Assembly: GCF_000165505.1 (NCBI RefSeq)
Contig: NC_014632.1
Coordinates: 1,550,001 to 1,614,000 of the forward strand
Origin: Ilyobacter polytropus DSM 2926
GTDB taxonomy: Bacteria > Fusobacteriota > Fusobacteriia > Fusobacteriales > Fusobacteriaceae
DNA length: 64,000 nucleotides
Reading direction: 5' to 3'
Part shown: positions 1 to 64,000 of the stretch, piece after piece
Layout of the letters: each line of letters begins with the position of its first letter
Numbering within the stretch: the stretch's first letter is position 1
Program-made: the position numbers and the translations under genes
Notes under the pieces: generated by a model
Databases searched by the model: none
Told to the model about the DNA's origin: nothing
What the model saw: the letters and a program-made list of their open reading frames with translations, nothing else

Positions 1-190
1 AATCAGCTTTCCTTTTTTTGTTCTCAATATTTTGACTACTACTTTCCCCATAAAGTTTAAAGAATTATTATTTTATTTTTTGATCACTCCTAACTCCATG
101 TAAACCAAAGAAACCTGTTCTTATTTCAAGAATAATTTTATAGAATTAATCCATAAAACATCTCGAATTTTTATAACAGATTTGTTAATA

Positions 191-224
191 GAATATAAAA
201 AAAACCTCTGCAAAAGCAGAGGTT
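191..224 (-). terminator. Intrinsic terminator of the outer-membrane barrel gene
   Basis: A 9-bp perfect stem (203-211 with 216-224) closes an AAAA loop. On the minus strand it is followed by a run of U with a single purine break. It lies just beyond the stop codon at 240 and points away from that gene. Confidence 0.85.
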
Positions 225-239
225 CGATTTAATATTCTA

Positions 240-1124
240 TTAGAATGCAGCTTTAGCTCCTACAACAACTTGGAATTGGTTGTCGCTGTACCAGTCTCCA
301 CCTTCAGCATAGTTAACTGAAATTACCTCGTAAGAAGTGTAAGCCCATAGAGAAACATCGTTGTCTAATTTCTTAGAGATTCCTACTCTTGGTGCGATGT
401 GAGCATTTAGAGATTCAGAAGCTTTGTCTCCTGCTGTACCATCAGCATAGTACTCAAGTCCCACATATGCTCCAGAATCGTGCTTGTATAGAGTAGAGAA
501 AGCTTCCATCTCTAACTCAGCAGATGTATTTTCGTTGCTTCCGTGTCCTCCTGAAGTGTTGTGGTATAGATATAACCATGTTCCTGTCCAGTCGAAGATT
601 CCTAACTTACCAGTATCAAGTAAGATGTCTAACTCATAGTCGTCTCCGTGTACTCCTGTTTCTACACCATCTTGATAATACATAGCTCCCCATAAAGTCA
701 GAGTTGTATTGTCTGTTAGAGCTGTACTAGCTTCTAACCAAGGTGAATAAGATGATTGTGTAACATCATCGCTTCCGTTTGTATCATAGTAGTAATCTAA
801 TCCAGCTGCAAGATCCCAATCTCCAGACTTTCCTAAGTCATAAGATAGTCCAAATCTGTTATCCCAGTAAGTTTCTAAATCGTCACCATTTGTTACATTT
901 TTGTAGTTTTTCTCTACGTCGAATGTAACTGCAAGCTTATCTGTCATGTCGATAGAACCTTCAACTAGTGTCCATTCTACGTTTTGAGAATTAGAACCAG
1001 TATCGTTGTTAGTTGGACGATTTTCAGTTAACTCAGCCCAGTTTCTAACCCATCCAGTCGCTGCTGGTGCCATTACACCTAATGCAAGTAGTCCAGCTAA
1101 AGTAACTATAAGTCTTTTTTTCAT
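240..1124 (-). CDS. Outer membrane beta-barrel protein (porin-like)
   Basis: The 294-residue product starts with a clear Sec signal peptide (MKKRLIVTLAGLLALGVM, then APAATG). The rest is rich in Trp, Tyr and alternating polar/hydrophobic stretches typical of transmembrane beta strands. It ends in Phe (GAKAAF), the usual C-terminal signal for BAM-dependent outer-membrane insertion. There are no Cys residues and no peptidase motif. It probably forms a channel or structural barrel; I cannot place it in a named porin family. The ATG start is preceded by GGGGAGAG at good spacing. It is monocistronic, with its own candidate promoter and terminator. Confidence 0.75.
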   Translation of the reverse strand: MKKRLIVTLAGLLALGVMAPAATGWVRNWAELTENRPTNNDTGSNSQNVEWTLVEGSIDMTDKLAVTFDVEKNYKNVTNGDDLETYWDNRFGLSYDLGKSGDWDLAAGLDYYYDTNGSDDVTQSSYSPWLEASTALTDNTTLTLWGAMYYQDGVETGVHGDDYELDILLDTGKLGIFDWTGTWLYLYHNTSGGHGSNENTSAELEMEAFSTLYKHDSGAYVGLEYYADGTAGDKASESLNAHIAPRVGISKKLDNDVSLWAYTSYEVISVNYAEGGDWYSDNQFQVVVGAKAAF

Positions 1125-1178
1125 TATTATCTCTCCCCTTTTTCATTTTAATAACTTCCAAAATCTCTCGCTAATGTA

Positions 1179-1207
1179 AGTATATTTAACTTTTACTCTT
1201 ATTTAAA
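1179..1207 (-). promoter_or_regulatory. Candidate sigma-70 promoter of the barrel gene
   Basis: On the minus strand TTTAAA (1202-1207) and TATACT (1179-1184) are 17 bp apart, about 55 bp upstream of the ATG. The -35 is weak, so this is a plausible but unproven promoter. The rest of 1125-1560 is very AT-rich intergenic DNA with no convincing gene. Confidence 0.4.
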
Positions 1208-1560
1208 ATATATTTTTTATATGCAAACTATTTTTTTTATTATAGAGAATTATTGTTTTTTATTTATTCCTTTAAAATATAGCTTTATAAGATAAACGAT
1301 TGTTCATTTTATACAATTGCAACGCTCTTTTTTGGAAAAAATTGTACACTTTTTTCACACTTTTTTTTAATTTTTTTTTATTTCACAGCTTACCCTTACC
1401 TGTTATTCTTATATGCAGTTTTCACTATATATACAGCACTTTTTAGACTTATTGAGAATAAAAAGCATTGTTATTTTAAAAAATAATCTTCATAATAATT
1501 TTAACTTAAGAAACTATTTTCTCAGATATTTAATTTTTTCTCTTGTTTTTATAAAAATTC

Positions 1561-1595
1561 AAATACAAAAAAAGACGAGTATAAACCCGTCTTTT
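1561..1595 (-). terminator. Intrinsic terminator of rplM-rpsI
   Basis: AAAAGACG (1570-1577) pairs with CGTCTTTT (1588-1595). The minus-strand transcript then runs into a U-rich tract. It sits 17 bp beyond the rpsI stop. Confidence 0.8.
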
Positions 1596-1611
1596 CCATA
1601 AAATTGAAAAC

Positions 1612-2010
1612 TTATCTTTTTGAGAACTGTGGTGATCTTCTTGCTTTTTTCTTACCGAATTTCTTTCTTTCTACCATTCTAGAGTCTCTAGTTAGGAAAC
1701 CAGCTTCTCTTAATGCTTTCTTTAAAGATTCGTCAGAAGAAAGAAGAGCTCTTGATATACCGTGTCTGATTGCTCCAGCTTGTCCGGCATTTCCTCCACC
1801 ATCTACATTTATTTTTACTGTAAATTTATCCAAAGTCTCAGTAAGTACTAGCGGCTGTTCTACAATTTTAGAAAGAATTTCTCTTCCACCAAAATATTCT
1901 GCCATAGTTTTACCATTAATCTCTATTCCAGATCCACCAGGGATAAGTCTTACTCTTGCTACAGAAGTTTTTCTTCTTCCAGTTCCTATATATTGCATCA
2001 TTTCTGCCAC
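1612..2010 (-). CDS. rpsI: 30S ribosomal protein S9
   Basis: Small-subunit ribosomal protein S9. It has the diagnostic N-terminal [16 protein letters not shown] motif, a [19 protein letters not shown] core, and the basic tail ending in SPQFSKR whose terminal Lys-Arg reaches the P site. I choose a GTG start at 2010 (132 residues). The AGGAGG ribosome-binding site lies 9 bases upstream of this GTG but only 3 bases from an in-frame TTG at 2016, which would add two residues. It is the second gene of the usual L13-S9 operon, 18 bases after the rplM stop. Confidence 0.97.
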
Positions 2011-2028
2011 TGTCAATTACCTCCTAAA

Positions 2029-2463
2029 TTATAGTTCTACCGTTTCTGGCTTTTGTGCTGCGTGAGTGTGTTCAGCTCCAACAAATACTCTCAATCTTGT
2101 TAACTGCTCTCTTCCTAATTTGTTATTTGGAAGCATTCTCTTTACAGCTAGCATTAAAGCTTCTTCTGGTTTTTTAGCTAAGACTTCTTCAAGTCTTCTC
2201 TCTCTTAGCCCTCCAGGGAATCCAGAATGGTTATAATACATTTTGTCAGTAAGTTTCTTTCCAGTTACAGCAATTTTCTCCATGTTAGTTACGATTACGA
2301 AGTCTCCTCCATCGATATGTGGAGTGTAAGTAACTTTATTTTTACCCATAAGTTTCTTAGCTATTTCAGCAGCTAATCTACCTAGAATTTTTCCCTCAGC
2401 ATCGTAGTGATACCAGTCTCTTATTACATCTTCTTTTCTTTGCATTACAGTGTACTTGTTCAC
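2029..2463 (-). CDS. rplM: 50S ribosomal protein L13
   Basis: Large-subunit protein L13, 144 residues. Motifs include [20 protein letters not shown], the GDFVIVTN segment and [20 protein letters not shown], all family landmarks. Translation starts at a GTG 8 bases after AGGAGG. It leads the rplM-rpsI operon and has a full-consensus promoter and a structured 5' leader. Confidence 0.97.
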
Positions 2464-2483
2464 TATTTTTTCCTCCTCAGTAA

Positions 2484-2538
2484 GTTATATTTACATAAAT
2501 ATAACGCAACGGTCCTTTGTGGGAAAGGATTATTTTAC
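2484..2538 (-). promoter_or_regulatory. Structured 5' leader of rplM-rpsI (possible L13 autoregulatory RNA)
   Basis: The predicted transcript starts near 2538. Reading 5' to 3', CCTTT and AAAGG pair around CCCAC. Next comes a 10-bp perfect hairpin (2484-2493 with 2496-2505, extending outward to a G-C pair), ending just before the AGGAGG site. L13 leaders that bind the protein are known in other bacteria; whether this is one is inference. Confidence 0.5.
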
Positions 2539-2544
2539 CAAAGT

Positions 2545-2573
2545 ATTATATATTTTTTAACATTTTATGTCAA
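2545..2573 (-). promoter_or_regulatory. Consensus sigma-70 promoter of rplM-rpsI
   Basis: The minus strand carries a perfect TTGACA (2568-2573), a 17-bp spacer and a perfect TATAAT (2545-2550). A start near 2538 gives a leader of about 75 nt, as expected for a highly expressed ribosomal operon. Confidence 0.9.
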
Positions 2574-2652
2574 GACATTTTACTTGAAATATAAATCTTA
2601 AAATTATTTTTTAACTTTCTTTCCCCTCTATACTGGACATCCTGTTATATTT

Positions 2653-2695
2653 ATAAAAAAATAAAAAAACAAGACGACATTAAATCGTCCTGTTT
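2653..2695 (-). terminator. Intrinsic terminator after the 2705-3382 gene
   Basis: An 11-bp stem with one G-U pair (2667-2677 with 2685-2695), followed on the minus strand by a long U-rich tract. Confidence 0.8.
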
Positions 2696-2704
2696 AAAGG
2701 TTCT

Positions 2705-3382
2705 TTAATTATTTTCTTTTGGGTCCTCAGACTTAGGAATAGGTCTTCCAAACATCCACTCTATCTGTCTTCTAAGCCCTGTAAGATCATGTTCCTTTCC
2801 GTCGAGAGAGATCCTGTCATCTATAGGAAAGGCAGTAAATCCCTCCTCTATACTCATTTCATTCTTGAGATTAAGCTGAAGCTTTACTGATTCCTTGGTT
2901 CCAAAAGGTCTAAACTCTGTTTTTACAGTCTTGATGAGATTTTCATCAGCCATTATTTTTTTTATCTCCTCTTCGCCAAACCTTCTCTGAGGTGGATATG
3001 CTGCTATGAAAAGATCGCAAGATTGCACAAATTTTAGTCCTTCAGGCTTTTTTTCCAAAAGGTCTAAGGTATACTTTCCTCTTTCTGTAATTAGAAAGTT
3101 TTCAATGTCTATGACTTTTTTACCTGTACCAAAAGGGGAAGCCGCTATACCAAATTCACCCTTTGAGATAAGCTCGTCCTCTGGCCCGTTAAGTCTCATT
3201 TCAAACATTGTATTTCTCTCAAGTCCGTCTAACTCCAAAACCATAGAAAGGTTCTTCATAGGAAATGGGAAAACCGGCTGAATCATCTCAGAAAATGCCC
3301 CTAAAATGTCTATAGCTCCCCCTAGTTGCTTGTTTATATTGGCTTTATGTGCCACTATTAAATTTCTAACCTTTAATGCCAT
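2705..3382 (-). CDS. Conserved-looking protein of unknown function
   Basis: 225 residues with no signal peptide, transmembrane segment or cysteine cluster that I recognise. Apart from Pro-rich stretches (FPFPMKNLSMV, YPPQRRFGEEE) it looks like a soluble cytoplasmic alpha/beta protein. The C-terminus is a charged tail (PIPKSEDPKENN). The ATG is preceded by AGGGGAG at normal spacing. It has its own terminator and a 130-base gap to cca, so it is probably transcribed alone. I do not recognise the family and assign no function. Confidence 0.7.
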   Translation of the reverse strand: MALKVRNLIVAHKANINKQLGGAIDILGAFSEMIQPVFPFPMKNLSMVLELDGLERNTMFEMRLNGPEDELISKGEFGIAASPFGTGKKVIDIENFLITERGKYTLDLLEKKPEGLKFVQSCDLFIAAYPPQRRFGEEEIKKIMADENLIKTVKTEFRPFGTKESVKLQLNLKNEMSIEEGFTAFPIDDRISLDGKEHDLTGLRRQIEWMFGRPIPKSEDPKENN

Positions 3383-3512
3383 TTATTTCTCCCCTCTTTC
3401 TCTTTTTATTTTATCCTTGGAAATTTCTTAATTATTCTATGTATAGATTTATCCTGTTTTTTTAGAATATAGTTATGGACTGCCCCTCTATTCTCCTATA
3501 AATATAACATAT

Positions 3513-4796
3513 TTAAATTCCTTTGTAAACAAGCCCTCCAGCCAGCCTAGTGAAGTAAAATTCCTCAGCCTCTTTAAGGTTATTAAATTCTTCCTCTAGC
3601 TGTGCCTCATAAAGTTCTTTTAGTATCTCACCAAAGTTTTCACCAGGTTCTAATCCCCATTTTATAAGGTCTTTACCTTTGACTATTGGTTTAAGTTCAT
3701 CTTTAACTCTGTGATAAACAGCCCCTATACTCTCTATTATCTCTAATTCTTTTTTGTTGTCACTTCGTCCTCTTCCTAGTACATCACATCTGTAGAGTTT
3801 TAATAACTTATCTATATCCACCTTTGCAGCCAGCTTCTTTACTGAGATCTTGTCAGCTCCTCCTTTTAATAGGATTTTCAGAGGTTCCTCATGATATCTC
3901 ACTAATTTTCTGGCATTGTTTATAAGGTCTCTGTTATCTGTAAATTTTATTATCTCCCTGTCAAATATCTCATGAGATTTTTCACAGTGTCCCTCAAATC
4001 CCGGAAAGGTCTCTTTTTTACCTGCATCATGATAAAGTATGCTCCAGAATAATTCCCTAGTTCTTTCTTCTTTTGAAAGTACATCTAACATCATCATGGT
4101 ATGTGTAAATACATCTCCCTCAGGGTGATAAATCTCATCCTGCATTACCTCTTTTAAGGAGCTTATCTCAGGCATTATCCTTTGTAAAATACCTGTTTTT
4201 TCCAGGAACAGAAATCCCTCAGAGGGTTTTATTCCCAACATATATATTTTCTCAAGCTCCCGACATATTCTCTCTTTGGGAACCTTTGAAATCTCTTCTT
4301 TCTCTGTCTTTATAATAACTTCCAATAAATGGTCAGCAGAAAATCCAAACCTGCTTATAAACTGTGCTGTTCTAAGGATTCTAAGGGGATCCTGTAAAAA
4401 ACTATTTTTATCCACATAGCTCAGAAGTTTATTTTTTATATCTTCCATTCCACCAAAAAAATCCAGATACTTGTCTTCTATAAGATTATAGTAAATGGAA
4501 TTTACTGTAAAATCTCGCCTTCTTGCACATTCTTTTATTGGGATTTTCACCTCTATAAAGGAGATCTCTATGCTGTTATTCAGTATGTATATCTCGTAGC
4601 TTTTTCCCACCTTTTTAAATTTTCCGTACTTTTGAAGGATTTTTTCAAACTTATCCCTTTTTATCCCCATCACTTCAAGGTCTATATCCTTTATCTCATC
4701 CTCTGTTGCTCCCATTAGCCGGTCTCTTACCCAGCCTCCCACAAGATAAGCTTCCCCGTTGTTTTCCCATATCTCCTTTATCAGCTTTCTGTACAT
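3513..4796 (-). CDS. cca: CCA tRNA nucleotidyltransferase with HD domain
   Basis: 427-residue class II nucleotidyltransferase that adds or repairs the tRNA 3' CCA end. The N-terminal head shows LVGGWVRDRLMG, the metal-binding DIDLEV, RRDFTVNSIYYN and DPLRILRTAQFISRFGF. A central neck-body is followed by an HD-type phosphohydrolase segment (LYHDAGKKETFPGFEGH, then RYHEEPLK). The encoded tRNAs in this window already carry CCA, so repair may be the main role here. It is the last gene of xseB-ispA-cca. Its AGGAGG site directly follows a terminator hairpin at 4807-4828. Confidence 0.92.
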   Translation of the reverse strand: MYRKLIKEIWENNGEAYLVGGWVRDRLMGATEDEIKDIDLEVMGIKRDKFEKILQKYGKFKKVGKSYEIYILNNSIEISFIEVKIPIKECARRRDFTVNSIYYNLIEDKYLDFFGGMEDIKNKLLSYVDKNSFLQDPLRILRTAQFISRFGFSADHLLEVIIKTEKEEISKVPKERICRELEKIYMLGIKPSEGFLFLEKTGILQRIMPEISSLKEVMQDEIYHPEGDVFTHTMMMLDVLSKEERTRELFWSILYHDAGKKETFPGFEGHCEKSHEIFDREIIKFTDNRDLINNARKLVRYHEEPLKILLKGGADKISVKKLAAKVDIDKLLKLYRCDVLGRGRSDNKKELEIIESIGAVYHRVKDELKPIVKGKDLIKWGLEPGENFGEILKELYEAQLEEEFNNLKEAEEFYFTRLAGGLVYKGI

Positions 4797-4806
4797 TCTG
4801 CCTCCT

Positions 4807-4828
4807 AAAAAAGGGACCCTTAGGTCCC
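4807..4828 (-). terminator. Terminator/attenuator between ispA and cca
   Basis: GGGACC (4813-4818) pairs with GGTCCC (4823-4828) around a 4-base loop. On the minus strand it is followed by six U residues. The hairpin abuts the ispA stop, and the U tract runs straight into the AGGAGG of cca. Confidence 0.7.
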
Positions 4829-5712
4829 TACTTTTCTCTTTCCTGTATATAATCTGCTAGTTCTATAAAGAGCCTTCCCTTATCCGACTCAAATTCACTG
4901 CGTATTATATTTTTGGCCGCTTCTATTTTTTCAGCTAGCATCTCTTTTGTTTTTTCCATTCCAAAAATAGAAGGATAAGTGGATTTTTCAAGTTCTGTAT
5001 CACTTCCCACAGGTTTTCCTATTTTCTCAAAATCACCCTCTATATCTAATATATCGTCCTTTATCTGAAAGGCCAGCCCTATAAGCTCAGAATATTCAAT
5101 AAGTTTTTCTTTTTTTTCACCCTCTATTCCGGCTATTATACAGGCCACTTCCACAGGAAGACTTATCATCTTGCCTGTTTTATGAGTGTGGATATACTGC
5201 AAAACAGGAAGGTCTATACTTTTTCCTTCGCTTTCTATATCTACCATCTGTCCGCCTATCATACCATTTACACCTGCATACTGAGATGTAAGCCTTACTA
5301 TATCTACGATCTTTTGAGCATCTATCTCTTGATCTTTAGATGTTAGTACATTAAAGGCATGAGTCAAAAGAGCATCACCTATAAGTATCCCCTGAGCCTC
5401 TCCATATTTTTTATGTGTAGTGAGCTTTCCTCTTCTGTAGTCGTCATCATCAAGAGCAGGCAGATCGTCATGTACAAGAGAATAAGAGTGTATCATCTCT
5501 ATAGCCACTGCAGCTGGTATCCCCTTTTCTTCCCTTTCTCCCAATAGCTTCAAGGTCATCAGGAGCAGAATAGGTCTAAGCCTCTTACCGCCGTTTAACA
5601 CTGCATATTTCATCCCGTCTGCTATCACCTTGGGATATTTCAGGTCATCCAGGTAATTTTTTACACTTTCATCTATGATTTCTCTTTTTTCTTTCAAATA
5701 GTTTTTAAGCAT
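4828..5712 (-). CDS. ispA: Polyprenyl (farnesyl/geranylgeranyl) diphosphate synthase
   Basis: 294-residue short-chain trans-prenyl synthase that condenses isopentenyl diphosphate onto allylic diphosphates. The first aspartate-rich motif is DDLPALDDDDYRRG and the second is DDILDIEGD. NGGKRLRP binds isopentenyl diphosphate, and a conserved THKKYGEAQGILIGDALLTHAF follows. The two extra residues in the first DDxx(xx)D motif and the small residues before it fit a bacterial FPP/GGPP synthase; chain length cannot be fixed by eye. It sits 12 bases after xseB, an order common in bacteria. SD is AGGAG. Confidence 0.9.
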   Translation of the reverse strand: MLKNYLKEKREIIDESVKNYLDDLKYPKVIADGMKYAVLNGGKRLRPILLLMTLKLLGEREEKGIPAAVAIEMIHSYSLVHDDLPALDDDDYRRGKLTTHKKYGEAQGILIGDALLTHAFNVLTSKDQEIDAQKIVDIVRLTSQYAGVNGMIGGQMVDIESEGKSIDLPVLQYIHTHKTGKMISLPVEVACIIAGIEGEKKEKLIEYSELIGLAFQIKDDILDIEGDFEKIGKPVGSDTELEKSTYPSIFGMEKTKEMLAEKIEAAKNIIRSEFESDKGRLFIELADYIQEREK

Positions 5713-5724
5713 AATTATCTCCTA

Positions 5725-5940
5725 TTAAAACTCCTCTAATTTAATTTCTCCGTTTTCCTCTATAACTTTCATTATCTTCCCCTCTGCTTTTTCAAGCATA
5801 TCTGAAGATTTTTTCAAAAGTTTCATGGCTTTTTCATATTCCTTGATAGAAGCAGAAAGTTCCATGTCTCCACTTTCAAGCTTGGATATTACTTCATCTA
5901 CCTCAACTAAATTTTCTTCAAAAGTTTTTACCTTTGCCAT
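5725..5940 (-). CDS. xseB: Exodeoxyribonuclease VII small subunit
   Basis: 71-residue XseB: TFEENLVEVDEVISKLESGDMELSASIKEYEKAMKL matches the family pattern (the FEE..L..IV..LE.G...LEES...YE.G), forming a helical hairpin that binds XseA. The length is typical. It is the first gene of xseB-ispA-cca. The large subunit xseA is not in this window. The SD GAGGTG lies just before the ATG. A dispersed repeat lies upstream. Confidence 0.92.
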   Translation of the reverse strand: MAKVKTFEENLVEVDEVISKLESGDMELSASIKEYEKAMKLLKKSSDMLEKAEGKIMKVIEENGEIKLEEF

Positions 5941-5989
5941 ATTATCACCTCATAGAAAATTATACTATATCAAAGGGCTCTTCACAAGT

Positions 5990-6476
5990 TAATAAAGTAC
6001 TGAATTTACAAGAATATTAGAGTCAAAAGATTTTGTCACGAATGAAAACCAATAAAAGTCAAAAAAATTAACACGAATAAATACAAAACCTTTTGCCACA
6101 GAGGACACAGAGAAAAAGAGAGAGTTTCACAGAGTTAAAACCGAAACTATAAACACTCTCTTTTGCGAAAAGGGTTTTTTTATCCTTTTTCCCTTGCCAT
6201 TGACAAAATCAGCGTTAAGAATAACTGCAGTGAAATCCTTAGAAAAAATCGACTGTCTGAGCGTAGCGAGTGACCAGAAAATAACGAGTTACACGAGTAT
6301 ATTTTCTGGTTCTCAGAAACTCGTTTTCTGAGTTTCCTTATTGCTGTTGGATTTTCAAGGTTATTTAGCTGATTTTTCACAGGCTTGAACTTTTGGTTAT
6401 GCCCTGACCGAAGGGAGGAAATGCCCTTGGGGTGCTTTTCTTTCAAGAGAAAAGTAACGAATCCCGATAAATTCAA
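5990..6476. repeat. Dispersed palindromic intergenic repeat, copy A
   Basis: This fills the 590-base gap between xseB and rsmD. It shares with 25255-25645 an identical 27-base block (6196-6222 = 25480-25506), the following AGAAAAAATC tract, the ATTTAGCT..TTTTTCACAGGC block and a terminal hairpin (6435-6441 with 6448-6454, loop TTCAAG). Copy A also carries an 11-bp perfect stem (6273-6283 with 6300-6310) that copy B lacks. The possible 98-residue reading frame within it looks incidental. Confidence 0.7.
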
Positions 6477-6488
6477 TAATTCCTCACA

Positions 6489-6524
6489 AAAAATTTAAAA
6501 GCCGCCTGAAATAAACAGGCGGCT
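6489..6524 (-). terminator. Terminator of the prfA-prmC-queA-rsmD operon
   Basis: AGCCGCCTG (6500-6508) pairs perfectly with CAGGCGGCT (6516-6524). A U-rich stretch follows on the minus strand. It lies just beyond the rsmD stop. Confidence 0.88.
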
Positions 6525-6529
6525 GATTA

Positions 6530-7078
6530 TTATTTTGTATAAAAAGTAAGAGTTTTCTTTCCGTAGCTTTTTTCATCTACTTTTTTATATCCCACTATCT
6601 CCTGGTCAAGTCTCTCATGAAGATGATGTTCACATATAATAAGACCACCATCAGATAGGATACCGTTTTTTTCTATCTTTTTAATAACCTCTGTACATAC
6701 ATTTTCTCTGTAAGGAGGATCCATAAATATTATGTCGAATTTTTCTCCTTTTCTACCCAAGATTTCTATTGCTCTAGAAACCTCATTTTTATAAGCTCTG
6801 CATTTATTCTCAAAGCCAAGACTGTTTACATTTTCAATTATTACTTTGAGGGCTTCCTGATCTTTTTCTATCATTATAGCTCTCTTTGCACCTCTGCTTA
6901 TAGCTTCTAGGGCTATATTCCCAGTTCCGCTAAAAAGATCTAAGATACTGCAATCTTCTACATAGGGCTGTATTTTTGAAAACAATGCCTCCTTTACTCT
7001 GTCTAAAGTAGGTCTTGTTTCTGTCCCTTTTCTGCATTTTATACTTTTGTTTTTAGCTGTTCCGGCTATTATTCTCAT
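6530..7078 (-). CDS. rsmD: 16S rRNA (guanine-966-N2)-methyltransferase
   Basis: 182-residue SAM-dependent methyltransferase of the RsmD type, modifying G966 of 16S rRNA. Evidence: N-terminal MRIIAGTAKNK and RPTLDRVKEALFS (family signature), SAM-binding ILDLFSGTGNIALEAISRGA, and catalytic DPPY in FDIIFMDPPYRE. Length matches the family. It is the last gene of the prfA operon. Its ribosome-binding site AGGAGGTGA overlaps the 3' end of queA. Confidence 0.93.
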   Translation of the reverse strand: MRIIAGTAKNKSIKCRKGTETRPTLDRVKEALFSKIQPYVEDCSILDLFSGTGNIALEAISRGAKRAIMIEKDQEALKVIIENVNSLGFENKCRAYKNEVSRAIEILGRKGEKFDIIFMDPPYRENVCTEVIKKIEKNGILSDGGLIICEHHLHERLDQEIVGYKKVDEKSYGKKTLTFYTK

Positions 7079-7088
7079 ATCTCACCTC

Positions 7089-8120
7089 CTAATAAATGAA
7101 CATCGCATCTCCAAAACTGAAAAATTGATATTTCTTTATAACCGCTTTTTCGTAAACATCCATAATCAATTCCCTGCTAGAAAATGCAGACACGAGCATT
7201 AAAAGGGTAGATTTCGGAAGGTGGAAATTTGTTATCAAGGCATCTACAATCTTAAATTTATATCCAGGATAAATAAATATATCTGTCGTTCCTTTTCCTG
7301 CTACAAGTTTCCCATTTTCATCTACCGAGGACTCTAAGGTACGTATAGAGGTTGTCCCAACCGCTATGATCCTTCTTCCTTCCTCTTTGGCTCTGTTTAT
7401 TATCTCAACTGATTTTTCTGGAACCTCATAAGTTTCCTCATGCATCTTATGATCTAGCACATCTTCTGTCTGGACAGGTCTAAAAGTTCCTAGTCCCACC
7501 TCTAAAAAAAGATCAGCTATCTCCACACCTTTTTCTCTAATTTTTTCTAAAAGATCTTCTGTAAAATGAAGTCCAGCTGTTGGAGCAGCTACAGACTCAC
7601 CTTTTATAGCATATACTGTCTGATACCTTTCTTTTTCTGAAAGTTTTTCACTTATATATGGAGGAAGAGGCATCTGTCCCAGCTTGTCTAATATCTCTTC
7701 GAAAACTCCCTCATAATCGAAAGTAAGTATTCTATTACCGTCTTCTTTTATCTCTTTAAGTTCAGCTACCAGCTCATTATTTTCACCGATAAATACCTTT
7801 TGACCTATTTTAAGTCTCTTAGCATTTCCAATAAGACACTCCCAGGTATTTATATCTTTTCTTTTCAGAAGAAATACCTCGAGAATAGCCCCTGTATCTT
7901 TTCTCCCCATAAGTCTTGCAGGTATTACCCTAGTAGAATTCCTTACGAGGACATCTCCCTCTTTAAGAGAATCTATTATATTATAAAATCTTTTATGCTC
8001 TATATCCCCAGTTTTCTTATTTACCAGCATTAACCTAGAGTGGTCTCTTGGTTCTGCAGGAGTTTGTCCGATCAGTTCTTCTGGAAGATTATAGTCATAG
8101 TCAGACAATCTTGTTGACAT
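7089..8120 (-). CDS. queA: S-adenosylmethionine:tRNA ribosyltransferase-isomerase
   Basis: 343-residue QueA, which transfers the ribosyl moiety of SAM to preQ1-tRNA to form epoxyqueuosine. Family motifs include the N-terminal [48 protein letters not shown], the [10 protein letters not shown] loop and [17 protein letters not shown]. Length is full. It lies 10 bases after prmC, with AAGGAG upstream of its ATG. Confidence 0.96.
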
Positions 8121-8130
8121 AATTTTCTCC

Positions 8131-9261
8131 TTACTTCTTTTTTCCTATTACTATTCTTTCTATCTGATGGTAATCTTTGACAATTACTATATTTTCAAAT
8201 TCATTGTCTTCCATCATATTTTTTACTTTTTGAGCCTGATTATACCCAACTTCAAAGGCCAAAACTCCACCGTTTTTGAGATAATCCGAAGCTTTTTTCG
8301 TTATAAGTTTATAAAAATACAGCCCCTCATCCTCTGCTGTAAGTGCTAATTTAGGTTCATATTTTTTTACCTCGTGCATGAGAATCTTGTACTCTTTTTC
8401 TGGAATATAAGGAGGATTAGATACTATCATATCAAATTCCTTATAGCTTACATTCTCAAAAACATCAGATTTTATGAATTTTACATTTTTTACATTATTT
8501 AGTTCTTTATTCTGATTGGCTACTTCTAAGGCACCATCACTTATATCCACTCCAAGAACTTTTGATGTTGGGATCTTTTTTCCAAGAGTTACGGATATTG
8601 CTCCGCTTCCAACACCTATATCTAAAATAAATGGTGTTTTTACATCTGACATCAAAACAATGCACTGCTCTACAAGAAGTTCTGTTTCAGGTCTAGGTAT
8701 AAGAACTCGCTCATCCACCTTAAATTTATAACCAAAAAATTCTTCTTCACCCAAAATATACTGAAGAGGTTTTTTGTCTCTTGCTCTTTTTATTATCATC
8801 TCTTTTATTAGCTTTTTTTCTTCTTCACTTATCTTTCTTGTAAAATCAAGAGTCAGAGTCAGTCTATTGGTTTTCAAAACGTGAGAAAATATATATTCTG
8901 CCTCAAGTTTGGGATTTTCTATGCCATTTTTCTCTATATACTCTACAGAGTGTTTGAGAAGTTGAAGGTTTTCTTTTTTATGATTTTCTTTCTCAACTGT
9001 TATCTCATCTACGTTTTTGTTTTCCAATTTTTCAAGGACTTTTCCAAAATCCATCCTGTTCCTTGCCATCTCTTTTAAAAAATTTTTAATCTGTACTTTT
9101 TCATCTTCGCTGAGATCCCTGTCAAAATATGCATAAAGGCTTATTCTGTCAAGCTTTAACACATAGGCAACCACTTTTTCTGCCTGAAGCCGGGGTTTGG
9201 AAAAGGAGTATTTTTTCAAATACTCCTCACTAAATTTAAGTATATTAATTAACTTTTCCAT
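8131..9261 (-). CDS. prmC: Release factor glutamine methyltransferase with doubled N-terminal domain
   Basis: 376 residues, about 90 longer than typical PrmC. The C-terminal half is a standard catalytic domain: [40 protein letters not shown] and the NPPY motif in [12 protein letters not shown]. It should methylate the Gln of the GGQ motif in RF1/RF2. The N-terminal helical domain occurs twice: residues about 4-69 and 100-165 align ([19 protein letters not shown] against [19 protein letters not shown]). The ATG overlaps the prfA stop by one base (TAATG), so translation is probably coupled to its substrate's gene. Confidence 0.92.
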
Positions 9262-10334
9262 TATCCTGCTAAATTCGTAAGCATATCAGCTTGGTCAAAT
9301 GTGATAAGGGCATCTATCATCTCAGTCAAATCGCCATCTAAAAAAGCATCTAGCTTATGAAGCGTCAATTTTATTCTGTGGTCTGTGATTCTTCCCTGAG
9401 GATAGTTGTAAGTCCTTATTTTTTCAGATCTAGAACCTGTTCCTACCTGAAGTTTTCTAGTACTCTCTACTTCTGATCTTTGCTTTTCAATTTCCATTTC
9501 AAAGAGCTTCGTTGCAAGTACTTTCATGGCCTTTTCTCTGTTTTTCAACTGAGATCTTTCATCTTGACACTCTACTATAACCCCACTAGGAAGGTGAGTT
9601 ATTCTAACTGCAGAATCAGTGGTATTTACATGCTGACCCCCTGCTCCTGATGATCTAAAAGTATCTATTTTCAATTCTGATGGCTTTATTTCTACCTGTT
9701 CTACATCATCTACTTCAGGTAAAACAGCTACAGTTGCTGTAGATGTATGTATTCTTCCAGAAGACTCAGTCTCAGGAACTCTCTGTACTCTATGTACTCC
9801 AGACTCAAATTTAAGCTTAGAATATGCTCCCTGACCTTGAATAGAAAAAACTATCTCTTTTAGTCCACCAACTCCTACTTCACTCTTACTCATTACCTCT
9901 GTCTTCCATTTGTTTCTCTCTGCATATCTGCAGTACATTCTATAAAGATTGGCTGCAAATAAAGCTGCCTCATCTCCACCTGTTCCACCTCTGATCTCTA
10001 TAATAACATTTTTATCATCATTGGGATCTTTAGGAAGAAGAAGTATCCTGAGCTCTTGCTCTAACCCTGGCAAAACCTCTTCTATATCTCTCATCTCTTC
10101 AAGAAGCATCTCTTTCATCTCGTGGTCTTTTTCAACTTTGAGACTCTCTTTGGTAAATTCCAAATCATCTGAGTATCTTTTATACTCTTTGTATTTTTCC
10201 ACAACTGGAGTAATTTCATTAAGTGCTTTGTTGTATTCTATAAGTTTTTTGGGATCTTTTATAACCTCACTGCTACCTAGCAGTCCTGTAAGTTCCTCAT
10301 GTTTTTTTACTACTTCCTCAAGCTTTCCAAACAT
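9261..10334 (-). CDS. prfA: Peptide chain release factor 1
   Basis: 357-residue class I release factor. It has the [19 protein letters not shown] segment and the peptidyl-tRNA hydrolysis motif GGQ in [20 protein letters not shown]. The [12 protein letters not shown] and [15 protein letters not shown] segments, with full RF1 length, favour RF1 over RF2; there is no programmed frameshift near the start. It is the first gene of prfA-prmC-queA-rsmD, behind a good promoter at 10375-10403. Confidence 0.95.
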
Positions 10335-10374
10335 GCTTTCTCATTCCTTTCGTCTCTTTTACTCTAACTTAGAA

Positions 10375-10403
10375 AGTATATCACACTATGAAATAAAAAT
10401 CAA
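10375..10403 (-). promoter_or_regulatory. Candidate promoter of the prfA operon
   Basis: Minus strand: TTGATT (10398-10403), 17-bp spacer, TATACT (10375-10380), with an extended -10 TG one base upstream. It lies about 40 bases before the prfA ATG. Confidence 0.6.
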
Positions 10404-10434
10404 TTTCACACTTTTAGGTTGATTTTTAATCTGA

Positions 10435-10469
10435 AAAATAAAAAATAGGGTAATTAATCCCCTATTTTT
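10435..10469 (-). terminator. Terminator of the ECF sigma operon
   Basis: AAAAATAGGG (10441-10450) pairs with CCCTATTTTT (10460-10469) and overlaps the stop region of the 10469-10900 gene. A U-rich tract follows on the minus strand. Confidence 0.75.
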
Positions 10470-10900
10470 TATTGGTTCTCGTTCTTTTTTTTCTTATTTT
10501 CTTCAATTCTTTTTACTGCAATAGCTCTGGCATTATTGTATTCCTCTGGGTTTATATATTTTCTTACCTCTATCTGACTTTTAAGTTTATTCTTTAATAT
10601 CTCAGCTTCTATTTTACCTACCTCATCAAAAACAAGGCTTATTTTGTTCCAGTTTTTCTCTGGGCTCTCCAAAAGATATTTATTTATTTCTAGCTCACGC
10701 TGCCTTCTGTCCAACAAAAGAAGTTTATGCTTCGTACTGGCATTTGATATTATTTCCTTAGCTTTAATTATATCCTTTTCAGGTACTCCGACACTTCGAA
10801 AATCTTCTTCATAAATTATTCCTATATTATCCACATTAGAAGCTCCAAAAGATATTACACATACAAGTAAACCAAGTAGTAATATTATTTTCTTTCTCAT
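10469..10900 (-). CDS. Small exported helical protein in ECF sigma operon
   Basis: 143 residues with an N-terminal signal peptide (KKIILLLGLLVCVISFGAS) and a mature part that is almost entirely charged helix (LLLDRRQRELEINKYLLESPEKNW, AEILKNKLKSQIEVRKYI), ending in a Lys-rich tail. The size and helical build resemble periplasmic Spy/CpxP/ZraP-type chaperone-sensors, but I see no LTxxQ motif, so this is only an analogy. It is the third gene of the sigma trio, 12 bases after its neighbour. It is a likely periplasmic effector or sensor of that sigma circuit. Confidence 0.7.
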   Translation of the reverse strand: MRKKIILLLGLLVCVISFGASNVDNIGIIYEEDFRSVGVPEKDIIKAKEIISNASTKHKLLLLDRRQRELEINKYLLESPEKNWNKISLVFDEVGKIEAEILKNKLKSQIEVRKYINPEEYNNARAIAVKRIEENKKKKNENQ

Positions 10901-10912
10901 CTATTCCCTCCG

Positions 10913-11239
10913 TTAGATACCAAGGTCACTTACAAAAAGTTCCTCTGGATTCATTTCTATATCTCTTTCTTTAAATATATTATTTTCATAAAAGTTTTCC
11001 CATACAAGACCTTCTTTTTCATTTGATTTATTAAAATCAAAATGTTGCTCTAAAGCTACACTGTTTTTTAAAATATCATTTCCATTTACCTTATTAACCG
11101 CACTTTGGTATACAGTATCAGTAAAAATACCCATCACAAAAAGCGAAGCTCCCATTACAACTAGTTTCCTGTTTTTTTTCTTCTCCTCCTCGAGCAGAGA
11201 TTTATAAACATTGAGCTTAACCCGGTCCTTTGGTGTCAT
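10913..11239 (-). CDS. Single-pass membrane protein, candidate anti-sigma factor
   Basis: 108 residues: a basic cytoplasmic helix (residues 1-25, LLEEEKKKNRK), one transmembrane helix (about 26-43, VVMGASLFVMGIFTDTVY) and a periplasmic tail of about 60 residues rich in Asn, Glu and Phe. Its ATG overlaps the stop of the sigma gene (TAATG), indicating coupled translation. Topology and position are those of an anti-sigma factor, but no zinc-binding HxxxCxxC motif is present and the cytoplasmic part is very short. I do not recognise a family. Confidence 0.7.
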   Translation of the reverse strand: MTPKDRVKLNVYKSLLEEEKKKNRKLVVMGASLFVMGIFTDTVYQSAVNKVNGNDILKNSVALEQHFDFNKSNEKEGLVWENFYENNIFKERDIEMNPEELFVSDLGI

Positions 11240-11691
11240 TATCCTGTACCTCCCATATCTTTAATACCCTTGTAATAGATTGATTTAACTGTAGAAAGAT
11301 TCATATTTTTTAACTTAGATATTTCACGAAACTTGTATCCATATATATCCTTTAATAAAACTATTTCACGTTCTCTGGAATTTATTTTTTTTAGTCTCTC
11401 TTCCAGTATCATAGTTGTGTGAGCATTGGTGTCGTCTTCTATTTCAAGGATTTCCTCATTTAGTTCAAAGGTAGTTTTGTTTTTTCTAAAAAAATCATAG
11501 GTCTTATTTATCGCTATCCTATATATCCAAGTATAAATATTACTCTCGTTTCTAAATTTTTTAAGGTTCTTATATACACTTACAAAAACTTCTTGAGCTA
11601 TATCTTCAGCATCTTCCGGATTTTTAACCATCCCTAGGATTTTGTTGTAAACTCGTTCAAAGTATGTATCAAAAATTTTGTCAAAATCCAT
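11239..11691 (-). CDS. ECF-type RNA polymerase sigma factor
   Basis: 150-residue group IV sigma factor. Region 2: FERVYNKILGMVKNPEDAEDIAQEVFVSVYKNLKKF, then TWIYRIAINKTYDFFRK, with the usual DAEDIAQEVF core. Region 4: LKKINSREREIVLLKDIYGYKFREISKLKNMNLSTVKSIYYKGIKDM, an HTH that reads -35 elements. It is shorter than average at the C-terminus. SD AAGGGAG precedes the ATG. It leads a three-gene operon with a membrane protein and an exported protein. I found no obvious self-type promoter upstream. Confidence 0.9.
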   Translation of the reverse strand: MDFDKIFDTYFERVYNKILGMVKNPEDAEDIAQEVFVSVYKNLKKFRNESNIYTWIYRIAINKTYDFFRKNKTTFELNEEILEIEDDTNAHTTMILEERLKKINSREREIVLLKDIYGYKFREISKLKNMNLSTVKSIYYKGIKDMGGTG

Positions 11692-11747
11692 CTTACTCCC
11701 TTTCTTGTTTTCCTTGCCAATTTTGACGATAAAATAAGAAAAAAAGT

Positions 11748-12854
11748 CTAGTTTTTTTCTTCAATAAAAGAAAACTTTATATTTTTCCTAGAATTCCCAG
11801 GGATTTTTAGAGTGAATACAGCATTTCTTTCTTTCATTTCGTAGCTTTCTTCACTTCTAAGTTCATTCCATTTTTCGGGAAATTTATCATAGAAAATCTT
11901 TAATATTATATATTCCTTTTTATAATTTTTTACAGAATAACTTACTTTTCTTTGTTTTAATCTCGTACCTAGATTCTTCTCCACCTCAGAGGAAACTATA
12001 TTTACATCCTGATCCAAAAGTCCCTTTATCTGAAGTTCTCCGTTTTTATTTACACCTGTAAATTCTCCCCTATACCCTTTTTCATCAAAAACTTTAACTT
12101 TATCAGAAGAAGATATGTCGACTCCTGCCACTGCCAGACTGAGTTCCGGGTTTTTTTTCTCTTTGCTTTCTAGATAAATATAATTTTTTGAAATACTAGC
12201 CTTTTTATAAAATATATTTTTATTTATACCTGCAAAAGTTTTTAAATTCAATTTACCTAATGGCTCGGTTCCTCTAGGAAGAATAAGAGAGATATTCTCA
12301 AATTTTCTGTCTGAATCATTCTTAATGAAAATATTTTTTTTCACACTATTCTTATTTAGGTAGACTTGATATTCCTCAGACCATGTGAGCCCTTCTAAAC
12401 TATAATTTATTTTTGCAGATGAAATTTCTTTATTCCCGTGAAGAATCAAAGAATTCCCTTTATCCTTTACTCTAATCTCTTCAGAAGGATTTATTATCAA
12501 TTCTCCACTCTTTATATTTTCTATGGTCAACGGCTCGTTAGAAATAAGCCTGTACTTCTCTCCCCTATAGGAAACTTCTTCACCTTGTGATAAGTAATAA
12601 CTATTTTTAGAGTCCCCGTCCAAAATAAACTCCTCTATACCTTCACTTTCAACTATAAGTGAATCTCTGTCTACAGACCTTGAGAAATTAGTTATTACTA
12701 TCTCTTTCTCGGCCTCAGGGATTATAAAATTCTCTCTAATTCTGATTTTACCTTCTGGCTGAAGTAACAACTCACCATCAACTCCCTTTGTAAAATCTAT
12801 TTCAGAGCAATAAGCTGATGCTGCTACAAGCAAATAAATCATTATCTTTTTCAT
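11748..12854 (-). CDS. Exported DUF4139-like protein
   Basis: I start it at the ATG at 12854 (368 residues), preceded by GGAGGG, which gives a clean signal peptide (KKIMIYLLVAASAYCSE). An earlier in-frame start at 12890 would overlap the preceding gene. The middle contains YSLEGLTWSEEYQVYLN followed by beta-rich sequence and a C-terminal FTLKIPGNSRKNIKFSF, the pattern of the DUF4139 domain found in cell-envelope proteins. The N-terminal 140 residues are beta-rich and unassigned. Substrate and role are unknown. It lies 13 bases after a lipoprotein gene; the pair probably work together at the envelope. Confidence 0.7.
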   Translation of the reverse strand: MKKIMIYLLVAASAYCSEIDFTKGVDGELLLQPEGKIRIRENFIIPEAEKEIVITNFSRSVDRDSLIVESEGIEEFILDGDSKNSYYLSQGEEVSYRGEKYRLISNEPLTIENIKSGELIINPSEEIRVKDKGNSLILHGNKEISSAKINYSLEGLTWSEEYQVYLNKNSVKKNIFIKNDSDRKFENISLILPRGTEPLGKLNLKTFAGINKNIFYKKASISKNYIYLESKEKKNPELSLAVAGVDISSSDKVKVFDEKGYRGEFTGVNKNGELQIKGLLDQDVNIVSSEVEKNLGTRLKQRKVSYSVKNYKKEYIILKIFYDKFPEKWNELRSEESYEMKERNAVFTLKIPGNSRKNIKFSFIEEKN

Positions 12855-12867
12855 TATCCCTCCAAAA

Positions 12868-13278
12868 TCAGTTGCCAGTTGTTCCTTCAATAAAAACTTC
12901 TATATTTTTTTCATCTAGAGTCATCTCTGTATCTTCATAAACAGCTATTAATTCTTTTTCCTTATCATCAATATATCTCTTGTCACGATTTTTATTATTT
13001 GTTTTATTGTTATAATTCACTGTCATATTAAAGGAAACTTTCGGTGCATACTCATAGGTTAAAATATAGTCACCAGGCTCTACATAATAGCTGCTTCCAG
13101 ATTCCACAGGAACTCCCTGAAGTTTTACATTTTTTAGGGTACTTCCGTAATTAACTCTAAATAAATTATAATCTTTTCTATAAGAATCAACTATTCTAAA
13201 ATCATCTACAATTTGTGTCTTCGAACATCCTGTAAAAACGAGAAGCATTACAACCAAAAGTTTAAATATCTTCTTCAT
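12868..13278 (-). CDS. Putative lipoprotein
   Basis: 136 residues with a type II signal peptide: [17 protein letters not shown], with lipobox LVFTGC and the lipidated Cys at residue 18. The mature part ([20 protein letters not shown], then an Asn/Lys-rich [20 protein letters not shown]) looks like a small beta domain; the DYILTYEY region resembles PEGA-like surface modules only loosely. It overlaps the end of ispG by 17 bases and precedes the DUF4139-like gene. Function unknown. Confidence 0.72.
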
Positions 13279-14326
13279 CTTTAAAATCCTCCATTATCAT
13301 TTTTTTCAGTTCATCCAATATATCTATTTCTTTAACCTGTTTAACAACTTTACCTTTTTTAAAGAGAACCCCTATACCCTTTCCACCAGCCACACCGTAG
13401 TCAGCTTCCCGAGCTTCTCCCGGACCGTTTACCACACAGCCCATCACAGCTATCTTGACCTTTTTTTCAAAGGTGCTAAACTCCTGTTCCACTTTTTTTG
13501 CAAGATCTATAAGATCTATCTCAGTCCTTCCACAGGTAGGACAGGATATTATCTCTGTTCCCTCTTCTCTCAGACCAAGTACCTTTAGTATCTCTTTGGC
13601 AACCTTGATCTCTTCCACAGGGTTTTCAGTCAGTGATACCCTTATGGTATCCCCTATATCATCTACAAGAAGTCCCCCTATACCTATTGAGGATTTCACA
13701 GTCCCCTGAAATGCAGTTCCTGCCTCTGTTACACCTAGATGAAGAGGATAGTCTACTATCTCCCTCATCATCCTGTAGGCTCTGACCATCATCTTCACGT
13801 TGCTAGATTTAAGTGATATTATTATATCCTCAAATCCGAACTTTTCCAGAAGCCTCACATGGTAAAGACCACTTTCAACCATGGCCTCAGGGGTAGGTCT
13901 TCCGTATTTTTCAAGTATACTCTTTTCCAGTGATCCTGCATTTACACCTATTCTTATGGGTATGTTGTATTCTTTGGCCTTTTCCACAACCATGGCAACT
14001 TTATCGTCGTTCCCTATGTTTCCAGGATTTATTCTCAGCTTATCTACGCCATTTTCCATAGCTGATATAGCGAGCCTGTAGTCAAAATGAATATCTGCTG
14101 CCAAAGGTATGCTTATCTGTTTTTTTATCTCTTTTATTGCTTCGGCTGCCTCTGTGTCATTTACTGTTACCCTTACAAGTTGGCATCCTGCATTTTCAAG
14201 TTCCTTTATCTGTTTCACAGTGGCCTTTATATCTGAAGTTTTAGTATTAGTCATCGACTGGATTATAACCTCGCTGTCTCCGCCAATATATATGTTCCCC
14301 ACCTTTATCTTTCTAGAACCCGTCAT
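13262..14326 (-). CDS. ispG: 4-hydroxy-3-methylbut-2-enyl diphosphate synthase
   Basis: MEP-pathway iron-sulfur enzyme converting MEcPP to HMBPP. TIM-barrel part: [59 protein letters not shown]. The 4Fe-4S cysteines are in [13 protein letters not shown] and [20 protein letters not shown] take the ATG at 14326 (354 residues), with GGAG ten bases upstream. An upstream TTG at 14374 would add 16 non-conserved residues. IspA, acting downstream in isoprenoid synthesis, is elsewhere in the window (4828-5712). Confidence 0.95.
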
Positions 14327-14377
14327 TTTATTTCCACTCCATCCTTGTCTGTCTTCGCTAATTAAATTATACAAAAT

Positions 14378-14866
14378 TTACTCCTCAATTTCAATGGACT
14401 CCAGCACATATCTTCCCTTATATATTTTCACCACAATATAAGATCTGTCTCCTTCAGCTATTTTCTTTTCTGTTTCTTTCGCCTTGCCTTCCTCCATGTA
14501 GAATCTTTTAAAGGGGTTTTCAAAATAGGTTTTGTTGTTATAAGTATTTCTTATTTTACCCTTTATATATTCCATATTTTCAGGTTTTCCATTGGAAAAT
14601 TCAGTTATTTTGCTCCACTCTCCATCTTTTTTTAAGATGAGATAGCCATTTTTATTTTCAACATTTTCATAGTCTCCTGCAAGCTCTCTGTGATCTAGAT
14701 TTATACTTAGATAATTCCCCCTCATATAGTCATAAGGATCCCTTGGGGCAACTCGAAATTTATGGGTGTTTCCCTTCTTAATTATAATCTCTTTATTTAC
14801 AACCATAAGTAAAAATACTCCCAACTGAAAAAATACCATAACTGCAAAAATAATTTTATTTCTCAA
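14378..14866 (-). CDS. GDYXXLXY-type membrane-anchored protein
   Basis: One N-terminal transmembrane helix (FAVMVFFQLGVFLLMV) followed by an extracytoplasmic domain with RDPYDYMRGNYLSINLDHREL and a later PFKRFYMEEGKA, the signature of the GDYXXLXY protein family. This family is commonly encoded next to DUF2157 membrane proteins, as here. The start is uncertain: a TTG at 14866 has AGAGG 8 bases upstream, whereas the GTG at 14875 overlaps that site. It overlaps the end of the DUF2157 gene. Molecular function unknown. Confidence 0.8.
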   Translation of the reverse strand: MRNKIIFAVMVFFQLGVFLLMVVNKEIIIKKGNTHKFRVAPRDPYDYMRGNYLSINLDHRELAGDYENVENKNGYLILKKDGEWSKITEFSNGKPENMEYIKGKIRNTYNNKTYFENPFKRFYMEEGKAKETEKKIAEGDRSYIVVKIYKGRYVLESIEIEE

Positions 14867-16031
14867 CAGAACCACCTCTTTTTCTGCTCATATATAGATT
14901 ACCGGCTATAAGTGCTCCTCCGAGAAGAATAAAGACAAGTCCCCTTGTGAGGGTTGATATTTTGTAATCGAAAAACCTTGTTGCAATAAGCCCTCCTACT
15001 ATTAAGCTTCCATTATTAAAGCTTCTTACATCTCCTCTTTTGAAACCCTCGTATATAAAATTACCTCCTATGATCAGAAAATATATATTATATACTATAA
15101 ATCCCCAACTGAAAAATAAGGGTAATATAATAAGTGGCATGTTCCACAGAATAATATTTTTAAAGTCTTCTTTTCTTATAAAAAGTAAAACTAATACTAT
15201 AATATAAAATAGGGCAGAAACCCAAAATACCTTGTCATAAACCAGTTCACTGCTGAATATATAGTCTTTTTTGAAGGTTAAAAAATAAGCCATTATTATA
15301 GTCAGCTGCTCCCCAATTTTTTTTAAGCCCAGTGGAAAGGTATAGACCCCTGCAAAAAGAGCACTGTATAAAAGCAGTCCCGCCTTGGAGTTATGAGAAA
15401 ACTGACCATACCACGCCATAAGTCCTATCAAAAACAAAACTTTTGAAGATGCTTCAACTAATGCACCTATTCCCTCTTTTTTTCTGGAAAATAAAAATAT
15501 AGGCAAACCTAGTAGCATATAAATCAGTATATATCCATCGGAACTCTGGTACCTGTATAAAACAAAACCGTAAATTAGTGTATTTATTCCTCCCTTTGTA
15601 AAATACAATACCGGAATACTTAGTGTAGCCCAAGCTAAATAAAACCCTTGATCCTCTCCTGAAATATTATACATCTGAGATATCATAGCTATCGATAAGC
15701 CCACCATCAGAATGAGAAAAACTCCGGTTCCAGATACAAACTCCCTTTTTTTCTCCAGTGAAAAATAAAAGATAATCTGACCCGTTATTATGGAGGATAT
15801 AAGAATCCCGGTCTTGATACCTCTGCCTATTTTCGACCAGTTATATGCAAATAAAAGAATTATACCCAAGCCTATCAATAAGCATCCTGTAGTTATAAAA
15901 AAATTAAAAAAACCTTTTCTATTATCTCCTTTACCTGCATAAAAATTCTCTATATCATTGTAAACTTCATCTGTGATAACCCCCAGTCCTCGAAGTCTTT
16001 CCAGCTCTTTTAATATGATCTTCCCCCTCAT
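14856..16031 (-). CDS. DUF2157 multi-pass membrane protein
   Basis: 391 residues from the ATG at 16031 (AGGAGGG upstream; an earlier ATG at 16064 lacks a ribosome site). The cytoplasmic N-terminus (ILKELERLRGLGVITDEVYNDIENFY) is typical of DUF2157, followed by about a dozen hydrophobic helices, including GCLLIGLGIILLFAYNWSKIG. Transport or structural role unknown. It heads the operon DUF2157-GDYXXLXY-ispG-lipoprotein-DUF4139. Confidence 0.85.
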   Translation of the reverse strand: MRGKIILKELERLRGLGVITDEVYNDIENFYAGKGDNRKGFFNFFITTGCLLIGLGIILLFAYNWSKIGRGIKTGILISSIITGQIIFYFSLEKKREFVSGTGVFLILMVGLSIAMISQMYNISGEDQGFYLAWATLSIPVLYFTKGGINTLIYGFVLYRYQSSDGYILIYMLLGLPIFLFSRKKEGIGALVEASSKVLFLIGLMAWYGQFSHNSKAGLLLYSALFAGVYTFPLGLKKIGEQLTIIMAYFLTFKKDYIFSSELVYDKVFWVSALFYIIVLVLLFIRKEDFKNIILWNMPLIILPLFFSWGFIVYNIYFLIIGGNFIYEGFKRGDVRSFNNGSLIVGGLIATRFFDYKISTLTRGLVFILLGGALIAGNLYMSRKRGGSVEK

Positions 16032-16121
16032 AAATCCCTCCTGATCCCATATTTTCATAAACAAAAGATAATTCCATATAATAAAATCACATAAAATTAT
16101 TCTGAGATCTAGGTTTCTTCC

Positions 16122-16152
16122 TTTAAAAAAAAGTCCTGCACATGGCAGGACT
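16122..16152 (-). terminator. Terminator of miaB-exchanger-rho-M23
   Basis: AGTCCTGC (16132-16139) pairs with GCAGGACT (16145-16152), followed by eight U on the minus strand. The stem overlaps the stop codon of the peptidase gene. Confidence 0.88.
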
Positions 16153-17128
16153 ATTTTACAAGATATTTCATAGGGTTGTATGGTACCCCATTTTTTCTTA
16201 TTTCAAAGTGAAGATGAGGACCTGTTACTCTTCCTGTCATCCCTGTTTTTCCTATTACCTGACCTTGTTTCACATACTGTCCAGGCTTTACATTTATATT
16301 GTTAAGATGTGCCGCTCTTGTCTCGTATCCTCCAGAATGTTTTATGATTATTATCTTACCATAACCACTCATCCACCCTGCATAAGTTACTTTACCGGCT
16401 TTTGCAGCATGAAGAGGTACATATTTTGCTCTCAAATCTACACCTTTATGGTATATATATCTCTTTAGCACAGGATGGAATCTTCTTCCAAATGGGCTAG
16501 TTATACCTTTCCATTTTACAGGCATACTAAAATTAACAGTTCTTTTTTTGGCCGCTGCTACCACCTGTTTTAGGTCTGGATTCGGTATATAAAGACTTTG
16601 TCCTACCTTAAGGGAACTGTTATTGAGTTTATTATAATTCATCATATCGTCAATTTTTACATTGTATTTTTTAGAGATTTTATAAAGGGAGTCGCCCTTT
16701 TTTACCTTGTAGAATATTCCGTTTCCAGAAATTATATTCAGTTTGTCTCCTATTTTTAAAACACTTCCCACCTGGGGATTGTTGGCTCTCAAAACTGCCA
16801 GTTCCTGATTAAACTTTTTAGCTATCTTATAAAGGGAATCTCCCGATTTCACCTGATAAATTTCAAAGGTAGGAATAGAATAACTCTTTTCTGCAGGTTG
16901 TTTTGAATCTTCAACCTTTTCAACTTTTAAGGTATACTCTTTTTCTATTGTTATATAGTTACTGTCTAACACTTCAAACCCACCGTTGGCAGCGTCTGTA
17001 GCTTCATAATAATCTGTAAACTTTTTTACATCCATGACCTCTCTCTTAACAACTCTAGCCACCTGTACAGAAAGTACCAGCACGATGACTACAAGAGCCG
17101 TCAAAAGGTTAGTAAATCTTCTATTCAC
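16151..17128 (-). CDS. M23 metallopeptidase with two LysM domains
   Basis: 325-residue cell-wall endopeptidase. A membrane anchor or signal (residues 7-25) is followed by LysM 1 (about 91-133, YQVKSGDSLYKIAKKF), LysM 2 (about 141-183, YKVKKGDSLYKISKKY) and a C-terminal M23/LytM domain with intact zinc ligands: H and D in YHKGVDLRAK, and HxH in GPHLHFEIRKNG. It is predicted to cleave peptidoglycan cross-links in the periplasm. It has a GTG start with GGGGG 11 bases upstream and follows the rho stop by 3 bases. Confidence 0.92.
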   Translation of the reverse strand: MNRRFTNLLTALVVIVLVLSVQVARVVKREVMDVKKFTDYYEATDAANGGFEVLDSNYITIEKEYTLKVEKVEDSKQPAEKSYSIPTFEIYQVKSGDSLYKIAKKFNQELAVLRANNPQVGSVLKIGDKLNIISGNGIFYKVKKGDSLYKISKKYNVKIDDMMNYNKLNNSSLKVGQSLYIPNPDLKQVVAAAKKRTVNFSMPVKWKGITSPFGRRFHPVLKRYIYHKGVDLRAKYVPLHAAKAGKVTYAGWMSGYGKIIIIKHSGGYETRAAHLNNINVKPGQYVKQGQVIGKTGMTGRVTGPHLHFEIRKNGVPYNPMKYLVK

Positions 17129-17131
17129 TTT

Positions 17132-18370
17132 TTATTTATCCCCCTTCTGATAAGCTTTTAAAAGATCATCATTGCTTTTTGTGGACTCTATTGTATCTAT
17201 AAGTTTCTTTGCGGCAGTAGCTCTGTCGTATTCAGAGAGGTATCTTCTTATCCCCCATATAAGGTTGAGCTTGTTTTCTTTTATCAAAAGTTCTTCTTTT
17301 CTTGTTCCTGATTTTTGGATATCTATAGCAGGATAGATCCTAAGCTGAGACAGGTTTCTGTCTAGGTGGATCTCCATATTTCCCGTCCCTTTGAACTCTT
17401 CATAAATAACATCATCCATCTTACTTCCGGTGTCTACCAATGCTGTAGCCACTATGGTGAGGCTTCCACCTTCTCTTATGTTTCTTGCAGACCCGAAAAA
17501 CTTTTTTGGATAATATAATGCAGTAGGATCTATTCCTCCTGATATCAGTTTACCACTTGAAGGTATGACTATATTATAAGCTCTTGCAAGTCTTGTAAGA
17601 GAGTCCATAAGTATTATTATATCTTCACCGTCTTCAAGCTTTCTTTTTGCCTTTTCCAAAACCATTTCAGTTACCTTGATGTGATTTTTAGGATCTTCGT
17701 CAAATGTAGAGGAGAACACCTCTGCTCCCTTTACTGTCTCCCTTATATCTGTAACCTCCTCAGGTCTTTCATCTATAAGGAGTATCCACACTTCGGAATT
17801 TTTGTTGTTTTCGATAATGGAGTTGGCAATACTACTTATGAGCATAGTTTTACCGGCTTTTGGAGGTGCTACTATTAGACCTCTCTGACCTTTGCCTATA
17901 GGGGCAATAAGATCTATTATTCTTCCAGACAGATTTTTTCTTTCTGTCTCAAGGATAAGTTGCTCAGTTGGGTAGGCAGGTACAAGTTCATCAAAAGGAA
18001 CTCTAGATTCTGCCTTTTGTATGTCTCCGCCATTTACCAAAAGAACTTTTCTCAGAGCATAATTTTTTTCATCTCCAACTGGTTTCCTTACTTCTCCCAA
18101 AATAAGATCACCGGTTCTTAACTTAAATCTTCTGACCTGAGAAGCAGAGACATAAATATCTTTTTCTACATTTGTGTCTCTTAAAAAACCATAGCCGTCT
18201 CCTAGAACGTCTAAGGTACCCCAGGCTATTGTATGCCCAGTGAGATTTTCATAATATTCCTCTATTATATCCACTAATTCTTTTTTCTTGTATCTGTTCC
18301 AGCTCTCTATACCTAGCTGTCTTGCGATCTCTTTAAGCTCTGTTAATAAAAAGTTATTTAAATCATCCAT
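17132..18370 (-). CDS. rho: Transcription termination factor Rho
   Basis: Hexameric RNA helicase. I choose the ATG at 18370 (412 residues, [20 protein letters not shown]), with GGGTGG upstream; longer starts would overlap the preceding gene. N-terminal SAP-like helix; RNA-binding cold-shock fold ([33 protein letters not shown]); Walker [15 protein letters not shown]; Walker [20 protein letters not shown]-loop [21 protein letters not shown]. Full-length without an insertion. It sits between a cation exchanger and an M23 peptidase in one operon. Confidence 0.97.
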
Positions 18371-18387
18371 AATAAACATACCACCCA

Positions 18388-19377
18388 TTAATATCTTTTT
18401 AAATAAAGTATATACATCGCCAAAATATAAACTACACCGATAATCCAAGAATCTATTTTAATTTTCTTTTTCCTGAAAAGAACCCCAATCATAAAAACCA
18501 TTAACACCACAAGAGACATCACCGATGAAATAATATGAAACTCTGTGAGGCTTTGAAAAATACTGCCCTTTCTGTATAAAAGATCAGCTATAAAAACTAT
18601 AGTAATATTAAATATGTTACTTCCTAGTATATTTCCAGCAGCCATATTAAAGGACCCCATTCTTATGGCCTGTATAGAAACTGTCAGCTCAGGAAGGGAT
18701 GTTGCCAGGGCTAGCAGTATGACTCCTACGAAACTCTCCCCTAGGCTAATTCCAAAAATAGGGGTATTAGCTATTTTATCAGCCACATAGGTTAAAGCAA
18801 TTCCTGTAGTTATTACCGTTAGTCCACTTATTACAAAGCCTTTTTTTGCCTGATTCATATTCATGATGATGGAATCTTCAGGGTTTATCTCATCTGGATC
18901 ATTAAAATCATAATTATGTTCAAATTCATATATAAGTTTAATTGCAACAAAATATAATATAAACAAAATTATTGATATAAAACTGACTTTAAATATCGTA
19001 ATCTCACCTAAAACAAAACCCAACAGAAAAATAGTTGTCAGAAGGATAGAAAAAAAAGCACTCAAATAATTCTTCATACTTATTGAAGATGAAAAAGAAT
19101 TTTTTATAAAGAAGACATCCAGAATAAATATTATGAAAATATTAAAAAGGTTGCTTCCGAAAATATTTGAAATTGCCATATCTGGATTTCCCATAAGGGT
19201 TGAGCTTGCACTGGTAATAAGCTCTGGAAGTGATGTTATCGATGCTAGCATTATTATCCCTACCCAGCTTTTTTCAAGGCCCATTTCCTCACCTATTTTG
19301 TCTCCGCAGATACTTAGCTTTTTCCCTGCCATTATTATTATATATGCCAAAACAAAAAATACAAAGATATAAATCAT
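18388..19377 (-). CDS. Calcium/sodium antiporter, CaCA family
   Basis: 329 residues, two homologous halves of about five transmembrane helices each. The alpha-repeats carry the ion-binding signatures [31 protein letters not shown] and [32 protein letters not shown] charged loop (residues about 148-175, Asp/Glu/Asn-rich) separates the halves. It resembles the YrbG-type bacterial exchangers; the exact cation is not deducible. It is located 21 bases after miaB. Confidence 0.9.
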
Positions 19378-19398
19378 TTTATCTCAAAGCCCCCTCTG

Positions 19399-20712
19399 TT
19401 ATTCTACTATATCCCCGTAAAGAGTCCAAGTATTTGCATCTGTTATCTTTAAGTTTATAAACTCTCCTTCTAACTCAGGGTCGCCTTTAAATAGAACGAC
19501 TTTATTGGTAGATGTTCTTGCACACATTACATCAGGGTTTTTTCTGCTAGGGCCTTCTGCCAATACTCTCTGTATAGAGCCTATATAACTCACACTTTGC
19601 TCTTTAGAAATAGCATTTTGTACCTCTATAAGTCTATGAAGTCTTTCTTTTTTTGTCTTCTGGTCAATCTGCCCATCCATTTCAGCAGCCTTAGTGCCTT
19701 TTCTAGGTGAATACATAAACATATAGGCATTCTCAAACTTTACTCTTTTAGCCACATCAATTGTATCTAAGAAATCTTCCTCTGTTTCTCCAGGGAATCC
19801 CACAATAACATCTGTGGTTATAGAACTTCCAGGAATAGATCTTTTTATCTTTTCTGCAAGAGCTATATACTCTTCCTTTTTATATCCTCTGTTCATAAGT
19901 CCTAAAACTCTAGAAGATCCAGCCTGAATAGGAAGATGCATCGATCTTGCTATTTTATCATTTTTAGCTATGACCTCTATCAGCTCATCTGTGAAATCTC
20001 TGGGATGGGGAGACATAAATCTAACTATAAACTCTCCTTCTATTTTGCATATTTCCTCTAAAAGTTTTGCAAAGTTATCTTTGTTTTCAAAATCTTTTCC
20101 GTAGGAGTTTACATTTTGACCTAGAAGTATAATCTCCTTAGAACCTTTTTCTACAAAACCTTTTATCTCATCTAAGAGTTGGTCCATTGGAACAGATCTT
20201 TCTCTTCCCCTAACATATGGGACGATGCAGTAAGTACAAAAGTTGTTACATCCGTAGGTAATTGTAGAATAGGATGTTTTTTTAGAATCAAAATCTGCAT
20301 CTAGCCTCGGAGGAAGTTCATCCTCATCTCCTACATAGATGACATATTTAAAATCTCCTGACTCTATTTTTTCAATAGCCTGTGGTATTTTTCCTATGTT
20401 CTGGTTACCCATAACTATGTCTATTGCCTTAACTTTTTTTGCAAGTTCCTCTCCCTGCTCCTGAGCGAAACATCCAGTAACACCTATTATCATTCCTCTT
20501 TTTTCTTTTATATGCTTTAATTCTCCTAATTTACCATATATTTGAGTGGCAGCTCCCTCTCTCACTGTACATGTATTCAGAAACACAGCATCTGATTCAC
20601 TTACATCTTCTGTGATATCATATCCCATATCCTGTAATATTCTTTTTATTTTTGCACTTTCATTTACATTCATTTGACAACCATATGTTATAATTGCAGC
20701 TTTTTTCTTCAT
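19399..20712 (-). CDS. miaB: tRNA-2-methylthio-N6-dimethylallyladenosine synthase
   Basis: 437-residue radical SAM methylthiotransferase acting on i6A37 of tRNA. The N-terminal MTTase domain has its three cysteines (TYGCQMN, NTCTVRE, GCFAQE). The radical SAM triad is CNNFCTYCIVPYVRGRERS, followed by a C-terminal TRAM domain. QNVNSYGKDF and SPHPRDF support MiaB over MtaB or RimO. First gene of its operon, with a strong promoter at 20759-20787 and AGGAGG before the ATG. Confidence 0.95.
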   Translation of the reverse strand: MKKKAAIITYGCQMNVNESAKIKRILQDMGYDITEDVSESDAVFLNTCTVREGAATQIYGKLGELKHIKEKRGMIIGVTGCFAQEQGEELAKKVKAIDIVMGNQNIGKIPQAIEKIESGDFKYVIYVGDEDELPPRLDADFDSKKTSYSTITYGCNNFCTYCIVPYVRGRERSVPMDQLLDEIKGFVEKGSKEIILLGQNVNSYGKDFENKDNFAKLLEEICKIEGEFIVRFMSPHPRDFTDELIEVIAKNDKIARSMHLPIQAGSSRVLGLMNRGYKKEEYIALAEKIKRSIPGSSITTDVIVGFPGETEEDFLDTIDVAKRVKFENAYMFMYSPRKGTKAAEMDGQIDQKTKKERLHRLIEVQNAISKEQSVSYIGSIQRVLAEGPSRKNPDVMCARTSTNKVVLFKGDPELEGEFINLKITDANTWTLYGDIVE

Positions 20713-20758
20713 CTATCCTCCTAAAACATTAAACATTCATTTTTTTTAAATACCAAAT

Positions 20759-20787
20759 ATTATAACATAATCAAATTCTTTTATCAA
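20759..20787 (-). promoter_or_regulatory. Promoter of miaB operon
   Basis: Minus strand: TTGATA (20782-20787), 17-bp spacer, perfect TATAAT (20759-20764). It lies about 45 bases upstream of the miaB ATG. Confidence 0.75.
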
Positions 20788-20932
20788 TGTAACAATTTAT
20801 CTCACAGCTTAGGAATTATAGGGTTTAAGATCATATACCGAAGGCTTTTACCGACTGTTTTAAGGGATTTTTTTAATAGAAATTATTATTATTGTTACTA
20901 TTCCTACTGAAAAAAACATCTTTTTTTTAAAA

Positions 20933-20958
20933 ATAAAAAAGACCTCAATAGGTCTTTT
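20933..20958 (-). terminator. Terminator of the small basic protein gene
   Basis: AAAAGACCT (20937-20945) pairs with AGGTCTTTT (20950-20958) around CAAT. A U-rich tail follows on the minus strand. Confidence 0.8.
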
Positions 20959-21123
20959 CTACTGGAGAAAAACTTCGTAATCTGGTTTCTCCTTCAACTC
21001 TCTTTTTTTGACTTTAAGTTGCTTGTCTTTGGAGTTTGATTTTTTTCTTTTTCCCAACATCCCCTTGAACTTCACCTTGCTTTTCTCAAACATCTCCTTA
21101 AACTCATCTTTTGTAACAGACAT
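20959..21123 (-). CDS. Small basic protein of unknown function
   Basis: 54 residues from the ATG at 21123: MSVTKDEFKEMFEKSKVKFK, then a Lys/Arg-rich middle (GKRKKSNSKDKQLKVKKREL) and an acidic-aromatic end. GAGGTG lies 8 bases upstream; the neighbouring ATG at 21129 is also possible. Longer in-frame extensions overlap ogg and lack a ribosome site. The high positive charge suggests nucleic acid or ribosome contact, but this is a guess. It follows ogg by 52 bases and has its own terminator. Confidence 0.55.
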   Translation of the reverse strand: MSVTKDEFKEMFEKSKVKFKGMLGKRKKSNSKDKQLKVKKRELKEKPDYEVFLQ

Positions 21124-21175
21124 AGACATCACCTCAAAAATAAAAATTTGAAAGCCACTATATTTCTTAAGAAAA

Positions 21176-21829
21176 TCATTTAAATATTTCTCCAGCCTCA
21201 AGATACCACAGAAGAAGATCAAAGTTGTCCATGGGAATACTGGTTTTACTGCAGTATTTTCTCATTTTTTCCTCTATCTCCTTGTATCTTTTACCGTTTA
21301 TCGTCTTGGGAATCTCTTCTATTACTCCCAACCTTACAAGATTTCTCAGTATATGTCTGTCTAAAATAGCTATATCATCCCCAAAACCCACATTTCTCAA
21401 AAAGTGACTCGCCTCTTTGTAAGCTATACCCCTAACATGCTTTACAAGCCACTCTCTCATTTCAAAAACATTACCTATTTTTGAAATAAAATCTTTTGTT
21501 ATTATTTCTCCGCCACTATTTTTCATCTGTTCTCTCAAAAGAACCAAATTTTTTGCCTTATTATTTTTAAATCTGACAACATTTAGATATTCTACGATGT
21601 CCTCTTCTTCCCCTGTAAATAAAAGACGATTATCTCTCAATTCTGTTATTGCTTTCCATGCATTTCTGGCCTTCGACTGTGGTGTCAGAATACAAAAAGA
21701 AAGCTCTATATGAATATCTTCATTATTCCCAGAAAACCAACTCTCCTTAAACTCTTCTAGTCTTTTCTCTATATCGTCTTTTATATCAGTATAAACTTTA
21801 TATATTTTATCAAAATACTCTTTCTCCAT
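21176..21829 (-). CDS. ogg: 8-oxoguanine DNA glycosylase/AP lyase, Ogg2 type
   Basis: 217-residue helix-hairpin-helix GPD-type base-excision enzyme. Key residues: the catalytic Lys in GIAYKEASHFLRNVGF and the conserved Asp in AILDRHILRNLVRLG. The N-terminal FCILTPQSKARNAWKAI and C-terminal DNFDLLLWYLEAGEIFK match the Ogg2 subfamily best known from archaea and some anaerobic bacteria. The iron-sulfur cluster Cys motif of Nth/MutY is absent. It should excise 8-oxoG and nick the abasic site. GGGGGAG precedes the ATG. Confidence 0.88.
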   Translation of the reverse strand: MEKEYFDKIYKVYTDIKDDIEKRLEEFKESWFSGNNEDIHIELSFCILTPQSKARNAWKAITELRDNRLLFTGEEEDIVEYLNVVRFKNNKAKNLVLLREQMKNSGGEIITKDFISKIGNVFEMREWLVKHVRGIAYKEASHFLRNVGFGDDIAILDRHILRNLVRLGVIEEIPKTINGKRYKEIEEKMRKYCSKTSIPMDNFDLLLWYLEAGEIFK

Positions 21830-21910
21830 AACTCCCCCTATACCATCTATATTACTCCAATAACTTCCTTCTTCAAAAAAAATTTAAGAAAACTGTCTAT
21901 AATTTTGTTT

Positions 21911-22654
21911 TTAAAAGTTAATAGCCATTTTAAATGCCATCACTAAAGACATAATCACAAAAATAGGTTTTATAAATCTAGCTCCATTTTTTATGGCCAT
22001 CTTAGACCCCATTTTAGAACCTACAATTATAAAGATTGCCGAAATAGCACCATATTTTAAATTTACCTGACCATTAAATATAAATGTCAAAAGAGCTGCA
22101 AATCCAGTTGTAAAATTTAAAACTTTTGTATTTGCAGTGGCAACAGTAAAGTCAAATTTAAATATTTTTACAAGTCCGAACATAAAAAATGTACCTGTAC
22201 CAGGTCCGAAAAATCCGTCGTAAAACCCTAGAGCCGATGTAAGCAGTTTTCCGAGAAAACCGTTTTTACTGTCTATTCCTGCATATTCATTTGACATCCC
22301 AACTTTTTTTGATATCACCGTATATATTGCAACTGCAAAAATCATAAAAGGAATCAGTATCTCCAGAATCTTAGGTGAAATATACTGGACAGTTACCACT
22401 CCTAAAACAGCTCCCATAAATGCAAAAGGAATAAGCATTTTAAGTAACTGCTTGTTTAACTTATTGCTTTTAAAAAATTCATAACTACTTGTAAAACTAC
22501 CTAAAGCGGCTGCCATTTTATTTGTCCCCAAAGCCATGTGGGGAGGCATTCCTGTCATTAAAAGTGCAGGTACACTTATGAGTCCTCCTCCTCCAGCGAT
22601 AGAATCTATAAATCCAGCTGCAAACATTCCAATTCCCAGAATAACTATTTCCAT
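21911..22654 (-). CDS. TSUP/TauE-SafE family membrane permease
   Basis: 247 residues, about eight transmembrane helices. The N-terminus AAGFIDSIAGGGGLISVPALL and the repeat-like centre GFYDGFFGPGTGTFFMFGLVK are the two family motifs of the sulfite exporter TauE/SafE group. It probably carries a sulfur-containing or organic anion; the substrate cannot be inferred from context. Apparently monocistronic between ogg and the nucleoside cluster. Confidence 0.88.
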   Translation of the reverse strand: MEIVILGIGMFAAGFIDSIAGGGGLISVPALLMTGMPPHMALGTNKMAAALGSFTSSYEFFKSNKLNKQLLKMLIPFAFMGAVLGVVTVQYISPKILEILIPFMIFAVAIYTVISKKVGMSNEYAGIDSKNGFLGKLLTSALGFYDGFFGPGTGTFFMFGLVKIFKFDFTVATANTKVLNFTTGFAALLTFIFNGQVNLKYGAISAIFIIVGSKMGSKMAIKNGARFIKPIFVIMSLVMAFKMAINF

Positions 22655-22774
22655 TTTTTACCCCTTTTTCCAATTATTTTCCCTTATTCTATATTCTGAG
22701 TTACTTTTTTTCAATATATTTCTCTTTTATTTTAGAATCAATTTGTATTTAGAAGATATTTTATGATCTAAACG

Positions 22775-22803
22775 ATAAAAAGAGTGGAATTATTCCACTC
22801 TTT
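22775..22803 (-). terminator. Terminator of deoB-deoD-cdd
   Basis: AAAGAGTGGAA (22779-22789) pairs perfectly with TTCCACTCTTT (22793-22803) around TTA, overlapping the cdd stop. A short U tract follows. Confidence 0.78.
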
Positions 22804-23200
22804 AAAGTTCAAACCCATAGGGAAGTAGATCCTCTATAGACAGAATCTTATACTCTTTTTTTAGATTGGCCAGTATAATTGCCGTGTCCTCATAGGCAAA
22901 CTCTTTTATAACCTGTCTACAGGCCCCACAAGGGCTCACAGGTCCTGTTGTATCTGCAACTATGCATATTACAGCGATATTCTTCATGCCATTTGTCACA
23001 GCTGAAAATATTGCAGTCCTTTCTCCACAGTTAGTAAGACCATAGGAAGCATTTTCCACATTTGCCCCTCTATAATGATTACCTTTTTCATCGATAACAA
23101 CCGCCCCTACCTTAAATCCAGAATATTTTACATAGGCATTTTCCCTGGCCTCTATAGCTTCGTCAATCAGTTCTAATATCTCTTTTTCATTCATAAGCAT
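22802..23200 (-). CDS. cdd: Cytidine deaminase
   Basis: 132 residues from the ATG at 23200 (GGAGG 8 bases upstream; an earlier in-frame TTG at 23215 overlaps that site). Tetrameric zinc enzyme that deaminates cytidine and deoxycytidine. YVKYSGFKVGAVVI and GANVENASYGLTNCGERTAIF carry the first zinc Cys and the catalytic Glu; PCGACRQVIKEF supplies the other two Cys. Last gene of deoB-deoD-cdd, fitting pyrimidine nucleoside salvage. Confidence 0.95.
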   Translation of the reverse strand: MLMNEKEILELIDEAIEARENAYVKYSGFKVGAVVIDEKGNHYRGANVENASYGLTNCGERTAIFSAVTNGMKNIAVICIVADTTGPVSPCGACRQVIKEFAYEDTAIILANLKKEYKILSIEDLLPYGFEL

Positions 23201-23252
23201 CGCATACACCTCCAAAAGAGTAACCTTTATTGCCTATAGATTTTTTATAATA

Positions 23253-23957
23253 CTATTTTTCCAGCGTTCCGAGAGCAATTTCCATCATCTCATCAAATGT
23301 ACTCTGTCTCTCTTCTGAGGTAGTTTCTTCCCCTGTCACGAGAGAATCAGATATTGTGAGGATGGTAAGAGCGTTTACACCGTATTTAGACGCAATAGTA
23401 TAGAGGCCTGCAGTCTCCATCTCTACACAAAGGACTCCAAAAGCAGCCCATTTTTTATAGTCTTCAAAGTTATCCTGATAAAATTCATCAGAAGTCATTA
23501 CATTCCCAGCTTTTATTTTTATTCCCTTTTCCTTTGCAGTATCCACGGCCTTCATGAAAAGCTCAAAAGAGACAGTAGGAGCAAAATCGGCCCCGTTGAA
23601 TCTAAGCTTGTTGACACCTGAGTTGGTAGATGAAGACATGGCTATGACTATGTCTCTAACCTTTACATCTTCTTGATATGATCCTGCTGAACCAACTCTT
23701 ATTAGGTTTTTTACTCCATACTCTCTGATAAGTTCATTCACATATATAGATATCGAAGGAACTCCCATTCCAGTTCCCTGGACTGATACTCTTTTCCCCT
23801 TGTAAGTTCCCGTATATCCATACATTCCCCTTACTGTATTATAGCATTCTGGATTTTCTAGGAAAGTCTCTGCAATCCATTTTGCCCTCATAGGATCTCC
23901 AGGTAAAAGGACTGTCTCTGCTATATCTCCTTTTTTTGCAGCTATATGTACACTCAT
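23253..23957 (-). CDS. deoD: Purine nucleoside phosphorylase, DeoD type
   Basis: 234-residue hexameric enzyme cleaving purine (deoxy)nucleosides to base and (deoxy)ribose-1-phosphate. Motifs: [58 protein letters not shown] and [17 protein letters not shown], with the catalytic Asp in SDS. Length is typical. It lies between deoB and cdd. Confidence 0.96.
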
Positions 23958-24026
23958 TTCATACCTCCAAATCTATTTTTATATATTTGATTTAAGTTTT
24001 TTATTATTGTTTATGTACACTTAAGA

Positions 24027-25202
24027 TCAATAAAGCTCTTTTGCAAAACTTCCCTCTATACTCTTTCCTAGCAGAAGCTCCTCTAAAGTAGCAGCTATAT
24101 CCCCAAAGCTTTCTCTTATCCCGAGATCCACTCCGCCCTTCACTTCTTTACCATAGACTAAAATAGGAATATATTCTCTTGTATGGTCTGTCCCTTGGTA
24201 GGTCGGGTCACATCCGTGATCTGCTGTCACTATAAGTATTTCATCATCTTTCAGATTTTCCATTATCTCTGGGAGATATCTGTCAAACTGCTCTATAGCC
24301 TCTTTATATCCCTGTGGGTCTCTTCTATGACCAAATTTCATATCAAAATCCACTAGATTGGTAAATATTAGGCCTTTGCTGTCTTCCTTAAGAGCGGTTA
24401 TTGTTTTTAGTATTCCGTCTTTATCATTTTGATTCGTTCCTCTTGTGTCAGTTATACCTTCCCCTGCAAATATATCACTTATCTTTCCTATTGCCACTAC
24501 ATCTTTTCCAGCAGATTTCAGTTTATCCAAAAGGGTCGCCCTTGGGGGTTTTACAGAATAATCATGTCTGTTGGAAGTTCTTTCAAACTCCCTTTTAGCC
24601 TTCCCCACATAGGGTCTTGCTATAACCCTTGCTACAGGTGATTTTTCCATACATATTTCAAGTGCTATTTCGCAGGCTTTATATAATTCATCTAAAGGAA
24701 TGATCTCTTCATTGGCTGCTATTTGAAGTACCGGGTCTGCAGAGGTATAGACTATCCAAGCACCTGTTTTAAGCTGTTCTTCCCCGTATTCATCGATTAC
24801 TGCAGTTCCAGAGTATGGCTTATTACAGAGTATTTTCCTACCAGTTCTTTCTTCCAGTTCTTTTAAAACCTCTTTTGGAAATCCGTCTGGATATGTCGGA
24901 AATGGTTTATCCCCTATAACACCTGCTATTTCCCAGTGTCCCGTAGTTGTATCTTTTCCCTTTGCTTTTTCTGCCGCTTTTCCATAGGCCCCTATAGTAT
25001 TTTTTATTTTACCAGCTCCAACTATTTCAGTTAGATTTCCTATACCCATTTTTTCCATATTAGGTATATTTAGCCCACCACATTTTTTAGATATATTTCC
25101 AAAGGTATTCGCCCCTATATCTCCAAACTCTGCAGCATCAGGAAGATATCCCACACCTGCACTGTCTAGTACGATTATAGTGGCTCTCTCTATTTTTTTC
25201 AT
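24027..25202 (-). CDS. deoB: Phosphopentomutase
   Basis: 391 residues from the ATG at 25202 (AGGAG 7 bases upstream; the ATG at 25208 is too close to it). Alkaline-phosphatase-fold enzyme interconverting (deoxy)ribose-1- and 5-phosphate. Motifs: IVLDSAGVGYLPDAAEFGD (metal Asp), GKDTTTGHWEIAG (phosphorylated Thr), VDFDMKFGHRRDP, and VTADHGCDPTYQGTDHTREYIP. It links DeoD and DeoA products to DeoC. A 530-base repeat region separates it from deoC upstream. Confidence 0.96.
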   Translation of the reverse strand: MKKIERATIIVLDSAGVGYLPDAAEFGDIGANTFGNISKKCGGLNIPNMEKMGIGNLTEIVGAGKIKNTIGAYGKAAEKAKGKDTTTGHWEIAGVIGDKPFPTYPDGFPKEVLKELEERTGRKILCNKPYSGTAVIDEYGEEQLKTGAWIVYTSADPVLQIAANEEIIPLDELYKACEIALEICMEKSPVARVIARPYVGKAKREFERTSNRHDYSVKPPRATLLDKLKSAGKDVVAIGKISDIFAGEGITDTRGTNQNDKDGILKTITALKEDSKGLIFTNLVDFDMKFGHRRDPQGYKEAIEQFDRYLPEIMENLKDDEILIVTADHGCDPTYQGTDHTREYIPILVYGKEVKGGVDLGIRESFGDIAATLEELLLGKSIEGSFAKELY

Positions 25203-25254
25203 GACCATTCTCCTTTCTTACTGTGTGTTTAATTAAATTATTGAATTTATCCAA

Positions 25255-25645
25255 AAACCTGTGTTACTTTCTTTGCTTGCCCAAAGAAAGTAACCAAAGA
25301 AAAGGCACCCCTAAAAAATACCTAAAATCACTTCTGAACTAACTTTCTATTGAAATATAGTCGGTAAACCTCCTTATTTCAATGAAAGTGGATTTCACAA
25401 GATGATTTCTTAACGGTATTTTTTAAAGGGGAATTTAAAATCTTTAAATAATTTTTTTAAATCTTTTGAAATTCTTTCGGCCATTGACAAAATCAGCGTT
25501 AAGAATGACTGAAAGAAATCTCTAGAAAAAATCAACTGTTTGAGCAAAGCGAGTTTTGATTTTTTCTTAGATTTCCGAAGGCATTTAGCTTATTTTTCAC
25601 AGGCCTTGATTTTTGGTTACTTTTCATCAAGGAAAAGTAACAGAA
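25255..25645. repeat. Dispersed palindromic intergenic repeat, copy B
   Basis: This occupies most of the 530-base gap between deoC and deoB. It is bounded by a 13-bp perfect hairpin (25263-25275 with 25282-25294) and a 10-bp hairpin (25616-25625 with 25632-25641); both start GTTACTTT and end AAAGTAAC. Internally it shares a 27-base identical block with copy A (25480-25506) plus several shorter blocks. There is no open frame with coding character and no target-site duplication that I can see. Confidence 0.7.
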
Positions 25646-25705
25646 CTTTGGAAAAAGTCAGTAATTTATTATAAACCCTTCTCTTATTTTTTAAAAAAAT
25701 AGTAG

Positions 25706-25731
25706 ATTAAAAAGTGGGACACAGTCCCACT
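25706..25731 (-). terminator. Terminator after deoC
   Basis: AGTGGGAC (25713-25720) pairs with GTCCCACT (25724-25731). Five U follow on the minus strand. It separates deoA-deoC from deoB-deoD-cdd. Confidence 0.7.
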
Positions 25732-25742
25732 AAATAATATTT

Positions 25743-26408
25743 TTAATATTCTCCCTCTTTGGCCTTACCACTTGTCACAAGCATAACCCCAGAAGATGTT
25801 CCTAATCTTGTAACTCCCATCTCAATGTATTTCATGGCAGTTTCTAGATCTCTTACTCCTCCAGACGCTTTAATTTGTGCTTTATCTCCTACCACTTCCT
25901 TCATAAGCGCCACATCTTCAAATGTTGCTCCCCCTGTACCAAATCCTGTTGAAGTCTTTACAAAATCAGCCTTGGCATTCAAAGAAAGCTGACATGCAGT
26001 TCTCTTTTCCTTTTCAGTGAGATAACATGTCTCTATTATTACCTTTAATACATTATCCCCTATAGCCTCTTTTATCGCTCTTATCTCATCCTCTACCAGT
26101 TTGGTTTCTCCTGATTTAAGAAGGCCTACATTTATCACCATATCTATTTCAGACGCTCCGTCCTCTATACACTTTTTTGCTTCAAATACCTTTGCCTCAG
26201 AACTCATAGCTCCTAAAGGAAATCCTACTACAGCAGCTATTTTCACATCTGTTCCTTTTAGTTCTTCTGCTGCAAGAGATACATAACATCCGTTTACACA
26301 TACAGAAAAGAATCCATACTCCTTCGCCTCCTGACAAAGCTTTACTATATCTTCCTTAACTGTTGTAGCCTTTAATACTGTATGATCTATATACTTGTTG
26401 ATTTCCAT
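25743..26408 (-). CDS. deoC: Deoxyribose-phosphate aldolase
   Basis: 221-residue class I aldolase splitting deoxyribose-5-phosphate into glyceraldehyde-3-phosphate and acetaldehyde. DHTVLKATT, the VVGFPLGAMSSEAKVFEAK segment, EIDMVINVG, the LKVIIETCYL strand with its Lys, and FVKTSTGFGTGGAT containing the Schiff-base Lys. KASGGVRD follows. It comes 3 bases after deoA with AGGAGG upstream, so the two are co-expressed. Confidence 0.96.
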   Translation of the reverse strand: MEINKYIDHTVLKATTVKEDIVKLCQEAKEYGFFSVCVNGCYVSLAAEELKGTDVKIAAVVGFPLGAMSSEAKVFEAKKCIEDGASEIDMVINVGLLKSGETKLVEDEIRAIKEAIGDNVLKVIIETCYLTEKEKRTACQLSLNAKADFVKTSTGFGTGGATFEDVALMKEVVGDKAQIKASGGVRDLETAMKYIEMGVTRLGTSSGVMLVTSGKAKEGEY

Positions 26409-26411
26409 CTA

Positions 26412-27716
26412 TTATCCTCCTATAATTTCTAAAATTATTTCTTGTTTATCTATCTTTTCTTCAGAGATTACAACTGCTTCTGCAAGAGTCTCTAAAACTT
26501 CATCTCTTAAATTCCCATTATGGAATATCTCTAAGATTGCAGCACCTTTTTCAAGTTTATCTCCCACCTTAGAACACATTATTATTCCAACAGAGTGATC
26601 TATTATATCATCTTTTGTTGCTCTTCCTGCTCCTAACATCATAGCAGCCCTTCCTATGAGTTCTGCATTAAGGTGCTCTATGTATCCATCTTTTGTTGCA
26701 CGAAACACATCTTTTTCCTTTGCTTTCGGAAGAAGTGAGTAATCATCACAGACGCTGGGATTTCCACCGCTTCCCTTTATGAATTTTCTCAGCATGTCTA
26801 GGGCCTGGCCGTTTTCAATAACTTTCCTTACTTTTTGTTTCCCACTTTCAAGGTCAGCTGTATCCCCTTTCATCACAAGGGCCTGAGATGCCAGAGTATA
26901 AATTAAGTCAGTAAAATCTTCTGGACCATTCCCTTTGAGAGTTTCTATGGCTTCTATCATCTCTAGGGAATTTCCCACCGCTTCACCTAAAGGCTGATCC
27001 ATATTTGTGAGAAAACAGACTATGTTCCTATCAAAAGCCTTTCCAAGCTCATACATAGTCTCAGCAAGCTCCCTTGCTTCATCTATATTTTTCATAAAGG
27101 CCCCTGAACCTACCTTTACATCCAATATTATGGCATCTGCGTGCACAGCAAGCTTCTTCCCCATGATTGAACTGGCAATAAGAGGTATACTCGGTACAGT
27201 GGCTGTGACGTCTCTTAGGGAATAAAGTTTTTTATCTAAGGGAACTATTTTATCTGAATATCCCATTATTCCGGTACCTGTTTCATTCACAAGTTTTATA
27301 AGTTCTTCTTTTGTTCGGGAAAATTTAAATCCCTCTATGGACTCAAATTTATCTATGGTTCCTCCTGTATGCCCTAGCCCTTTTCCCGAGAGCTTAGCAG
27401 TTCCCATTCCCAGTGCTCCGAATATAGGTGCAAGGGCTATTGTCGTCTTGTCACCGACTCCACCTGTAGAGTGTTTATCTACCAAGAATTTGTGGGTTCC
27501 TGGAAAATCTATGGTATCCCCTGAATATATCATCTTTTCAGTAAAATATTTAAGTTCTTCAGTTGTCATTCCGTTAAAGTAAACCGCCATCAAAAAAGAT
27601 GACATTTGATAATCAGGAGTATTTCCCTCTAGATATTCTTCTAGTAAAAAATTGATCTCCTCTTTTGTAAGAATCTCCTTATCCCTTTTTTTTTGTATTA
27701 TATCAACTGCCCTCAT
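26412..27716 (-). CDS. deoA: Pyrimidine-nucleoside (thymidine) phosphorylase
   Basis: 434-residue nucleoside phosphorylase II, cleaving thymidine, deoxyuridine and probably uridine. The family signature is SGKGLGHTGGTIDKFESI, with phosphate-binding KHSTGGVGDKTT, VDIIQKKRDKEILTKEEI at the N-terminus and DVKVGSGAFMK. Lys/Ser choices typical of the broader-specificity PyNP form cannot be settled by eye, so pdp is an alternative name. First gene of deoA-deoC, divergent from a Crp-family regulator. Confidence 0.94.
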   Translation of the reverse strand: MRAVDIIQKKRDKEILTKEEINFLLEEYLEGNTPDYQMSSFLMAVYFNGMTTEELKYFTEKMIYSGDTIDFPGTHKFLVDKHSTGGVGDKTTIALAPIFGALGMGTAKLSGKGLGHTGGTIDKFESIEGFKFSRTKEELIKLVNETGTGIMGYSDKIVPLDKKLYSLRDVTATVPSIPLIASSIMGKKLAVHADAIILDVKVGSGAFMKNIDEARELAETMYELGKAFDRNIVCFLTNMDQPLGEAVGNSLEMIEAIETLKGNGPEDFTDLIYTLASQALVMKGDTADLESGKQKVRKVIENGQALDMLRKFIKGSGGNPSVCDDYSLLPKAKEKDVFRATKDGYIEHLNAELIGRAAMMLGAGRATKDDIIDHSVGIIMCSKVGDKLEKGAAILEIFHNGNLRDEVLETLAEAVVISEEKIDKQEIILEIIGG

Positions 27717-27749
27717 AACTTACCCCCTTTAGATAGAAGCCTACAATCT

Positions 27750-27755
27750 ATTATA
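27750..27755 (-). promoter_or_regulatory. Candidate -10 element for deoA-deoC
   Basis: A perfect TATAAT on the minus strand in the 132-base divergent region, about 35 bases before the deoA ATG. No good -35 is visible at 16-18 bp, which fits a promoter needing an activator such as the divergent Crp-type protein (inference). Confidence 0.4.
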
Positions 27756-27848
27756 CATTTTTTTTAATTTTAACCTGTTTTTTATATATTTTATCCCAAA
27801 AATATGATATAAAATTCTAATATAAAAAAATAGGACAGGTGGCATTTT

Positions 27849-28505
27849 ATGATAAAGAATTTAAGTAAACTGGAAAACTACATACAAAAATTTGGTCTTG
27901 AGGAGGTTTTCTCTCCTGAGATCAGAAGTTTCCTAAAAGTAAAAAAATATACTAAGGGAGAAATAATATTCAACGCCTATAAACCGGTGCTGTATATCTA
28001 TTTTTTAGTGGAAGGACTTGTGGAGATAAACAGCATAATGATATCAGGGAATAAACTCTTTATAAACAATCTTTTCCCTCTTGAGCTTATAGGAGACCTT
28101 GAATATATGAACAAACAAGAGGCTATGTTTGACGTGGTAGCTGCTGATGACTCTACTGTCATCCTACTTCCCTTTGACATTGCCGAAAAATATCTAGAAA
28201 ATAACCCGCAATTCTGGAGACTGCTTGCAACTGAATGCAGTAAAAAACTCCTTAGAACAAACAAAGCTATCATATTGAAGGGAAGCTATTCTTTAAAAAC
28301 AGTCCTTGCAAACTACCTTATAAAAAATAATTATGAGATTAATTTTACGTCTTTGGTTGATCTAGCTGCCCACTTAAATGTAAGCTATAGAAATCTTTCA
28401 AGAGTAATAAAGTCATTATCTGAAGAGGGAATAATAAAAAAACAAAGAAAAAAAATAATAACTCTTAAAAAAGAAGAATTAAAAAATTACTCGGTTAATG
28501 TGTAA
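27849..28505 (+). CDS. Crp/Fnr-family transcriptional regulator (YeiL-like)
   Basis: 218 residues, one of only two plus-strand genes. The N-terminal cyclic-nucleotide-binding-like beta roll (KKYTKGEIIFNAYKPVLYIYFLVEGLVEI...LELIGDLEYMNK) has the usual GD turn but lacks the RTA cyclic-AMP motif. A C-terminal winged helix (SLVDLAAHLNVSYRNLSRVIKSLSEEGII) binds DNA, then a Lys-rich tail. It has no Fnr-type N-terminal Cys cluster. Divergent placement next to deoA-deoC suggests it controls nucleoside catabolism. Confidence 0.85.
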   Translation: MIKNLSKLENYIQKFGLEEVFSPEIRSFLKVKKYTKGEIIFNAYKPVLYIYFLVEGLVEINSIMISGNKLFINNLFPLELIGDLEYMNKQEAMFDVVAADDSTVILLPFDIAEKYLENNPQFWRLLATECSKKLLRTNKAIILKGSYSLKTVLANYLIKNNYEINFTSLVDLAAHLNVSYRNLSRVIKSLSEEGIIKKQRKKIITLKKEELKNYSVNV

Positions 28506-28510
28506 AACCT

Positions 28511-28540
28511 AAAAAAAAGCCGCTCTTTAAAAAGGGCGGC
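28511..28540 (-). terminator. Terminator of the BioF/KBL-type gene
   Basis: GCCGCTCTTT (28519-28528) pairs with AAAGGGCGGC (28531-28540), with one wobble/mismatch. Eight U follow on the minus strand. It may also slow plus-strand transcription from the regulator. Confidence 0.72.
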
Positions 28541-28547
28541 CTTGAAA

Positions 28548-29795
28548 TTATTGAATATTTTTTTTATCTTTCTTTTCCTGGTTATGAGTCTTATGCAGTA
28601 CATTTTTAACCCATTTTATTACCTTATCTTTCTTACTACGTTTTCTATTAGTGTATTCTAACACCGTTTCCACAAGAAAATCTATATCCTCTTTGCTGTG
28701 ATTAGAGCTGAGAGATATACGTATTCTTGGAGTTGTTACAGTAGGCTTTCTTATTGCCGGAGCCATTATTCCATGATCTTTTAAAAACACACTGAGACCT
28801 AATGTTTCGTCATTATCTCCAACAACCACAGGAACTATCTGAGTAGTACTTTCTAGGGTATCTATCTCGGCTTCGTTGAGTCTAGAACGAAGATAGTCAC
28901 CTAAATATTTCAAGTGATCTCTTCTCTCTTTTTCATTCTTTGTAAGCTTCATAGCTTCTAAACTGGCCCCGACCACTACCGGTGGCATAGATGTTGTGTA
29001 CACAAGACTCCTACAGTGGTTGATAAGATAATCTATAATCTCCTTTGAGGCTGCAACATAAGCTCCCTGGGAACCATAGGCTTTTGAAAATGTACCCATA
29101 TTTATATCTATCGCTTCGAGTATACCTAATTCTTCTGCTAGCCCTAGTCCCTCTTCCCCTAAAACTCCTCCACCGTGGGCCTCATCTATCATAAGAGTAA
29201 CATCATATTTTTCTTTAAGCCTCACTATCTCTACCAGATTAGCTTTGTCTCCATCCATACTAAATACAGAATCTACAACAATTAGAGCACGCTTATAACC
29301 TTTCCTAAACATTCTGAGTTTATTTTCTAGGTCTTTCATATCATTATGCCTAAACCTAATCATTTTGGCACCACTCAGACGTATTCCATCATATATGCTC
29401 GCGTGATTTAACTTGTCACAAAACACCACGTCATTTTTCCCTATTATAGTAGATATTATACCTAGATTGGCGTCATATCCGCTGTTAAAAATAAGTGCAG
29501 CTTCTTTCTTTTTCTCAGATGCAATAAGTTCTTCTAATTCTTTATAAAGAGATGCAGTTCCTACAACTACACGACTTGCTCCACTTCCCATTCCATATTT
29601 TTCAAGGGCATCTTTTGCAGCATCTATTATTCTCCTATCATCTCTAAATCCTATATAATTACTAGAAGAAAAATCCAGGTATTTATTTCCTTCCATCCAT
29701 ATATGTTTTCCCTCCAGTTTATCTATATCTTTAATCTCTCTGAAAAGCCCCTCCCCTTTCAAGGAAATCAGCTTTTCTTTTATCTCCTTCATCAT
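28548..29795 (-). CDS. Alpha-oxoamine synthase (BioF/KBL type)
   Basis: 415-residue PLP-dependent acyl-CoA:amino acid C-acyltransferase. Motifs: YLDFSSSNYIGFRDD, GSGASRVVVGT, DEAHGGGVLGEEG and the PLP-lysine in MGTFSKAYGSQGAY. Candidates are 8-amino-7-oxononanoate synthase (bioF) or 2-amino-3-ketobutyrate ligase; no other bio gene or tdh is adjacent to decide. The last 35 residues form an unusual Lys-rich extension (NRKRSKKDKVIKWVKNVLHK). Monocistronic with its own promoter and terminator. Confidence 0.85.
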   Translation of the reverse strand: MMKEIKEKLISLKGEGLFREIKDIDKLEGKHIWMEGNKYLDFSSSNYIGFRDDRRIIDAAKDALEKYGMGSGASRVVVGTASLYKELEELIASEKKKEAALIFNSGYDANLGIISTIIGKNDVVFCDKLNHASIYDGIRLSGAKMIRFRHNDMKDLENKLRMFRKGYKRALIVVDSVFSMDGDKANLVEIVRLKEKYDVTLMIDEAHGGGVLGEEGLGLAEELGILEAIDINMGTFSKAYGSQGAYVAASKEIIDYLINHCRSLVYTTSMPPVVVGASLEAMKLTKNEKERRDHLKYLGDYLRSRLNEAEIDTLESTTQIVPVVVGDNDETLGLSVFLKDHGIMAPAIRKPTVTTPRIRISLSSNHSKEDIDFLVETVLEYTNRKRSKKDKVIKWVKNVLHKTHNQEKKDKKNIQ

Positions 29796-29851
29796 ACTTG
29801 ACCTCCGTTAGTCCGTATCTGCCAACACAGATTTTTCACTATTATAACTAA

Positions 29852-29880
29852 AGTATAACCCCTGGTTCTTTTTTTGTAAA
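29852..29880 (-). promoter_or_regulatory. Promoter of the BioF/KBL-type gene
   Basis: Minus strand: TTTACA (29875-29880), 17-bp spacer, TATACT (29852-29857), about 55 bases upstream of the ATG. Confidence 0.6.
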
Positions 29881-29903
29881 ATCTTTAATCAAGTTTGTAT
29901 ATA

Positions 29904-29933
29904 TCATAAAAAAAGAAGCCTTCTAGGGCCTCT
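29904..29933 (-). terminator. Terminator after nusB
   Basis: AGAAGCC (29914-29920) pairs with GGCCTCT (29927-29933) with one G-U pair. A U-rich tract follows on the minus strand. It overlaps the nusB stop. Confidence 0.75.
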
Positions 29934-30331
29934 TATTTATTTACTATTTTAGCCAAAACTCCGTTTATGAATTCGTGAGACTTTTCTTCACCGTACTTCT
30001 TGGCAAGTTCCACGATTTCATTTATGACTATTTCATAACCTACATCTTCTTTTAAAAGTTCGTATGTTGCAAATTTCAAAAGTGTCCTTTCCACATTTCC
30101 TATTCTGTCTAGTGTCCATCCAGTCATGTTTTCATCGATAGTTCTTTGGATTTCAGCTTTATTTTCTGTCACTCCATTGGCATATCTTTCCAAAAATTCC
30201 TGTCCTGCTTTGCTTAGTTTAAAATCATCTCTTGAAATAAAATCCTCAAGGACTTCAGTTGCATCAACCTCATTTAATTCAGCTTCAAACAGAAGTTTAA
30301 AAAATTCTTCTCTTGCTGTTTTTCTACTCAT
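29933..30331 (-). CDS. nusB: Transcription antitermination protein NusB
   Basis: 132-residue helical RNA-binding protein of the boxA antitermination complex for rRNA operons. REEFFKLLFEAELNEVDATEVLEDF, WTLDRIGNVERTLLKFATYELL and IVINEIVELAKKYGEEKSHEFINGVLAKI are classic NusB. Last gene of accB-accC-asp23-amaP-DUF2273-nusB, an order shared in part with Bacillus. Confidence 0.96.
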   Translation of the reverse strand: MSRKTAREEFFKLLFEAELNEVDATEVLEDFISRDDFKLSKAGQEFLERYANGVTENKAEIQRTIDENMTGWTLDRIGNVERTLLKFATYELLKEDVGYEIVINEIVELAKKYGEEKSHEFINGVLAKIVNK

Positions 30332-30343
30332 ATTCCTACCTTT

Positions 30344-30556
30344 CTAGTCTTCTTTTAATCTTGTAATCAGTACCTTTTTTATTCTCTTTATTTTTTCCAT
30401 ATCTCCAAGATTATACCCTAGACATGTTATTGCCAATACGATAAGCATCTTCACAAATCCATATTGTATCAGAATAAGTCCAAAAAGAAAACCCCCTATA
30501 GCTCCTAAATATTTTTTTCTGTTTACCAAAAGTCCCTCTATAAATTCTGCAAGCAC
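30344..30556 (-). CDS. Small DUF2273-like membrane protein
   Basis: 70 residues: an amphipathic N-terminus, two hydrophobic segments (YLGAIGGFLFGLILIQYGF and MLIVLAITCLGYNLG) and a basic tail (KRIKKVLITRL). Size and position beside AmaP and an Asp23 protein fit DUF2273, commonly found in Asp23 operons. It has a GTG start that overlaps the amaP stop (TAGTG). Confidence 0.78.
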   Translation of the reverse strand: MLAEFIEGLLVNRKKYLGAIGGFLFGLILIQYGFVKMLIVLAITCLGYNLGDMEKIKRIKKVLITRLKED

Positions 30557-31089
30557 TACTCATCACCTCTTTCAGACCTAAAACCAGAAGCAGCTTTCCT
30601 TTTAACAAGCTTAGAAACCTTAACTTCTACGTTCTCCACCTCTACACCAAGATATTCAAAAACATAATCTTTAATCTGACTTTGCAGATCTAATATATTT
30701 TTAGATATTTCACTGTCTGTATAAGCATCTACCTTTACAGTAATAAATAGTTTTTTTCTTTTTATTTTATTCGAAGGTCTTATATTTTTTATGTCCGGGC
30801 TAGACCCCACTATTTCTTTCACCAGATTATTTACTGAAGATGATGATACAGTGAGCTTGCCATTTTCAGTCTGTATCTCATAATCTTTTGGTTTTTCAAA
30901 ATTAGAAAGTAATTTTTCAATAGCTAAAAGAAGATAAATAGTAGATAGACCTATGAGGGCTCCCCTGAAAGCATAGCCATAAAAATCTACATTGTAAAAA
31001 TATTCTGGTATAATTCCCAAATAGATTCCTCCAAGAGAAATTATAAATATACCTACCCATGCAAGGGCAAATATTAATTTTCTAACCAT
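30556..31089 (-). CDS. amaP: AmaP-like alkaline shock response membrane anchor
   Basis: 177 residues from the ATG at 31089 (GGAGG 7 bases upstream; the ATG at 31095 is too close). Two N-terminal transmembrane helices (LIFALAWVGIFIISLGG and GALIGLSTIYLLLAIEKLL) precede a cytoplasmic domain (ENGKLTVSSSSVNNLVKEIV...LFITVKVDAYTDSEI) that resembles Asp23 folds. It should tether the Asp23-family protein encoded just upstream to the membrane. Name assigned by architecture and context. Confidence 0.75.
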   Translation of the reverse strand: MVRKLIFALAWVGIFIISLGGIYLGIIPEYFYNVDFYGYAFRGALIGLSTIYLLLAIEKLLSNFEKPKDYEIQTENGKLTVSSSSVNNLVKEIVGSSPDIKNIRPSNKIKRKKLFITVKVDAYTDSEISKNILDLQSQIKDYVFEYLGVEVENVEVKVSKLVKRKAASGFRSERGDE

Positions 31090-31109
31090 TCTCATCCCTC
31101 CAAAATTAA

Positions 31110-31136
31110 AAGATTAGAGGCGGAAACCGCCTCTAT
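31110..31136 (-). terminator. Hairpin between asp23 and amaP
   Basis: AGAGGCGG (31116-31123) pairs perfectly with CCGCCTCT (31127-31134) around AAA, followed by an imperfect U tract on the minus strand. It is probably a partial terminator that lowers expression of amaP, DUF2273 and nusB relative to asp23. Confidence 0.6.
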
Positions 31137-31137
31137 T

Positions 31138-31509
31138 CTAATCTAAAATTTCAATTTCTTCTTCTGCTTCTGCTTCTTTTATTTTAATATCTTGTACATA
31201 TATACCAACTTCTACAACCTTTAGTCCAGTTAGCTCAGTTATGCTTTTTATAACTGCTTCCTGTACCTCGCCTGCCACTTCTGGTATAGAGTATCCATAC
31301 TCTACAACTATAAACAACTCTATACTGCACTCTTTTTCTCCGACCTCTACCTTAACTCCATGAGTTGGTCTTTTTTTACCTAATATCTTATTTACTTCGT
31401 CCGCTACTCCTCCAGCTAGTTTAAATACTCCGTCTACATCCACAGCGGCCTTTGCAGATATTACTTTTACTACGTCATCAGCAATTTTTATATTTCCTAA
31501 TTCGCTCAT
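31138..31509 (-). CDS. Asp23/Gls24 family envelope stress protein
   Basis: 123 residues: GNIKIADDVVKVISAKAAVDVDGVFKLAGGVADEVNKILG, then VEVGEKECSIELFIVVEYGYSIPEVAGEVQEAVIKSITELTGLKVVEVGIYVQDI match the Asp23/YqhY family nearly end to end. It sits between accC and amaP, as YqhY does in Bacillus, where it has been linked to acetyl-CoA carboxylase activity. The acidic C-terminus (EAEAEEEIEILD) is typical. Confidence 0.92.
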   Translation of the reverse strand: MSELGNIKIADDVVKVISAKAAVDVDGVFKLAGGVADEVNKILGKKRPTHGVKVEVGEKECSIELFIVVEYGYSIPEVAGEVQEAVIKSITELTGLKVVEVGIYVQDIKIKEAEAEEEIEILD

Positions 31510-31575
31510 AAAACTACCCCCCCATAAATTATATCTCTAAAAAGTTCTTTAAAAAAATAAGTTGTTTTCCTTTAT

Positions 31576-32928
31576 TTATTTTTTATTTTTATCAAAATAC
31601 TCTTCTATGAAACTCGTATACACATCACCTTTTTGATAGGCGCTATTTTCGATAACCTGAAGATGGAAAGGTATAGTAGTATCCACTCCTTCTATTACAT
31701 ACTCTTCAAGGGCTCTTTTCATTCTTATAATAGCTTCTTCTCTGTCTGATCCGTGAACTATGAGCTTAGCAATCATAGAATCATAATAAGGACTTATCAC
31801 ATAACCCTGGTATGAATGAGAGTCGATTCTTACTCCTATTCCCCCTGCAGGGATATAGGTCTCGAGAGTTCCTGCTGAAGGCAGAAAATTATTCACAGTA
31901 TCCTCTGCGTTTATTCTACATTCTATGGCATGTCCCTTTATAACTACATCATCTTGAGTAACAGTAAGTTTTCCACCAGCTGCAGCTATAATCTGCTCTT
32001 TGATGATATCCACTCCCGTTACCATCTCTGTTACAGTGTGTTCTACCTGTATTCTTGTATTCATCTCCATAAAGAAGAAATCATTTTTTTTGTCCACTAA
32101 GAATTCAAGGGTTCCTGCTGAATCATAATTTATTGCTTTAGCAAGTTTTACTGCGGCTTCACCCATTGCAACTCTCACATCCTGAGGCAGAATAGCAGAA
32201 GGTGCCTCCTCTATAAGCTTTTGGTGCCTTCTCTGTATAGAACAGTCTCTCTCTCCCAAGTGAACTACATTTCCATGCTTATCCCCTATGATCTGTATCT
32301 CGATATGTCTAGGATTCTCCACGAATTTTTCTATATATACATCTGGATTACCAAAGGCAGCTTCAGCCTCATTTTGTGCAGCTACCATATTTGTTGCAAG
32401 TTCATTGTCATTTCTAGCGATTCTCATTCCCTTTCCACCGCCTCCGGCAGTGGCTTTTATCATTACAGGATAGCCTATTCTTTCATTTACCTCTTTTTTT
32501 GCTTCTTCTATATTTTTAATAAGCCCGGTACCTTCAGTAAGAGGAACTCCGTTTTCAACTGCTGTCTTTCTCGCAGTTGCCTTGTCACCCATATTTATTA
32601 TACACTCAGGGCTAGGACCTATGAATACTATGTTGTGCATCCCACATATTTTTGCAAACTGAGCATTTTCTGCCAAAAAACCGTATCCTGGATGTATCGC
32701 ATCTGCACCTGTAACCTCAGCAGCAGATATTATATTAGGTATTTTAAGGTATGATTCTGTGCTTTTGGTAGGTCCTATACATACTGACTCATCTGCTATT
32801 CTTACATGAAGACTGTCTCTGTCGGCCTCTGAAAATACTGCAACTGTCTTTATTCCTAACTCTTTTGCAGCTCTTATAATTCTTACGGCTATTTCTCCTC
32901 TATTGGCAATCAAAATCTTATTGAACAT
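31576..32928 (-). CDS. accC: Biotin carboxylase subunit of acetyl-CoA carboxylase
   Basis: 450-residue ATP-grasp enzyme. [36 protein letters not shown], the ATP-binding [46 protein letters not shown] and [20 protein letters not shown] are all present, including catalytic Lys, Glu and Arg regions. It appears fully active. It is striking that the accB product next to it lacks the biotinyl Lys. AGGAGG precedes the ATG. Confidence 0.96.
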
Positions 32929-32954
32929 TATTATCCTCCTAAATCAACTTTTTA

Positions 32955-33374
32955 CTAGTCTAACTCTACTAAAACAAGATTCTTTCCGTAATCTGCTAGG
33001 CTTCCTTCTTCTAAAAGTATCTCTTTAACAGTACCTGCATAAGGAGTTGTCACCGGGCTATTTACACCAATTGTAGAGATAGAACCTATCTCCTGCCCCT
33101 CTTTTATCTTATCTCCGACTTTTATTATAGCTTTTCCACTTTTATTACGGTAAGAAAACTTACCTACATTATAAGATTTTACCTCTTTATACTGTTTTGT
33201 TTCTTTTACCTCATTTTCAGTCTCTGAGACTTCAACTTGCTGTGGTGCGACAGGTACAAGTTTAGGTCTTTTAAGCACTATCTTCAGATCCTCACTTTCA
33301 AAATTGATCTCAGTAAGGTTAGTATCATTTAATATCTGCATTAAATCTTCTACATTATTTATATCATCCTTCAT
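32955..33374 (-). CDS. AccB-like protein lacking the biotinylation lysine
   Basis: 139 residues with the architecture of the biotin carboxyl carrier protein: an N-terminal helix-strand (VEDLMQILNDTNLTEINFESEDLKIVLKRP), a linker rich in Pro, Gln and Glu (about 36-64) and a C-terminal biotinyl-domain fold (KVGDKIKEGQEIGSI...PYAGTVKEILLEEGSLADYG). The hairpin that should read EAMKM reads STIGV: Gly103 stands where Lys is expected. The reading frame is intact and the gene is well translated (AGGAGG). It is first in accB-accC-asp23, so it cannot be a random fragment; its function may be structural, or another carrier may serve AccC. Confidence 0.82.
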   Translation of the reverse strand: MKDDINNVEDLMQILNDTNLTEINFESEDLKIVLKRPKLVPVAPQQVEVSETENEVKETKQYKEVKSYNVGKFSYRNKSGKAIIKVGDKIKEGQEIGSISTIGVNSPVTTPYAGTVKEILLEEGSLADYGKNLVLVELD

Positions 33375-33409
33375 AAAAAAGATCCTCCTATATGTCTGTT
33401 TTACATTTC

Positions 33410-33438
33410 ATTTTATCACAAATAAAATACTGTTTCAA
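33410..33438 (-). promoter_or_regulatory. Promoter of the accB operon
   Basis: Minus strand: TTGAAA (33433-33438), 17-bp spacer, TAAAAT (33410-33415) with an upstream TGN extension. It lies between dnaE and the accB-like gene. Confidence 0.7.
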
Positions 33439-33471
33439 GAAATTATTACACACGTAATCTTAACTGCTTTA

Positions 33472-36400
33472 TTATTTTATAACTATGTTTTCGATTCCTA
33501 AAAGTCCCACTACCTCACTTATAAAATACTTAGATGGAGTTACACGGTACTTATTCGCCAGCTCCACTGTTTTTTTCTCACCTTTTTCTCTAAGAGCCAG
33601 GTATATTCTGTGGTCTCCCTGGTGTCTGGATATTATCTTTTTTAAAGCAGGTAATTTTGGCTTGTCTTCCTCCTCTATGAGAATATATACTTTAAACTTT
33701 AGAATCTCTCCTATCTCGTCTAAGGGCCTAAGTTCTCTTATTATGATCTTTTTTTCCTCATGTCCTCCGAAGTGATCTGTCTGCACTACCCCTTCTACAT
33801 AAAGAGGTGCTCCGTCTAAAAGATAGTGACCCATCTTTTGATAGTCTCGAGGAAAAACAACCGCTCCTATTCTACCATAATAATCTTCTAAATCAAAAAC
33901 TCCCATTACCTGACCGCTTTTTTTTGTTATAACCTTCTTCAAGTTTCTAACCATTCCATAGGTTTTTATATGAACAGGCATATCACTGACTATATCTTTT
34001 ATCTCAGTAAGCCTGTAGACTTTTAGCATCTGACGGTATTTATCTAAAGGGTGTCCCGTAAAATAAAACCCCAGAAATTCTTTTTCTCCAGTCAGAAGAT
34101 TTTCCATTTTATACTCTTCCACAGATGGCATCTGGAATTTTTCAATAGTTGCTCTAGCTTCACCAAAGAGATTCATCTGTTGTATATCGTCTTCTTTCAT
34201 AACCTTGGTGGCATAGTTTAAGGCCTTTTCCATACTTTCATATTTTTGCCTTCGGTTACCTGGAATTGAATCAAGAGCCCCTGAAAGTATAAGAGCTTCC
34301 AGTGCTTTTTTATTTACTCCCTCTTTTTTGCCTCTTGTTACAAAATTTTCAAAGGTTGTATAATCCCCGTTTCTTGCATGTTCAGCTTTTATTCTTTCTA
34401 TAAGGGTTTCTCCTACATTTTTTATTGCAGACATTCCAAATCTTACCAGATCTCCGTCAACTATAAACCTAGTGCTTATTTTGTTTATATTCGGAAGTGC
34501 CACCCCTATACCGTGTTCCTTGGCATCTTCCACATAAACAGCCAGTTTTTCGATATTATTCCTTTCAGAAGTCATCAAGGCTGCATAATAGTGTTTTGGG
34601 TAACATCCTTTAAAATACGCTGTCCAATATGCCACAAGAGCATAGGCAGCCGAATGGGATTTGTTAAATCCATAGCCTGCAAATTTATCGATAAGGTTAA
34701 AAATCTCAGTGGCTTTTTCCTCTGAATAACCCTTTTTAACCGCTCTTTTTACAAATTTATTTCGGTTTTCTTCCATTATAGCCATGTTTTTCTTTCCCAT
34801 GGCCCGTCGCAGCAAATCTGCTTCTCCTAATGTATAATCAGCCATTATATTGGCTATCTTCATTACCTGTTCCTGATAAAGTATTACACCATAAGTCTCT
34901 TTCAGTACATCTTCAAGGGATTGGTGTGGATATTTTATTGCCGCCCTTCCGTTTTTAACCTCTATAAAGTCATCTACCATCCCTGAACCTAAAGGCCCCG
35001 GTCTGTATAAAGCAAGTACGGCAATTATATCTTCAAACCTGTCCGGTTTCAGCTTCATTAGAAGTTTTCTTATTCCGTGGGACTCTAGCTGAAACACACC
35101 TAAGGTATCACCCTTCTGAAGAAGTCTGTACACCTCTAAACTATCTAGCGGTATTTTATTAAGATCTATCTCCTCATTGGTATCTTCCCTTATATAGTCT
35201 ACAGTTCTCTGAAGTATAGTTAAATTTCTGAGACCTAAAAAATCCATTTTTAGCAGCCCTAGCTCCTCTAACTCCTTCATCTGATACTGAGTGGACACAA
35301 CTTTTGTTTTTGTATCGCTGTATAAAGGCACATCATCTGTAAGGGGATCCTTTGTTATCACCACTCCGGCTGCGTGTATAGAGGCGTGTCTTACTGTATT
35401 TTCAAGCCTTTTAGAATATTCTATTAATTCTTGTGACTCACTGTCCGTCTCATATACCTCTCGTAGTTCTTCCACCTCTTTTAGAGCTCTGTCAAGACTA
35501 AAAAATGGAGGAATTAATTTGGCTATTTTATCCACCTTGAACAAGGGAACATTCATCACTCTTCCTACGTCTCTTATTGCAGCTCTAGCTTTCATGGTTC
35601 CAAAGGTTATTATCTGGGCAACTCTGTCTTTTCCATATTTTTCTCCCACATAGTCTATAACCTCTTGCCTTCTTTCCTGACATATATCTATATCTATATC
35701 TGGCATGGAGATTCTTTCAGGATTAAGAAATCTTTCGAAAATAAGATTATATTTCATAGGATCAAGCTCTGTTATTCCAAGGGAGTAGGCCACCATACTT
35801 CCAGCAGCAGAACCTCTTCCTGGACCCACAGGTATCCTGTTCTTTTTTGCATAATCAATAAAATCCCACACTACCACAAAATAGCCAGCATAATCCATCT
35901 TGTTTATGACATCTAGCTCATATTCTACTCTTTCTATGACATCTTTTTCCAGATCATTTTTATATCTTCTCTTTAATCCTTGATAAACCAATTTCCTTAA
36001 AAATTCCCTTATACTGTCTACACAGGTTGGTATCTTGTATTCTGGAAATTTGAATACTCCAAATTCTAACTCTAAATTGCACTTGTCAGCTATCTCCACT
36101 GTATTGTCAACAGCTCTGTCGTATTTTCCCAGCTCTTCTAGCATCTGCTCCCTGCTTTTGAGAAAAAGCTGGTCTGTTTCTATCTTCATCCGTTTTTCAT
36201 CTGAAATTTTACTACCTGTCTGGACACATATGAGAATATCCTGGAGGGTGTGATCTCCGTAATATACATAGTGAGTGTCATTAGTAGCCACAACTTTTAA
36301 GTCATGTTTTTTAGCAAGGGTATAGAGGGCATCGTTTAACTTCTCCTGCTTCTTTATCCCGTTAGACTGAAGTTCTACATAAAAATCTTCCTTACCAAAA

Positions 36401-36888
36401 ATTTCAACATATTCATTTACCGCCTTGTCTAAATCTTCTTCACTCTCTTCATCGAGTATTCTTTTAGAAAGTTCTCCCTGCATACAGGCAGAAAGTGCTA
36501 TTATTCCTTTACTGTGCTGTGCAAGGATCTCCTTGTCTATACGGGGTCTATAATAAAAACCTTTAAGATAAGCCTCTGATGAAAGCTTCATAAGATTTTT
36601 ATATCCAGTTTCGTTTTTGGCAAGCAGTACCAGGTGAAAGTTTCTTCCGCTTTTTTCCTCCATGGAGAATTCCGAAAGATAAGCCTCCATTCCTACTATG
36701 GGTTTTATCCCCTTTGAAAGCGCCTTTTTATAAAACTCCACAGCACCGAACATATTTCCATGGTCAGTAATAGCCATGGACCGCATACCAAGCTTCTTAG
36801 CCCTATCTAGGTATTCATCTATCTTACCCACTCCGTCGAGGAGGCTGTATTCAGTATGTAAATGTAGATGTACAAAGTTATTCTTCAT
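33472..36888 (-). CDS. dnaE: DNA polymerase III alpha subunit
   Basis: 1138 residues from the ATG at 36888 (an ATG at 36894 abuts the ribosome site). Replicative polymerase of the DnaE type. The N-terminal PHP domain begins NFVHLHLHTEYSLLDG; the palm carries GPGRGSAAGSMVAYSLGI and the catalytic PDIDIDICQERR; KMDFLGLRNLTIL and FNKSHSAAYALVAYWTAYFK follow; a C-terminal OB fold (VHIKTYGMVRNLKKVITKKSGQ) ends the protein. There is no PolC-type exonuclease insertion. Apparently alone in its transcript, behind a 150-base gap. Confidence 0.96.
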   Translation of the reverse strand: MKNNFVHLHLHTEYSLLDGVGKIDEYLDRAKKLGMRSMAITDHGNMFGAVEFYKKALSKGIKPIVGMEAYLSEFSMEEKSGRNFHLVLLAKNETGYKNLMKLSSEAYLKGFYYRPRIDKEILAQHSKGIIALSACMQGELSKRILDEESEEDLDKAVNEYVEIFGKEDFYVELQSNGIKKQEKLNDALYTLAKKHDLKVVATNDTHYVYYGDHTLQDILICVQTGSKISDEKRMKIETDQLFLKSREQMLEELGKYDRAVDNTVEIADKCNLELEFGVFKFPEYKIPTCVDSIREFLRKLVYQGLKRRYKNDLEKDVIERVEYELDVINKMDYAGYFVVVWDFIDYAKKNRIPVGPGRGSAAGSMVAYSLGITELDPMKYNLIFERFLNPERISMPDIDIDICQERRQEVIDYVGEKYGKDRVAQIITFGTMKARAAIRDVGRVMNVPLFKVDKIAKLIPPFFSLDRALKEVEELREVYETDSESQELIEYSKRLENTVRHASIHAAGVVITKDPLTDDVPLYSDTKTKVVSTQYQMKELEELGLLKMDFLGLRNLTILQRTVDYIREDTNEEIDLNKIPLDSLEVYRLLQKGDTLGVFQLESHGIRKLLMKLKPDRFEDIIAVLALYRPGPLGSGMVDDFIEVKNGRAAIKYPHQSLEDVLKETYGVILYQEQVMKIANIMADYTLGEADLLRRAMGKKNMAIMEENRNKFVKRAVKKGYSEEKATEIFNLIDKFAGYGFNKSHSAAYALVAYWTAYFKGCYPKHYYAALMTSERNNIEKLAVYVEDAKEHGIGVALPNINKISTRFIVDGDLVRFGMSAIKNVGETLIERIKAEHARNGDYTTFENFVTRGKKEGVNKKALEALILSGALDSIPGNRRQKYESMEKALNYATKVMKEDDIQQMNLFGEARATIEKFQMPSVEEYKMENLLTGEKEFLGFYFTGHPLDKYRQMLKVYRLTEIKDIVSDMPVHIKTYGMVRNLKKVITKKSGQVMGVFDLEDYYGRIGAVVFPRDYQKMGHYLLDGAPLYVEGVVQTDHFGGHEEKKIIIRELRPLDEIGEILKFKVYILIEEEDKPKLPALKKIISRHQGDHRIYLALREKGEKKTVELANKYRVTPSKYFISEVVGLLGIENIVIK

Positions 36889-36962
36889 ATGCATCCTCTC
36901 CTATATTTTTCAGTTAGATTATACCTCATATATTTTTTTTTTGCACTACATAGTTGAGTCAT

Positions 36963-36992
36963 AAAAAACAGCTGTAAAAACTAAAACAGCTA
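36963..36992 (-). terminator. Probable terminator of the SNF2-helicase pair
   Basis: AGCTGT (36970-36975) pairs with ACAGCT (36986-36991), followed by GUUUUUUAU on the minus strand. A second small GC hairpin (37001-37022) lies between it and the stop codon at 37046. Confidence 0.5.
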
Positions 36993-37045
36993 AAAATAAA
37001 GACCGCCTCATAATGGGCGGCCTAATTATGGATACTTTTAATACC

Positions 37046-38806
37046 CTATACTTCTACAAAATATCCGTAACTTTTTAATATTTCTAAAACTCTCTGTCTG
37101 TTTCCCTCTTTTAAAAGAATATGAAAATCCTCAGCCTTCAATATCATTTTTTTCAATTCTCCATCTCTTCCCAAAAGATTCACCAGTTCTTTGTCTTTTT
37201 CTATTTTCAGCACAACAATATTTTCTACCTGTTTTATTGATTTTGCCTTTTTCAGAAGACTTTCAAAAAATTCACTCCATATGCCAGGAATTTCATGGGA
37301 TATTTTTTTACGGAATTCCTCTATTCTTCCCTTTAGTTCCCCTATATTTTCTATTCCCTTTAAAAAAGCTTCACTTGTAAATTTAAATTTGTTCGGTCCT
37401 ATTTTGTTAGATACCTTTTCAAGAAACATAATTTTTACAGGGGCTTCCCCTATAACACTCATAATCAATCTGTCGTCATCCAACAAGATCTCCGCCTTTT
37501 CTTTGGCATCTCCAAAATCATAATCATCCACTCTTCCTAGGACAAATCTTCCTAGTTCTGTAAGTTTTACATACTTCAATCCGTCATACTTACTTAGATA
37601 ACCATTTTTCATATAAAGGCCGTTACTAGCAGAAGGTAGATTATAATGAGCCTCTAAGACCCCTAGTGAAGATAGTATAAACAACACTGATTTTATAAAG
37701 GGAACTATCACATAGTTGTGATATCCTTCATAATTAACTATTTTAGTTCTTCCATAATTCGCTTCATTTATATAGACATAATCATAAACATCCTGAGGAT
37801 CTATTATCTCTATAAATTCATCCCTGTAAGTAATGTATTTTATTATGTTTTCTACACTTACTATTCCGTCATCTGGGAGTTCTTCCATCACTTTTTTTAT
37901 ACTCTGAAGAGCCCTTTTTATATTTTCCTCTTTCTTCCAAATATTCCTTAGACCTTTCAAATAGTTAAGATAAAGACCTGTGTAATGATATCCCTCATCT
38001 TTAACACTTGTACCAGATAAAAAGTCTAGAATTATTTTTTTAAAGTTACTTATTTCAAAACTTTCACTTTCTAAGTATTTTTCTTTCAGCAGAAAGAAAA
38101 ACAGCCCTATTGTTTCTGTCTTCAGATAATCTAGATCTTTACTGTCAGCATAAAATTCCTCTATATCGCAATACTTGTTCATGTTTCTTTTTGATTCTTT
38201 TAAAACCTTTCCGCTAGAGGAAAGATTCACATTTCCCTGTTTATAAAAACTATAGTAAAGAGAAAGCTTATAAGCCATCTCTCTCTCGCTGTTCTTTTTA
38301 AATGCAGCATCTATATTCTTTGCTCCGTGAATATAATAATCCTTAGGTTTAGGAAGAAATTTCCTTATCATTCTCAATATATCATTATTTATATATAGGT
38401 ATCCGTTTTTTTTCCCGTCTTCTGCATAACGAAAAAAAAGATATTCATCTTTAAGTTCCTTAAAGATACTGTACCCTTCTTCACATACAGTGTAATCCTC
38501 TTTATTTTCAACTGGATATTTCCCGTTCCAGGCTATATATTCCAAAATATCTTTCACCTTATCATCTAAGGTAGAAACTACCATGGTAAAGGTTTCTTCC
38601 TTTGTAAAGGCCTGTTCCATAAGGTCCAAAAAAGTCTGCTTATTGGAATTTTCAGATATCAGAGATATTTCAAATAATCCCAGGCTACTTCCTATATAGC
38701 CTTCTGCAATCCAGTCTATAAAATACCTGTTATAAAGTTTAAAAAGTGTTTCCTGAGAATAAAACTCGTTTAATGCATGCATAAATTTTTCTTTGCTTAT
38801 AGCCAT
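37046..38806 (-). CDS. Large protein of unknown function paired with SNF2 helicase
   Basis: 586 residues, no signal peptide or membrane segment, almost all helical, rich in Lys, Glu, Tyr and Phe. The last 130 residues (TSEAFLKGIENIGELKGRIEEF...EIPGIWSEFFESLLKKAKSIKQVENIVVLKI...VLEILKSYGYFVEV) resemble by pattern the helicase-associated C-terminal domain found beside XPB/SNF2-type enzymes (PF13625-like); this is my reading, not a search. It is the second gene after the SNF2 helicase, 76 bases downstream, so the two probably form a complex. No catalytic motif is recognised. Confidence 0.65.
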   Translation of the reverse strand: MAISKEKFMHALNEFYSQETLFKLYNRYFIDWIAEGYIGSSLGLFEISLISENSNKQTFLDLMEQAFTKEETFTMVVSTLDDKVKDILEYIAWNGKYPVENKEDYTVCEEGYSIFKELKDEYLFFRYAEDGKKNGYLYINNDILRMIRKFLPKPKDYYIHGAKNIDAAFKKNSEREMAYKLSLYYSFYKQGNVNLSSSGKVLKESKRNMNKYCDIEEFYADSKDLDYLKTETIGLFFFLLKEKYLESESFEISNFKKIILDFLSGTSVKDEGYHYTGLYLNYLKGLRNIWKKEENIKRALQSIKKVMEELPDDGIVSVENIIKYITYRDEFIEIIDPQDVYDYVYINEANYGRTKIVNYEGYHNYVIVPFIKSVLFILSSLGVLEAHYNLPSASNGLYMKNGYLSKYDGLKYVKLTELGRFVLGRVDDYDFGDAKEKAEILLDDDRLIMSVIGEAPVKIMFLEKVSNKIGPNKFKFTSEAFLKGIENIGELKGRIEEFRKKISHEIPGIWSEFFESLLKKAKSIKQVENIVVLKIEKDKELVNLLGRDGELKKMILKAEDFHILLKEGNRQRVLEILKSYGYFVEV

Positions 38807-38882
38807 AGTTTATCTCCCATCACAGAATTTCAAACTGTTTAAAGTTTTTATTCAAAATATAACAAAATAACATAATTTTACC

Positions 38883-41645
38883 CTACTCACTCAAGATATA
38901 TTCAATATCTTTTTCAGTAAGAGATTTTACTGAGGCACTGTCGCTAGATATTAATTTTTCAAAAAGACGACTTTTCTCTTCCTGTAGTTTTAGTATTTTT
39001 TCCTCTATAGTCCCTTTAGTTATAAGTTTATACGAGAATACCGTTCTGTCCTGTCCCATTCTGTGAGATCTGTCTACAGCCTGGTCTTCCGCTGTCTTGT
39101 TCCACCAAGGGTCATATATAAATATAGTGTCTGCAGCGGTCAGGTTAAGGCCGACTCCTCCTGTTTTCAAAGTCATTACAAAAACCTTGCACTTTTTATC
39201 ATTCTGAAATTTTTCCACAAGAGACTGTCTGTCTTTTGTAGCTCCAGTCATATAAAGATGTTTTATATTATGCTTATCAAGATCCTCACATATATTTTCT
39301 ATAGATCTTATAAAATTAGTGAATATAAGTATTTTATGCCCGTTATCCACAGCTTCTCTTATATTTTCTATTAGTATCTCCCTTTTGGTAGATGAAACTA
39401 ATCCCTCTGTCTTCATTTCCGGGCAGCTTGCAAGCTGTCTCAGTTCATTTAAAGCCTGCAGAATAAATATTTGACTCTTACCTATACCGTGCTCTTTTAT
39501 CTGATTATGTATCAGATCATAATAGAAAAGTCTTCTTTCGTCATAGATTTTCTTTTGTTCGTCATTCATTTCTACAAAGTGTACCTTTTCTATTTTATCA
39601 GGAAGATCCTTTAAAACCTCTTTTTTAGTTCTTCTCAATATAAATGGATATATTTTTTTCCTCAATTCCTCTACGACTTCCATATCGTTGTCCCTTTGTA
39701 TAGGGTTTGCATAAAAAGAATTAAACTCGTCTATACTCCCAAACATAGTGGGATTCAAGAATCTAAAGAGTGAATAAAGTTCTCCGAGGTTATTCTCTAC
39801 TGGAGTACCAGAAAGAGCAACCCTGTTTTGGGAATTTAAAAGCATAACTGCCTTGGTAGTCTGGGAATTTATATTTTTTATATTCTGAGACTCATCTAGG
39901 ATTACAAGCTCAAATTCCATTTCTTTCAGTGTTTTTATATCATTTCTTACTGTACCGTAAGTTGTGAGTACTATCTGAGACTCTTTGATCTCATTTACAT
40001 CTCTGTTATTACCATAGTAAATTTTTACATTTAGATTAGGATTAAACTTTTTTATCTCGTTTTCCCAGTTATAGATAAGACTTTTAGGCATAGCCACAAG
40101 ACTAGGTTTTCTAGGTGTTTCATATATTCTAGAAAGTAAGGCTATTGCCTGGAGTGTTTTCCCAAGACCCATATCATCAGCAAGACATCCTCCTATTTTA
40201 TTGTCTATAAGATAGCTAAGCCATCTGTATCCATAATCCTGATACTCTCTGAGTACAGCTTTTATAGGTGGCACAGACACAGGATAATCTTTTAAGCTGT
40301 TGAAGCCCATAAAGAGTTCCTTGCTTTTTTTCATCTCTCCTGAAAAAAGTTTATCCTCTATAAGCTCTTCCACTAGAGGCAGATCAAAAAAAGAAACCTT
40401 GGCCTTTTCATCCTTTCTTTTAAAAATCCTCTCTAATTTTTCAATATATTTTTTATTTATAAGGGCGTTGGTTCCATCACTCAGCACTATATAGGAATCT
40501 TTTTTATAGGCCTTCAAGACATCAAATATTGTAAACTTTTCACCCTCTATCTCTAATTCTACATCTCCTTCAAGGAAATCTATAGAGTGCTGAAGGTTTG
40601 CCACCAGCTTTGGTTTTACGGTTCTTATCCTGTATTTTTTTAATTTGTCAGTACCTACTATCTTGTACTTCCCCACCATCTGAAGAAGTTCTTTGGTGAC
40701 AAATTCCTTAGCAAGTTTTTCCTGCATTATTATAAGGTTTCCATCTAGGTAATAGCCCTCTCGTAACTTCAATTTTCTTTGATGCTTTGTGAGAACCTTC
40801 ACTACTTCCTCTATAGCTTCCCCAATATTCCGAAGCTCTATATCACAAAAAAATATTTTTTTCTCCATATGATTTACAATTGCAGCATTATTTATATTAT
40901 ATTCACTCAAAAAATCATAATTCATTGTAGATACAGTCATACCAACCTTCAGGTATAGACTGTTGTCCCTAGAAATCTTTTCAATTATTATCTGTGGCTG
41001 GAGTTTTTTCTCTTCCCCTATTTCCACCGTATAATCCTTAAAATCTATATCTATATTATCAAAATAAGACATGGTAACTGTAAGAAAATTTTCAAGATCA
41101 CTCTTAGGAAATTGTGAATTGATCTCTGACGCACTTATAAAACTTTCTCCTATATCAGCTATACTATAAATCTTTTTATTATAAATAACTGTCTTTTCAT
41201 TTATAAATTTAAAATCTTTGTACCTTCCTTTTAAAAGTAAAAAAGAATTAAGTTTTTTACTTTCCTCTTCGGGAGTTTCTATTTTGAGAGTCAGGTTACT
41301 CTCTTCATGGCTCCACTCTATATTCTCTAAATTTTCATCTACGAAATACTTGCTCTTTTTTAGGAGTTCTATTAGGTGCGGATGTTCGCTGAGATATATC
41401 CTATCTCCACAACTGTCCCAGGATATTAAAAAGAGACTGTTTTCTCTTATATGATCTATACTTTTCAGAATTTCTCTTGTATTTCTGTCATATTGCAGGG
41501 ATTCTACTTCACACAGTATTTTACCCGTCTCATCCACTGTATCCAAATAAGCTCCTTTTTCATCAAAGGAAAGTTTAAAATATACTTTTTCTACTCTTAT
41601 ACCAGTTTTTTTTCTTTCTATATTTCCTTTTAACTTCTCAAACAT
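38883..41645 (-). CDS. SNF2-family DNA-dependent ATPase/helicase
   Basis: 920 residues. The N-terminal half (about 1-450) is beta-rich and without a recognised motif; a SWIM zinc finger is not seen. The C-terminal half holds the complete SNF2 ATPase: motif I ADDMGLGKTLQAIALL, Ia/II LVILDESQNIKN (DESQ in place of DEAH), III ALSGTPVENNLGELYSLF, then GHKILIFTNF, MTLKTGGVGLNLTAADT and VI DQAVDRSHRMGQDR. It should translocate on duplex DNA or displace bound proteins. It leads a two-gene unit with the 586-residue protein. Confidence 0.93.
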   Translation of the reverse strand: MFEKLKGNIERKKTGIRVEKVYFKLSFDEKGAYLDTVDETGKILCEVESLQYDRNTREILKSIDHIRENSLFLISWDSCGDRIYLSEHPHLIELLKKSKYFVDENLENIEWSHEESNLTLKIETPEEESKKLNSFLLLKGRYKDFKFINEKTVIYNKKIYSIADIGESFISASEINSQFPKSDLENFLTVTMSYFDNIDIDFKDYTVEIGEEKKLQPQIIIEKISRDNSLYLKVGMTVSTMNYDFLSEYNINNAAIVNHMEKKIFFCDIELRNIGEAIEEVVKVLTKHQRKLKLREGYYLDGNLIIMQEKLAKEFVTKELLQMVGKYKIVGTDKLKKYRIRTVKPKLVANLQHSIDFLEGDVELEIEGEKFTIFDVLKAYKKDSYIVLSDGTNALINKKYIEKLERIFKRKDEKAKVSFFDLPLVEELIEDKLFSGEMKKSKELFMGFNSLKDYPVSVPPIKAVLREYQDYGYRWLSYLIDNKIGGCLADDMGLGKTLQAIALLSRIYETPRKPSLVAMPKSLIYNWENEIKKFNPNLNVKIYYGNNRDVNEIKESQIVLTTYGTVRNDIKTLKEMEFELVILDESQNIKNINSQTTKAVMLLNSQNRVALSGTPVENNLGELYSLFRFLNPTMFGSIDEFNSFYANPIQRDNDMEVVEELRKKIYPFILRRTKKEVLKDLPDKIEKVHFVEMNDEQKKIYDERRLFYYDLIHNQIKEHGIGKSQIFILQALNELRQLASCPEMKTEGLVSSTKREILIENIREAVDNGHKILIFTNFIRSIENICEDLDKHNIKHLYMTGATKDRQSLVEKFQNDKKCKVFVMTLKTGGVGLNLTAADTIFIYDPWWNKTAEDQAVDRSHRMGQDRTVFSYKLITKGTIEEKILKLQEEKSRLFEKLISSDSASVKSLTEKDIEYILSE

Positions 41646-41678
41646 AAAACTTCCTTTCTATGATTTTAGCTAGACTAT

Positions 41679-41707
41679 ATTATATCAAAAAATACATTTT
41701 TTTACAA
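41679..41707 (-). promoter_or_regulatory. Promoter of the SNF2-helicase pair
   Basis: Minus strand: TTGTAA (41702-41707), 17-bp spacer, perfect TATAAT (41679-41684) with an extended TG. It lies about 30 bases upstream of the SNF2 ATG. Confidence 0.65.
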
Positions 41708-41727
41708 ACTTCAAAAGCTTCAGATAA

Positions 41728-41767
41728 AATAAAAATGAGCTGCCTAAGAGATCCTAGACTGCTCATT
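41728..41767 (-). terminator. Terminator of the ftsE-to-HAD operon
   Basis: AATGAGC (41734-41740) pairs with GCTCATT (41761-41767), with further pairing inside the loop and a U-rich run on the minus strand. It closes the eight-gene operon. Confidence 0.75.
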
Positions 41768-41781
41768 GTCTTTTTATAAAT

Positions 41782-42585
41782 CTATAACTCTACTTTAGCC
41801 AAAAGCTCTGACATTACTTCTCCTATTCCGTTAGAGTCATTGTCTTTTGTTACTATGTCAGCTACTGCTTTAAGTTCCTCATAAGAGTTACCCATAGCTA
41901 CTCCTAGACCGACTGTTTTTATCATTTCAAGGTCGTTTAGTCCGTCTCCAAAGGCTATTACTTCTTCTAAGCTTATTCCTTCTGATTTCATTAGTTTTTT
42001 CAGAGTTTCACCTTTGTTTACACCTTTTTTCATAATTTCTAGAAAAAAAGGTTTCGATGCTGTCACATGAACCAGTCCATCTAAATCAACTAATATTTCA
42101 TTTCTCAGTTGATCAAGTTTTTCCTTCTCCGCTATAAATAAAACCTTTGTAGAAAAATACTCTTCTAAATTTTCAAAATCAGCCTCTTCAGGACTTAACC
42201 CTGATATTTCTTCATAAACTTCACTTTCCTTGTTAAAAGGAGACTCAACAAGCCATTTTTCATTTTGATAAAGATTAAGATGTATCCCGGTTCTTCTAGA
42301 AACATCTATAAAATATTTTACCAAATCATCCTCCATTGGGTATTCAAGAATGGAGTCTCCCAAACAAGATACAACTTTAGCCCCGTTATAAGCTATAACA
42401 GGAGTATCTAAACCTAATATATCATAATAAGGTTTTAGAGAAAGATACGTCCTTCCAGTTGCTATATAAACCTTTCCCCCTATACACCTAAACTTTTTAA
42501 GTTCCTCTGCTGTTTTTTCATCTATTTCAAGTTTGGAATTAAGAAGCGTCCCGTCCATATCTAATACTACAGCTTTGTATTTCAT
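41782..42585 (-). CDS. Cof-type HAD-IIB family phosphatase
   Basis: 267 residues. HAD motif I is VLDMDGTLLNS, motif II is IATGR, and motif IV is FGDGLNDLEMI with the cap domain between, the arrangement of Cof/YidA-like sugar or nucleotide phosphatases. The Mg ligands (D, D, GD..ND) are all present. Substrate not predictable. Last gene of the long ftsE operon, after era, with AGGAGG upstream. Confidence 0.92.
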   Translation of the reverse strand: MKYKAVVLDMDGTLLNSKLEIDEKTAEELKKFRCIGGKVYIATGRTYLSLKPYYDILGLDTPVIAYNGAKVVSCLGDSILEYPMEDDLVKYFIDVSRRTGIHLNLYQNEKWLVESPFNKESEVYEEISGLSPEEADFENLEEYFSTKVLFIAEKEKLDQLRNEILVDLDGLVHVTASKPFFLEIMKKGVNKGETLKKLMKSEGISLEEVIAFGDGLNDLEMIKTVGLGVAMGNSYEELKAVADIVTKDNDSNGIGEVMSELLAKVEL

Positions 42586-42602
42586 AATTATGCCTCCTGA
42601 CT

Positions 42603-43499
42603 TTATTCCTCTTCCATATAATAACCCATCTCTTTAAGGAAAGGTTTTTTCTTTCTCCATTTTTCCTTTACTTTTACCCAGAGATTGAGGTATATTTTTT
42701 TCCCTAGAAGCTCTTCGATATCTTTTCTCGCTTCTGTTCCCACCTCTTTTAGCATCTCTCCTCTGTTCCCTATTATTATTCCTTTTTGAGAATTTCTCTC
42801 TACATATATGTTTATGTCAAATTTATCTTTTCCGTTTGGTCTTCTCTCTACATTTATTATTTCTATTGCTATAGAATGAGGTATTTCATCTCTTGTCCTA
42901 GTTAATATTTTTTCCCGTACAATCTCACATATAACCTTATAAGTAGGCATGTCAGTATACATATCTTCAGGATAGTACATTACTCCTTCTTCTAGAAAAG
43001 GGTCTATGGCCTCTATTACCCTGTACATTCCTATTGAATATTCTGCAGAAAGTTCTACAATTCTGTCAAATGTTCCTAACTTTTCCTCGATTTCAGCTTT
43101 TTTAACTTTTATCTCTTCATCGCTCATCTTATCAATTTTATTAACAATCAGTATTCTAGGAGTTTTATCAGCTTCTAAAATTCTGTCCATCACATATTTA
43201 TCCCCTGTGCTTATCTCCTGACTTCCGTCTAGGACAAACATTATAACCTCTACCTCTTTTAGCGACCTTACAGCCACATTGGTCATATGCTCACCTAAAA
43301 GATGTTTAGGTTTATGTATTCCCGGTGTATCAATAAATATATACTGATTCCCACCATGGTTTAATATCCCTTTTATAGAATCTCTTGTTGTTCCCGCTTT
43401 GTCAGATACTATGGCTACTTTTTCATTTACAAGTTTATTTGTCAATGTTGATTTCCCAACATTAGGTCTTCCTACTACTGCTATAAATCCTGATTTCAT
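42603..43499 (-). CDS. era: GTPase Era
   Basis: 298-residue GTPase needed for 16S rRNA maturation and 30S assembly. G1 GRPNVGKSTLTNKLV, switch region KAGTTRD, G3 DTPGIHKPKHLLGEHM, G4 NKID, then a C-terminal KH domain with GIIIGNRGEMLKEVGTEARKDIEELLGKKIYLNLWVKVKEKWR. Full length. It lies between the XerC/D-like gene and the HAD phosphatase. Confidence 0.97.
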   Translation of the reverse strand: MKSGFIAVVGRPNVGKSTLTNKLVNEKVAIVSDKAGTTRDSIKGILNHGGNQYIFIDTPGIHKPKHLLGEHMTNVAVRSLKEVEVIMFVLDGSQEISTGDKYVMDRILEADKTPRILIVNKIDKMSDEEIKVKKAEIEEKLGTFDRIVELSAEYSIGMYRVIEAIDPFLEEGVMYYPEDMYTDMPTYKVICEIVREKILTRTRDEIPHSIAIEIINVERRPNGKDKFDINIYVERNSQKGIIIGNRGEMLKEVGTEARKDIEELLGKKIYLNLWVKVKEKWRKKKPFLKEMGYYMEEE

Positions 43500-43512
43500 A
43501 TGTCATCCCTTC

Positions 43513-44364
43513 CTATTTATCGCCTATTGCGATTTCCATATATAGTTCTCTTATTTTATCTAAGTTTCTTGTGATGTATACACCTGTTCCTTCAAGCTTT
43601 TCAAGATGCATCTTATCTTTGACATCATCTATACTGCTATCTAAGTATTTTTTTGCCAAGGTATTTCTCAGCATATTCGGATATATATTTTGAGATATCC
43701 CTGCCTTCTGGCCATATTTTTTAAATCTTGCACCAAAATTCTGTCTTGTCACTCCCTGAAATAAAAAATCATCTTCGCTATTCACGACTTTTTCCCTGTC
43801 TTCATTAACAAAAGATTTTATCTTTTCAGAAAGCTCATTTCCTATTTCTATAAAATGAAGTCTGTTGTTCTTTACATACTTTATTTTCTTATATTCAGTT
43901 GATATTATATCGCTTATTTTTATCTCTAGAACCTCTGATATGAGAAGCCCGCTCTGTAAAAGCATTTCTATGACCAATTTGTCCCTTTCTCCCTTAGGCT
44001 GATTACCACATTGGTTTATTATTCTTTCTACTTCTTCCCATTCAAGTGTTTCAGGCATCTGTACCGTAGGTTTCACAGGTTTTAAACCTTCTGTGGGCAA
44101 TTTTTCCACAATACCTTTTTTATACAGATATTTGTAGAAGGCTCGCAGTGAGACCAACTTTCTATAGATACTATTTTCAGAATATTCTTTTTTCATTGTC
44201 TCTATAAAAGACATCACATCCAAGTCTTCTACTTCCACATAGTCTTTTCCCATCAAAAAAACTGTAAAGTCCTCAAGGTCCTTTCTATAGGCCTCTATAC
44301 TGCTCTCAGAAAAGCCTTTTTTATCTTTTATAAATTTTAGAAACTCTATCAATAATTCCCTCAT
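43513..44364 (-). CDS. Degenerate tyrosine recombinase (XerC/XerD-like)
   Basis: 283 residues from the ATG at 44364 (AGGTGG upstream). The N-terminal SAM-like DNA-binding domain is standard (SSIEAYRKDLEDFTVFL, SIYRKLVSLRAFYKYLYKKG). The catalytic domain keeps its fold, but the first Arg is Leu (QSGLLISEVL where GLRxSEL is expected), the HxLRH box is NMLRN, and the GH motif is gone (DKMHLEKLEGTGVY). Only one Arg and the Tyr remain. Recombination is unlikely; it may bind DNA or partner an active Xer. It lies between recN and era in one operon. Confidence 0.8.
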   Translation of the reverse strand: MRELLIEFLKFIKDKKGFSESSIEAYRKDLEDFTVFLMGKDYVEVEDLDVMSFIETMKKEYSENSIYRKLVSLRAFYKYLYKKGIVEKLPTEGLKPVKPTVQMPETLEWEEVERIINQCGNQPKGERDKLVIEMLLQSGLLISEVLEIKISDIISTEYKKIKYVKNNRLHFIEIGNELSEKIKSFVNEDREKVVNSEDDFLFQGVTRQNFGARFKKYGQKAGISQNIYPNMLRNTLAKKYLDSSIDDVKDKMHLEKLEGTGVYITRNLDKIRELYMEIAIGDK

Positions 44365-44373
44365 AACGACCAC

Positions 44374-46035
44374 CTAAATCTCATCTAAAATTTCTTTGGC
44401 ATGCTTTAAAACTGCTTCTGTTATATTTTCTCCTGCCAGCATTCTTCCTATCTCTTCTATACGTCCCTTGTAGTTAAGTTCTCTCACAGTTGTAACAGTT
44501 TTATCTGCATGAGTTTTCTTTTCTATATAAAACTGCTGCGTAGCCTTAGAGGCTATTGCAGGAGAGTGAGTTATACATACCACCTGGGAATTCCCGCCTA
44601 TATCTTTTAACTTGCTGGCAATCTTCCTCACTGTTTCCCCACCTACCCCTGTATCTATCTCATCAAATACAAGGATAGGGACATTATCCACCACAGAAAA
44701 TATGGATTTCAAGGCAAGCATAATACGGCTCACCTCTCCTCCAGAAGCAATTTTAGACAGTGGTTTAGGACTCTGTCCTTTATTGGTGGTGATAAGAAAT
44801 TCCACCTGATCAGAGCCGTTTCTCCCCATCCCTTCTATAAGCCCAAATGATATTTTAAACATACTGTCCTTCATATTTAGATACTTGAGCTCATTTTCCA
44901 TCCTGCTCTCTATAAGAGCTGCACTTTCCTTTCTTGCTGCACTTAGTTTTTCAGCATATTTTTTGTATAATGCTGTCAGTTCATCCCGCTCTTTTATTAG
45001 CTTTTTCTCTTCAAAGTTACTCTCATGAAGTGTATCCAATTTTTTCTGTAGGTCATCTCTGTAGTCTAGAATTTCCTCTATTGTAAATCCATACTTTTTT
45101 TTCAAAGAATTTATTTTGTCTAACCTGTCTACAAGTTCATTTAGTCTAAACTCATCGGTGTCTGTATCCTCTTCTAAGTTTTCTATTATATAGACAACAT
45201 CTTCTAAATCATAATAAATCTTTTCAAGCTTATCCTGGGCCTCTTCAAATTCTTTTCCGTATTTTGAAACAGACTCCAGAAATTTCTTGGAGTTGTAGAT
45301 AAAGGACATGGCATTATGCTCACCGTCTTTTAAAAGCGTATAAGAGTTTATAAGATTTTCCTTTATTTTACCAGAATTAAAAAGTTTTTTATATTCATCT
45401 TCTAGCTCTTCATCTTCACCCGATTTCAATGATAAAGAATTTATCTCGTTAAGCTGAAATTCATAAAAATCTTTTTTCTCCTGTATCTCTTTTTTTATCT
45501 CTTCAATTTCAGAGATTTTTCTGCTTATTTTCCCATATCGTTCCACTGTGTTCTCAATTTTTGATCTTATATCCTGTGACTTATCACCGAGAAATTTGTC
45601 CAAAAGTTTTATATGATTATTTTTGTTTAAAAGCATCTGATGTGAATGCTGACCCACTAAATCTACGAGGGTACCCATTATCTGCTTTAGGCTTGATACA
45701 GGAACCCTTTTACCGTTTACAAAGGCTTTTCCTCTTCCATTTTTATCGAGCACCCTTCTCACTATGAGTTCTCCCTCTTCCACCTCTATACCTAGCTCTT
45801 TTAGTTCCTCAGTCTGGTAGTCACTGGTTTCAAATACTCCCTCTGCCATTAGGTATTCCTCTCCGTCTCGAAGCATTTCAACATTTGCCTTTTCTCCGAT
45901 AAGAAGGTTTATTCCGCTGAGTATTATGGATTTTCCAGCACCAGTTTCTCCGGTCAGGGTTATGAGCCCATCTCCAAACTCCAACTCAAGTTCCTCTATT
46001 ATAGCAAGGTTTTCTATCCTTAACTCCCTTAACAT
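44374..46035 (-). CDS. recN: DNA repair protein RecN
   Basis: 553-residue SMC-like ATPase for double-strand break repair. N-terminal Walker A LTGETGAGKSIILSGINLLIG, a long central coiled coil (about 150-360), and C-terminal LSKIASGGEVSRIMLALKSI signature with Walker B PILVFDEIDTGVGGETV. Its start overlaps the nadK stop by 7 bases, as in many bacteria where nadK and recN are adjacent. Confidence 0.96.
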   Translation of the reverse strand: MLRELRIENLAIIEELELEFGDGLITLTGETGAGKSIILSGINLLIGEKANVEMLRDGEEYLMAEGVFETSDYQTEELKELGIEVEEGELIVRRVLDKNGRGKAFVNGKRVPVSSLKQIMGTLVDLVGQHSHQMLLNKNNHIKLLDKFLGDKSQDIRSKIENTVERYGKISRKISEIEEIKKEIQEKKDFYEFQLNEINSLSLKSGEDEELEDEYKKLFNSGKIKENLINSYTLLKDGEHNAMSFIYNSKKFLESVSKYGKEFEEAQDKLEKIYYDLEDVVYIIENLEEDTDTDEFRLNELVDRLDKINSLKKKYGFTIEEILDYRDDLQKKLDTLHESNFEEKKLIKERDELTALYKKYAEKLSAARKESAALIESRMENELKYLNMKDSMFKISFGLIEGMGRNGSDQVEFLITTNKGQSPKPLSKIASGGEVSRIMLALKSIFSVVDNVPILVFDEIDTGVGGETVRKIASKLKDIGGNSQVVCITHSPAIASKATQQFYIEKKTHADKTVTTVRELNYKGRIEEIGRMLAGENITEAVLKHAKEILDEI

Positions 46036-46832
46036 AATCTATCGCCCCACTTAAGCTTTTCTCTCAAAACTCCATAATAATCTCTGTTCTCAGAAAGAAC
46101 TAGTTTCAAAGTCTTATCTGAATATCTAACTCTTACCTTCTCACCGTATGATATTTTAAATGACTTTTCTCCGTCTACTGTGAGATAACCAACTCTTTCC
46201 ATATCTTCTATTATAAATTCCAGTTCTTCGTCTCCATCTACCACCACTGGTCTTGTACTTAGGTTATGAGGAGCAATGGGAGTTATAAGCATAGCCTTGA
46301 TATTAGGCTTTATTATGGGCCCTCCTGCAGAAAGAGAATAGGCTGTAGATCCTGTAGGAGTTGCTACTATTACTCCGTCAGCTCTGTAGGTATTTACATA
46401 TTCGTCATTAGAATACACACCTATTCTAACCAACTTTGTGAGCATACCTCCTTTTGATATCACAACTTCATTTAAGGCATGAAAATTCCTATCACCTAAA
46501 CTTATTTCAAGAACTCTTCTTTTTTCAAGCTGATAGTATCCATCTAAAACCCTGTCATAGGTGTCAAAAGCTTCCTGCTCCTTTATCTCAGTTATAAAGC
46601 CCAAACTGCCCATATTTACAGCTATTACAAAAATATCAGGCTTTTCTATCAGCTCTTTGGCAGCTTTCAAAAGAGTTCCGTCTCCTCCTATAACCACTGC
46701 AAAATCACACTGCCAAGCATCTTCTAAGGAGTAGATTTTTAGTCCGTTATCCATAAAGTATTTTTTTGTCTTCCTGTAAAATTCAAGGGCTTTAACCTTA
46801 TCCCTGTTGTATATCAAGCATACTTTTTTCAT
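46029..46832 (-). CDS. nadK: NAD kinase
   Basis: 267 residues; phosphorylates NAD to NADP. VVIGGDGTLLKAAKELI with the catalytic Asp, HALNEVVISKG, the RADGVIVATPTGSTAYSLSAGGPI loop and a C-terminal beta domain. Length matches bacterial NadK. It lies between envC and recN, with GGAGG before the ATG. Confidence 0.96.
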   Translation of the reverse strand: MKKVCLIYNRDKVKALEFYRKTKKYFMDNGLKIYSLEDAWQCDFAVVIGGDGTLLKAAKELIEKPDIFVIAVNMGSLGFITEIKEQEAFDTYDRVLDGYYQLEKRRVLEISLGDRNFHALNEVVISKGGMLTKLVRIGVYSNDEYVNTYRADGVIVATPTGSTAYSLSAGGPIIKPNIKAMLITPIAPHNLSTRPVVVDGDEELEFIIEDMERVGYLTVDGEKSFKISYGEKVRVRYSDKTLKLVLSENRDYYGVLREKLKWGDRLC

Positions 46833-46851
46833 ACTTTTCCTCCGATGATTG

Positions 46852-47943
46852 TCAAAACATAAGCAATGGATTTATAGCCTTTAGGTTAAATCTAAGTTCA
46901 TAATAAAGACTAGGTTTACCGTCTGTAGACATTCCGAGTATTCCTATGTCCTGTCCTTTTTTGACTATGCTTCCTACCTTTACATAATGACTTATTAGAT
47001 TTCCGTAGATACCTATCATGTTGTAGCCATAGTCAACCATTACCACTTTACCTAGACCCTGAAATTTCCCGGCATAGATAACCTTTCCAGATGCTGCTGA
47101 CTTTACCCTGCTTCCCAGGCTAGAGGCTATCTCTATACCACTGCTTGTGACATTTCCTTGTTTTTTCTGTCCAAAAGTAACAGCATATCTGCCGTTTAAC
47201 GGTTTTTTCATTTTTCCTATTTTTGATTTTGCAGTTGAAATATCTATATTTTTTACCTTTCTTGCTCTTTCTATTATTATTCTATCTATCTCTTTCGCTA
47301 TATTTTTTTTCTTAATCTCAAGAGTTGAGATATTTTTTTTGTGATATATCTCTTTTTTGTTGAGCTGAGCAATAAGAGTATCTTTCTCTCTTTTTTTCCT
47401 TTCACCCTGTCTCTCTTTTTGTGCTAGGATATTTTTAAGTCTGGTCTGTTCTCTTCTGTCTTTCTCTATATCATTTTTTACCAAATCTATATCTTTTTGA
47501 ACTACCCTTATATGCTCTAGGGTTTCAAGATCAGCATATAAGAGCTCTTTAAAGTTCCTCTTTTTGCTTTGGACATAATCTTTCTCAGTTTTATTTTTTT
47601 TCACCCTGTTCCAGGCCTCTAGTTTAGCGTTATATTCTCTGTTCTTTATCTTCAGTTCTTCAGAACTGAAATTTAAATTTCTTTTACTGTAATCTATTTT
47701 TTTTGACAAACTCGATATCTTTATCAAAAGTTCTTTTTTTTCGCTTTCAATCTTTTTTAATTCATTTTCTAGATCACTTATCTGTTTTTTTATGAGTTCT
47801 CTGTTTTGACCTATTACTTTTATCTCTTTGCTGCTTTTTTTTATTCCCTTCTCTATGTCTCCCATCTTTTTTTTCATGTCAGAAAGCTGGTCTCCATATG
47901 AAATTGAAGAGATTATAAAGAAAAAAACCACCCATTTTTTCAC
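46852..47943 (-). CDS. EnvC-like murein hydrolase activator
   Basis: 363 residues: signal peptide (KKWVVFFFIISSISYG), a long Lys/Glu-rich coiled coil (about 20-240), and a C-terminal LytM/M23 fold (LNGRYAVTFGQK, GSRVKSAASGKVIYAGKFQGLGKVVMVDYG, GSIVKKGQDIGILG). The zinc ligands are lost: GIEIAS replaces HxGxD and LYYELR replaces HLHFE, as in EnvC-type activators that lack activity themselves. GTG start; its first bases overlap the ftsX stop. It is the natural periplasmic partner of FtsX. Confidence 0.85.
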   Translation of the reverse strand: MKKWVVFFFIISSISYGDQLSDMKKKMGDIEKGIKKSSKEIKVIGQNRELIKKQISDLENELKKIESEKKELLIKISSLSKKIDYSKRNLNFSSEELKIKNREYNAKLEAWNRVKKNKTEKDYVQSKKRNFKELLYADLETLEHIRVVQKDIDLVKNDIEKDRREQTRLKNILAQKERQGERKKREKDTLIAQLNKKEIYHKKNISTLEIKKKNIAKEIDRIIIERARKVKNIDISTAKSKIGKMKKPLNGRYAVTFGQKKQGNVTSSGIEIASSLGSRVKSAASGKVIYAGKFQGLGKVVMVDYGYNMIGIYGNLISHYVKVGSIVKKGQDIGILGMSTDGKPSLYYELRFNLKAINPLLMF

Positions 47944-48812
47944 TGATTATCACCTTTAACTCTGTATATTTTTCTTGAAACAAACGGAAATACGCAGATA
48001 ATTACAAGAATAGTCACAAGGGCTAAAACAAGCATCTGTTCTGTACTACTTAATATATAGTCTCTGTCATAATTTATAAACTCTTTTCTGAAAACTTCAT
48101 AAAAATTTAGAAATATAAGCGTTCCTGTAAAGGCGGCCCCTGTAAATATGGCATCACTTATAAAATAATAAGGTTTAAGAACATTTTTTTTATTATCTCC
48201 CATATATATCTTCGAACTTATATCCCTGCTGTGTTTTACTATATTTGTATGAAGAAGATTAAATATTATTAAAACCACAGGCAGAAAAGCCCCTAGGAAA
48301 AAATATCTTATAAATGTTTGATTTTTGGCTATTCTTTTATTTAAATTTTGTAACTGTTCATTGTCTACATATACCTCTTTTATAAAGTTATCTTCCTTAT
48401 CTAGATTTTGCCTTAATAGTTCTAGTTTATCATACCCGTCAAAAGTAATTGAAATGCTGTCAGAAAGTGGATTGTTTCCCTTAGGAAGCCTTATTCCTAG
48501 GTCATCTTCTAGCTCCCTCAACTCAACCTCTTTAGATTCATACTTCATATGTCTCACTTCTGGCAACTCAAGTAGTTTCCCCTCAAATTCATTTATTGAT
48601 TTTTCGTCTGGATTTCCCTTAAGATATACCCTTACTTTATAATTGTCTTTTAAATTTTCAGTATTCTGATGTAGATTTAAAATAACTCCTCCAACTGCAT
48701 TTAAAACTATAAAAGCAGAAATAAGAGTAAAAAAATTCATTCTATAACACTTAAAATCTCTATCTATTATTTCATCTAATTCATTCAAAAAGCTTTTTAA
48801 CCATTTAAACAT
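47940..48812 (-). CDS. ftsX: Cell division protein FtsX
   Basis: 290 residues from the ATG at 48812, which overlaps the ftsE stop by 8 bases (a TTG at 48833 is a weaker choice). The cytoplasmic N-terminus is followed by TM1 (NFFTLISAFIVLNAVGGVIL), a periplasmic loop of about 120 residues (YKVRVYLKGNPDEKSINEFE...ISITFDGYDKLELL), and three C-terminal helices (FFLGAFLPVVLIIFNLL onward). The topology is that of FtsX, which passes a signal to EnvC outside the membrane. Confidence 0.9.
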   Translation of the reverse strand: MFKWLKSFLNELDEIIDRDFKCYRMNFFTLISAFIVLNAVGGVILNLHQNTENLKDNYKVRVYLKGNPDEKSINEFEGKLLELPEVRHMKYESKEVELRELEDDLGIRLPKGNNPLSDSISITFDGYDKLELLRQNLDKEDNFIKEVYVDNEQLQNLNKRIAKNQTFIRYFFLGAFLPVVLIIFNLLHTNIVKHSRDISSKIYMGDNKKNVLKPYYFISDAIFTGAAFTGTLIFLNFYEVFRKEFINYDRDYILSSTEQMLVLALVTILVIICVFPFVSRKIYRVKGDNQ

Positions 48813-49440
48813 TTTTAATAACACCCTCTCCAAGTATATTTAAGTCTTTTGGATATTTTTCCAAAATAGTAACGTCATTTGTGATATACATTATACCTAA
48901 TCCATTTTTACAAAGTTCTTCTAATAGTAAAAATACTTTTTTTATAGTTTGATCATCCAACCCTCTGTGAAAATCATCCATCACAAGATAAGAAGGTTCT
49001 GAAGACAATGCTCTTGCTAAACTGAAATAGTGCTTCTCCTCTTGAGTTAGATTTTCCAAAAATTCATCTTTTTTGTGCGCAAGATCAAAAAATTCCAAGA
49101 CCTCTAGTGACAATTTACTGGCCTCTTTATCGGTATAGTCCCTCAAATTAAGGTAATATTGTAAATTTTCCATAATAGTTTTATAACTTATAAATTTATA
49201 ATCATCGTAAGTTATTCCAAGTTTCCTAATAATAATTTTACATCCTGCCTTCGAAGATGTAAAATCTTCCCCTCCGATTATTATTGTCCCTTTTTTAGGA
49301 AGAGCGACTTTAGTCAGCATTTGTAAAAATAAATTCTTCTCATTTTTATCTTTATAAGAAAGATAAGAGAATTCACATTTATTTAATTCTAAATTAACTT
49401 CAGTTTTTCCATTTAAATTTACATTTACAAATTTAACCAA
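48805..49440 (-). CDS. ftsE: FtsE-like ABC protein with degraded ATPase motifs
   Basis: 211 residues of ABC-ATPase fold, adjacent to ftsX and envC. The Walker A GxSGAGKST is replaced by YLSYKDKNEKNLF; the signature LSGGEQQR by LTQEEKHYF; and Walker B reads YLVMDDFHRGLD, where DEP would be expected, leaving Asp in place of the catalytic Glu. FARAL-like LARALSSEPS and YITND (H-loop His replaced) remain. The frame is intact and other regions (GTIIIGGEDF, TIMENLQYYLNLRDY) align well, so it is a conserved pseudo-ATPase and not a sequencing error. TTG start, GGAGG 7 bases upstream; first gene of an eight-gene operon. Confidence 0.85.
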   Translation of the reverse strand: MVKFVNVNLNGKTEVNLELNKCEFSYLSYKDKNEKNLFLQMLTKVALPKKGTIIIGGEDFTSSKAGCKIIIRKLGITYDDYKFISYKTIMENLQYYLNLRDYTDKEASKLSLEVLEFFDLAHKKDEFLENLTQEEKHYFSLARALSSEPSYLVMDDFHRGLDDQTIKKVFLLLEELCKNGLGIMYITNDVTILEKYPKDLNILGEGVIKNV

Positions 49441-49489
49441 GATAAAACCTCCAAAAAAATTTTAGCATCTCTGATTTTTTTCACTATTT

Positions 49490-49518
49490 ATTTTATATTG
49501 ATATTTATAGTATATCAA
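49490..49518 (-). promoter_or_regulatory. Promoter of the ftsE operon
   Basis: Minus strand: TTGATA (49513-49518), 17-bp spacer, TAAAAT (49490-49495), about 50 bases upstream of the ftsE TTG. Confidence 0.65.
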
Positions 49519-49570
49519 AAAAAGAAAAACTTTCCCATCTAATCTGGAAAGCATTTTTTTATTTCTAGAA

Positions 49571-49606
49571 AAATAAATATAGAGGCAGAAATAACTCCGC
49601 CTCTAT
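49571..49606 (-). terminator. Terminator of split transketolase
   Basis: ATAGAGGC (49579-49586) pairs with GCCTCTAT (49599-49606), overlapping the region before the stop at 49611. An A/U-rich run follows on the minus strand. Confidence 0.7.
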
Positions 49607-49610
49607 ACCT

Positions 49611-50540
49611 CTATAAATTCTCTTTTATTACTGACACTATTTTTTCAGCAGTAAGTTCGTACTTCTCGAGAAGTTCCGCTCCCTTTCCACTTTGTCCAAA
49701 CTTGTCGTAAATTCCTATTTTCTTCACCTTTGTAGGATGAACTTCTGAGAGAAACTCAGAAACTGCAGAACCTAATCCTCCTATTACAGAGTGCTCTTCA
49801 GCAGTAACTATAAACTTAGTTTCCTTAGCTGCTTTTAAGATAGCTTCACCATCTAGAGGTTTTACTGTTCCTACATTTAGGACTCTTACTGAAACTCCAT
49901 CTTCTGCAAGTATTTCAGCAGCTTTCATAGCTTCTGCCACCATAAGTCCAGTAGCTGCCACTGTTACATCTGCTCCATCTTTTGCTGTATTTATTACACC
50001 TATTTGAAAATCATAAGTTTCTTCATCAAAAAGAACAGGGACATCTAATCTTCCAAGTCTTAGGTATATAGGCCCATCATAATCTACAGCAGCCTGAACC
50101 ATCTTTTTAGTTTCCACAGCATCTGCAGGTGAAAGAACTACCATTCCAGGTATAGCTCTCATAAGTGCTATATCTTCTACAGACTGGTGTGATCCACCGT
50201 CTTCTCCCACTGATATACCAGCATGAGTAGGAGCTATTTTTACATTTAATTTTGGATATGCCACTGTGTTTCTGATCTGCTCAAATGCTCTTCCAGCTGC
50301 AAACATAGCAAATGTAGAAGCAAATGGTATCTTACCGCAAGTAGACATACCAGCAGCTGTACCGATCAAATCAGCCTCTGCTATTCCAACATTTATATGT
50401 CTTTTTGGGAATTCTTTTTGAAACATTGCAGTCTGAGTAGATTTAGAAAGATCTGCATCTAAAACAACAACATTTTCATTTATTTTTCCAAGTTCAACAA
50501 GAGCTTCTCCATAAGCTTTTCTTGTAGATTTTTTTGCCAT
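49611..50540 (-). CDS. Transketolase, C-terminal subunit
   Basis: 309 residues covering the pyrimidine-binding and C-terminal domains of transketolase (KINENVVVLDADLSKST, GIAEADLIGTAAGMSTCGKIPFASTFAMFAAGRAFEQIRN, HAGISVGEDGGSHQSVEDIALMRAIPGMVVLSPAD with the catalytic Glu in GIAEAD). It works with the N-terminal subunit encoded 30 bases upstream in the same operon. Split transketolases of this sort are common in anaerobes. GGAGG precedes the ATG. Confidence 0.94.
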   Translation of the reverse strand: MAKKSTRKAYGEALVELGKINENVVVLDADLSKSTQTAMFQKEFPKRHINVGIAEADLIGTAAGMSTCGKIPFASTFAMFAAGRAFEQIRNTVAYPKLNVKIAPTHAGISVGEDGGSHQSVEDIALMRAIPGMVVLSPADAVETKKMVQAAVDYDGPIYLRLGRLDVPVLFDEETYDFQIGVINTAKDGADVTVAATGLMVAEAMKAAEILAEDGVSVRVLNVGTVKPLDGEAILKAAKETKFIVTAEEHSVIGGLGSAVSEFLSEVHPTKVKKIGIYDKFGQSGKGAELLEKYELTAEKIVSVIKENL

Positions 50541-50570
50541 CTGTTCAAACCTCCAATTTATAATTTATGA

Positions 50571-51404
50571 TTAATCGAGAATTTCTTCTACTTTTTCAAG
50601 TTCTTTTACAGCTATTTCAGTTTCCTCAGCTGTAGGGGCAACACCGTGGAATCCACATACATTTTCCATGAAAGATACACCCTTACCTTTTGTAGTTTCT
50701 GCTATTATAACTGTAGGCTTACCTTTGCACTCTTTAGCTTTTTCCAAAGAATCCAAAATCTCTTCAAAACTATGTCCGTCAGCCTTTATAACATTCCATC
50801 CAAATGACTCCCACTTTTTATCAAGAGGAGCGACACCCATTATTTCGTCTACATTTCCATCTATCTGAAGATTATTATAATCAACAAATGCGCAGATATT
50901 ATCAAGCTTGTAGTGAGCAGAAGTCATAGCAGCTTCCCATACCTGACCTTCTTGTAATTCTCCGTCTCCCATCAAAACATAAGTTCTGTAGTCTTCCCCT
51001 GAAATTTTAGCTGACAATGCCATTCCGTTTGCTACCGAAAGTCCTTGCCCTAATGAACCTGTAGATATTTCTATCCCAGGTACCTTTTTCATATCAGGAT
51101 GTCCTTGTAATATTGAACCGTACTGTCTCAATGTCCCTAGAAGTTCTCTGTCAAAATAACCTTTTTCAGCCAAAACTGCATAAAGAACAGGTGCAGCATG
51201 ACCTTTAGAAAGAACAAATCTGTCTCTTCCTTCCATTTTTGGATTTTTAGGATCTACATTCATCTCAGAAAAATAAAGTGTTGTAACTATATCCGCCGCA
51301 GAAAGAGACCCCCCCGGATGTCCAGATTTTGATTTACAAATCATCTGAACGATATCTTTTCTAACTTGTGTTGATTTTTCTTTTAAGAGTTTAATATCTG
51401 CCAT
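50571..51404 (-). CDS. Transketolase, N-terminal subunit
   Basis: 277 residues from the ATG at 51404 (AGGAG upstream), the thiamine-diphosphate-binding half of transketolase: KSGHPGGSLSAADIVTTLYF, KGHAAPVLYAVLAEKGYF, ISTGSLGQGLSVANGMA, the GDGELQEGQVWEAAMTSAHYKLDNICAFVDYNNLQIDG ThDP motif and ETTKGKGVSFME. Together with its partner it transfers two-carbon units in the pentose phosphate pathway. First gene of the pair, with a strong promoter at 51439-51468. Confidence 0.94.
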   Translation of the reverse strand: MADIKLLKEKSTQVRKDIVQMICKSKSGHPGGSLSAADIVTTLYFSEMNVDPKNPKMEGRDRFVLSKGHAAPVLYAVLAEKGYFDRELLGTLRQYGSILQGHPDMKKVPGIEISTGSLGQGLSVANGMALSAKISGEDYRTYVLMGDGELQEGQVWEAAMTSAHYKLDNICAFVDYNNLQIDGNVDEIMGVAPLDKKWESFGWNVIKADGHSFEEILDSLEKAKECKGKPTVIIAETTKGKGVSFMENVCGFHGVAPTAEETEIAVKELEKVEEILD

Positions 51405-51438
51405 TTCCATCTCCTTTCAATTTTAACTTTCTTTAGTA

Positions 51439-51468
51439 AGTATATTAAATTTAACTTAGTATTGTCAA
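51439..51468 (-). promoter_or_regulatory. Promoter of split transketolase
   Basis: Minus strand: perfect TTGACA (51463-51468), 18-bp spacer, TATACT (51439-51444), 35 bases before the ATG. Confidence 0.75.
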
Positions 51469-51479
51469 CAAAACAAACT

Positions 51480-52073
51480 TTATATCGTTGTCATCATTTC
51501 AGAGACGACTCTTTGCAAGGCAATGATTCCCTTTGTAAAATATTTAAAAAGTATTTCATACTTTACCGATCCCATTATAATATAAAGCATTCCAAAAGCA
51601 GCAAAAGGTCGTATAATCTTTTTTTCTTTCTTTCTATTAAAAATCAGTGAACATAATCCTAAAAAAAATAAAATTATAAATTCAGTAAAATTTTTTGTAT
51701 AACTTACAGCTATAACTACACAAACTATCGTAGAAGTTAATAGCCAAACTATGCTCCCCACAGGTGAAAGAGTTTTATTTATAACAGGAATTTTTAAAAG
51801 TGCTCCTCCAAACCACCCCTTAGGGAATAGATCAAATGTAAAATGAAGAGCAAGGGCTATAGAAAAACCCATTATAAAAAACCTGAAATCTATATTATTT
51901 TCCAATTTTAAAATTTTATAAAAAAATATCATAATAATAGGACTATGGGTGAGTATGTTTCTGTGTTTTAATTTTAACTTTAAGTCCCAGTCTGGAAATT
52001 TCATTCCCAAAAGAAATGATGCGAATAATATAAGAACTCCAGTAAAACTAATTTCGCTGATTGAAAATTTCAA
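51480..52073 (-). CDS. YdjM/DUF457-like membrane-bound metal-dependent hydrolase
   Basis: 197 residues, about five or six hydrophobic segments. The early motif FPDWDLKLKLKHRNILTHSP matches the membrane hydrolase pattern D-D...HRG.THS of YdjM/DUF457 proteins; a later ALHFTFDLFPKGW supplies further His and Asp. Predicted inner-membrane metal enzyme of unknown substrate. TTG start, with AGGAGGGG about ten bases upstream. No operon partner. Confidence 0.72.
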   Translation of the reverse strand: MKFSISEISFTGVLILFASFLLGMKFPDWDLKLKLKHRNILTHSPIIMIFFYKILKLENNIDFRFFIMGFSIALALHFTFDLFPKGWFGGALLKIPVINKTLSPVGSIVWLLTSTIVCVVIAVSYTKNFTEFIILFFLGLCSLIFNRKKEKKIIRPFAAFGMLYIIMGSVKYEILFKYFTKGIIALQRVVSEMMTTI

Positions 52074-52386
52074 AATTCTTAATCCCCTCCTATTCTTTGA
52101 AATTATAGGAGCATTATAACATCTATTGACTTTTATAAATATAATTAATTGTATAAAAACTAAAATCAGTGTACACTAAAATCTTTTTGTATTTTTATAT
52201 TTTTAAAAGATTTTATTTCGGGTACATTATAACACTTATTTCAATCTATTACTACCAAAATAATGTAATTATTTAATTTGATTTTTATTTAATTTACAAG
52301 AATAATTAACCTGTAAATTAGTGTACTCTAATGATTTTTGATTCTTTTATTTTACAAAAAATATTTAAAACTCTTTAGATATTAAT
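52074..52386. other. AT-rich intergenic region with short palindromes
   Basis: No gene is seen in this stretch. It holds a perfect 10-base palindrome AGTGTACACT (52168-52177) and an inverted second TTAGTGTAC (52318-52326). There are also two TGTTATAATG sequences on the minus strand (TATAAT at 52113-52118 and 52226-52231) that could be -10 elements for the gene ending at 51480. No convincing -35 accompanies them. Confidence 0.4.
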
Positions 52387-52415
52387 AAAGAGGACAGATT
52401 TAATCTGCCCTCTTT
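52387..52415 (-). terminator. Terminator-like hairpin of tuf
   Basis: A 13-bp stem (52387-52399 with 52403-52415), perfect apart from one wobble pair, lies 12 bases beyond the tuf stop. The following U tract is short. Confidence 0.7.
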
Positions 52416-52426
52416 AGAATAAATTA

Positions 52427-53611
52427 TTATTTAGTAATTGTAGCAACTACTCCAGAAGCTACTGTTCTTCCACCTTCTCTTATTGCGAATCTTAGTCCTT
52501 CTTCCATCGCGATTGGGTGAATCAGTTCTACTGTCATCTCTACGTTATCTCCAGGCATTACCATCTCTACTCCTTCTGGTAAGTTGATTGCTCCTGTGAT
52601 ATCTGTTGTTCTAAAGTAGAATTGTGGTCTGTATCCTGTAAAGAATGGAGTATGTCTTCCTCCCTCTTCTTTTGTTAGTACATATACTTCTGATGTGAAT
52701 CCTGTATGTGGAGTGATTGTTCCTGGCTTAGCAAGAACTTGTCCTCTTTCTACGTCTTCTTTCTTTATTCCTCTTAGTAGTGCTCCGATGTTATCTCCGG
52801 CTTCTCCTTGATCAAGAAGCTTTCTGAACATCTCTACTCCTGTACAAACTGCTTTTTGTGTGTCTTTGATTCCGATTATTTCAATCTCTTCTCCGACTTT
52901 GATTATTCCTCTTTCTACTCTTCCAGTTACAACTGTTCCTCTACCTGTGATAGTGAAAACGTCTTCTACTGGCATTAGGAATGGCTGATCTACTGCTCTT
53001 TCTGGTGATGGAATGTAAGAATCTACTGCATCCATAAGTTCTTCGATCTTAGCTACCCATTGAGCTTCTCCGTTAAGAGCTCCTAGTGCTGATCCTGCTA
53101 TCACAGGAATGTCGTCTCCTGGGAATCCGTAGTCTGATAGAAGTTCTCTTACTTCCATCTCTACTAATTCTAGTAACTCTTCGTCATCTACCATATCTGC
53201 TTTGTTTAGGTATACTACGATGTAAGGTACTCCTACCTGTCTTGAAAGAAGGATATGCTCTCTTGTTTGAGGCATTGGTCCGTCTGCTGCTGATACTACT
53301 AGGATAGCTCCATCCATCTGAGCTGCTCCTGTGATCATGTTCTTTACATAGTCAGCATGGCCTGGACAGTCAACGTGAGCGTAGTGTCTGTTTGCTGTTT
53401 CATACTCGATATGAGCTGTATTGATTGTGATTCCTCTTTCTCTCTCTTCTGGTGCCTGGTCAATGTTTGCAAAGTCTACTTTCTTTGCTAATCCTTTGTC
53501 AGAAAGTACTTTTGAGATTGCTGCAGTTGTTGTTGTCTTTCCATGGTCAACGTGTCCTATTGTTCCTACATTTACATGGGGTTTTGATCTTGAAAATTTT
53601 TCCTTAGCCAT
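52427..53611 (-). CDS. tuf: Elongation factor Tu
   Basis: 394-residue translation GTPase delivering aminoacyl-tRNA. G1 GHVDHGKTT, switch [16 protein letters not shown]3 [40 protein letters not shown], then domains 2 and 3 with the aminoacyl-tRNA pocket, ending [10 protein letters not shown]. Downstream of a three-tRNA cluster with the same orientation; the two are likely cotranscribed. AGGAGG precedes the ATG. Confidence 0.98.
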
Positions 53612-53723
53612 TTCAATCCTCCTGATTTTGTTTTATATAAATTTCTTTAATATCTAAGTTCCAGTAAAAAAAAAATCCACACAAATTTCCCAAGATTAAA
53701 GGATCAGTTGTGTAGTGGTAAAG

Positions 53724-53808
<85 letters not shown>

Positions 53809-53833
53809 ATATTTAGTTGTGTCCATAATTTCT

Positions 53834-53908
53834 TGGTACCCCGTAGGAGAATTGAACTCCTGTCTTCAGAGTGAAAATCTGATGTCCTCACCACTGGACG
53901 AACGGGGC
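53834..53908 (-). tRNA. tRNA-Glu (UUC anticodon)
   Basis: The acceptor GCCCCGT pairs with ACGGGGT. The anticodon loop TTTTCAC holds UUC, the T arm has GGAGTTCAATTCTCC, and CCA is encoded at 53834-53836. Confidence 0.92.
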
Positions 53909-53912
53909 ATTA

Positions 53913-53988
<76 letters not shown>

Positions 53989-54001
53989 GACAGACAAAGT
54001 A

Positions 54002-54030
54002 ATTATATATTACCCGCTGTTGTTTGTCAA
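54002..54030 (-). promoter_or_regulatory. Consensus promoter of tRNA-Thr-Glu-Tyr-tuf
   Basis: Minus strand: perfect TTGACA (54025-54030), 17-bp spacer, perfect TATAAT (54002-54007), starting transcription about 10 bases before tRNA-Thr. Confidence 0.92.
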
Positions 54031-54037
54031 TTTTTTT

Positions 54038-54973
54038 TTAAAGTTTTTTTAAAAAAAATGACCCCTCTGTATATATGAACTCAACTTTCTTCTCTTTTTC
54101 CAATATTTCCAAGTATTTATAGAGCTGTTTCTTTTTTCCTCCCACCATCTCACAAAGTTCTTCGATAGAATAAGCTCGTTTAGATAGCATGTTTAAGATC
54201 AACTTTTCTTCCTCTGGAGAATATTTCTCAATTTGATCTCTATTTTTATATTTTTTTATTATCTCTACCCCATTTATTCCAAAAGATTCAAAATATTCTT
54301 TTATTTCCTTAAGTCTTTTAAAGGTAGCAGGCTGTATCCAATCAACGGCTCCTGGTCTTGCAAGAGTATTTAGTTGTATAGCCTCTATACCAAGTTTTTT
54401 CAAAAACTCAGCAAAAAGTTTTAATTCCTCTGGAGTATCATTCACCCCTTCTACTATAAATATCTCCAAAAGTATCTTTCCCTTGAATTTTTCAGATAAT
54501 TTTACCAGCCCTTCTAAAATATCCTCTGACCTAAGAGTTGCATGGGGTCTGTTTACTTTTACAAAAATCTCTTCACTTATAGCATCTAATGAGGGCATTA
54601 TCACATCTGCCTCTATTATATCCTCTATAACTTCATCATAATGAAGAAGGGTTGAGTTTGTTATCACAGCCACCTTTGAATCAGTATTTTCCTTTACCCA
54701 AGTTATAAGTGTTCCTATGTCACTATTCAGCGTTGGTTCACCACTCCCTGAAAAGGTTATATAGTCAGGTTTTATTTTTTTCAAGGCATTTTTCAGCTCT
54801 ATCTTGACCTCTTCAAGATTTACATAACTTCCTCTCTCGCTGAAAGTTTTGCTGTTTCCACCACATTCACAGTATATGCAGTTGAGGTTGCAGGTTTTTG
54901 CCTCTACAAGATCAACTCCCAATGAGACTCCGAGCCTCCTAGACGGAACTGGTCCAAATACATATTTATACAT
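54038..54973 (-). CDS. Radical SAM protein (COG0731-like)
   Basis: 311 residues with the CxxxCxxC cluster at Cys28, Cys32 and Cys35 (TCNLNCIYCECGG), preceded by VFGPVPSRRLGVSLGVDL. ITFSGSGEPTLNSDIGTLI and IMPSLDAISEEIFVKVNRPH are typical of the small radical SAM group related to tRNA wyosine biosynthesis/Fe-S oxidoreductases. The C-terminal 70 residues form a winged-helix-like segment (YSIEELCEMVGGKKKQLYKYLEILEKEKKVEF), unusual for the core family. Substrate unknown. It follows yvcK by 11 bases. Confidence 0.85.
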   Translation of the reverse strand: MYKYVFGPVPSRRLGVSLGVDLVEAKTCNLNCIYCECGGNSKTFSERGSYVNLEEVKIELKNALKKIKPDYITFSGSGEPTLNSDIGTLITWVKENTDSKVAVITNSTLLHYDEVIEDIIEADVIMPSLDAISEEIFVKVNRPHATLRSEDILEGLVKLSEKFKGKILLEIFIVEGVNDTPEELKLFAEFLKKLGIEAIQLNTLARPGAVDWIQPATFKRLKEIKEYFESFGINGVEIIKKYKNRDQIEKYSPEEEKLILNMLSKRAYSIEELCEMVGGKKKQLYKYLEILEKEKKVEFIYTEGSFFLKKL

Positions 54974-54984
54974 AAGTTTCCCCC

Positions 54985-55938
54985 TTAATATTCTACAAGT
55001 GAGTAAATAGCTCCTGCCAACCTGTAAGGATGATGCCTTACTGTACCTTTTTCACTTATCTCAAGAAGTTTTTGCTCCAAAATATCTATTTTCATTTTTT
55101 CTAGATTTTCAAAGTCGACCTCTACTCTTCCGGCACCTTCATCATTATATTTTTCCATTATACATTCAGGTATCTCACTGGAATCGGTGACAACTACATC
55201 CAAAAATTCTCCACCAACATGCTGATTTATTGCTTTTATATGATCTGATACAGTATAACCTCTGCTTTCTCCAGGCTGCTGCATTGCATTACATATATAC
55301 ACTTTTTTAGCCTTTGATTTTATAAGAGACTCTTTCATCTCTGGTATAAGAAGATTTGGAATTATGCTGGTATAAAGACTTCCTATTCCTAGTACTATCA
55401 AATCAGCATTCTCTATTGCATCTAAAGCCTCTTTTACAGGTTGTGGATTTTTTCCAAAAAACACCCGTTCTATGCTCTTATGAGTTTTGGGAATCATAGA
55501 TTCACCAACTACTATTTCTCCGTCTTCCATCTCTGCCAAAAGTGTTACACTTTCACAGGTAGATGGCAATATATTACCTCTGATATCAAATACTTTTCTG
55601 AGACCCTTCATAGCACTAACCAGGTCCCCAGTAACTCCCACCATAGCTGTAAGAAGCAGATTGCCAAGAGGATGCCCCCCTAGGCTGCTGTCTCCTTTAA
55701 ACCTATACTGAAGAAGTTCCTCTACCAGAGGCTCCACTTCACTTAATGCCACCATCACATTTCTCAAATCACCAGGAGCAGGCATATCAAACTCATTTCT
55801 TAATTTACCGCTGCTTCCTCCATCGTCTGCCACCGTTACTATAGCGGTTATCTCTACAGGGAAATGCTTTAACCCTCTAAGGAGAACTGAAAGCCCTGTA
55901 CCTCCGCCTATTACGACAACTTTTGGTTTTATATACAT
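54985..55938 (-). CDS. yvcK: YvcK/CofD-family protein (gluconeogenesis factor)
   Basis: 317 residues from the ATG at 55938 (a TTG at 55959 would extend it by 7). The family block VVVIGGGTGLSVLLRGLKHFPVEITAIVTVADDGGSSGKLRNEF, PGDLRNVMVALS and GHPLGNLLLTAM are unmistakable. It binds UDP-sugars in other bacteria and is needed for cell-shape upkeep on gluconeogenic substrates. It shares an operon with the radical SAM protein. Confidence 0.93.
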   Translation of the reverse strand: MYIKPKVVVIGGGTGLSVLLRGLKHFPVEITAIVTVADDGGSSGKLRNEFDMPAPGDLRNVMVALSEVEPLVEELLQYRFKGDSSLGGHPLGNLLLTAMVGVTGDLVSAMKGLRKVFDIRGNILPSTCESVTLLAEMEDGEIVVGESMIPKTHKSIERVFFGKNPQPVKEALDAIENADLIVLGIGSLYTSIIPNLLIPEMKESLIKSKAKKVYICNAMQQPGESRGYTVSDHIKAINQHVGGEFLDVVVTDSSEIPECIMEKYNDEGAGRVEVDFENLEKMKIDILEQKLLEISEKGTVRHHPYRLAGAIYSLVEY

Positions 55939-56054
55939 AAAATCTCTTTTCCCTTCCAAAATTAATTTTTACATTATTTCCACATAATTATACTACTTCT
56001 CAAAGGATATTTTTTCAAGAAAAACATTTAAAGAATACTAAATTATAAAGTATC

Positions 56055-56082
56055 CCAAAACAAAAGGAGCCTATAAGGCTCC
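56055..56082 (-). terminator. Terminator after the 56092-56529 gene
   Basis: GGAGCC (56066-56071) pairs with GGCTCC (56077-56082), with UUUUGUUUU following on the minus strand. Confidence 0.78.
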
Positions 56083-56091
56083 AAATAATTC

Positions 56092-56529
56092 TTACTTTTT
56101 AAGTTCTTCTAGCAGATATTTATATTGCTTAAGCATTATATTTAAAAATATCTTTTTGGGGAATTGATACCATTTAAACTTCATTCCCTCGATTCCTCTA
56201 AGGGAATCTGATAACATTTTTTTCAGAAATTCAAGTTCTTCAAAACTAACTTTAAATTCCTTTTTATCCTTCTTTTCACACTCATTTTTTAAATAGTCCA
56301 AAAATGACATTACTCCCTGACCTTGAGGTATAGGAGAGCTTCCAAACTGTTTTTTTATCTCGTCTATAAATCTAGATAAAAACTTTTTGTTGGATTTATC
56401 TAGACTAACTGTATATTTTCTTTTTGATTTACCTATCTTTTGCATTGTGTTCATCATACCCGCCATAGAACTCATATTGTTCATTTGCATAGGGTTTAGA
56501 TTATTAGGGTTAATCCTTTGACCTTTCAT
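56092..56529 (-). CDS. Protein of unknown function, Met/Asn-rich N-terminus
   Basis: 145 residues from the ATG at 56529 (GGAGGAG upstream). The first 35 residues are Met- and Asn-rich (NNLNPMQMNNMSSMAGMMNT), suggesting disorder; the rest is helical and basic (KKFLSRFIDEIKKQFG, FEELEFLKKMLSDSLRGIEG, KFKWYQFPKKIFLNIMLKQYKYLLEEL). No signal peptide. It follows tsaC by 37 bases and is probably co-transcribed with it. Family not recognised. Confidence 0.65.
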   Translation of the reverse strand: MKGQRINPNNLNPMQMNNMSSMAGMMNTMQKIGKSKRKYTVSLDKSNKKFLSRFIDEIKKQFGSSPIPQGQGVMSFLDYLKNECEKKDKKEFKVSFEELEFLKKMLSDSLRGIEGMKFKWYQFPKKIFLNIMLKQYKYLLEELKK

Positions 56530-56566
56530 TAATTCTCCTCCATACATAACAAGTTTTTTGCTTATT

Positions 56567-57196
56567 TTAAAATTTTCCTATTATTTTCTCTATCTCTTCT
56601 TTTGATATGCCTCCATGCCTCAAAATAAATGGCTTTTCTCTCATATCTATAATAGTAGACTCTATTCCGAGATTACATGCTCCTCCGTCTACAAGTATAT
56701 CCACTCTTTTTTTGAATTCTTCACTTACATCTGAAAATCTCTTTGGACTGGGTTCTCCAGATATGTTAGCACTTGTAGTTGCCAATATACCACCACAAGC
56801 TCTTATTATATCCAAGGCAAGAGGATGATTTGGCATTCTAACCCCTATACTCTCTCCTCCAGATACCATTACAGAAGGTACATTCTTTTTTTTACGAAGA
56901 ATTATAGTTAATGCTCCCGGCCAGAAAGACTTCATAAGTTTTTCAATCTTTTCTTTATTTTTATCAATATAAGCTATCTTTTCTACAATATTCTCATCAC
57001 TTACAAGAGCTATAAGAGGAGAAGAAAACGTCCTTTCCTTAGCCACATATATCTTCTTAAGTGCCTCTTCTTTTTCGATTATCCCTCCCACACCATAAAC
57101 TGTATCTGTAGGATATATAATCAGTTCTCCAGACTTAACTTTTTTTGCCACAGTAGGAAGATCCATGTTTTTCAAATCAAAAACAATCTGTTTCAT
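56567..57196 (-). CDS. tsaC: Threonylcarbamoyl-AMP synthase (TsaC/Sua5/YrdC)
   Basis: 209 residues; makes the TC-AMP intermediate for t6A37 of ANN-decoding tRNAs. KSGELIIYPTDTVYGVGGI, KIYVAKERTFSSPLIALVSD, FWPGALTIILRKK, GVRMPNHPLALDIIRACGGILATTSANISGEPSP and the C-terminal DGGACNLGIESTIIDM all fit the YrdC fold. It lacks the long Sua5 C-terminal domain. GGTGGAG precedes the ATG. Confidence 0.94.
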   Translation of the reverse strand: MKQIVFDLKNMDLPTVAKKVKSGELIIYPTDTVYGVGGIIEKEEALKKIYVAKERTFSSPLIALVSDENIVEKIAYIDKNKEKIEKLMKSFWPGALTIILRKKKNVPSVMVSGGESIGVRMPNHPLALDIIRACGGILATTSANISGEPSPKRFSDVSEEFKKRVDILVDGGACNLGIESTIIDMREKPFILRHGGISKEEIEKIIGKF

Positions 57197-57321
57197 ACAT
57201 CTCCACCTCGTCTGTTTATTTCGTAAAATATAAAGTATTTTAACATATAAAAAAAAAAAAGCTAGTATCCTGACAACTGCTTTTACTCTTTGTTGTGATA
57301 TTTTTTACAAAATTTTTACCT

Positions 57322-57350
57322 ATGACATTATCATAAAAAGTACTTATATT
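57322..57350 (+). promoter_or_regulatory. Promoter of the omptin-like gene
   Basis: Plus strand: ATGACA (57322-57327), 17-bp spacer, TATATT (57345-57350). The start would be near 57357, leaving an untranslated leader of about 155 bases. Confidence 0.6.
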
Positions 57351-57434
57351 CCGAAAAAAAGTATCAAAAAAATATCTATTTCTGTTGGAAATCAGACTTA
57401 ATTTTGATTTTCCTCTCATTTTAAAAATCAGGCG

Positions 57435-57460
57435 GCCTTGAAATTACCAATTTTTAAGGC
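57435..57460 (+). promoter_or_regulatory. Leader hairpin upstream of the omptin-like gene
   Basis: GCCTTGAAATT (57435-57445) pairs with AATTTTTAAGGC (57449-57460) with one bulge and a G-U pair. It sits in the middle of the predicted 5' leader. The rest of 57197-57512 shows no gene. Confidence 0.35.
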
Positions 57461-57512
57461 TATTATCTCTATTGAGGGGATTTTTATATCAATGTAAAAG
57501 GGGAGAAATTTT

Positions 57513-58520
57513 ATGCTAATGGTAAATACCAAAAACAAAAGGCTGGCTCTGCTGGCAGCTTTTTTTATGTTCACAGTTTCCAACAGCTATTCCATGTCTG
57601 CCACTTCAAATGAAGTTTTCATGGTAGAAAGTGAGAGTAAAATACCGGTATCCATTTCCATTTCAACAGGAGTTTTAAACGGTGAGTCAGAGGAGTATGT
57701 TTATGATGGTTCAAGTAAATTAAGCAAACTTACCTGGGATTTGGATAATGTTCCTGTAATCGGAATTGATACTTCTGTAAAGTTTAAGGAAAAATTTTCA
57801 TTAAATTTTTCAGGTTGGACAAAGATTTCTGAGAGTAGTGGAAACATGGAAGACTATGACTGGTATAATGGAGATGACAATCCTTGGACTGATTATTCAT
57901 CGCACAATACTGAACTTGATGAGGCCTATATGCTAGATATCAACATGAGCTATCTTCTTTATAAGGAAAACAACTTTTCTCTAAGTGGAGAATTGGGTTT
58001 TAGACACGACTACTATAAATGGAATGCCTACGGAGGCTATGCTATATATGATAGTGGCAGTGTTGATGTTGATTTTGATGACGAAAAAAACATTTCTTAC
58101 GATCAAGAATTTTATGCTCCATATTTGGGTTTGACTTTCAACACGAAAAAAAATAAATGGATTATTTCTTCCTATATTAGAGGATCTTTGTGGGCATGGG
58201 GAGAAGCTGAAGACACTCACTATTATCCCGGACTTACTTATGATACTGGGTCTTCTTCTGGATATTTATCCGGTAGTGACTCGATAACATTCAAAGATGA
58301 ATTTGAAAATATAGCCTATCTTTCATTAGGGTTAAATATTGGTTATATGGTTATGGAAAATCTAATTATAAATCTTTCTACAGATTTCCAAAAATATTTC
58401 AGAGAAACAGGTGATGATACTGCATATTATTCCGATGGAACTACTGAGTATTATAAGGACAGTGCAGGTACTTCAAACTACTCTTACACTGTGTCTATAG
58501 GAGCATCATATCTATTTTAA
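57513..58520 (+). CDS. Omptin-family outer membrane protease
   Basis: 335 residues: signal peptide (RLALLAAFFMFTVSNSYS), then a beta-barrel ending in SYLF. The catalytic regions of omptins are visible: a NMEDYDWYNGDDNPWTDYSSHNTELDEAYMLDIN block equivalent to the acidic pair and WxDxSxH stretch around Asp83/Asp85 of OmpT, and EAEDTHYYPG equivalent to the Asp210-His212 pair. It should cleave peptides at the cell surface, using LPS-type lipid for activity in other bacteria. The gene is a plus-strand singleton with GGGGAG 7 bases before its ATG. Substrate preference unknown. Confidence 0.82.
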   Translation: MLMVNTKNKRLALLAAFFMFTVSNSYSMSATSNEVFMVESESKIPVSISISTGVLNGESEEYVYDGSSKLSKLTWDLDNVPVIGIDTSVKFKEKFSLNFSGWTKISESSGNMEDYDWYNGDDNPWTDYSSHNTELDEAYMLDINMSYLLYKENNFSLSGELGFRHDYYKWNAYGGYAIYDSGSVDVDFDDEKNISYDQEFYAPYLGLTFNTKKNKWIISSYIRGSLWAWGEAEDTHYYPGLTYDTGSSSGYLSGSDSITFKDEFENIAYLSLGLNIGYMVMENLIINLSTDFQKYFRETGDDTAYYSDGTTEYYKDSAGTSNYSYTVSIGASYLF

Positions 58521-58524
58521 ATTT

Positions 58525-58551
58525 AAAAAGGAGTCCATCGGACTCCTTTTT
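58525..58551. terminator. Bidirectional terminator between omptin and the sensor kinase
   Basis: A perfect 12-bp stem (58525-58536 with 58540-58551) with an ATC loop, A-tract on the left and T-tract on the right. It serves the convergent genes on both strands. Confidence 0.9.
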
Positions 58552-59939
58552 CATATCATTTTATCAAGTTCAAACCAAAATATAACTTTACCATTTTCAA
58601 GATAAGCACCATGATTACTGCTATGCTTTTCCAAAACTCCTTTCACTATGGCCAGACCAAGGCCTGTCCCCTCACTGCTTCTAGACTTGTCACCCCTATA
58701 AAATGGAGCCCATATTTCCTTCAAGTCCTCCTCAGTCAGATCACTGCATGTATTAATAACCTTCACCCTGTATTTTTCCCCGTCTTCACCTACGTCGACT
58801 TTTATCTTTCCATTTTCCGGAGTATATTTAAAAGCGTTACTCACGAGGTTTTCCAAGACCCTTTTTATATATTTCCAGTCTCCCAGAGCCCATATGTCAT
58901 CTTCAGGATAATATATAACGTATTTTTCAAATTCCATGTAATACTTATCCATTACCTGTCTTATCATCTTTCCAAGATTTATTTTTTCTATATCCAGTTC
59001 CAAATATCCAGCCTCTATCTGGGATATCAGAAGAAGTTCTTTAACCAGTTCATCCATTTTTCTGCTTTCGTCCACTATGACCTCACAGTAAAAATTTCTA
59101 TCCTCATCTGTGGCGATGCCTTCCATCAACCCTTGAGCATATCCTTGTATCAAGGCTATAGGGGTCTTTAATTCGTGACTCACACTAGCAACAAACTCTT
59201 TTCTCAGACTTTCCAGTTTCTTTTCTTTTTCTATATCTTTTTTTAGTTCCAGGTTTGCAATATTCAGATCCTCTATAGTTTCATGAAGAATATCTCCCAT
59301 CCTGTTTATGCTATTCCCCAGTTCACCTATCTCGTCTTTTCTCTCTGATGAAAATTTTAGAGAAAAGTTCAGATTTGATATTCCCTTTGTTATCTCCTTC
59401 AGATGAAGAATGGGCTGGGTTATCTTTTTTGAAAATATAAAAGCCATAATAAGTCCAAAGGCCAAGGCATAGGCAATAATTCTCATATAGTATCTGTTTG
59501 CCACATGGACAGATTCTTGTATAGAGCTTATAGGGGTTCTTATCTCCACAAACCTATTGTGCTGATAAGGAGTAAATAAAATCATAAATTCACCTACAGG
59601 CTCTTCAATCTTTATCTTCTGAAAAACCTGCTTCCCATCCCTTACATCCTCAAGTATCCCTTTGTTCTCTAGCCCCTTTATATACAAGTCTTCTGAAGAC
59701 ACAAAGAGATCATTGGAAAACTGCCTTATATATATTGTTACGTTGTTTTCTCTCTCTAACTGTTCAAAATCTAATGAATGTTCTGGATTTGAGATAATCT
59801 GTGCCACTGATTTCAGATTTTCTTTTTTACTGTCTATATAAAATCTCTCAAGATAAAATTCTGTAATCACATAAAAACCCATCATTATAAAGAGAACCAC
59901 ACTGAATATCAGAAAAAAAATCTTACTTCTTATTCTCAT
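58551..59939 (-). CDS. Sensor histidine kinase
   Basis: 462 residues. TM1 (IFFLIFSVVLFIMMGFYVI), a periplasmic sensor of about 130 residues, TM2 (YALAFGLIMAFIFSKK), HAMP (TQPILHLKEITKGISNL), HisKA with phosphorylated His in VASVSHELKTPIALIQGYAQG, and HATPase with N box LVSNAFKYTPENG, G1 and GTGLGLAIVKGVLEKH. Intact. It is translated from an ATG overlapping the stop of the response regulator gene. It lies next to a copper operon; a metal or envelope signal is possible but unproven. Confidence 0.93.
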   Translation of the reverse strand: MRIRSKIFFLIFSVVLFIMMGFYVITEFYLERFYIDSKKENLKSVAQIISNPEHSLDFEQLERENNVTIYIRQFSNDLFVSSEDLYIKGLENKGILEDVRDGKQVFQKIKIEEPVGEFMILFTPYQHNRFVEIRTPISSIQESVHVANRYYMRIIAYALAFGLIMAFIFSKKITQPILHLKEITKGISNLNFSLKFSSERKDEIGELGNSINRMGDILHETIEDLNIANLELKKDIEKEKKLESLRKEFVASVSHELKTPIALIQGYAQGLMEGIATDEDRNFYCEVIVDESRKMDELVKELLLISQIEAGYLELDIEKINLGKMIRQVMDKYYMEFEKYVIYYPEDDIWALGDWKYIKRVLENLVSNAFKYTPENGKIKVDVGEDGEKYRVKVINTCSDLTEEDLKEIWAPFYRGDKSRSSEGTGLGLAIVKGVLEKHSSNHGAYLENGKVIFWFELDKMI

Positions 59940-60592
59940 TATCCCTCCTCAAAACGATAGCCAAATCCTCTTATTGTTTGTATATATATTTCTCCTATTT
60001 TTTTTCTCAATCTTTTCACATGGGTGTCCACAGTTCTCACATCTCCAAAATAATCCCATCCCCATACAGAGTTCAGTATCTTTTCCCTAGAAAGAGCAAT
60101 GCCTCTATTCTGAACAAAATAAAGCAGCATTTCAAACTCCTTAGAAGTTAACTCCACCGCCTCGCCTTTTATCTCTACTTTCCTGCTTCCTTCATCTATC
60201 TCTATATCTCCGCGGCTTATTTTATCAGGTTTACCAGCTCTTCTGAATATAGCTTTTATTCTCGCCACAAGCAGTCTAGGATTAAAAGGTTTGGTTATAT
60301 ATTCATCCGCTTCCAGCTCAAATCCAAAAATCTGATCATTTTCCTCACTACGGGCTGTCAGCATTATAACAGGAACCATAGACTCTCTTCTTATTTCACG
60401 GCATACACTCCACCCATCCATTTTAGGAAGCATTATATCTAGTATTACGAGATCATATCCACCTTCCTGAAACATTTCTAATGCCTGCATCCCGTCTCCT
60501 GCCTCGTCTACATGATATCCTTCCTTCACCAGATAATCTTTTATCAGCCTTCGCATCTTCCATTCATCTTCTACCACAAGTATCTTTTTCAT
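59939..60592 (-). CDS. OmpR/PhoB-family response regulator
   Basis: 217 residues. Receiver domain with acidic pair VVEDEWKMRRLIKDYL, phosphorylation Asp in YDLVILDIMLPKMDG, Lys in EYITKPFNPRLL; the C-terminal winged helix ends VRTVDTHVKRLRKKIGEIYIQTIRGFGYRFEEG. Upstream of and coupled to the kinase. The SD AGGTGA precedes the ATG. Confidence 0.95.
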   Translation of the reverse strand: MKKILVVEDEWKMRRLIKDYLVKEGYHVDEAGDGMQALEMFQEGGYDLVILDIMLPKMDGWSVCREIRRESMVPVIMLTARSEENDQIFGFELEADEYITKPFNPRLLVARIKAIFRRAGKPDKISRGDIEIDEGSRKVEIKGEAVELTSKEFEMLLYFVQNRGIALSREKILNSVWGWDYFGDVRTVDTHVKRLRKKIGEIYIQTIRGFGYRFEEG

Positions 60593-60613
60593 TCGTCATC
60601 ACCTATTTTCAAG

Positions 60614-60642
60614 TTTAAAAAAGAGCCCTTAATTAGGACTCT
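60614..60642 (-). terminator. Terminator of the copper operon
   Basis: AGAGCCC (60622-60628) pairs with GGACTCT (60636-60642) with one wobble, followed by six U on the minus strand. It separates the copA-csoR unit from the two-component system. Confidence 0.7.
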
Positions 60643-60667
60643 ATTTTCTTTTATATACTATAGTATT

Positions 60668-60799
60668 TTATTTGATTATTCCTTTTGTTATTTTTACTTT
60701 CGCAGTTTCTCTTTCGGGTTTTGAAAGAACTTTTTTTCTGAAATAAAATGCCATTCCCAACATAATAGTTAAATATAAAGATAGTTTTAGAATTTCCAT
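60668..60799 (-). CDS. 43-residue single-pass membrane protein (small ORF)
   Basis: ATG at 60799 behind an excellent AGGAGGTGG site 6 bases upstream; stop at 60668. The product is a single hydrophobic helix (LKLSLYLTIMLGMAFYFRKK) followed by a basic tail (VLSKPERETAKVKITKG). It lies 53 bases after csoR and ends 26 bases before the operon terminator. It has no Cys or Met cluster to bind copper by itself. A role as an accessory to CopA is possible but is a guess. Confidence 0.6.
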   Translation of the reverse strand: MEILKLSLYLTIMLGMAFYFRKKVLSKPERETAKVKITKGIIK

Positions 60800-60852
60800 A
60801 TTACCCACCTCCTAAAAAATTTTAGCATTTTTTTATGGCGTTTCTGTGTCTT

Positions 60853-61155
60853 TTACTTGAGAAGTTTTTTTATTGTATAAAAGAGTTCCTCTATAACCTC
60901 ATCATGCCCCTCTCGTATCTGATCCGCTACACAGCTTTTCATATGAGCTTCCAAAAGTTCTTTTGCCACTCCGTCCATAGCAGATTTTACAGAAGCCACT
61001 TGGTTCAGTATGTCATCACAATATACATCTTCATCCACCATTCTCTTTATACCTCTTATCTGACCCTCTATACGGTTCAGTCGGTTATTTAATTTCTTCT
61101 TGAACTCTACCGAGTGATGAGCATTCCTCACCTGGCAACATTCTTTTCCATCCAT
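60853..61155 (-). CDS. csoR: CsoR-family copper-sensing repressor
   Basis: 100 residues from the ATG at 61155 (AGGAG 8 bases upstream). All-helical DUF156 protein: RLNRIEGQIRGIKRMVDEDVYCDDILNQVASVKSAMDGVAKELLEAHMKSCVADQIREG. The Cys in VYCDD and the His-Cys pair in HMKSC give the copper-binding C-H-C triad. An extra Cys pair (ECCQVRNAHH) lies at the N-terminus. It immediately follows copA, which it probably represses. Confidence 0.92.
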   Translation of the reverse strand: MDGKECCQVRNAHHSVEFKKKLNNRLNRIEGQIRGIKRMVDEDVYCDDILNQVASVKSAMDGVAKELLEAHMKSCVADQIREGHDEVIEELFYTIKKLLK

Positions 61156-61168
61156 CTTTTCCACTCCT

Positions 61169-63859
61169 TCAAAATTTAGGTTTAAAAAATCTAAGTCTTA
61201 AGGCATTGGTTACAACAGATACCGAACTCATAGCCATTGCTGCACCAGCTATCATGGGATTCAAAAGATGTCCGGTGATAAGATATAAAACTCCTGCAGC
61301 TACAGGTATTCCCATGCTGTTATAAGCAAATGCCCAGAAAAGATTCTGCTTTATATTTCTTATTGTAGCATGACTTAACTGTATTGCAGAAGCTACATCT
61401 TTAATATCACTTTTCATAAGAACAATATCTGCACTTTCAATTGCTACATCTGTTCCACTTCCAACGGCTATTCCCACATCTGACTGTGCAAGAGCAGGTG
61501 CATCATTTATTCCATCCCCTACCATGGCAACTCTTGCACCATTTTTCTGAAGTCTTTTTACCTCTATAGACTTATCTTCTGGCATAACTTCTGAAAGAAC
61601 TATCTCTATCCCCACCTCTTTTGCTATGGCCTCTGCAGTAAGGGCGTTGTCTCCTGTTATCATGGCTACTTTTATCCCCATCTCTTTTAGGATTTTCACA
61701 GCCTCCTTAGATGTCTTTTTCACAGTATCAGCCACTGCCACTACTCCCTGGAACTTGCCGTCTGCTGCCACTAACATAAGGGTTTTCCCCTCTTTTGATA
61801 ACTGATCTTCTTCTGGTGTGAAATTTACCTCTATACCCTTTGTCTTCATCAGCTTCTGATTTCCCACTAGAATATTCTTCTCGTCTACTAAAGCTTCTAT
61901 TCCCATTCCTGTTATAGAATTAAATTTCTCTATCTTTGCAAATTTTAACCCTTTTTCTTTGGCACCTTCCACTATTGCGTCTCCTAGAGGATGCTCAGAA
62001 TGGAGTTCTGCCGAAGCCGCCAGTTTTAGTATCTCATTATCTGAAAGCTCTCCTGAGCTGATGACATCTGTTAGTTTTGGTTTTCCTTCTGTTATAGTTC
62101 CCGTCTTGTCAAAAACTATTGTGTCTACTCTGTGGGTCATTTCCAGAGCTTCGCCCCCTTTTATTAGGATTCCGTATTCAGCCCCTTTTCCTGTCCCTAC
62201 CATTATAGCAGTAGGAGTAGCGAGCCCTAGAGAACAGGGACATGCTATGACCAGTACCGCTATGAATATACTGAGAGAAAATATTGCCGGTGTTTCCGAA
62301 AGAACAACTTTTCCTGTTGTTCCGAGAATATACCAAGTAATGGCCGATACAATTGCTATTCCTATGACCACCGGAACAAAATATCCTGATATGACATCCG
62401 CCATTCTGGCAATAGGAGCCTTTGACCCCTGGGCATCTTCCACAAGCTTTACTATTTTTGCCAAAGCTGTATCAGACCCCACTGCAGTTGCCCTTATCTT
62501 TATACTACCGTTTTTATTTATACTAGCTCCTACAACCTTTGATCCGGGAGTTTTTTCCATTGGAATGCTTTCTCCTGTAAGCATTGATTCATCTACACTA
62601 GAACTTCCCTCTGTTACCTCACCGTCTACCGGGATACTTTCACCCGGTTTCACAAGGAGAATATCTCCTTTTTCTACATCCTCTATATCAACTTCCACAA
62701 TGTCGCCATTTTTTATTAGACTGGCTTTTTTAGGCTGGAGTCCCATAAGCTTTTTTATTGCTTCTGAGGTTCTTCCCTTACTTACATTTTCCAGATACTT
62801 CCCCAACATAATAAGAGCCAATATCACAACGGCAGATTCATAATATAGAAAATGGACATATTCTATATTACCGCTGCTAATCATATAGGTCCCGTATAGA
62901 CTGTAAATCATTGCAGCCCCTGTTCCCATGGCTATAAGTGAGTCCATATTTGGTGAAAATTTAAAAAGAAGCTTTATTCCTGTCACATAAAAACGTTTTC
63001 CTATTAATATTACAGGAATAGAAAAAAGCAGTTGTATCAAAGCAAAATTCATAGGATTATTTTCAGGATTTATAATTCTAGGTACAGGCATCCCCATCAT
63101 ATGTCCCATGGATATATAGAAAACAGGCAAGGCAAATAATATAGCTATAATAAATTTTTTCCATTCATTTTGAAGCTCTTTTTGCTTTTTATCACCGTCT
63201 AAATCTTTGACAGTATCTTCTTTTACAGCCTTATATCCAAGTTCATTTATAAACTTCACAATTTCTGAAAGTTTTATTTCATTTTTTCTGTACTCAACCA
63301 AAGCTTTCTCTGTTGCTAAATTTACATTTATAGTTTCGACTCCTAGTAACTGTGAGGTTTTTTTCTCTATCCTAGACACACAGCTTTGACATGTCATTCC
63401 ATCTATACTGAGAGTCACAGTGTTTATTTTTTTCTCTTCCTCTATACTGTATCCTGCATCTACGACAGCCTTCTTTATCTCATCTAGACCTACAGAATTC
63501 TCATCATAACTCACTGAAAGTTTCTCTGTTGTGAGGTTTACGTTCCCATCTAATACTCCCTCTAATTTATTAACCGCTTTTTCTACTCTTTTTACACAGG
63601 CCTGACAGGTCATCCCGTCTATTTTAAGTGTGGCTTTATTTAATTTAGTTTCTCTTTCCTTTATACCATAGCCTAGATCAGATACAATCTTTTTTATATC
63701 TTCTGACGACACTTTTTTTTCATCAGCTTCAACTGTAAGTATCTCAGAAATAGGATTTACAGTTGTCGAATCTACACCTTTTATTTTCCCTACTGCTTTT
63801 TCTATTCTAGCTACACATGCCTGGCAACTTATCCCATCTATTTTAAATTTTTTATTCAT
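61169..63859 (-). CDS. copA: Copper-exporting P1B-type ATPase with three HMA domains
   Basis: 896 residues, longer than most because it carries three N-terminal metal-binding domains with CxxC motifs (GISCQAC about 9, GMTCQAC about 83, GMTCQSC about 155). Transmembrane part has the CPC ion motif in [15 protein letters not shown]; the ATPase has TGES, DKTGT, the HP locus ([12 protein letters not shown]) and [10 protein letters not shown]. It exports Cu(I) from the cytoplasm. First gene of copA-csoR-small ORF, with AAGGAG before the ATG. Confidence 0.96.
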
Positions 63860-63900
63860 AAAAAAGGTCTCCTTTCTTAATTATCAAATTTCTTTATAAA

Positions 63901-63920
63901 AATACCCCTATACCCTATTT
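63901..63920 (-). promoter_or_regulatory. Putative CsoR operator
   Basis: On the minus strand two direct copies of ATAGGG(G)TAT lie between the -10 element and the ribosome site, overlapping the expected start. G-tract sequences of this sort are bound by CsoR in other bacteria. Assignment is by pattern and position. Confidence 0.45.
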
Positions 63921-63923
63921 AAA

Positions 63924-63952
63924 ATAGTATCCTTCTTTTCTTTATCTGTCAA
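63924..63952 (-). promoter_or_regulatory. Promoter of the copA operon
   Basis: Minus strand: perfect TTGACA (63947-63952), 17-bp spacer, weak TACTAT -10 (63924-63929), about 65 bases upstream of the copA ATG. Confidence 0.6.
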
Positions 63953-64000
63953 GTAAGAAATTTTATTTGTCCTGTTTCTGATTTTTATCCGATTTTGGTT

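Follow-up and report, generated by a model that had tools for sequence, protein, structure and literature searches.

An AccB paralog without the biotin-accepting lysine in the accC operon of Ilyobacter polytropus, a probable non-biotinylated subunit of acetyl-CoA carboxylase

We analyzed a window of 64,000 nucleotides from Ilyobacter polytropus DSM 2926 (contig NC_014632.1, positions 1,550,001 to 1,614,000), in which the minus strand carries a run of genes around accC (all intervals below are window coordinates on that strand unless a contig is named). Upstream lies a conserved neighbor (33472..36894) that we take to be dnaE-like, followed by an open reading frame for an AccB-like protein of 139 amino acids (32955..33374), accC (31576..32928; assigned by profile match), an Asp23-family gene (31138..31509; Pfam), an AmaP-like gene (30556..31095) and nusB (29933..30331; both NCBIfam). 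The gap between the AccB-like gene and accC is 26 nucleotides, and a Shine-Dalgarno AGGAGG precedes each of the two (33384..33389 and 32935..32940, respectively), in agreement with an earlier note on this DNA that described the operon position and ribosome site as normal. The same note held that the biotin carboxylase has its catalytic residues intact, and AccC indeed keeps 12 of 12 checked positions that we take to form the E. coli active site. Its gene is the sole stand-alone accC in this genome: no other match exceeds the accC cut-off, and the second match is a 1,210-amino-acid pyruvate carboxylase-like frame. The order accB-accC-Asp23 is shared with the B. subtilis accBC-yqhY operon, for which the available portion of PMC5437119 lists Fusobacteria among the holders, so that the Asp23-family gene occupies a YqhY-like place.

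At its biotin site the AccB-like protein reads EIGSISTIGVNSPV; in the alignment, STIGV stands in place of EAMKM, and Gly103 (codon 33066..33068) replaces the biotinyl lysine of BCCPs, as the earlier note had reported. A frame error that would restore EAMKM was looked for at this gene, and none is present. The protein scores above cut-off with Pfam Biotin_lipoyl (39.4 bits) and below it with the NCBIfam BCCP model TIGR00531 (52.2 bits against 115.2). With canonical bacterial AccB (TIGR00531) it shares length, N-terminal segment, linker, barrel domain and the place before accC, but it has neither the lysine nor EAMKM and falls short of the family cut-off. Because these two defining features (Lys/ExMKM and the TIGR00531 score) fail, the operon copy does not qualify, on its sequence, as a canonical BCCP, and without the biotin-accepting lysine it is predicted to be a protein that cannot carry biotin.

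A single-chain AlphaFold2 model, built from 25 sequences, comprises an N-terminal helix (residues 3-17), a beta-hairpin (22-27 and 30-35), a disordered linker and a BCCP-like barrel domain (residues 62-139; 32958..33191), with pLDDT of 93-96 in the barrel block and moderate values (60-73) in the N-terminal part. The top match in VIA-align was the E. coli BCCP of the BC-BCCP complex (4hr7_G; Z 15.2, rmsd 0.9, 76 aligned), and the model thus predicts that the BCCP barrel fold is retained. Gly103 falls in the hairpin turn between strands 95-101 and 104-109, and the lysine that lipoyl domains carry in an exposed turn is likewise missing. Mean column identity is 0.50 for the helix, 0.52 for the hairpin, 0.52 for the domain and 0.29 for the linker.

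The true carrier appears to be encoded elsewhere. In the 3,132,314-bp genome, whose two large contigs measure 2,046,464 and 961,624 bp, a canonical accB (149 amino acids, EAMKLMNEI) lies away from the accC operon at C1:772938-773384, between genes that are presumably folD-like and ACT-domain-like before it and an ndk-like gene after it; its product is 29% identical to the Lys-less AccB. A search for further biotinyl proteins and for accA and accD, suggested in the earlier note, also returned two decarboxylase gamma-like subunits with EAMKMEN, a pyruvate carboxylase-like protein, and accA adjoining an accD-like gene. We therefore rejected a genome without any carrier, and the proposal that AccC acts on another carrier finds its candidate in the canonical AccB. 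I. polytropus accordingly encodes what appear to be a Lys-less BCCP homolog and a true BCCP in one genome, a combination expected of a BADC-type subunit.

Among 98 Fusobacteriota genomes searched, 81 contain a complete Lys-less AccB, with Gly at the site in 81 of 81 and Lys in 0 of 81 (the copy of G028 is split in two pieces on one contig and was typed on the larger); of the remainder, G025 shows just an N-terminal piece, located where a contig ends, and 16 of the 98 are without any copy. This uniformity led us to reject a frame or assembly error, or chance, as the source of the glycine. The genomes with accC above cut-off are exactly the 81 with a complete Lys-less copy. In 80 of these the two genes were found within one stretch, the remaining stretch stopping at a contig edge, and dnaE is found in 68 of the 81 stretches, which are of unequal length. 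A canonical BCCP (at least 87 bits) accompanies the Lys-less copy in 79 of 81 genomes, the exceptions (G015 and G086) both being 82% complete, and Lys is present in all 30 typed canonical loci of the phylum; G051 and G060 hold a canonical copy with neither accC nor a Lys-less copy. By counted substitutions, dN/dS of the Lys-less gene is 0.12-0.13 for the three pairs formed by I. polytropus and two congeners and 0.06-0.21 in eight other close pairs, as compared with 0.18 in a single pair of canonical accB genes and 0.02-0.04 in accC, values which indicate that the Lys-less gene is kept under purifying selection.

Several genomes depart from this arrangement. Genus g4 (G016-G018) keeps accA but lacks both an accC match and the two kinds of AccB; in G016 an accD-like gene adjoins accA (L388, G016:C1:355500-361500) and a decarboxylase gamma-like subunit with EAMKMEN is encoded (L389). 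In G064, G082, G083, G091-G096 and G001 matches to accA and accC are missing, as is any AccB above 87 bits, a pattern that would fit loss of the entire carboxylase. The congener G043 carries, in addition to the Lys-less pair, an accB(Lys)-accC pair (L106, G043:C2:1446430-1446864), and a second accC above cut-off occurs in four g21 genomes (G070, G071, G076 and G078). Canonical BCCP matches also occur inside open frames of about 611-622 amino acids, possibly fused carrier proteins (L130 in G063, L134 in G062 and L375 in G239).

Outside the phylum we searched 146 further genomes, one per family, and typed 40 of the best matches: 36 have Lys, three Gly (L203, L204 and L208) and one Asn (L185). 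The last (G239:C493:20115-20519) is AccB-like with EAMNIFKEI, and no accC was found in its 5-kb stretch. Follow-up surveys were centered on the three Gly genomes, and their best loci were typed; because these loci were ranked by the Lys-less profile, the shares that follow are not frequencies in those phyla. Among 30 typed Spirochaetota loci, 24 are Lys-less (19 Gly, 3 Asn, 2 His) and 6 have Lys; accC was seen beside 18 of the former and all 6 of the latter. The Lys-less copies for which accC was not seen are five of family f178 and a sixth (L229) whose stretch stops at a contig edge. A second AccB accompanies 20 of the 24 Lys-less copies (plus one partial) and none of the 6 Lys-bearing linked copies (Fisher p about 1e-4, the genomes not being independent); the three Lys-less genomes without one are 80-86% complete. 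In the phylum of G101, 16 of 30 typed loci are Lys-less (11 Gly, 2 Arg, 1 Asp, 1 Ser, 1 Asn) and 14 have Lys. The lysine of these copies often stands in an altered context, such as ESMKLLNDV or ESLKVPNEI, and L251-L254 and L256-L259 are among the linked copies of this sort. For the 16 genomes of the G168 phylum, 9 of 12 accC-linked copies are Lys-less (7 Gly, 2 Asn) and 3 have Lys, and all 12 unlinked copies have Lys; a 25th row (L301) is a 580-amino-acid frame of another kind.

Forty presumed second-copy loci comprised 37 with Lys, two that are the linked copy itself (Asn, Asp) and one with no match. A contig scan returned 26 loci, of which 25 could be typed as 7 Gly (Brevinematales and Spirochaetes records) and 18 Lys, the other (L327) having no match to the model; among plasmid relatives no Lys-less match was identified, the site being typed for L144 alone (Lys). 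Glycine, asparagine, aspartate and histidine are suited to tight turns, and most replacements would therefore fit a site at which the demand for lysine was lost and the turn kept. On these alignments, Lys-less AccB, mostly accC-linked and with a canonical AccB elsewhere, is present in at least three phyla besides Fusobacteriota, so that the loss of the lysine, described in the earlier note for one gene, is a phylum-wide trait that recurs in at least three others.

A quick tree of 112 rows, from which the motif columns were dropped and in which about half of the branches are weak, places the linked copies of Fusobacteriota in one clade (SH-aLRT 86), within a group (SH-aLRT 93) that also holds p168, 13 of 16 Spirochaetota Lys-less copies and one p101 row. 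Forcing all four linked groups into one clade is not rejected (p-AU 0.642), and neither is duplication within the phylum, which is 18 log units worse (p-AU 0.262). There is perhaps an even chance that many bacteria have a five-part ACC (AccA, AccC, AccD, biotinylated AccB and a mostly accC-adjoining Lys-less AccB), that the last goes back to a single ancient AccB lineage linked to accC, with repeated loss of the biotin site across at least four phyla, and that the BADC principle is widespread among bacteria, plants having arrived at it separately.

We consider it probable that the product of the accC operon is a non-biotinylated AccB paralog, a 'pseudo-carrier', that contributes to acetyl-CoA carboxylase (ACC) as a structural or regulatory subunit. 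The earlier note offered such a role as the alternative to another carrier, and both together look right: constraint on the gene and its exact co-occurrence with accC in 81 genomes fit the role, which is itself one that we infer. In Chloroflexus aurantiacus BC1, two BC dimers are held together by a barrel built of four N-terminal BCCP hairpins; the tetramer falls apart and activity drops when the hairpin is deleted, but not when the core is (available sections of PMC11077971). BC1 differs in that its BCCP region is fused to BC and biotinylated at Lys553. Because of this hairpin role, and because the N-terminal segment is as conserved as the domain, we propose a mixed assembly of AccC, AccB and Lys-less AccB, in which the helix and hairpin of the latter (33267..33368) would be the assembly element, the hairpin joining those of canonical AccB and AccC. 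The barrel domain would fill a carrier position and take no part in carboxyl transfer, and would thereby set the stoichiometry, stability or activity of the complex, as plant BADC does. Several observations count against a subunit of this kind: the E. coli BC-BCCP crystal tetramer is held by core domains, not hairpins (PMC11077971, as available), the N-terminal part is modeled with moderate confidence, the thumb segment ahead of the central strands is shortened in f4 copies, and family f178 has a Lys-less copy without accC within 1.5 kb. In B. subtilis, cells that lose YqhY come under selection for ACC mutations (PMC5437119, available portion), and by analogy the Asp23-family gene near accC may encode a second ACC regulator.

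The same subunit might act as an inhibitor, a sub-case of the explanation just given that we hold to be possible and somewhat unlikely, in which it would displace canonical AccB from AccC and lower malonyl-CoA output. Carrier and pseudo-carrier are encoded at separate loci, so that their ratio could be tuned, and the available text of PMC11926652 gives both inhibitor and glue views of plant BADC, inhibition having been proposed first. Against this, the gene lies beside the sole stand-alone accC and is retained wherever accC is, a pattern expected of an obligatory part more than of a dispensable brake. This argument is not decisive and the data do not separate the two; our first choice is assembly ('glue'). 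The protein might instead act on biotin protein ligase as a decoy or sensor, mimicking apo-BCCP and coupling biotin supply to ACC level; it would have the right fold, that of apo-BCCP, but the whole EAMKM context, which the ligase needs for recognition, is lost, and the presence of the gene tracks accC, so that we think this very improbable. E. coli AccB autoregulates its operon through its N-terminus, and the conserved N-terminal helix-hairpin would suit an autoregulator; that reading leaves the equally strong constraint on the barrel domain unexplained, and we give it slightly less credence still. A pseudogene, sequencing error or recent loss we reject as having next to no likelihood, in view of Gly in 81 of 81 copies, dN/dS of about 0.12-0.13 and good ribosome sites.

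The nearest known system is plant BADC, likewise a BCCP homolog that lacks the biotinylation motif and coexists with a true BCCP; it is 25-30% identical to BCCP and binds both BC and BCCP (available text of PMC11926652, which cites older BADC work by Salie, Keereetaweep, Shivaiah and others). By analogy, the Lys-less AccB likely works in the same manner; it differs in being bacterial, in lying beside accC and in having Gly fixed in Fusobacteriota, and it is likened to BADC by its features, its interactions being predicted only. The 2025 paper calls BADC subunits unique to the plant enzyme (PMC11926652, in the portion available), and the available portion of PMC5437119 names the first operon gene accB with no mention of the missing lysine. 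A literature search, in which coverage of subscription papers was poor, brought up no bacterial AccB described as Lys-less. The 'accB' annotation of the Fusobacteriota operon copy is hereby corrected, in that this copy is predicted to be unable to carry biotin and the gene for the true carrier lies elsewhere. ACC catalyzes the first committed step of fatty acid synthesis, and the phylum-wide fixation of the Lys-less gene in the accC operon offers a small, tractable system in which to ask whether non-carrier subunits assemble ACC or restrain it.

What the first reader, a model, noticed from the sequence alone, without database searches (positions are those of the whole stretch)
48805..49440. 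FtsE homologue with loss of Walker A and ABC signature in an intact ftsE-ftsX-envC operon
The P-loop (YLSYKDKNEKNLF), signature (LTQEEKHYF), Walker B Glu (DDF) and H-loop His have all changed, yet the frame is open, the remaining fold is recognisable and the operon with ftsX and envC is preserved. Known FtsEX needs ATP hydrolysis to drive EnvC. A pseudo-ATPase could mean constitutive or differently driven activation of cell-wall hydrolases in this lineage.
Basis: partly seen in the sequence, partly recalled or inferred. Interest (0 to 1): 0.75.

Follow-up and report, generated by a model that had tools for sequence, protein, structure and literature searches.

The report
ATP-dead FtsE kept with FtsX
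In a marine fusobacterium, the motor subunit of a widely conserved cell-division machine has lost the parts that bind and burn ATP, yet natural selection still preserves it; relatives show all stages from a working motor, through a dead one, to none at all, so here the machine that switches on cell-wall cutting seems to have been weaned off ATP.

Summary
The ORF at 48805-49440 (-) is an FtsE orthologue with no Walker A glycines or Ser/Thr, no Q-loop Gln, no signature GG and no switch His, in an intact ftsE-ftsX-envC operon. It is not a sequencing error or a recent mutation: two congeners share it, and so do three related genera (one is Propionigenium maris). All carry the same P-loop replacement ('EK' for 'GK'), pointing to one old inactivation. 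The gene is under purifying selection (dN/dS 0.11-0.21, upper bootstrap limits <0.35). AlphaFold2 gives a confident NBD fold closest to FtsE, and no other FtsE was found in the genome. Among 79 fusobacterial ftsX loci, only 2 have an intact ftsE beside them, 16 a degenerate one, 57 none and 4 cannot be judged. The degenerate state forms a paraphyletic grade below the large FtsE-less clade, so inactivation preceded gene loss. FtsX keeps its coupling-helix motif where FtsE survives, dead or alive, and loses it where FtsE is gone in that family. Best reading: a nucleotide-independent docking/recruitment subunit of FtsX-EnvC. That Fusobacterium lacks ftsE beside ftsX was published in 2018; I found no report of the pseudo-ATPase stage. 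The mechanism is untested at the bench.

The parts
48805..49440 (-). pseudo-ATPase FtsE, 211 aa, TTG start
49448..49452 (-). Shine-Dalgarno-like GGAGG before the ftsE start
   Evidence: read from sequence
49327..49365 (-). former Walker A, YLSYKDKNEKNLF; only the P-loop Lys (K35) is left
49189..49215 (-). former Q-loop ITYDDYKFI: Gln replaced by Asp (D79), aromatic groove-floor residue kept (Y78, aligned with S. pneumoniae F87)
   Evidence: residue role from PMC7468199
49024..49050 (-). former ABC signature LTQEEKHYF: GG replaced by QE, E and K kept
48970..48987 (-). Walker B LVMDDF: catalytic Glu is Asp here but Glu in both congeners
48874..48885 (-). former H-loop ITND: switch His replaced by Asn
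47940..48812 (-). ftsX (290 aa); ATG overlaps the ftsE stop by 8 bases
   Evidence: FtsX_ECD 41.7 bits and FtsX 27.7 bits, both above gathering
48198..48227 (-). FtsX coupling-helix motif RDISSKIYMG between TM2 and TM3 (FtsE docking site in other bacteria)
   Evidence: docking role from PMC7468199 and PMC11139282
46852..47943 (-). envC: coiled coil plus LytM/M23 domain with degenerate zinc ligands (activator type)
   Evidence: Peptidase_M23 76.3 bits; alignment with E. coli EnvC
49611..51410 (-). transketolase gene pair upstream (49611-50540 and 50571-51410); same tkt-ftsE-ftsX order in several Clostridia with intact FtsE

Best explanation
The gene encodes a true FtsE orthologue turned pseudo-ATPase: it folds as an ABC nucleotide-binding domain and, most likely, still docks on the FtsX coupling helix and helps place FtsX-EnvC at the division site, but cannot bind and hydrolyse ATP in the ABC manner. 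EnvC recruitment and amidase activation would then not be gated by an FtsE ATP cycle; timing would come from recruitment, from FtsX itself or from another division signal. SHOWN here (computation): orthology, loss of all nucleotide motifs except the Lys and the Walker B Asp, age and inheritance of the loss, purifying selection, absence of another FtsE, retention of the core of the docking groove and of the FtsX coupling-helix motif, later loss of the whole gene in relatives that keep FtsX-EnvC. INFERRED: no ATP binding, physical docking on FtsX, role as recruitment subunit, the alternative trigger.
For: Motif loss fixed in 3 congeners and genera g5, g10 and g13, all with 'EK' in place of the P-loop 'GK'. 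Orthology: TIGR02673 is the best family by a clear margin for all six fusobacterial FtsE tested; all ftsX-linked FtsE fall apart from 42 unlinked ABC ATPases at a 96* branch; tkt-ftsE-ftsX order shared with Clostridia. Selection: dN/dS 0.11-0.21 between congeners and 0.14 in g13, 95% bootstrap limits at most 0.34; FtsX and EnvC about 0.05-0.08. Fold: pLDDT 89.6, pTM 0.87; top VIA-align rows are FtsE (8hd0 Z 25.3, 2.9 A over 210 residues), LolD within about 1 Z. Docking side: ATP motifs lose 3.8 BLOSUM units against intact FtsE, the rest 1.2, the groove floor R3 (residues 86-96 without Q88) 0.36; R3 is 7th of 188 windows. FtsX coupling-helix motif: kept in 11 of 11 assessable Fusobacteriaceae FtsX with (pseudo-)FtsE, 0 of 46 without. 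No other FtsE in this genome. FtsX-EnvC acts in division without an adjacent ftsE in F. nucleatum (PMC5915739).
Against: No binding or localisation data exist. The coupling-helix correlation covers few independent losses and fails in family f4, where 11 of 13 assessable FtsE-less FtsX keep the motif. The wider docking region R2+R3+R4 is no better kept than the rest of the protein. dN/dS is two to four times that of FtsX. The invariant Lys and Walker B Asp leave a little room for residual nucleotide contact.
Confidence: 0.6

Rival explanations
1. Slowly decaying remnant: the protein no longer matters, and the frame is kept mainly because ftsX translation is coupled to it through the 8-base overlap.
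For: Overlap with the ftsX start; faster protein evolution than FtsX and EnvC; the whole gene is lost in the large sister clade.
Against: dN/dS upper limits below 0.35; no internal stop in the 16 degenerate copies, whose origin predates several genera; confident fold; relatives express ftsX directly after transketolase without any ftsE.
Confidence: 0.13
2. Mixed motor: the pseudo-FtsE pairs with another, intact ABC ATPase of the cell (LolD or MetN type) on FtsX, so the complex still runs on ATP.
For: An ABC ATP-binding protein (HMPREF0397_1681) came down with FtsX in F. nucleatum and its authors proposed it as the FtsE (PMC5915739). Many intact ABC ATPases in this genome.
Against: FtsE works as a homodimer where structures are known (PMC7468199); no unlinked ATPase groups with FtsE; the coupling-helix motif disappears from FtsX in the FtsE-less Fusobacteriaceae, unexpected if another NBD docked there.
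Confidence: 0.12
3. Residual nucleotide sensor: the degenerate site still binds a nucleotide weakly through the kept Lys and Walker B Asp and switches FtsX without hydrolysis.
For: P-loop Lys invariant in all 18 rows; Walker B Asp nearly so. P. aeruginosa and E. coli FtsEX are reported to be activated by ATP binding (PMC11139282).
Against: In the S. pneumoniae structure the main-chain nitrogens of G40-K43 wrap the beta-phosphate (PMC7468199); those glycines are gone, the position before the Lys is Glu, which should repel phosphate, and the Ser/Thr, Gln, signature GG and His are lost as well.
Confidence: 0.12

Closest known systems
Canonical FtsEX-EnvC (E. coli, P. aeruginosa, V. cholerae)
   Same: Gene order ftsE-ftsX, FtsX with extracellular domain and coupling helix, EnvC with coiled coil and catalytically degenerate LytM domain, NBD fold of FtsE.
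   Different: FtsE nucleotide-binding and hydrolysis motifs are lost; envC lies in the same operon.
FtsX-EnvC of Fusobacterium nucleatum (PMC5915739)
   Same: Same phylum and operon (ftsX-envC-nadK); no working FtsE beside FtsX; FtsX and EnvC needed for division.
   Different: F. nucleatum has no ftsE gene there; here a pseudo-FtsE is present and under selection, and FtsX keeps the coupling-helix motif.
ATPase-dead FtsE mutants of E. coli (FtsE D162N; PMC7343993)
   Same: FtsEX that recruits EnvC without hydrolysing ATP; cell separation still supported when NlpD is present.
   Different: Laboratory point mutant that blocks septal synthesis through FtsA; here a naturally fixed loss across genera that reaches ATP-binding residues too.
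Degenerate nucleotide sites of heterodimeric ABC proteins (general knowledge)
   Same: ABC NBD fold with changed signature or Walker residues, still functional.
   Different: Those keep Walker A and pair with one working site; here a presumed homodimer would have both sites dead.

Membership tests
FtsE (by descent) | Adjacent to and upstream of ftsX in an operon | tested here: met
   8-base overlap with ftsX; same order in 17 other fusobacterial loci and in Clostridia
FtsE (by descent) | Best family is FtsE and it groups with FtsE in a tree | tested here: met
   TIGR02673 best; FtsE rows separate from 42 other ABC ATPases at a 96* branch, with long branches among the degenerate rows
FtsE (by descent) | Score over the TIGR02673 equivalog cut-off (264.85 bits) | tested here: not met
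   103.4 bits; but the two fusobacterial FtsE with intact motifs also miss it (249.5 and 218.9)
FtsE ATPase (working ABC NBD) | Walker A GxxGxGK[ST] | tested here: not met
   YLSYKDKNEKNLF; Lys only
FtsE ATPase (working ABC NBD) | ABC signature LSGGE/Q | tested here: not met
   LTQEEK
FtsE ATPase (working ABC NBD) | Q-loop Gln and H-loop His | tested here: not met
   Asp79 and Asn188
FtsE ATPase (working ABC NBD) | ATP binding and hydrolysis | not testable with these tools
   needs purified protein
ABC nucleotide-binding-domain fold | NBD fold | tested here: met
   AF2 pLDDT 89.6; FtsE chains top the list with Z about 25
FtsX | Extracellular domain plus permease C-terminal domain | tested here: met
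   FtsX_ECD and FtsX above Pfam gathering
EnvC-type amidase activator | Coiled coil plus LytM domain lacking zinc ligands | tested here: met
   alignment with E. coli EnvC; family cut-off NF008644 not reached (73 of 270 bits)
FtsEX complex | FtsE docks on the FtsX coupling helix | tested here: inconclusive
   indirect only: motif kept with FtsE and groove floor conserved, but family f4 does not fit

The most novel reading that the evidence does not exclude
In Fusobacteriota the FtsX-EnvC amidase switch has been freed from ATP: FtsE first became an ATP-free pseudo-ATPase that holds FtsX in an activation-competent state, and was later discarded with its docking helix, leaving an ABC-transporter-like machine with no motor.
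Probability: 0.35. Interest if true: 0.78.

Novelty: new variant of a known kind. Interest (0 to 1): 0.62.

Why it matters
FtsEX-EnvC is a textbook case of mechanotransmission by ATP. A natural series from intact FtsE through a selected pseudo-ATPase to no FtsE, with FtsX and EnvC retained throughout, makes it directly testable which part of FtsE function is ATP-dependent and which is scaffolding. It also suggests how Fusobacterium, where FtsX and EnvC are needed for division and biofilm formation, came to work without an FtsE gene beside ftsX.

Tried and rejected
Sequencing error or frameshift: rejected, the frame is open and shared with congeners. Second FtsE elsewhere: searched with TIGR02673 and with both intact fusobacterial FtsE; the best unlinked hit scored 161 bits against 218 between the two intact FtsE, and the unlinked proteins fall in MetN, LolD-like and other ABC groups. 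Recent mutation: rejected. One clade of pseudo-FtsE genera: rejected by the AU test, p 0.0067. Better conservation of the whole R2+R3+R4 docking region: not found, only R3. A general rule that the FtsX coupling motif is lost with FtsE: holds in f1, not in f4. Paper searches for a pseudo-FtsE, for Ilyobacter FtsE, and for loss or absence of FtsE found nothing beyond the F. nucleatum paper; that library holds open-licence papers only.

Full report
WHAT IS THERE. The window lies in a 3.13 Mb genome of three contigs (2,046,464 and 961,624 bases plus a small one). On the minus strand two transketolase genes are followed by ftsE (48805-49440), ftsX (47940-48812), envC (46852-47943), nadK and recN. 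ftsE starts with TTG after a GGAGG, and its stop overlaps the ftsX ATG by 8 bases. A strong terminator-like hairpin follows the transketolase gene (49610-49575) and a promoter-like site lies before ftsE (49518-49490); promoter-like hits in the region are no more frequent than in shuffles.

THE OBSERVATION. The product is FtsE by best family (TIGR02673, 103 bits; next best 68), but every nucleotide motif is altered: Walker A YLSYKDKNEKNLF, Q-loop Gln to Asp, signature LTQEEK, H-loop His to Asn. What remains is the P-loop Lys, invariant in all 18 fusobacterial FtsE, and the Walker B Asp. The Glu-to-Asp change in Walker B is not shared by the two congeners.

HOW OLD AND HOW WIDE. An FtsX profile over the 98 fusobacterial genomes held, with the neighbourhood of 79 ftsX loci read, gave: intact ftsE beside ftsX in 2 genomes (families f2 and f3), degenerate ftsE in 16, none in 57, and 4 where the contig ends too close to judge. 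Of the degenerate copies, 12 are in family f1 (g1, the window's genus, 3; g5 1; g10 1; g13 7) and all carry 'EK' in place of the P-loop 'GK'. The other 4 are in f4 genus g21, with a different lesion: a two-residue P-loop deletion that leaves GKS, the signature GG replaced, the His lost, but Gln and Walker B Glu kept. So inactivation happened at least twice. An rpoB tree puts the f1 pseudo-FtsE genera as a grade below a clade of genera without ftsE; holding them together as one clade is rejected (AU p 0.0067). Hence the ancestor of that FtsE-less clade most likely passed through the pseudo-ATPase stage. Genus g3 lost ftsE separately on this tree.

NO REPLACEMENT FTSE. The two intact fusobacterial FtsE score 218 bits against each other and at most 161 against anything else in 18 genomes, the window's included. 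In a tree all ftsX-linked FtsE lie apart from 42 unlinked ABC ATPases at a 96* branch; the degenerate rows have very long branches, which is a caveat for that tree.

STILL SELECTED. dN/dS between congeners is 0.11-0.21 with 95% bootstrap limits at most 0.34; 0.14 in g13; 0.06-0.08 in g21, where dS is partly saturated. FtsX and EnvC lie at about 0.05-0.08. The protein is thus constrained, though less than its partners. AlphaFold2 on 18 rows gives pLDDT 89.6, pTM 0.87; solved FtsE chains head the Foldseek and VIA-align lists (8hd0 Z 25.3, rmsd 2.9 A, 210 residues), with LolD, MetN and MacB close behind, so the fold alone does not single out FtsE.

DOCKING ON FTSX. In S. pneumoniae the FtsX helix EIQIMRLVGA between TM2 and TM3 binds FtsE, in a groove shaped by FtsE residues 71-79, 86-96 and 101-115, with F87 at its floor (PMC7468199). 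In the f1 pseudo-FtsE the stretch 86-96 without the catalytic Gln is among the best kept of all (loss 0.36 BLOSUM units; ATP motifs 3.8; rest 1.2; rank 7 of 188 windows), with Phe/Tyr at position 87. The full three-region groove is not specially conserved, and g21 has Asp at 87. On the FtsX side, the motif [DE][IV]x6G is present in 11 of 11 assessable f1 FtsX with a pseudo-FtsE and in none of 46 without one; most of the latter that were inspected have a 3-residue deletion there. In f4 the motif is kept in 11 of 13 assessable FtsX without ftsE, so the rule is not general. These are correlations over few independent events.

REST OF THE PATHWAY. EnvC aligns over its length with E. coli EnvC, has the same kind of degenerate LytM domain and keeps the helical segment that contains the restraining arm in E. 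coli (arm from PMC12505981). An Amidase_3 protein is present in all 8 genomes checked, FtsZ in all 9 checked. FtsA is present in f1, f2 and f3 genomes but not found above MreB-like scores in the 10 f4 genomes checked. In E. coli the essential need for FtsE hydrolysis is to release a block on septal synthesis through FtsA, while EnvC-dependent separation can do without hydrolysis if NlpD is present (PMC7343993). Loss of FtsA in f4 would remove that need; in f1 FtsA is still there, so it cannot be the whole story.

MECHANISM. I commit to a nucleotide-independent docking and recruitment subunit (confidence 0.6). Shown: descent, motif loss, age, selection, lack of another FtsE, partial conservation of the docking surfaces. 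Inferred: no nucleotide binding, physical docking, recruitment role, other trigger for EnvC. Rivals are a remnant kept by translational coupling, a mixed NBD dimer with another ATPase, and a residual nucleotide sensor.

AGAINST WHAT IS KNOWN. Wu et al. 2018 (PMC5915739) reported that the F. nucleatum ftsX locus lacks ftsE, that FtsX and EnvC interact and are needed for division, and that an ABC ATP-binding protein co-purified with FtsX. The pseudo-ATPase stage, its fixation across genera, the order inactivation-then-loss and the matching change in the FtsX helix were not found in the papers searched. By descent this is FtsE; by the defining features of an FtsE ATPase it is not one.

Noticed in passing
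L112 (contig G055:C25), L092, L093, L096 (family f4, genus g21): Separate degeneration of FtsE: P-loop shortened by two residues (e.g. GRKGKS), signature GG replaced, H-loop His lost, Walker B Glu kept; dN/dS about 0.06-0.08.
   Followed up: partly
family f4 genomes G055, G094, G056, G058, G052, G089, G087, G039, G040, G088: No FtsA found above MreB-like scores although FtsZ is present in those checked; genera g17, g18 and g26 also lack a recognisable FtsX.
   Followed up: partly
G000:C1:1482274-1483209 (outside the window, same genome): A second FtsZ-like locus, 296 bits, with one in-frame TGA; pseudogene, error or read-through not examined.
   Followed up: no
G039:C1:54702-55658 and 426649-427365: Two further FtsZ-like stretches interrupted by several TAA codons beside an intact FtsZ.
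   Followed up: no
L237, L240, L256, L260, L264, L269: Clostridia share the order transketolase-ftsE-ftsX with Fusobacteriota, with intact FtsE.
   Followed up: partly
L111 (G097, family f6): The most distant fusobacterial genome with an FtsX has ftsX-envC-nadK but no ftsE upstream, so a further independent loss is possible.
   Followed up: no
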